This document shows positions 1 through 7,880 of a stretch of DNA of 7,880 nt, one piece after another. Position 1 is the first letter of the stretch; every line of letters begins with the position of its first letter. Origin of the DNA: Gemmataceae bacterium (GTDB lineage Bacteria; Planctomycetota; Planctomycetia; Gemmatales; Gemmataceae); the NCBI GenBank assembly GCA_025056835.1, contig JANWVS010000072.1, positions 1 through 7,880 of the forward strand. Reading direction: 5' to 3'. Made by a program: the position numbers and the translations under genes. The notes below the pieces were generated by a model. It was not told where the DNA came from. It made no database searches and saw only the letters and a list, made by a program, of their open reading frames with translations.

Positions 1-1937
1 ATGCTCAACGGGTTAAAACCGCCGCCTTGCTGACCACGTCCGCCGCCTTGCCGCGGACCGTTGAAGGCCTCGTCCAAGACTTTGGCGGCCTCGACGGCGT
101 TGGCGTTCTTCAGACGGATGACCTCGAAATCCCCTTCGCCTTGGTCGGTCCGCGTGATCAAGCGCGCTAATTCTTGCACCAGTTGCAAGGCTTCCTTGTC
201 TTCACTCGTCACGATGAGCCGATTGCCGAAGGCCGTAATGGTAATCGGTGGCCCTTTCTTCTTGTCGTCTTTTTTCGCCTCGCCAACCAGTTCGGGTTCC
301 TGATTCAAACTCACATACTGATAGACCAGCCCCCCCAGCAGCGACTGCTGGTTTTTTTTCTTCTCTTTTTCCCCGGGTCCACCCTTGAGCGGTAGGGACG
401 GGGCTGGCGTGTTAGGATCGGCCCCTGGTCGCAGAATGCGAACTTCGTTGCCGCGCGTTTCTGCGATCAGCCGCTGCAAGGCCTCCGCAAGCGTCACGGC
501 GCTGCCCTTGTCAAGCGAAATCACGCGGATGTTGCCTTCTTGGGCGTCGTCGGAGGTGATCGCCTTGATCGCCGCCTTCACATCGCGAATCTGATCCACC
601 GACCCTTTCACGATGATTGAGTTGCTGACCGGCTCAAAGTCGATGAAGGGCGCCCCGCCCTTGACATCGCCGAACATGGCCTGCAAGGTCTTGGCTATTT
701 TTTCGGCGTCGAGAGAAATGACCGGAATCTTTTCGGTCTTCGGGTCCGGCAGTCGTCCGCTCTGAATATGTCGGGCGATGTCGAATTGATCTTCCGGACT
801 AGCGTAGACCATAATCTGCGTGCTGCTGATGGCGGTAATGCGCACCGTGCTCGATCCTTTGTAGATGTCCAGAAGCACTTTCGCCATCGAATCAGCGTTG
901 CCGGAAGGCACAGTGTACAGTTGGAGAATTGGGGGGCCGGGATTGATCGGCCGCTGTTCGCCGGTGGGTACGTCGAAGTCTTTCAGGATTTTCTTGGCGA
1001 GGGCGATTTTGTCGGCCGGACCGGTGATGAAAACCGTGTTGGTGCGCTCATCGGAACTGATGTGATGAGCCCGGACGCGTCGTTCGGTAACGCTGCCGCC
1101 GCCGCGCGACCCGCCGAATCCGCCAAAGCCCCCCGGACCGCCGGGACCGAATCTCCCGCCGTCGCCTCCCGGCCCCGTCGGAGTCGGCTGGCTCGTCGCC
1201 TTTTGAATCACCTCCACCTGCGGACTGCCCAGCAACCGTTCGAGCATGTTTTGGGCTTGGATAGCACGCACGTATTGGCAACGATGGGCGTAAGTCTCGG
1301 AATCGACGTTTTCATTACGGTCCATGTCCTCAATGAGCCGGAGGACGCGCTGCAAGTTATAGACGTTGTCTTGCAAGATCATTTGATTAAAGCGGTCGAT
1401 CGGCACCACCTGCGCAAAGGGACTGAGCAATTTCTTGACGCTGGGGGCAAACTCATCGACATTGATTTTCTTGAGCTGAACTACAATCTGAACGATTTCC
1501 GATTTGCCCCGTTCGGGCAACTCACTTTCATCGATTCGCGGAACAACACTGCCGTCGATTGGTTCGTCCGCGGGTACGATGATGAACGAACTTGGCCGGC
1601 GAATGAGGACGAATTTGCGTTCAATCAACACATCGTTGATAAGGTCGATGATCTCGGGAATCGTGTACTTCCGCGGCACGCCGTTCGTGCGCGGCGCGAT
1701 GAAGGTGAAAGTGCCAGGGACATTGATCGTGGAAGTAAACGGCACCCCCGTGGTATCAGCCAACCATTCGAAGACATTTCGCCACGCCTTGTCGCGCATT
1801 TCAAAAAGGTACGTCTTCGGTTCGCTCGCGGCGCTCTTCGAGCCATCTTTGGAATCCTTCTGGGCATGCGCCTCTTGAACCAAACCGACGACAACGATAC
1901 TCACGATTAGCGACGGCAGCCAACGATGACTTCGCAT
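1..1937 (-). CDS. Secretin N-domain repeat protein, exported (partial, C-terminus off the left edge)
   Basis: The reverse strand is open from ATG at 1937-1935 to the left edge, giving 645 residues plus two bases. Residues 1-25 form a clear Sec signal peptide: basic start, hydrophobic core LIVSIVVVGLV, AHA cleavage site before QKD. The mature part repeats the secretin N1-type fold: a first domain at about 41-125, then about 148-208, 216-325, 336-392, 404-462, 470-595 and the start of another from 604. Typical repeat signatures are visible, such as SSDERTNTVFITGP (294-307) and VIRLKNANAVEAAKVLDEAF (606-625). Glycine-rich loops interrupt the domains (255-281 and again at 628-640), and a Lys-rich loop lies at 519-530. 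No C-terminal secretin pore domain is seen, but the gene is incomplete. In the family these domains form periplasmic rings of type II/IV secretion secretins. Whether this protein is a true secretin or a planctomycete N-domain-only relative cannot be decided here. A G-rich stretch about 8 nt before the ATG may serve as a weak ribosome site. Confidence 0.85.
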   Translation of the reverse strand, partial: MRSHRWLPSLIVSIVVVGLVQEAHAQKDSKDGSKSAASEPKTYLFEMRDKAWRNVFEWLADTTGVPFTSTINVPGTFTFIAPRTNGVPRKYTIPEIIDLINDVLIERKFVLIRRPSSFIIVPADEPIDGSVVPRIDESELPERGKSEIVQIVVQLKKINVDEFAPSVKKLLSPFAQVVPIDRFNQMILQDNVYNLQRVLRLIEDMDRNENVDSETYAHRCQYVRAIQAQNMLERLLGSPQVEVIQKATSQPTPTGPGGDGGRFGPGGPGGFGGFGGSRGGGSVTERRVRAHHISSDERTNTVFITGPADKIALAKKILKDFDVPTGEQRPINPGPPILQLYTVPSGNADSMAKVLLDIYKGSSTVRITAISSTQIMVYASPEDQFDIARHIQSGRLPDPKTEKIPVISLDAEKIAKTLQAMFGDVKGGAPFIDFEPVSNSIIVKGSVDQIRDVKAAIKAITSDDAQEGNIRVISLDKGSAVTLAEALQRLIAETRGNEVRILRPGADPNTPAPSLPLKGGPGEKEKKKNQQSLLGGLVYQYVSLNQEPELVGEAKKDDKKKGPPITITAFGNRLIVTSEDKEALQLVQELARLITRTDQGEGDFEVIRLKNANAVEAAKVLDEAFNGPRQGGGRGQQGGGFNPLS

Positions 1938-2318
1938 GGCAGCACCCCCGGGAGCGGTCGAAACGCCCTTTTGGCACGAGCAGTGAGCTTTTGTTGCTGG
2001 CAATTTCGTGTTGCCTAATAAACGATTCTACCAAAAAGAAAAGAGCGAATTGATTAAAAACATCTGCCTCAGCGGTAGACCGGGTAATGCGCAAAAGCCG
2101 GCGAAGCCAAGTGGGTTCTATCCGCCGATTCATATCCAATGGCGATGACGGCCGAGCGCGCAAACCGGGAAAAATGCGGGAAAACCTAACTTACCCGTCG
2201 GCGCAACAGAATTGCGTGATCGCGCTTGGGGGGGGCGTGACTGCCGATGATTGTCTTGCAGTCCTCTTGCCGGTCGGAAATTTTTCAACGATTTTCTCAT
2301 TTTTAGGTCAGCTCTTGT
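1938..2318. other. Non-coding stretch between scpB and the secretin-like gene
   Basis: Both flanking genes run leftwards, so this stretch should hold the scpB transcript end and the secretin-like gene's promoter. On the minus strand a TAGAAT hexamer (2030-2025), close to the bacterial -10 consensus, lies about 90 nt before the ATG, but I see no convincing -35 partner. A run of eight G occurs at 2228-2235. A 6-bp inverted repeat (GACTGC 2239-2244, GCAGTC 2258-2263) has a 13-nt loop and no following T run, so it is not a convincing terminator. No RNA gene and no well-supported small ORF was recognised. Confidence 0.5.
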
Positions 2319-2333
2319 TTAGGTCAGCTCTTG
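2302..2333. repeat. Perfect 16-bp tandem duplication across the scpB stop codon
   Basis: TTTAGGTCAGCTCTTG occurs twice head to tail at 2302-2317 and 2318-2333 with no mismatch. The right copy contains the last codons and TAA stop of scpB (minus strand, reading Gln-Glu-Leu-Thr-stop). The left copy repeats the same bases just after the stop. It looks like a recent slippage duplication that leaves the protein unchanged. Confidence 0.9.
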
Positions 2334-2948
2334 AGTACGGGGAAGGTCATCGAGGCCTTGCAAGCCAAACAGTTCGAGAAACTTGGCGGTCGTGCCGTAA
2401 GACACTTCTTTCTGATCGGCGTCGGCTCGAAAGGCGACTTGAATGAGACCACGGCGCACCAGCTGGCGCAATATCGGCCCTGAATCGGCCCCGCGAAGGG
2501 CGTCGATCTCGGCCTTAGTCGCGGGTTGTCGGTAGGCAACCAAGGCCAACACATCAATGGCTTGCGACGACAGGCGGGCCTCGCGCACACTGCCGTACAC
2601 TTTTTCCCACACCTCGCGGTATTTGGGGCGCAAAGCCAGAGTATACCCCTGGTCCGTGGGCTGAACGTGGTACGGCCGATTCTGCCGACGATAAATGCGG
2701 TTCAATTCATCGATGGCCTGGGAAAATTCAGCCGGCTTCAATCCGCGAATGATTTTCCCGGCACGTTCGGCAGTCAGTGGTGCGCCTCCGACGAACAAAA
2801 GGGCTTCCAGGATTCGTACCGGCGGCGGCGGCGCACCGTCGCTGCCCTGACACGGCGAAACTTCGCCTGCGTCGTTATCCCACGTCGCGCCATGAAGCAT
2901 CTGATCGTAAGCGCTGCCGTTGGTTGCCTCGATTTCTTCCTCTGGCAT
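2319..2948 (-). CDS. scpB: Segregation and condensation protein B (ScpB)
   Basis: This encodes ScpB, the winged-helix kleisin partner that works with ScpA and SMC in bacterial chromosome condensation and segregation, in the cytoplasm. From ATG at 2948 it is 209 residues. An acidic, proline-containing leader of about 40 residues precedes the first winged-helix domain, which starts near VRILEALLFVGGAPLT. The second domain carries the family hallmark LSSQAIDVLALVAYRQPATKAEIDALRG and ends with YGTTAKFLELFGLQGLDDLP. The usual GRP stretch just before YGTT is replaced by ADADQKEVS, a minor departure. In-frame starts also exist at 2999 (ATG) and 3020 (TTG). I prefer 2948 because the upstream options lie in the divergent promoter region and lack a ribosome site, though GGAG before 2948 is rather distant. 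scpA is not in the window. The stop lies in a 16-bp tandem duplication. Confidence 0.92.
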   Translation of the reverse strand: MPEEEIEATNGSAYDQMLHGATWDNDAGEVSPCQGSDGAPPPPVRILEALLFVGGAPLTAERAGKIIRGLKPAEFSQAIDELNRIYRRQNRPYHVQPTDQGYTLALRPKYREVWEKVYGSVREARLSSQAIDVLALVAYRQPATKAEIDALRGADSGPILRQLVRRGLIQVAFRADADQKEVSYGTTAKFLELFGLQGLDDLPRTQELT

Positions 2949-3007
2949 GGATTGAATCGCTCCATCCGTGTTTCCATAACGCGTCGCGTATGTTATCATG
3001 ATACGTT
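2949..3007. promoter_or_regulatory. Divergent scpB/larE intergenic region with a perfect palindrome
   Basis: scpB and larE are transcribed away from each other from this short gap. TATCATGATA at 2994-3003 is a perfect 10-bp palindrome, and CGTAT (2987-2991) with ATACG (3001-3005) forms an overlapping inverted repeat. For larE a weak promoter can be drawn (TTGAAT 2952-2957, 17-bp spacer, CATAAC 2975-2980). No Shine-Dalgarno sequence precedes the larE GTG, so leaderless or weak initiation is possible. The operator role is an inference from position and symmetry only. Confidence 0.3.
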
Positions 3008-3880
3008 GTGGAAGGCGCAAATTACGATTTGACCGCGGAACTCACCGGCAAACGCGATCGCCTGCTGGAGTTGCTGCGCGGCTTGGGACGCGTCGCCGTG
3101 GCATTTTCCGGCGGTGTGGATAGCAGCGTCGTTGCCAAGGCGGCCTGGCTTGCGGTCGGAGACAACGCCGTCGCGATTACGGCGGACAGTCCCAGCGTAC
3201 CGAGAGCGGAAATGACGGCGGCGCGTGACCTCGCGGCACGGATCGGCATACGCCATGTCGTCATTGCCACGGAGGAATTCAATCATCCCCAATACCGTCG
3301 TAACGACGGCACGCGGTGCTTCTTTTGCAAAGACGAACTTTACCGGCAGATCGAGCACGTCATGCCTGCTCTCGGCTTAACCACCATCTGCAGCGGCGCC
3401 AACTTGGATGATCTCGGCGATTTTCGCCCGGGGCTGAAGGCAGCCGCGAAACACGCCGTGCGCCATCCGCTACAGGAAGCCGGCTGTCGCAAGTCCGACG
3501 TCCGAGCGTTGGCGCGCCATTGGAACTTGCCGACCGCCGATAAGCCGGCTTCTCCGTGCCTGTCGAGCCGCATCGCCCCAGGGGTGGAAGTGACCCCCGA
3601 AAGAGTTCGTCGCGTGGAATTGGCGGAAGCACTGCTGAAAAACCTGGGATTGCGAGACTGCCGCGTTCGCCTTCACCACGGCGAATTGGCTCGCATCGAA
3701 GCGCCGCCGGAGGAAATCGTGCGCCTCGCCCAGCCTGAGATTCGCCGCCGATTGACGCAACATTTTCAGGAACTAGGATTTGTCTTTGTGACGATCGACT
3801 TGGAGGGACTTCGCAGCGGCAGCCTCAACGTCCTCGTCGATGTCGAAACACGTCGGCTTTTCGCAACGGACAATCAATGA
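3008..3880 (+). CDS. larE: ATP-dependent sacrificial sulfur transferase LarE
   Basis: LarE adenylates a pyridinium dicarboxylic mononucleotide and then donates sulfur from its own cysteine, a step in making the nickel-pincer nucleotide cofactor of lactate racemase and related LarA enzymes. The 290-residue protein, with a GTG start, has the PP-loop SGGVDSS at 34-40, the RCFFCK motif at 103-108, SGANLDDLGDFRPGLKAA at 129-146 and the SPCLSSRI segment at 182-189. Cys184 there aligns with the sacrificial cysteine of Lactobacillus LarE. Only one cysteine is seen at that site, so there is no sign of the iron-sulfur-type LarE. Length matches the family (about 270-290 aa). It ends with TGA. LarB, LarC and LarA are not in the window, so the cofactor pathway cannot be confirmed locally. 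It diverges from scpB and may head the downstream plus-strand cluster, with 69 nt to the next gene. Confidence 0.92.
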   Translation: MEGANYDLTAELTGKRDRLLELLRGLGRVAVAFSGGVDSSVVAKAAWLAVGDNAVAITADSPSVPRAEMTAARDLAARIGIRHVVIATEEFNHPQYRRNDGTRCFFCKDELYRQIEHVMPALGLTTICSGANLDDLGDFRPGLKAAAKHAVRHPLQEAGCRKSDVRALARHWNLPTADKPASPCLSSRIAPGVEVTPERVRRVELAEALLKNLGLRDCRVRLHHGELARIEAPPEEIVRLAQPEIRRRLTQHFQELGFVFVTIDLEGLRSGSLNVLVDVETRRLFATDNQ

Positions 3881-3949
3881 TGGTAGTCAGCCTGAGGAAT
3901 GTTTCTTCGTAAAAGCCGCAAGTGCCGAAACCACGAGCTGGAGCATACG

Positions 3950-4216
3950 ATGGCCCTATCTCCCCTTTCCGCCGTTAAGGCCTTAGATGCGTATTTTCTC
4001 GAGGCCCGGGCCCGCATCCTGGACTTGGCTGCCATTCTTGACCGCATTGGTCGCGGTGCGGGTGCGGAAGCTGTCGATTCCGACCCACGTCTCATGAAAA
4101 TTCGCAAAGCCCTGGAAGTGCTCCAAGACCAATCCGGTGGTCGGGCGGAACGAATCCAACAAATCTTCTCCTTGGAGTATGATCCGCAGTGGGAAAAGCC
4201 GCGACCACGTGGGTAG
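3950..4216 (+). CDS. Small unrecognised protein, 88 aa
   Basis: I do not recognise this family. The ATG at 3950 is chosen because GGAG lies at 3940-3943 with a 6-nt spacer; a longer frame back to 3899 would add 17 very basic residues and lacks such a site. The product is predicted mostly helical and soluble: ALSPLSAVKALDAYFLEARARILDLAAILDRIG followed by a short linker and a second helical part (LMKIRKALEVLQDQ, AERIQQIF), ending with a proline- and arginine-rich tail. No signal peptide, membrane segment or cysteines are present. The YFLEAR...LAAILDRIGRG pattern suggests a helical hairpin. It sits between larE and the formylmethanofuran dehydrogenase genes on the same strand, so a link to either is possible but unproven. 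Confidence 0.75.
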   Translation: MALSPLSAVKALDAYFLEARARILDLAAILDRIGRGAGAEAVDSDPRLMKIRKALEVLQDQSGGRAERIQQIFSLEYDPQWEKPRPRG

Positions 4217-4392
4217 CGCACCACACGACCGCCGAGTTTTCCGAACCCGTCTTTTGCACTCCCTTGCGTTCCGTGGGCAACGCTCCTAAAATTTCCAGGG
4301 GCCAGCGGCTGCGGCGATTTCTGCGCGCGATCCTCCAGACCTGGTTCAGAGAAATTGAGGCCCTGTCATGGCGGCGATGCGGTTCATCATGA
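4189..4392 (+). CDS. Possible small basic protein overlapping both neighbours, 67 aa
   Basis: A GTG-started frame begins 28 nt inside the end of the 88-aa gene and ends 25 nt inside fwdD, filling a 151-base gap. Its product is basic, and the C-terminal half reads as an amphipathic helix rich in Trp and Arg (RGQRLRRFLRAILQTWFREI, then EALSWRRCGSS). Overlapping ends of this kind are compatible with translational coupling, but I see no strong ribosome site and no family match from memory. The alternative is that the gap is simply a leader carrying the fwdD ribosome site. Confidence 0.3.
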   Translation: MGKAATTWVAHHTTAEFSEPVFCTPLRSVGNAPKISRGQRLRRFLRAILQTWFREIEALSWRRCGSS

Positions 4393-4712
4393 ACGCCGGT
4401 CGAACGAGTAAGCAAGGCCAGCAGATCAATGTCGGCAAAGACAATCCGGAATACGACGCTATCGTTTCTACGTTGACCTTTCATCCCGACGACCTGAAGA
4501 CTCTCGGCGTGACTGCCGGAATGACAGTTCGGGTCCGCTCGGAATACGGCGGCGTGGCAGATTTTCGCTGCCAAGAAGGCAAAGTGCCGCGCGGCATGAT
4601 CTTTGTCCCCTACGGACCGCCAACGTGTCGCCTGATGGGCACGACAACCGACGGCACGGGAATGCCGACCTCGAAAAATTGGGAGGTTGAAGTTGAACCG
4701 GTCGACGCCTGA
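4368..4712 (+). CDS. fwdD: Formylmethanofuran dehydrogenase subunit D-like, molybdopterin dinucleotide-binding protein
   Basis: This 114-residue protein matches the FwdD/FmdD subunit, which corresponds to the C-terminal dinucleotide-binding domain of the formate dehydrogenase/DMSO reductase family and completes the Mo/W-bis(pyranopterin guanine dinucleotide) pocket with FwdB. Visible hallmarks are the early NAGRTSKQGQQINVGKD segment, the DLKTLGVTAGMTVRVRSEYG strand region and the C-terminal GMIFVPYGPPTCRLM...TGMP.SKNWEVEVE block. FwdD of methanogens is about 130 aa, so this copy is slightly short. ATG 4368 is chosen because GAGG lies at 4357-4360 with a 7-nt spacer; ATGs at 4377 and 4389 are alternatives. 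It ends with TGA. It should not be confused with FhcD, the formyltransferase subunit of methylotrophs. Its presence argues that the complex binds the metal cofactor. Confidence 0.88.
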   Translation: MAAMRFIMNAGRTSKQGQQINVGKDNPEYDAIVSTLTFHPDDLKTLGVTAGMTVRVRSEYGGVADFRCQEGKVPRGMIFVPYGPPTCRLMGTTTDGTGMPTSKNWEVEVEPVDA

Positions 4713-4767
4713 GGGCACAACGATTTCGACTCCACCGCAACATAAGCATCTTGGGACGGGATAGACG

Positions 4768-4962
4768 ATGGACATCGCAGTAGCAGAGGACAGGCGGCCG
4801 GAACAGTTTTCGGGCGATCCCGGGGCTTTCGACGTGCCAACCACAGCGCAATTTCGCGTGCCCGAGGCGAACATGGTCGCGGCTGCTTGGGAAGAGGTTA
4901 CGCCGGGGCGGTATCAACCGCGTCGTTTCAAGGGCAGTTGCCAAGGTCGAGCCTTGGGTTGA
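4768..4962 (+). CDS. Small unrecognised protein between fwdD and fwdB, 64 aa
   Basis: A 64-codon frame starts at ATG 4768, preceded by GGGA (4758-4761) with a 6-nt spacer, and ends with TGA. I do not recognise a family. The N-terminal half is acidic and polar; the C-terminus is basic and ordered-looking (TPGRYQPRRFKGSCQGRALG). There is one cysteine, no signal peptide and no membrane segment. It fills nearly all of the space between fwdD and fwdB (55 and 53 nt gaps), which favours a real gene of the same operon. Possible roles such as an assembly factor or small accessory subunit of the dehydrogenase are speculation. Confidence 0.6.
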   Translation: MDIAVAEDRRPEQFSGDPGAFDVPTTAQFRVPEANMVAAAWEEVTPGRYQPRRFKGSCQGRALG

Positions 4963-5015
4963 ACGTTTGTCATGCCGTCCGGTCCGGATGGTGAAATCCG
5001 TCGCTGAGTTGTTTC

Positions 5016-6350
5016 ATGGAATTGACCGTAGTGAAAAACGCAACCTGCACGTTTTGCGGGTGCGTGTGCGACGACATTGAACTGCACGCCGACCACCGCC
5101 GAATCGTCCACACTAAGGCGGCGTGTGTTCTCGGCGCCAGCTGGTTCAAGAACCACACCGCTGAACGGCTTTATCCGGAAGCCCTGATTGACGGCCGCGA
5201 GGCCACGGTCGATGAAGCAGTCGAGGCAGCGGCCCATTATTTGCACGACGCCGCCTTGCCCTTGGTCTACGGCCTGAGCAATATCACCTGCGAGGCCCAG
5301 CGGGAGGCGATTTCATTGGCTGAACTGATCGGCGGAGTCGTCGACAGCCACACGTCGCTTTGACACGGTCCAACCGAAATAGCCGCCCAGTTGGGTGGCA
5401 AGGTCTCCTGCACGCTCGGCGAAGTCAAGAACCGGGCGGATTTCATCGTTTACTGGGGAGGCAACCCGGCTGAATGCCATCCGCGCCACTTCACGAAATA
5501 CACGTTGACGCAAAAAGGGAAATTCATCCCCAACGGCCGCAAAGATCGGACGATGGTGCTGGTGGACATCCGCGAGACCCCGAGCGCCAAAGCCGCCGAT
5601 ATCTTCCTCCAGGTTCGCCCCTCGAAAGATTTTGAAGTCATCACCACCTTGCGGGCCCTCATCAAGGGACAGCCCGTCGCCCGCGATATGGTGGCGGAGA
5701 CCGGTTTGACGCTGGACCAACTTCAAGACTTGGCGGAGCGCATGAAGCGAGCACGCTTCGGCGTGTTGTTCTTTGGTATGGGATTGTCGATGACCCGCGG
5801 CAAGCACATGAACTCCGCGGCCATCCTGACGCTCGCGGCAGAGTTGAATGCGTTTACCAAGTTCGTGGCCATGCCGATGCGCGGTCACGGCAATGTCACC
5901 GGCGGCGACGTCATCATGCGCTGGACAACGGGCTATCCGTTCGGCGTCAATCTGGCCCGGGGCTATCCCCGTTTCAACCCCGGCGAGTTTTCGACCGTTG
6001 ATTTGCTCATTCGCGGCGATTGCGACGCAGCCCTGATTGTGGGGGCCGATCCTGGTGCGACCATGCCGCAGCCGGCAATCGACCATTTGGCACGCATCCC
6101 GACGATCGTGTTGGACCCCAAACTCACCCACACCAGCCGCTTGGCTCGAGTGCACATTACCACCGCAGTGACGGGCATCAGTGCGCCCGGCACCGTCTAC
6201 CGCATGGATGAAATCCCATTGCCGTTGCGTCCTGCCTTGAAGTCACCTTATCCGACCGACGAAGAAGTTCTTCGCCGAATTCACATGGCCGTCGCCGCCA
6301 GAAGCCGGCCTGCGCCGCCCGTCGTGTGGCCGGGGCCGGTGGCTGTTTGA
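5016..6350 (+). CDS. fwdB: Formylmethanofuran dehydrogenase subunit B, selenocysteine-containing (UGA at codon 116)
   Basis: FwdB is the catalytic Mo/W-bis(pyranopterin) subunit that interconverts CO2 and formate in formylmethanofuran dehydrogenase. Read with TGA 5361-5363 as selenocysteine, the product is 444 residues, close to the roughly 430 of methanogen FwdB. Cys11, Cys14, Cys18 and Cys37 form the N-terminal [4Fe-4S] motif (CTFCGCVCDD, then AACVLG). Sec116 lies in TSLUHGPTEIA, the position of the metal-ligating Cys/Sec (Cys118 in Methanothermobacter). Downstream family blocks are intact: LGEVKNRADFIVYWGGNPAECHPRH, MPMRGHGNVTGGD, TTGYPFGVNLARGYPRFNPGEF, LIVGADPGATMP and GTVYRMDEIPLPLR. 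Without recoding the gene would be read as a 115-aa and a 319-aa fragment. Neighbouring genes, and this gene's own end, use TGA as stop, so the code is not globally changed. ATG 5016 lacks a strong ribosome site. A sequencing error (TGC to TGA) is the main alternative. Confidence 0.9.
5361..5363 (+). other. In-frame UGA read as selenocysteine (Sec116 of FwdB)
   Basis: The TGA falls exactly on the family's active-site Cys/Sec codon, followed in frame by His-Gly-Pro-Thr. Sec is known at this position in some methanogen and other archaeal FwdB/FmdB proteins, and the related formate dehydrogenase FdhF of E. coli also has Sec-His-Gly-Pro. A hairpin fitting a bacterial SECIS lies just downstream. 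selA, selB, selC and selD are not in this window. Confidence 0.85.
5364..5404 (+). promoter_or_regulatory. Candidate bacterial SECIS element inside fwdB
   Basis: GCCGCCC (5382-5388) pairs with GGGTGGC (5393-5399), seven base pairs including one G-U, closing the tetraloop AGUU (5389-5392). Twenty-five nucleotides separate the UGA from the loop, and G is the second loop base. Both fit the published bacterial SECIS pattern as I remember it (16-37 nt spacing, a G in the first two loop positions). A lower 3-bp stem, ACC 5373-5375 with GGT 5402-5404, is possible. A short competing hairpin, CGGT 5366-5369 with ACCG 5373-5376, could also form. The hairpin would recruit SelB and Sec-tRNA. Confidence 0.75.
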
Positions 6351-6357
6351 ATGCCAA

Positions 6358-6364
6358 GAAAGGA
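6358..6364 (+). promoter_or_regulatory. Ribosome binding site deciding the fwdA GTG start
   Basis: GAAAGGA ends 8 nt before GTG 6373 and lies in the 22-nt gap after the fwdB stop. The fwdA frame has no ATG in this region, and the first one, in GMIVFPGG at residue 52, would remove the conserved N-terminal strand region. The ATG at 6351 is in another frame. Confidence 0.65.
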
Positions 6365-6372
6365 TCGTCGAG

Positions 6373-7880
6373 GTGGGGGATCATTCCCAAATACGCATTA
6401 CCGGCGGCGTCGTGTACGATCCCGCCAACGGCATCCATGGAGAGGTTCGCGACATTTGCATCCGGGACGGCCGAATCGTCGAGTCGGTCGACGGCGGCCG
6501 AATCATCGACGCAGCGGGCATGATTGTTTTTCCCGGCGGTGTTGATGTCCACACGCATGTTGCCGGCGCGGCCCTCAATTTTGCTCGGGCCATGATTCCC
6601 GAAGACCATCGCCGCCATGCGCCGGTGATTCGCAGTGCCGTGCGGCGCGGCGGTATCAGCGGGGCCACCCCGACGACGTTTGTCACCGGCTACCTTTATG
6701 CCGGTTTGGGCTACACGACTGTCAACGAAGCGGCTGTTCCGATCCTTTCGGCCCGTCACACGCACGAGGAGCTGCGCGACACACCGATCGTCGACAAATC
6801 AACCTGCGTGTTGATGGCCAATAATGAGATTTTGCTCGACCTGATCGAAGCCGGCGAGCTGGAGCAAGCTCGTCATGTCACCGCGTGGAACATTTGGGCG
6901 GCCAAGGCCTACGGAGTTAAAGCCGTCAATCCCGGAGGGGTCGCTGCGTGGAAATGGGGTAAGGACGCCAAGGGGCTTTTCGAGCCGGTGCCCGGTTATC
7001 GCTCGCTGACGCCCGCCATGATTATCCAGGCCTTGGCCGGCATCGTCAACAGCCTGAAACTGCCGCACGCGCTCCACCTTCACTGCAATCACCTCGGTGC
7101 GCCGGGCAATTACCAAACCACGTTGGAGACGATGAAGGTTCTCGAAGGCCATCGCGCTCATTTAGCCCACCTGCAATATCACGCCTACGGCGGTGACGAT
7201 TGGTCGACCATGCGCTCCGAAACCGTTCGGATTGCCGACGAATTCAACGCGCGGGACAACCTCACGACCGACGCCGGCGCCGTTCTTTTTGGCGACACCG
7301 TTACGATCACTGCCGATGGGCCTTGGCAGCACTTGCTGTATCAGTTGACCGGTAAGAAATGGGGAAATATCGACGTCGAAAACGAAACCGGCTGTGGGGT
7401 CGTTCCCTACGTTTATAAGGAAAAAAACCTGGTCAACGCCATCCAATGGGCCGTGGGCTTGGAATTGCTACTGCTTATCAAGGATCCGTGGCGGATTTAT
7501 CTTACCACAGACCATCCCAACGGAGCCGCTTTCTGGCGTTATCCGGAAGTCATTCAGTTGTTGATGTGTCGCGACTATCGGCGTGAACAGCTTCAGAAAT
7601 TAGCGCCCAAAGCGCTCAAACGGATCGTTTTGCCGGAGCTGGATCGCGAATATACTCTCTCGGAAATCGCGATCATCACGTCCGCCGGCCCCGCCCGGGC
7701 CTTGGGACTGACCAACAAAGGGCACTTGGGCGTGGGAGCGGATGCGGACATCGCCATTTTCAACCGAACCGCAGACGCTGCCCGCATGTTCGCCTACCCC
7801 CGCTACGTCCTCAAACGCGGCGAGATTGTCGTCGAAGAAGGTGAAATCCGCAACGTGGTCAACGGCCGAGGACTGCTGGT
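6373..7880 (+). CDS. fwdA: Formylmethanofuran dehydrogenase subunit A (partial, C-terminus off the right edge)
   Basis: FwdA is the amidohydrolase-family subunit that interconverts formate and the formyl group on the methanofuran-type carrier at a binuclear zinc site. From GTG 6373 the frame is open to the window end, giving 502 of the usual roughly 550-570 residues. Metal-site residues are all visible: HTH at 60-62 in GGVDVHTHVAG, Lys183 in GVKAVNPGG (the carboxylated lysine position), the LHLHCNHLGAPGN histidines (235, 237 and 240), the HLAHLQYHAYGGD histidines (266 and 270) and Asp380 in TTDHPNGAAF (catalytic aspartate position). The C-terminal part, TSAGPARALGLTNKGHLGVGADADIAIF, is typical of the family. 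The gene follows fwdB by 22 nt, a clear sign of cotranscription. FwdC and a formyltransferase (ftr/fhcD) would be expected downstream but lie outside the window. Methylotroph FhcA is homologous, so function in the dehydrogenase is inferred from FwdB and FwdD. Confidence 0.95.
   Translation, partial: MGDHSQIRITGGVVYDPANGIHGEVRDICIRDGRIVESVDGGRIIDAAGMIVFPGGVDVHTHVAGAALNFARAMIPEDHRRHAPVIRSAVRRGGISGATPTTFVTGYLYAGLGYTTVNEAAVPILSARHTHEELRDTPIVDKSTCVLMANNEILLDLIEAGELEQARHVTAWNIWAAKAYGVKAVNPGGVAAWKWGKDAKGLFEPVPGYRSLTPAMIIQALAGIVNSLKLPHALHLHCNHLGAPGNYQTTLETMKVLEGHRAHLAHLQYHAYGGDDWSTMRSETVRIADEFNARDNLTTDAGAVLFGDTVTITADGPWQHLLYQLTGKKWGNIDVENETGCGVVPYVYKEKNLVNAIQWAVGLELLLLIKDPWRIYLTTDHPNGAAFWRYPEVIQLLMCRDYRREQLQKLAPKALKRIVLPELDREYTLSEIAIITSAGPARALGLTNKGHLGVGADADIAIFNRTADAARMFAYPRYVLKRGEIVVEEGEIRNVVNGRGLL

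Follow-up and report, generated by a model that had tools for sequence, protein, structure and literature searches.

In 2016, a planctomycete known as P2 and two unclassified bacteria were reported to encode selenocysteine-containing forms of formylmethanofuran dehydrogenase subunit B (Sec-FwdB; PMC4807772). In that account the P2 gene for Sec FmdB lies in an operon of the order fmdD-fmdB-fmdA-fmdC, Sec and Cys forms both occur in P2, and Gly forms are found in three planctomycetes. The related protein FhcB is described as a scaffold without Mo or W (PMC10100899). For bacterial SECIS elements, a rule has been given that asks for a stem of at least 4 bp, a loop of 3–9 nt with G in the first two loop positions, a distance of 16–37 nt from the UGA and an MFE of −7.5 or lower (PMC13188914). 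New bacterial selenoproteins have also been named by deep-Sep (PMC12013277).

We analysed a stretch of 7,880 nucleotides (the window), which is contig 699 of a source assembly with 739 contigs, a total of 3,193,467 bases and a completeness of 75.73%. The closest named records were Gemmataceae and other planctomycete metagenome assemblies, with a few under other names, e.g. Acidobacteria. The features of the window are listed in Table 1. Against the FwdD model NF042908, the fwdD-like gene scored 82.3 bits, which is below the cut-off of 175. A long frame on the minus strand (3–2003) presumably encodes a secretin. Between larE and fwdD lies a 105-codon frame (3899–4216) that had no Pfam match and for which tblastn among the fetched loci matched just the window's own copy (L091). 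An Rfam scan of the window gave two snoRNA matches only, both below the gathering scores and elsewhere in the window than the hairpins of Table 1.

Two genes of this operon contain an in-frame UGA, that of the small gene lying 401 bases upstream of that of fwdB. Judged from sequence comparison, both codons are very probably read as selenocysteine with the aid of a hairpin, in FwdB and in a small, likely partner protein.

Table 1. Features of the window, with strand and supporting evidence
Feature	Position	Strand	Evidence or remark
larE	3008–3880	+	
fwdD-like gene, molybdopterin dinucleotide-binding domain	4368–4712	+	PF01568, 43.6 bits (cut-off 26.8)
Small gene, predicted selenoprotein, 79 residues (64 + Sec + 14)	4768–5007	+	Start ATG at 4768 is predicted
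TGA within the small-gene frame, predicted to encode Sec	4960–4962	+	TGA in 111/111 loci
SECIS-like hairpin of the small gene	4974–4992	+	Stem 7 bp, loop 4981–4985; alignment, pair counts, rule test
fwdB, predicted selenoprotein, 444 residues	5016–6350	+	
TGA within the fwdB frame, predicted to encode Sec at the metal-ligand site	5361–5363	+	
SECIS-like hairpin of fwdB	5382–5399	+	Stem 7 bp, loop AGUU 5389–5392
fwdA, continues past the window edge	6373–7878	+	TIGR03121, 672.3 bits (cut-off 392.75)
scpB		−	

The in-frame TGA of fwdB

The fwdB gene forms a single frame with one internal stop, the TGA at codon 116, in the context SHTSL-U-HGPT. The read-through product scored 502.7 bits against TIGR03129 (curated cut-off 327.8). 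The parts before and after the TGA scored 99.3 and 381.4 bits, respectively, and lie in register on profile positions 1–111 and 114–419. Residue 116 aligns to Cys118 of the tungsten enzyme FwdB (PDB 5t5i) and to a residue written X in 9sfi, so that the window protein has U-H-G-P where the family has Cys or Sec followed by His at the metal-ligand position. The four Cys of the N-terminal [4Fe-4S] cluster (residues 11, 14, 18 and 37) are present, as is Arg289, which we take to be the active-site Arg.

With one genome scanned per species, 155 stretches with FwdB relatives were obtained, and in the best 80 of these, which were kept (identity 74–87%), the ligand codon was TGA without exception. After removal of redundancy and with the window included, TGA was found in 85 of 85 loci. 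A phylum-wide draw of 392 genomes added eight genomes with TGA-FwdB; three of their loci duplicated earlier ones and the five new ones all had TGA. Because the codon is fixed across related loci, we set chance and sequencing error aside as its source. The median pN/pS against the window was 0.25 before the UGA and 0.17 after it (84 comparisons), and both halves of fwdB are under purifying selection; the gene is no pseudogene.

The hairpin GCCGCCC-AGUU-GGGUGGC starts 18 nt 3′ of the UGA, and its loop lies 25 nt from the UGA. A 42-nt stretch folded at −17.7 kcal/mol (z −3.2) and longer stretches gave z values of −1.2 and −0.1; since z drops in this way, folding energy alone is weak evidence for the hairpin. 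Synonymous variation was determined in 302 eight-codon windows of fwdB, and the five lowest begin at codons 120–124, which is where the hairpin lies. In 85/85 non-redundant loci its loop is spanned by the codons CAG and TTG; non-TGA paralogues with the peptide AAQLGG use CAA CTC, CAG CTC and CAG CTT (L141, L143 and L144). The stem positions were paired in 98.2% of the alignment cells, compared with 28.8–56.8% when the stem was slid along the alignment. Covariation was slight (one double-changed cell; 31 of 500 shuffles reached as much). The SECIS rule, including its energy limit, was satisfied in 79 of the 85 non-redundant TGA loci. With the energy limit left out, and counted without de-duplication, 107/113 TGA copies but only 6/41 other FwdB copies satisfied it.

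These results confirm the original observation and support its interpretation in part; it had placed a selenocysteine codon at the metal-ligand position of FwdB in one frame, with family sequence intact on both sides and a hairpin behind the TGA. The alignment to the FwdB family and the comparison with relatives, which it had proposed as checks, both agree with it. As it had noted, neighbouring genes stop with TGA (larE, fwdD and fwdB itself all do), and local recoding is well supported by the sequence evidence. We conclude that the FwdB of the window very likely carries a selenocysteine. The view that such a protein is unusual in a bacterium was not supported: among the close relatives the TGA form is standard, and it had been reported in 2016 (PMC4807772).

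The complex might nevertheless be a non-redox formyltransferase/hydrolase like the methylotroph FhcABCD, with the selenocysteine of FwdB as a relic. The nature of FhcB, a scaffold free of Mo and W (PMC10100899), is in line with this, as are planctomycete paralogues with Thr, Ser, Gly or others at the site. Among 184 FwdB sequences (not de-duplicated), the four cluster Cys, His117 and Arg289 were retained not only in 114/114 TGA copies but also in 35 Cys, 13 Thr, 7 Ser and 6 Gly copies, and nine further copies deviate at one or more of these positions. As the Thr, Ser and Gly forms keep them too, the cluster Cys alone are no proof of redox activity, and it is odd that they are kept without a Cys or Sec at the ligand position. 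Nine loci with Thr, Ser or Gly at this position and with the cluster Cys, His and Arg retained are L141, L143, L144, L148, L153, L154, L161, L163 and L164. We consider the relic unlikely all the same. Unlike in FhcB, which lacks a Mo/W ligand, the ligand codon here is UGA in 85/85 non-redundant loci, every TGA copy combines it with the complete set of cluster and active-site residues, and a relic would not hold a UGA and a hairpin under the strongest constraint of the gene.

A small gene upstream of fwdB

It could also be argued that the operon holds nothing beyond an ordinary Sec-FwdB as in the 2016 report, in which the P2 operon already has the Sec form and the order D-B-A-C (PMC4807772). 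There is only a slight chance of this, as the text of that paper, its table S9 aside, mentions no small selenoprotein gene for that operon. In the loci analysed here, the interval from fwdD to fwdB contains a small frame in 83 of 84 non-redundant Sec-FwdB loci (the window not counted), with L052 as the exception. The frame ends in TGA in each of the 111 loci that have it (84/84 when non-redundant). The small gene was also found upstream of 4 of 41 non-TGA FwdB copies, all of them Thr copies sharing an operon with a Sec copy; the four represent two loci, each fetched twice. A tandem order of fwdD, small gene, Thr-FwdB and Sec-FwdB was seen at L144:3320–6780 and L143:3326–6672, and no fwdA was matched alongside in the frames examined. 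In four of the five new loci from the phylum-wide draw the small gene is present, again with TGA and a Phe at +2. The fifth locus, L180, breaks off some 50 bases ahead of fwdB and stands outside the small-gene count.

Coding sequence is conserved beyond this UGA. All 84 loci have Phe at +2 (48 TTC, 36 TTT), 78 of them have Pro at +5, and over the five codons from the UGA to the hairpin pN/pS was 0.48 in frame, compared with 1.2 and 1.8 in the other frames. The terminal stops of the gene are mixed (41 TGA, 26 TAA, 17 TAG). If the first stop were drawn like them, the chance of TGA in 84/84 would be near 7e−27, a figure that ignores kinship; the true chance is milder because the loci are related.

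In the window, the hairpin loop of the small gene begins 18 nt downstream of its UGA. Loops follow the pattern N-GU-NN, with GGTCC in 31, GGTTC in 30 and AGTTC in 10 of 84 loci. The stem covaries: 66 double-changed cells were counted versus 30.6 in shuffles, and none of 500 shuffles was as high. Of all stem cells, 88.8% pair (26.7–48.1% when slid), and the outermost pair fails in 39/84 loci. The folding z is modest (−1.3 in the window; −0.1 to −3.1 in eight loci). The SECIS rule, energy limit included, was satisfied by 75 of 84 non-redundant loci versus 109 of 840 shuffled sequences.

One could read the small-gene UGA as an ordinary stop and the hairpin as a regulatory or coupling element ahead of fwdB. 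Three observations agree with such a stop: all 120 database proteins listed (of 3580 found by profile search) finish there, at the Gly before the UGA; the tail varies from 11 to 54 codons and is poorly conserved past Pro +5; and a Cys at the UGA position, which homologues of a bacterial selenoprotein usually but not necessarily include, was seen neither among the 111 loci nor among the 120 listed proteins. However, an ordinary stop would leave the invariable TGA at odds with the mixed terminal stops, and the Phe codon at +2, which changes only synonymously, indicates constraint in frame. The geometry, loop and spacing of the hairpin match the bacterial SECIS model, and the gene occurs in the same genomes as TGA-FwdB. 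We regard the ordinary stop as quite unlikely, and a second, previously undescribed selenoprotein in the operon of Sec-FwdB as likely.

The core of the small protein in most rows is W-x5-GR[FY]MPRRxRGSxxGRxLGU-x-F. A Cys stands seven residues ahead of the UGA in 42/84, so a Cys-Sec pair is not required. No family was matched in NCBIfam or Pfam at E values up to 10, and the named proteins among the listed matches are all called 'hypothetical protein'. AlphaFold2 gave a mean pLDDT of 64 and a pTM of 0.28, with a confident beta-hairpin at residues 41–51 and little else, a model too weak to base a fold search on. The table of 119 selenoprotein families in PMC13188914 contains no GRxLGU-like motif, some of its families being entered without a motif, and the words 'planctomycet' and 'formylmethanofuran' are absent from the main text of the deep-Sep paper (PMC12013277). 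In the open literature searched, supplements aside, the small protein goes unmentioned (including PMC4807772, PMC13188914, PMC10100899, PMC12013277 and PMC1794560). The small protein probably represents a new selenoprotein family.

Selenium machinery and database entries

TGA-FwdB is carried by 33 of 119 related genomes, counted as full-length matches of at least 77% identity with one TGA (list compiled by hand). Matches with one TGA at identities of 61% or less were not counted as TGA-FwdB; in the five of these that were fetched, G011, G017, G031, G104 and G118, the site reads TGC, TGC, GGG, TCG and TTT, respectively, and G092 and G100 were left out along with them. With the small-gene alignment as query, 33 of the 119 genomes were matched, and these are the identical 33. 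SelB exceeded its cut-off in 32/33 genomes with TGA-FwdB versus 44/86 without (p 9e−7); the sole genome with TGA-FwdB and without SelB is the window's own. For tRNA-Sec the figures were 28/33 and 44/86. Here a score above 60 bits was required, and the raw tally of 119/119 genomes was discarded, the weak matches being tRNA-Ser (as shown for the window's own genome). SelD was over its cut-off in 30/33 genomes with TGA-FwdB, all but G000, G003 and G040. The selD match carries one TGA in many relatives (G019, G022, G023, G056, G066 and others), so that SelD itself is likely a selenoprotein there.

Within family f1, selC was present in 27/32 genomes with TGA-FwdB versus 30/41 others (p 0.39) and SelB in 31/32 versus 31/41 (p 0.018). 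The association with the machinery partly tracks family, since within f1 the selC contrast vanishes and that of SelB is weak. In family f6, the only one of eight genomes with TGA-FwdB is also the only one with SelB and tRNA-Sec. Among 20 further hand-picked genomes from the phylum-wide draw, SelB was found in 8/8 with TGA-FwdB and in 4/12 without.

The original prediction had proposed a search of the source genome for selA, selB, selC and selD, and its outcome was divided. The genome has an intact selA (469 codons), whereas selB, selC and selD were not found by model search in the 75.7% complete assembly, which is the weak point of the case for recoding. The best matches were elongation factor G for selB, tRNA-Ser for selC and thiamine-phosphate kinase for selD. 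The SelB wing model PF09106 had no match in this genome; full SelA, SelB and SelD models were used after it.

The read-through FwdB matched 6287 database proteins, and among the 120 listed, 91 begin after the UGA, 73 of them at a Leu encoded by TTG inside the hairpin (71 LGGKVSCT, 2 LGGKVTCT). These starts, together with a TTG that is fixed in 85/85 loci, would fit a split subunit, in which the fwdB UGA terminates and the remainder is translated separately from TTG codon 126, but this is very improbable: the conserved UGA would part the cluster domain from the active site and leave the ligand residue absent, the constraint spans both sides of the stem and extends beyond the start codon, no Shine-Dalgarno-like sequence was seen by eye just 5′ of the TTG, and in relatives that lack the UGA the frame runs uninterrupted through a Cys, Ser, Thr or other residue at the site.

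The remaining 29 of the 120 listed proteins extend further; their residue at the site is Cys in 13, Thr in 10 and Ser in 5, and P0002 shows a gap there. This protein (417 residues, in the Sec clade) is missing roughly twelve or more residues starting at the Sec site and may derive from a gene model in which the UGA was passed over. In a quick tree, 23 Sec rows and P0002 formed one clade (SH-aLRT 90; no bootstrap). It adjoins a clade of 20 mostly Thr or Ser rows (12 Thr, 6 Ser, 2 Cys), and both lie within the Cys forms. The tree gives no date for the gain of selenocysteine. At L157:1–1046 (G002 C281), a second, partial TGA-FwdB lies at a contig end, with two frames around the site.

Proposed function and comparison with known systems

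Taken together, we favour, on balance, an operon that makes paired selenoproteins. One would be a FwdB with selenium and W or Mo. The other would belong to an undescribed family of about 60–110 residues (GRxLGU-x-F) that has no Cys form and works only with Sec-FwdB, as a subunit, a relay (of electrons or of selenium/sulfur) or a maturation factor of a redox-active enzyme. The hairpin just 3′ of each UGA likely recruits SelB with tRNA-Sec. With both UGAs recoded, selenium would sit at the metal-ligand position of the likely formylmethanofuran dehydrogenase subunit B, where a W or Mo pterin may bind to Sec116, and also near the end of the small, likely partner protein. The enzyme would convert formyl-methanofuran to or from CO2, probably in the direction of oxidation in an H4MPT-linked C1 pathway, which we take to be the setting of the FwdB reaction. 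For the small protein, our best guess is a putative small subunit of the Sec-type complex or a factor in its maturation.

Sec-FwdB is not new to planctomycetes; it is lineage-wide yet hidden, and a large lineage of these bacteria has it as its standard form. It is hidden because database entries begin after the UGA, and as a result of these shortened entries, surveys of C1 pathways miss both the cluster domain and the active site. Searches for Sec/Cys pairs would likewise miss the small family because no Cys form was seen. If the enzyme is selenium-dependent and redox-active, these bacteria would interconvert CO2 and formyl-methanofuran, beyond hydrolysis alone. The one-to-one tie of the small gene to Sec-FwdB offers a direct test of the role of selenium in this enzyme family.

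The closest described system is the Sec-FwdB of P2 and the Lake Washington fosmid (PMC4807772), which shares with the window a selenocysteine at the active site and a planctomycete host. Its gene order D-B-A-C is also that of this group, as seen with fwdC in L014; the window stops in fwdA. In that description one selenoprotein is named in the operon, whereas here a second UGA gene stands between fwdD and fwdB, and here the trait is traced across the lineage. Methanogen Sec-FwdB (TIGR03129, UHxP; PMC13188914) is alike in family, ligand position and UHGP motif; its archaeal SECIS, however, is of another type, and here a bacterial SECIS lies within the coding sequence. FhcB of aerobic methylotrophs (PMC10100899) is also a bacterial relative of FwdB, but it is without Mo or W, whereas the window FwdB is predicted to retain the ligand position as Sec. 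VhuU, a tiny Sec subunit of a methanogen hydrogenase (MvhA/VhuA/VhuU in PMC13188914), resembles the small protein, if that is a partner of Sec-FwdB, as a Sec protein in a redox complex. Compared by motif, VhuU has UxxC and the small protein GRxLGU-x-F, and we regard the likeness as a working parallel, not as kinship.
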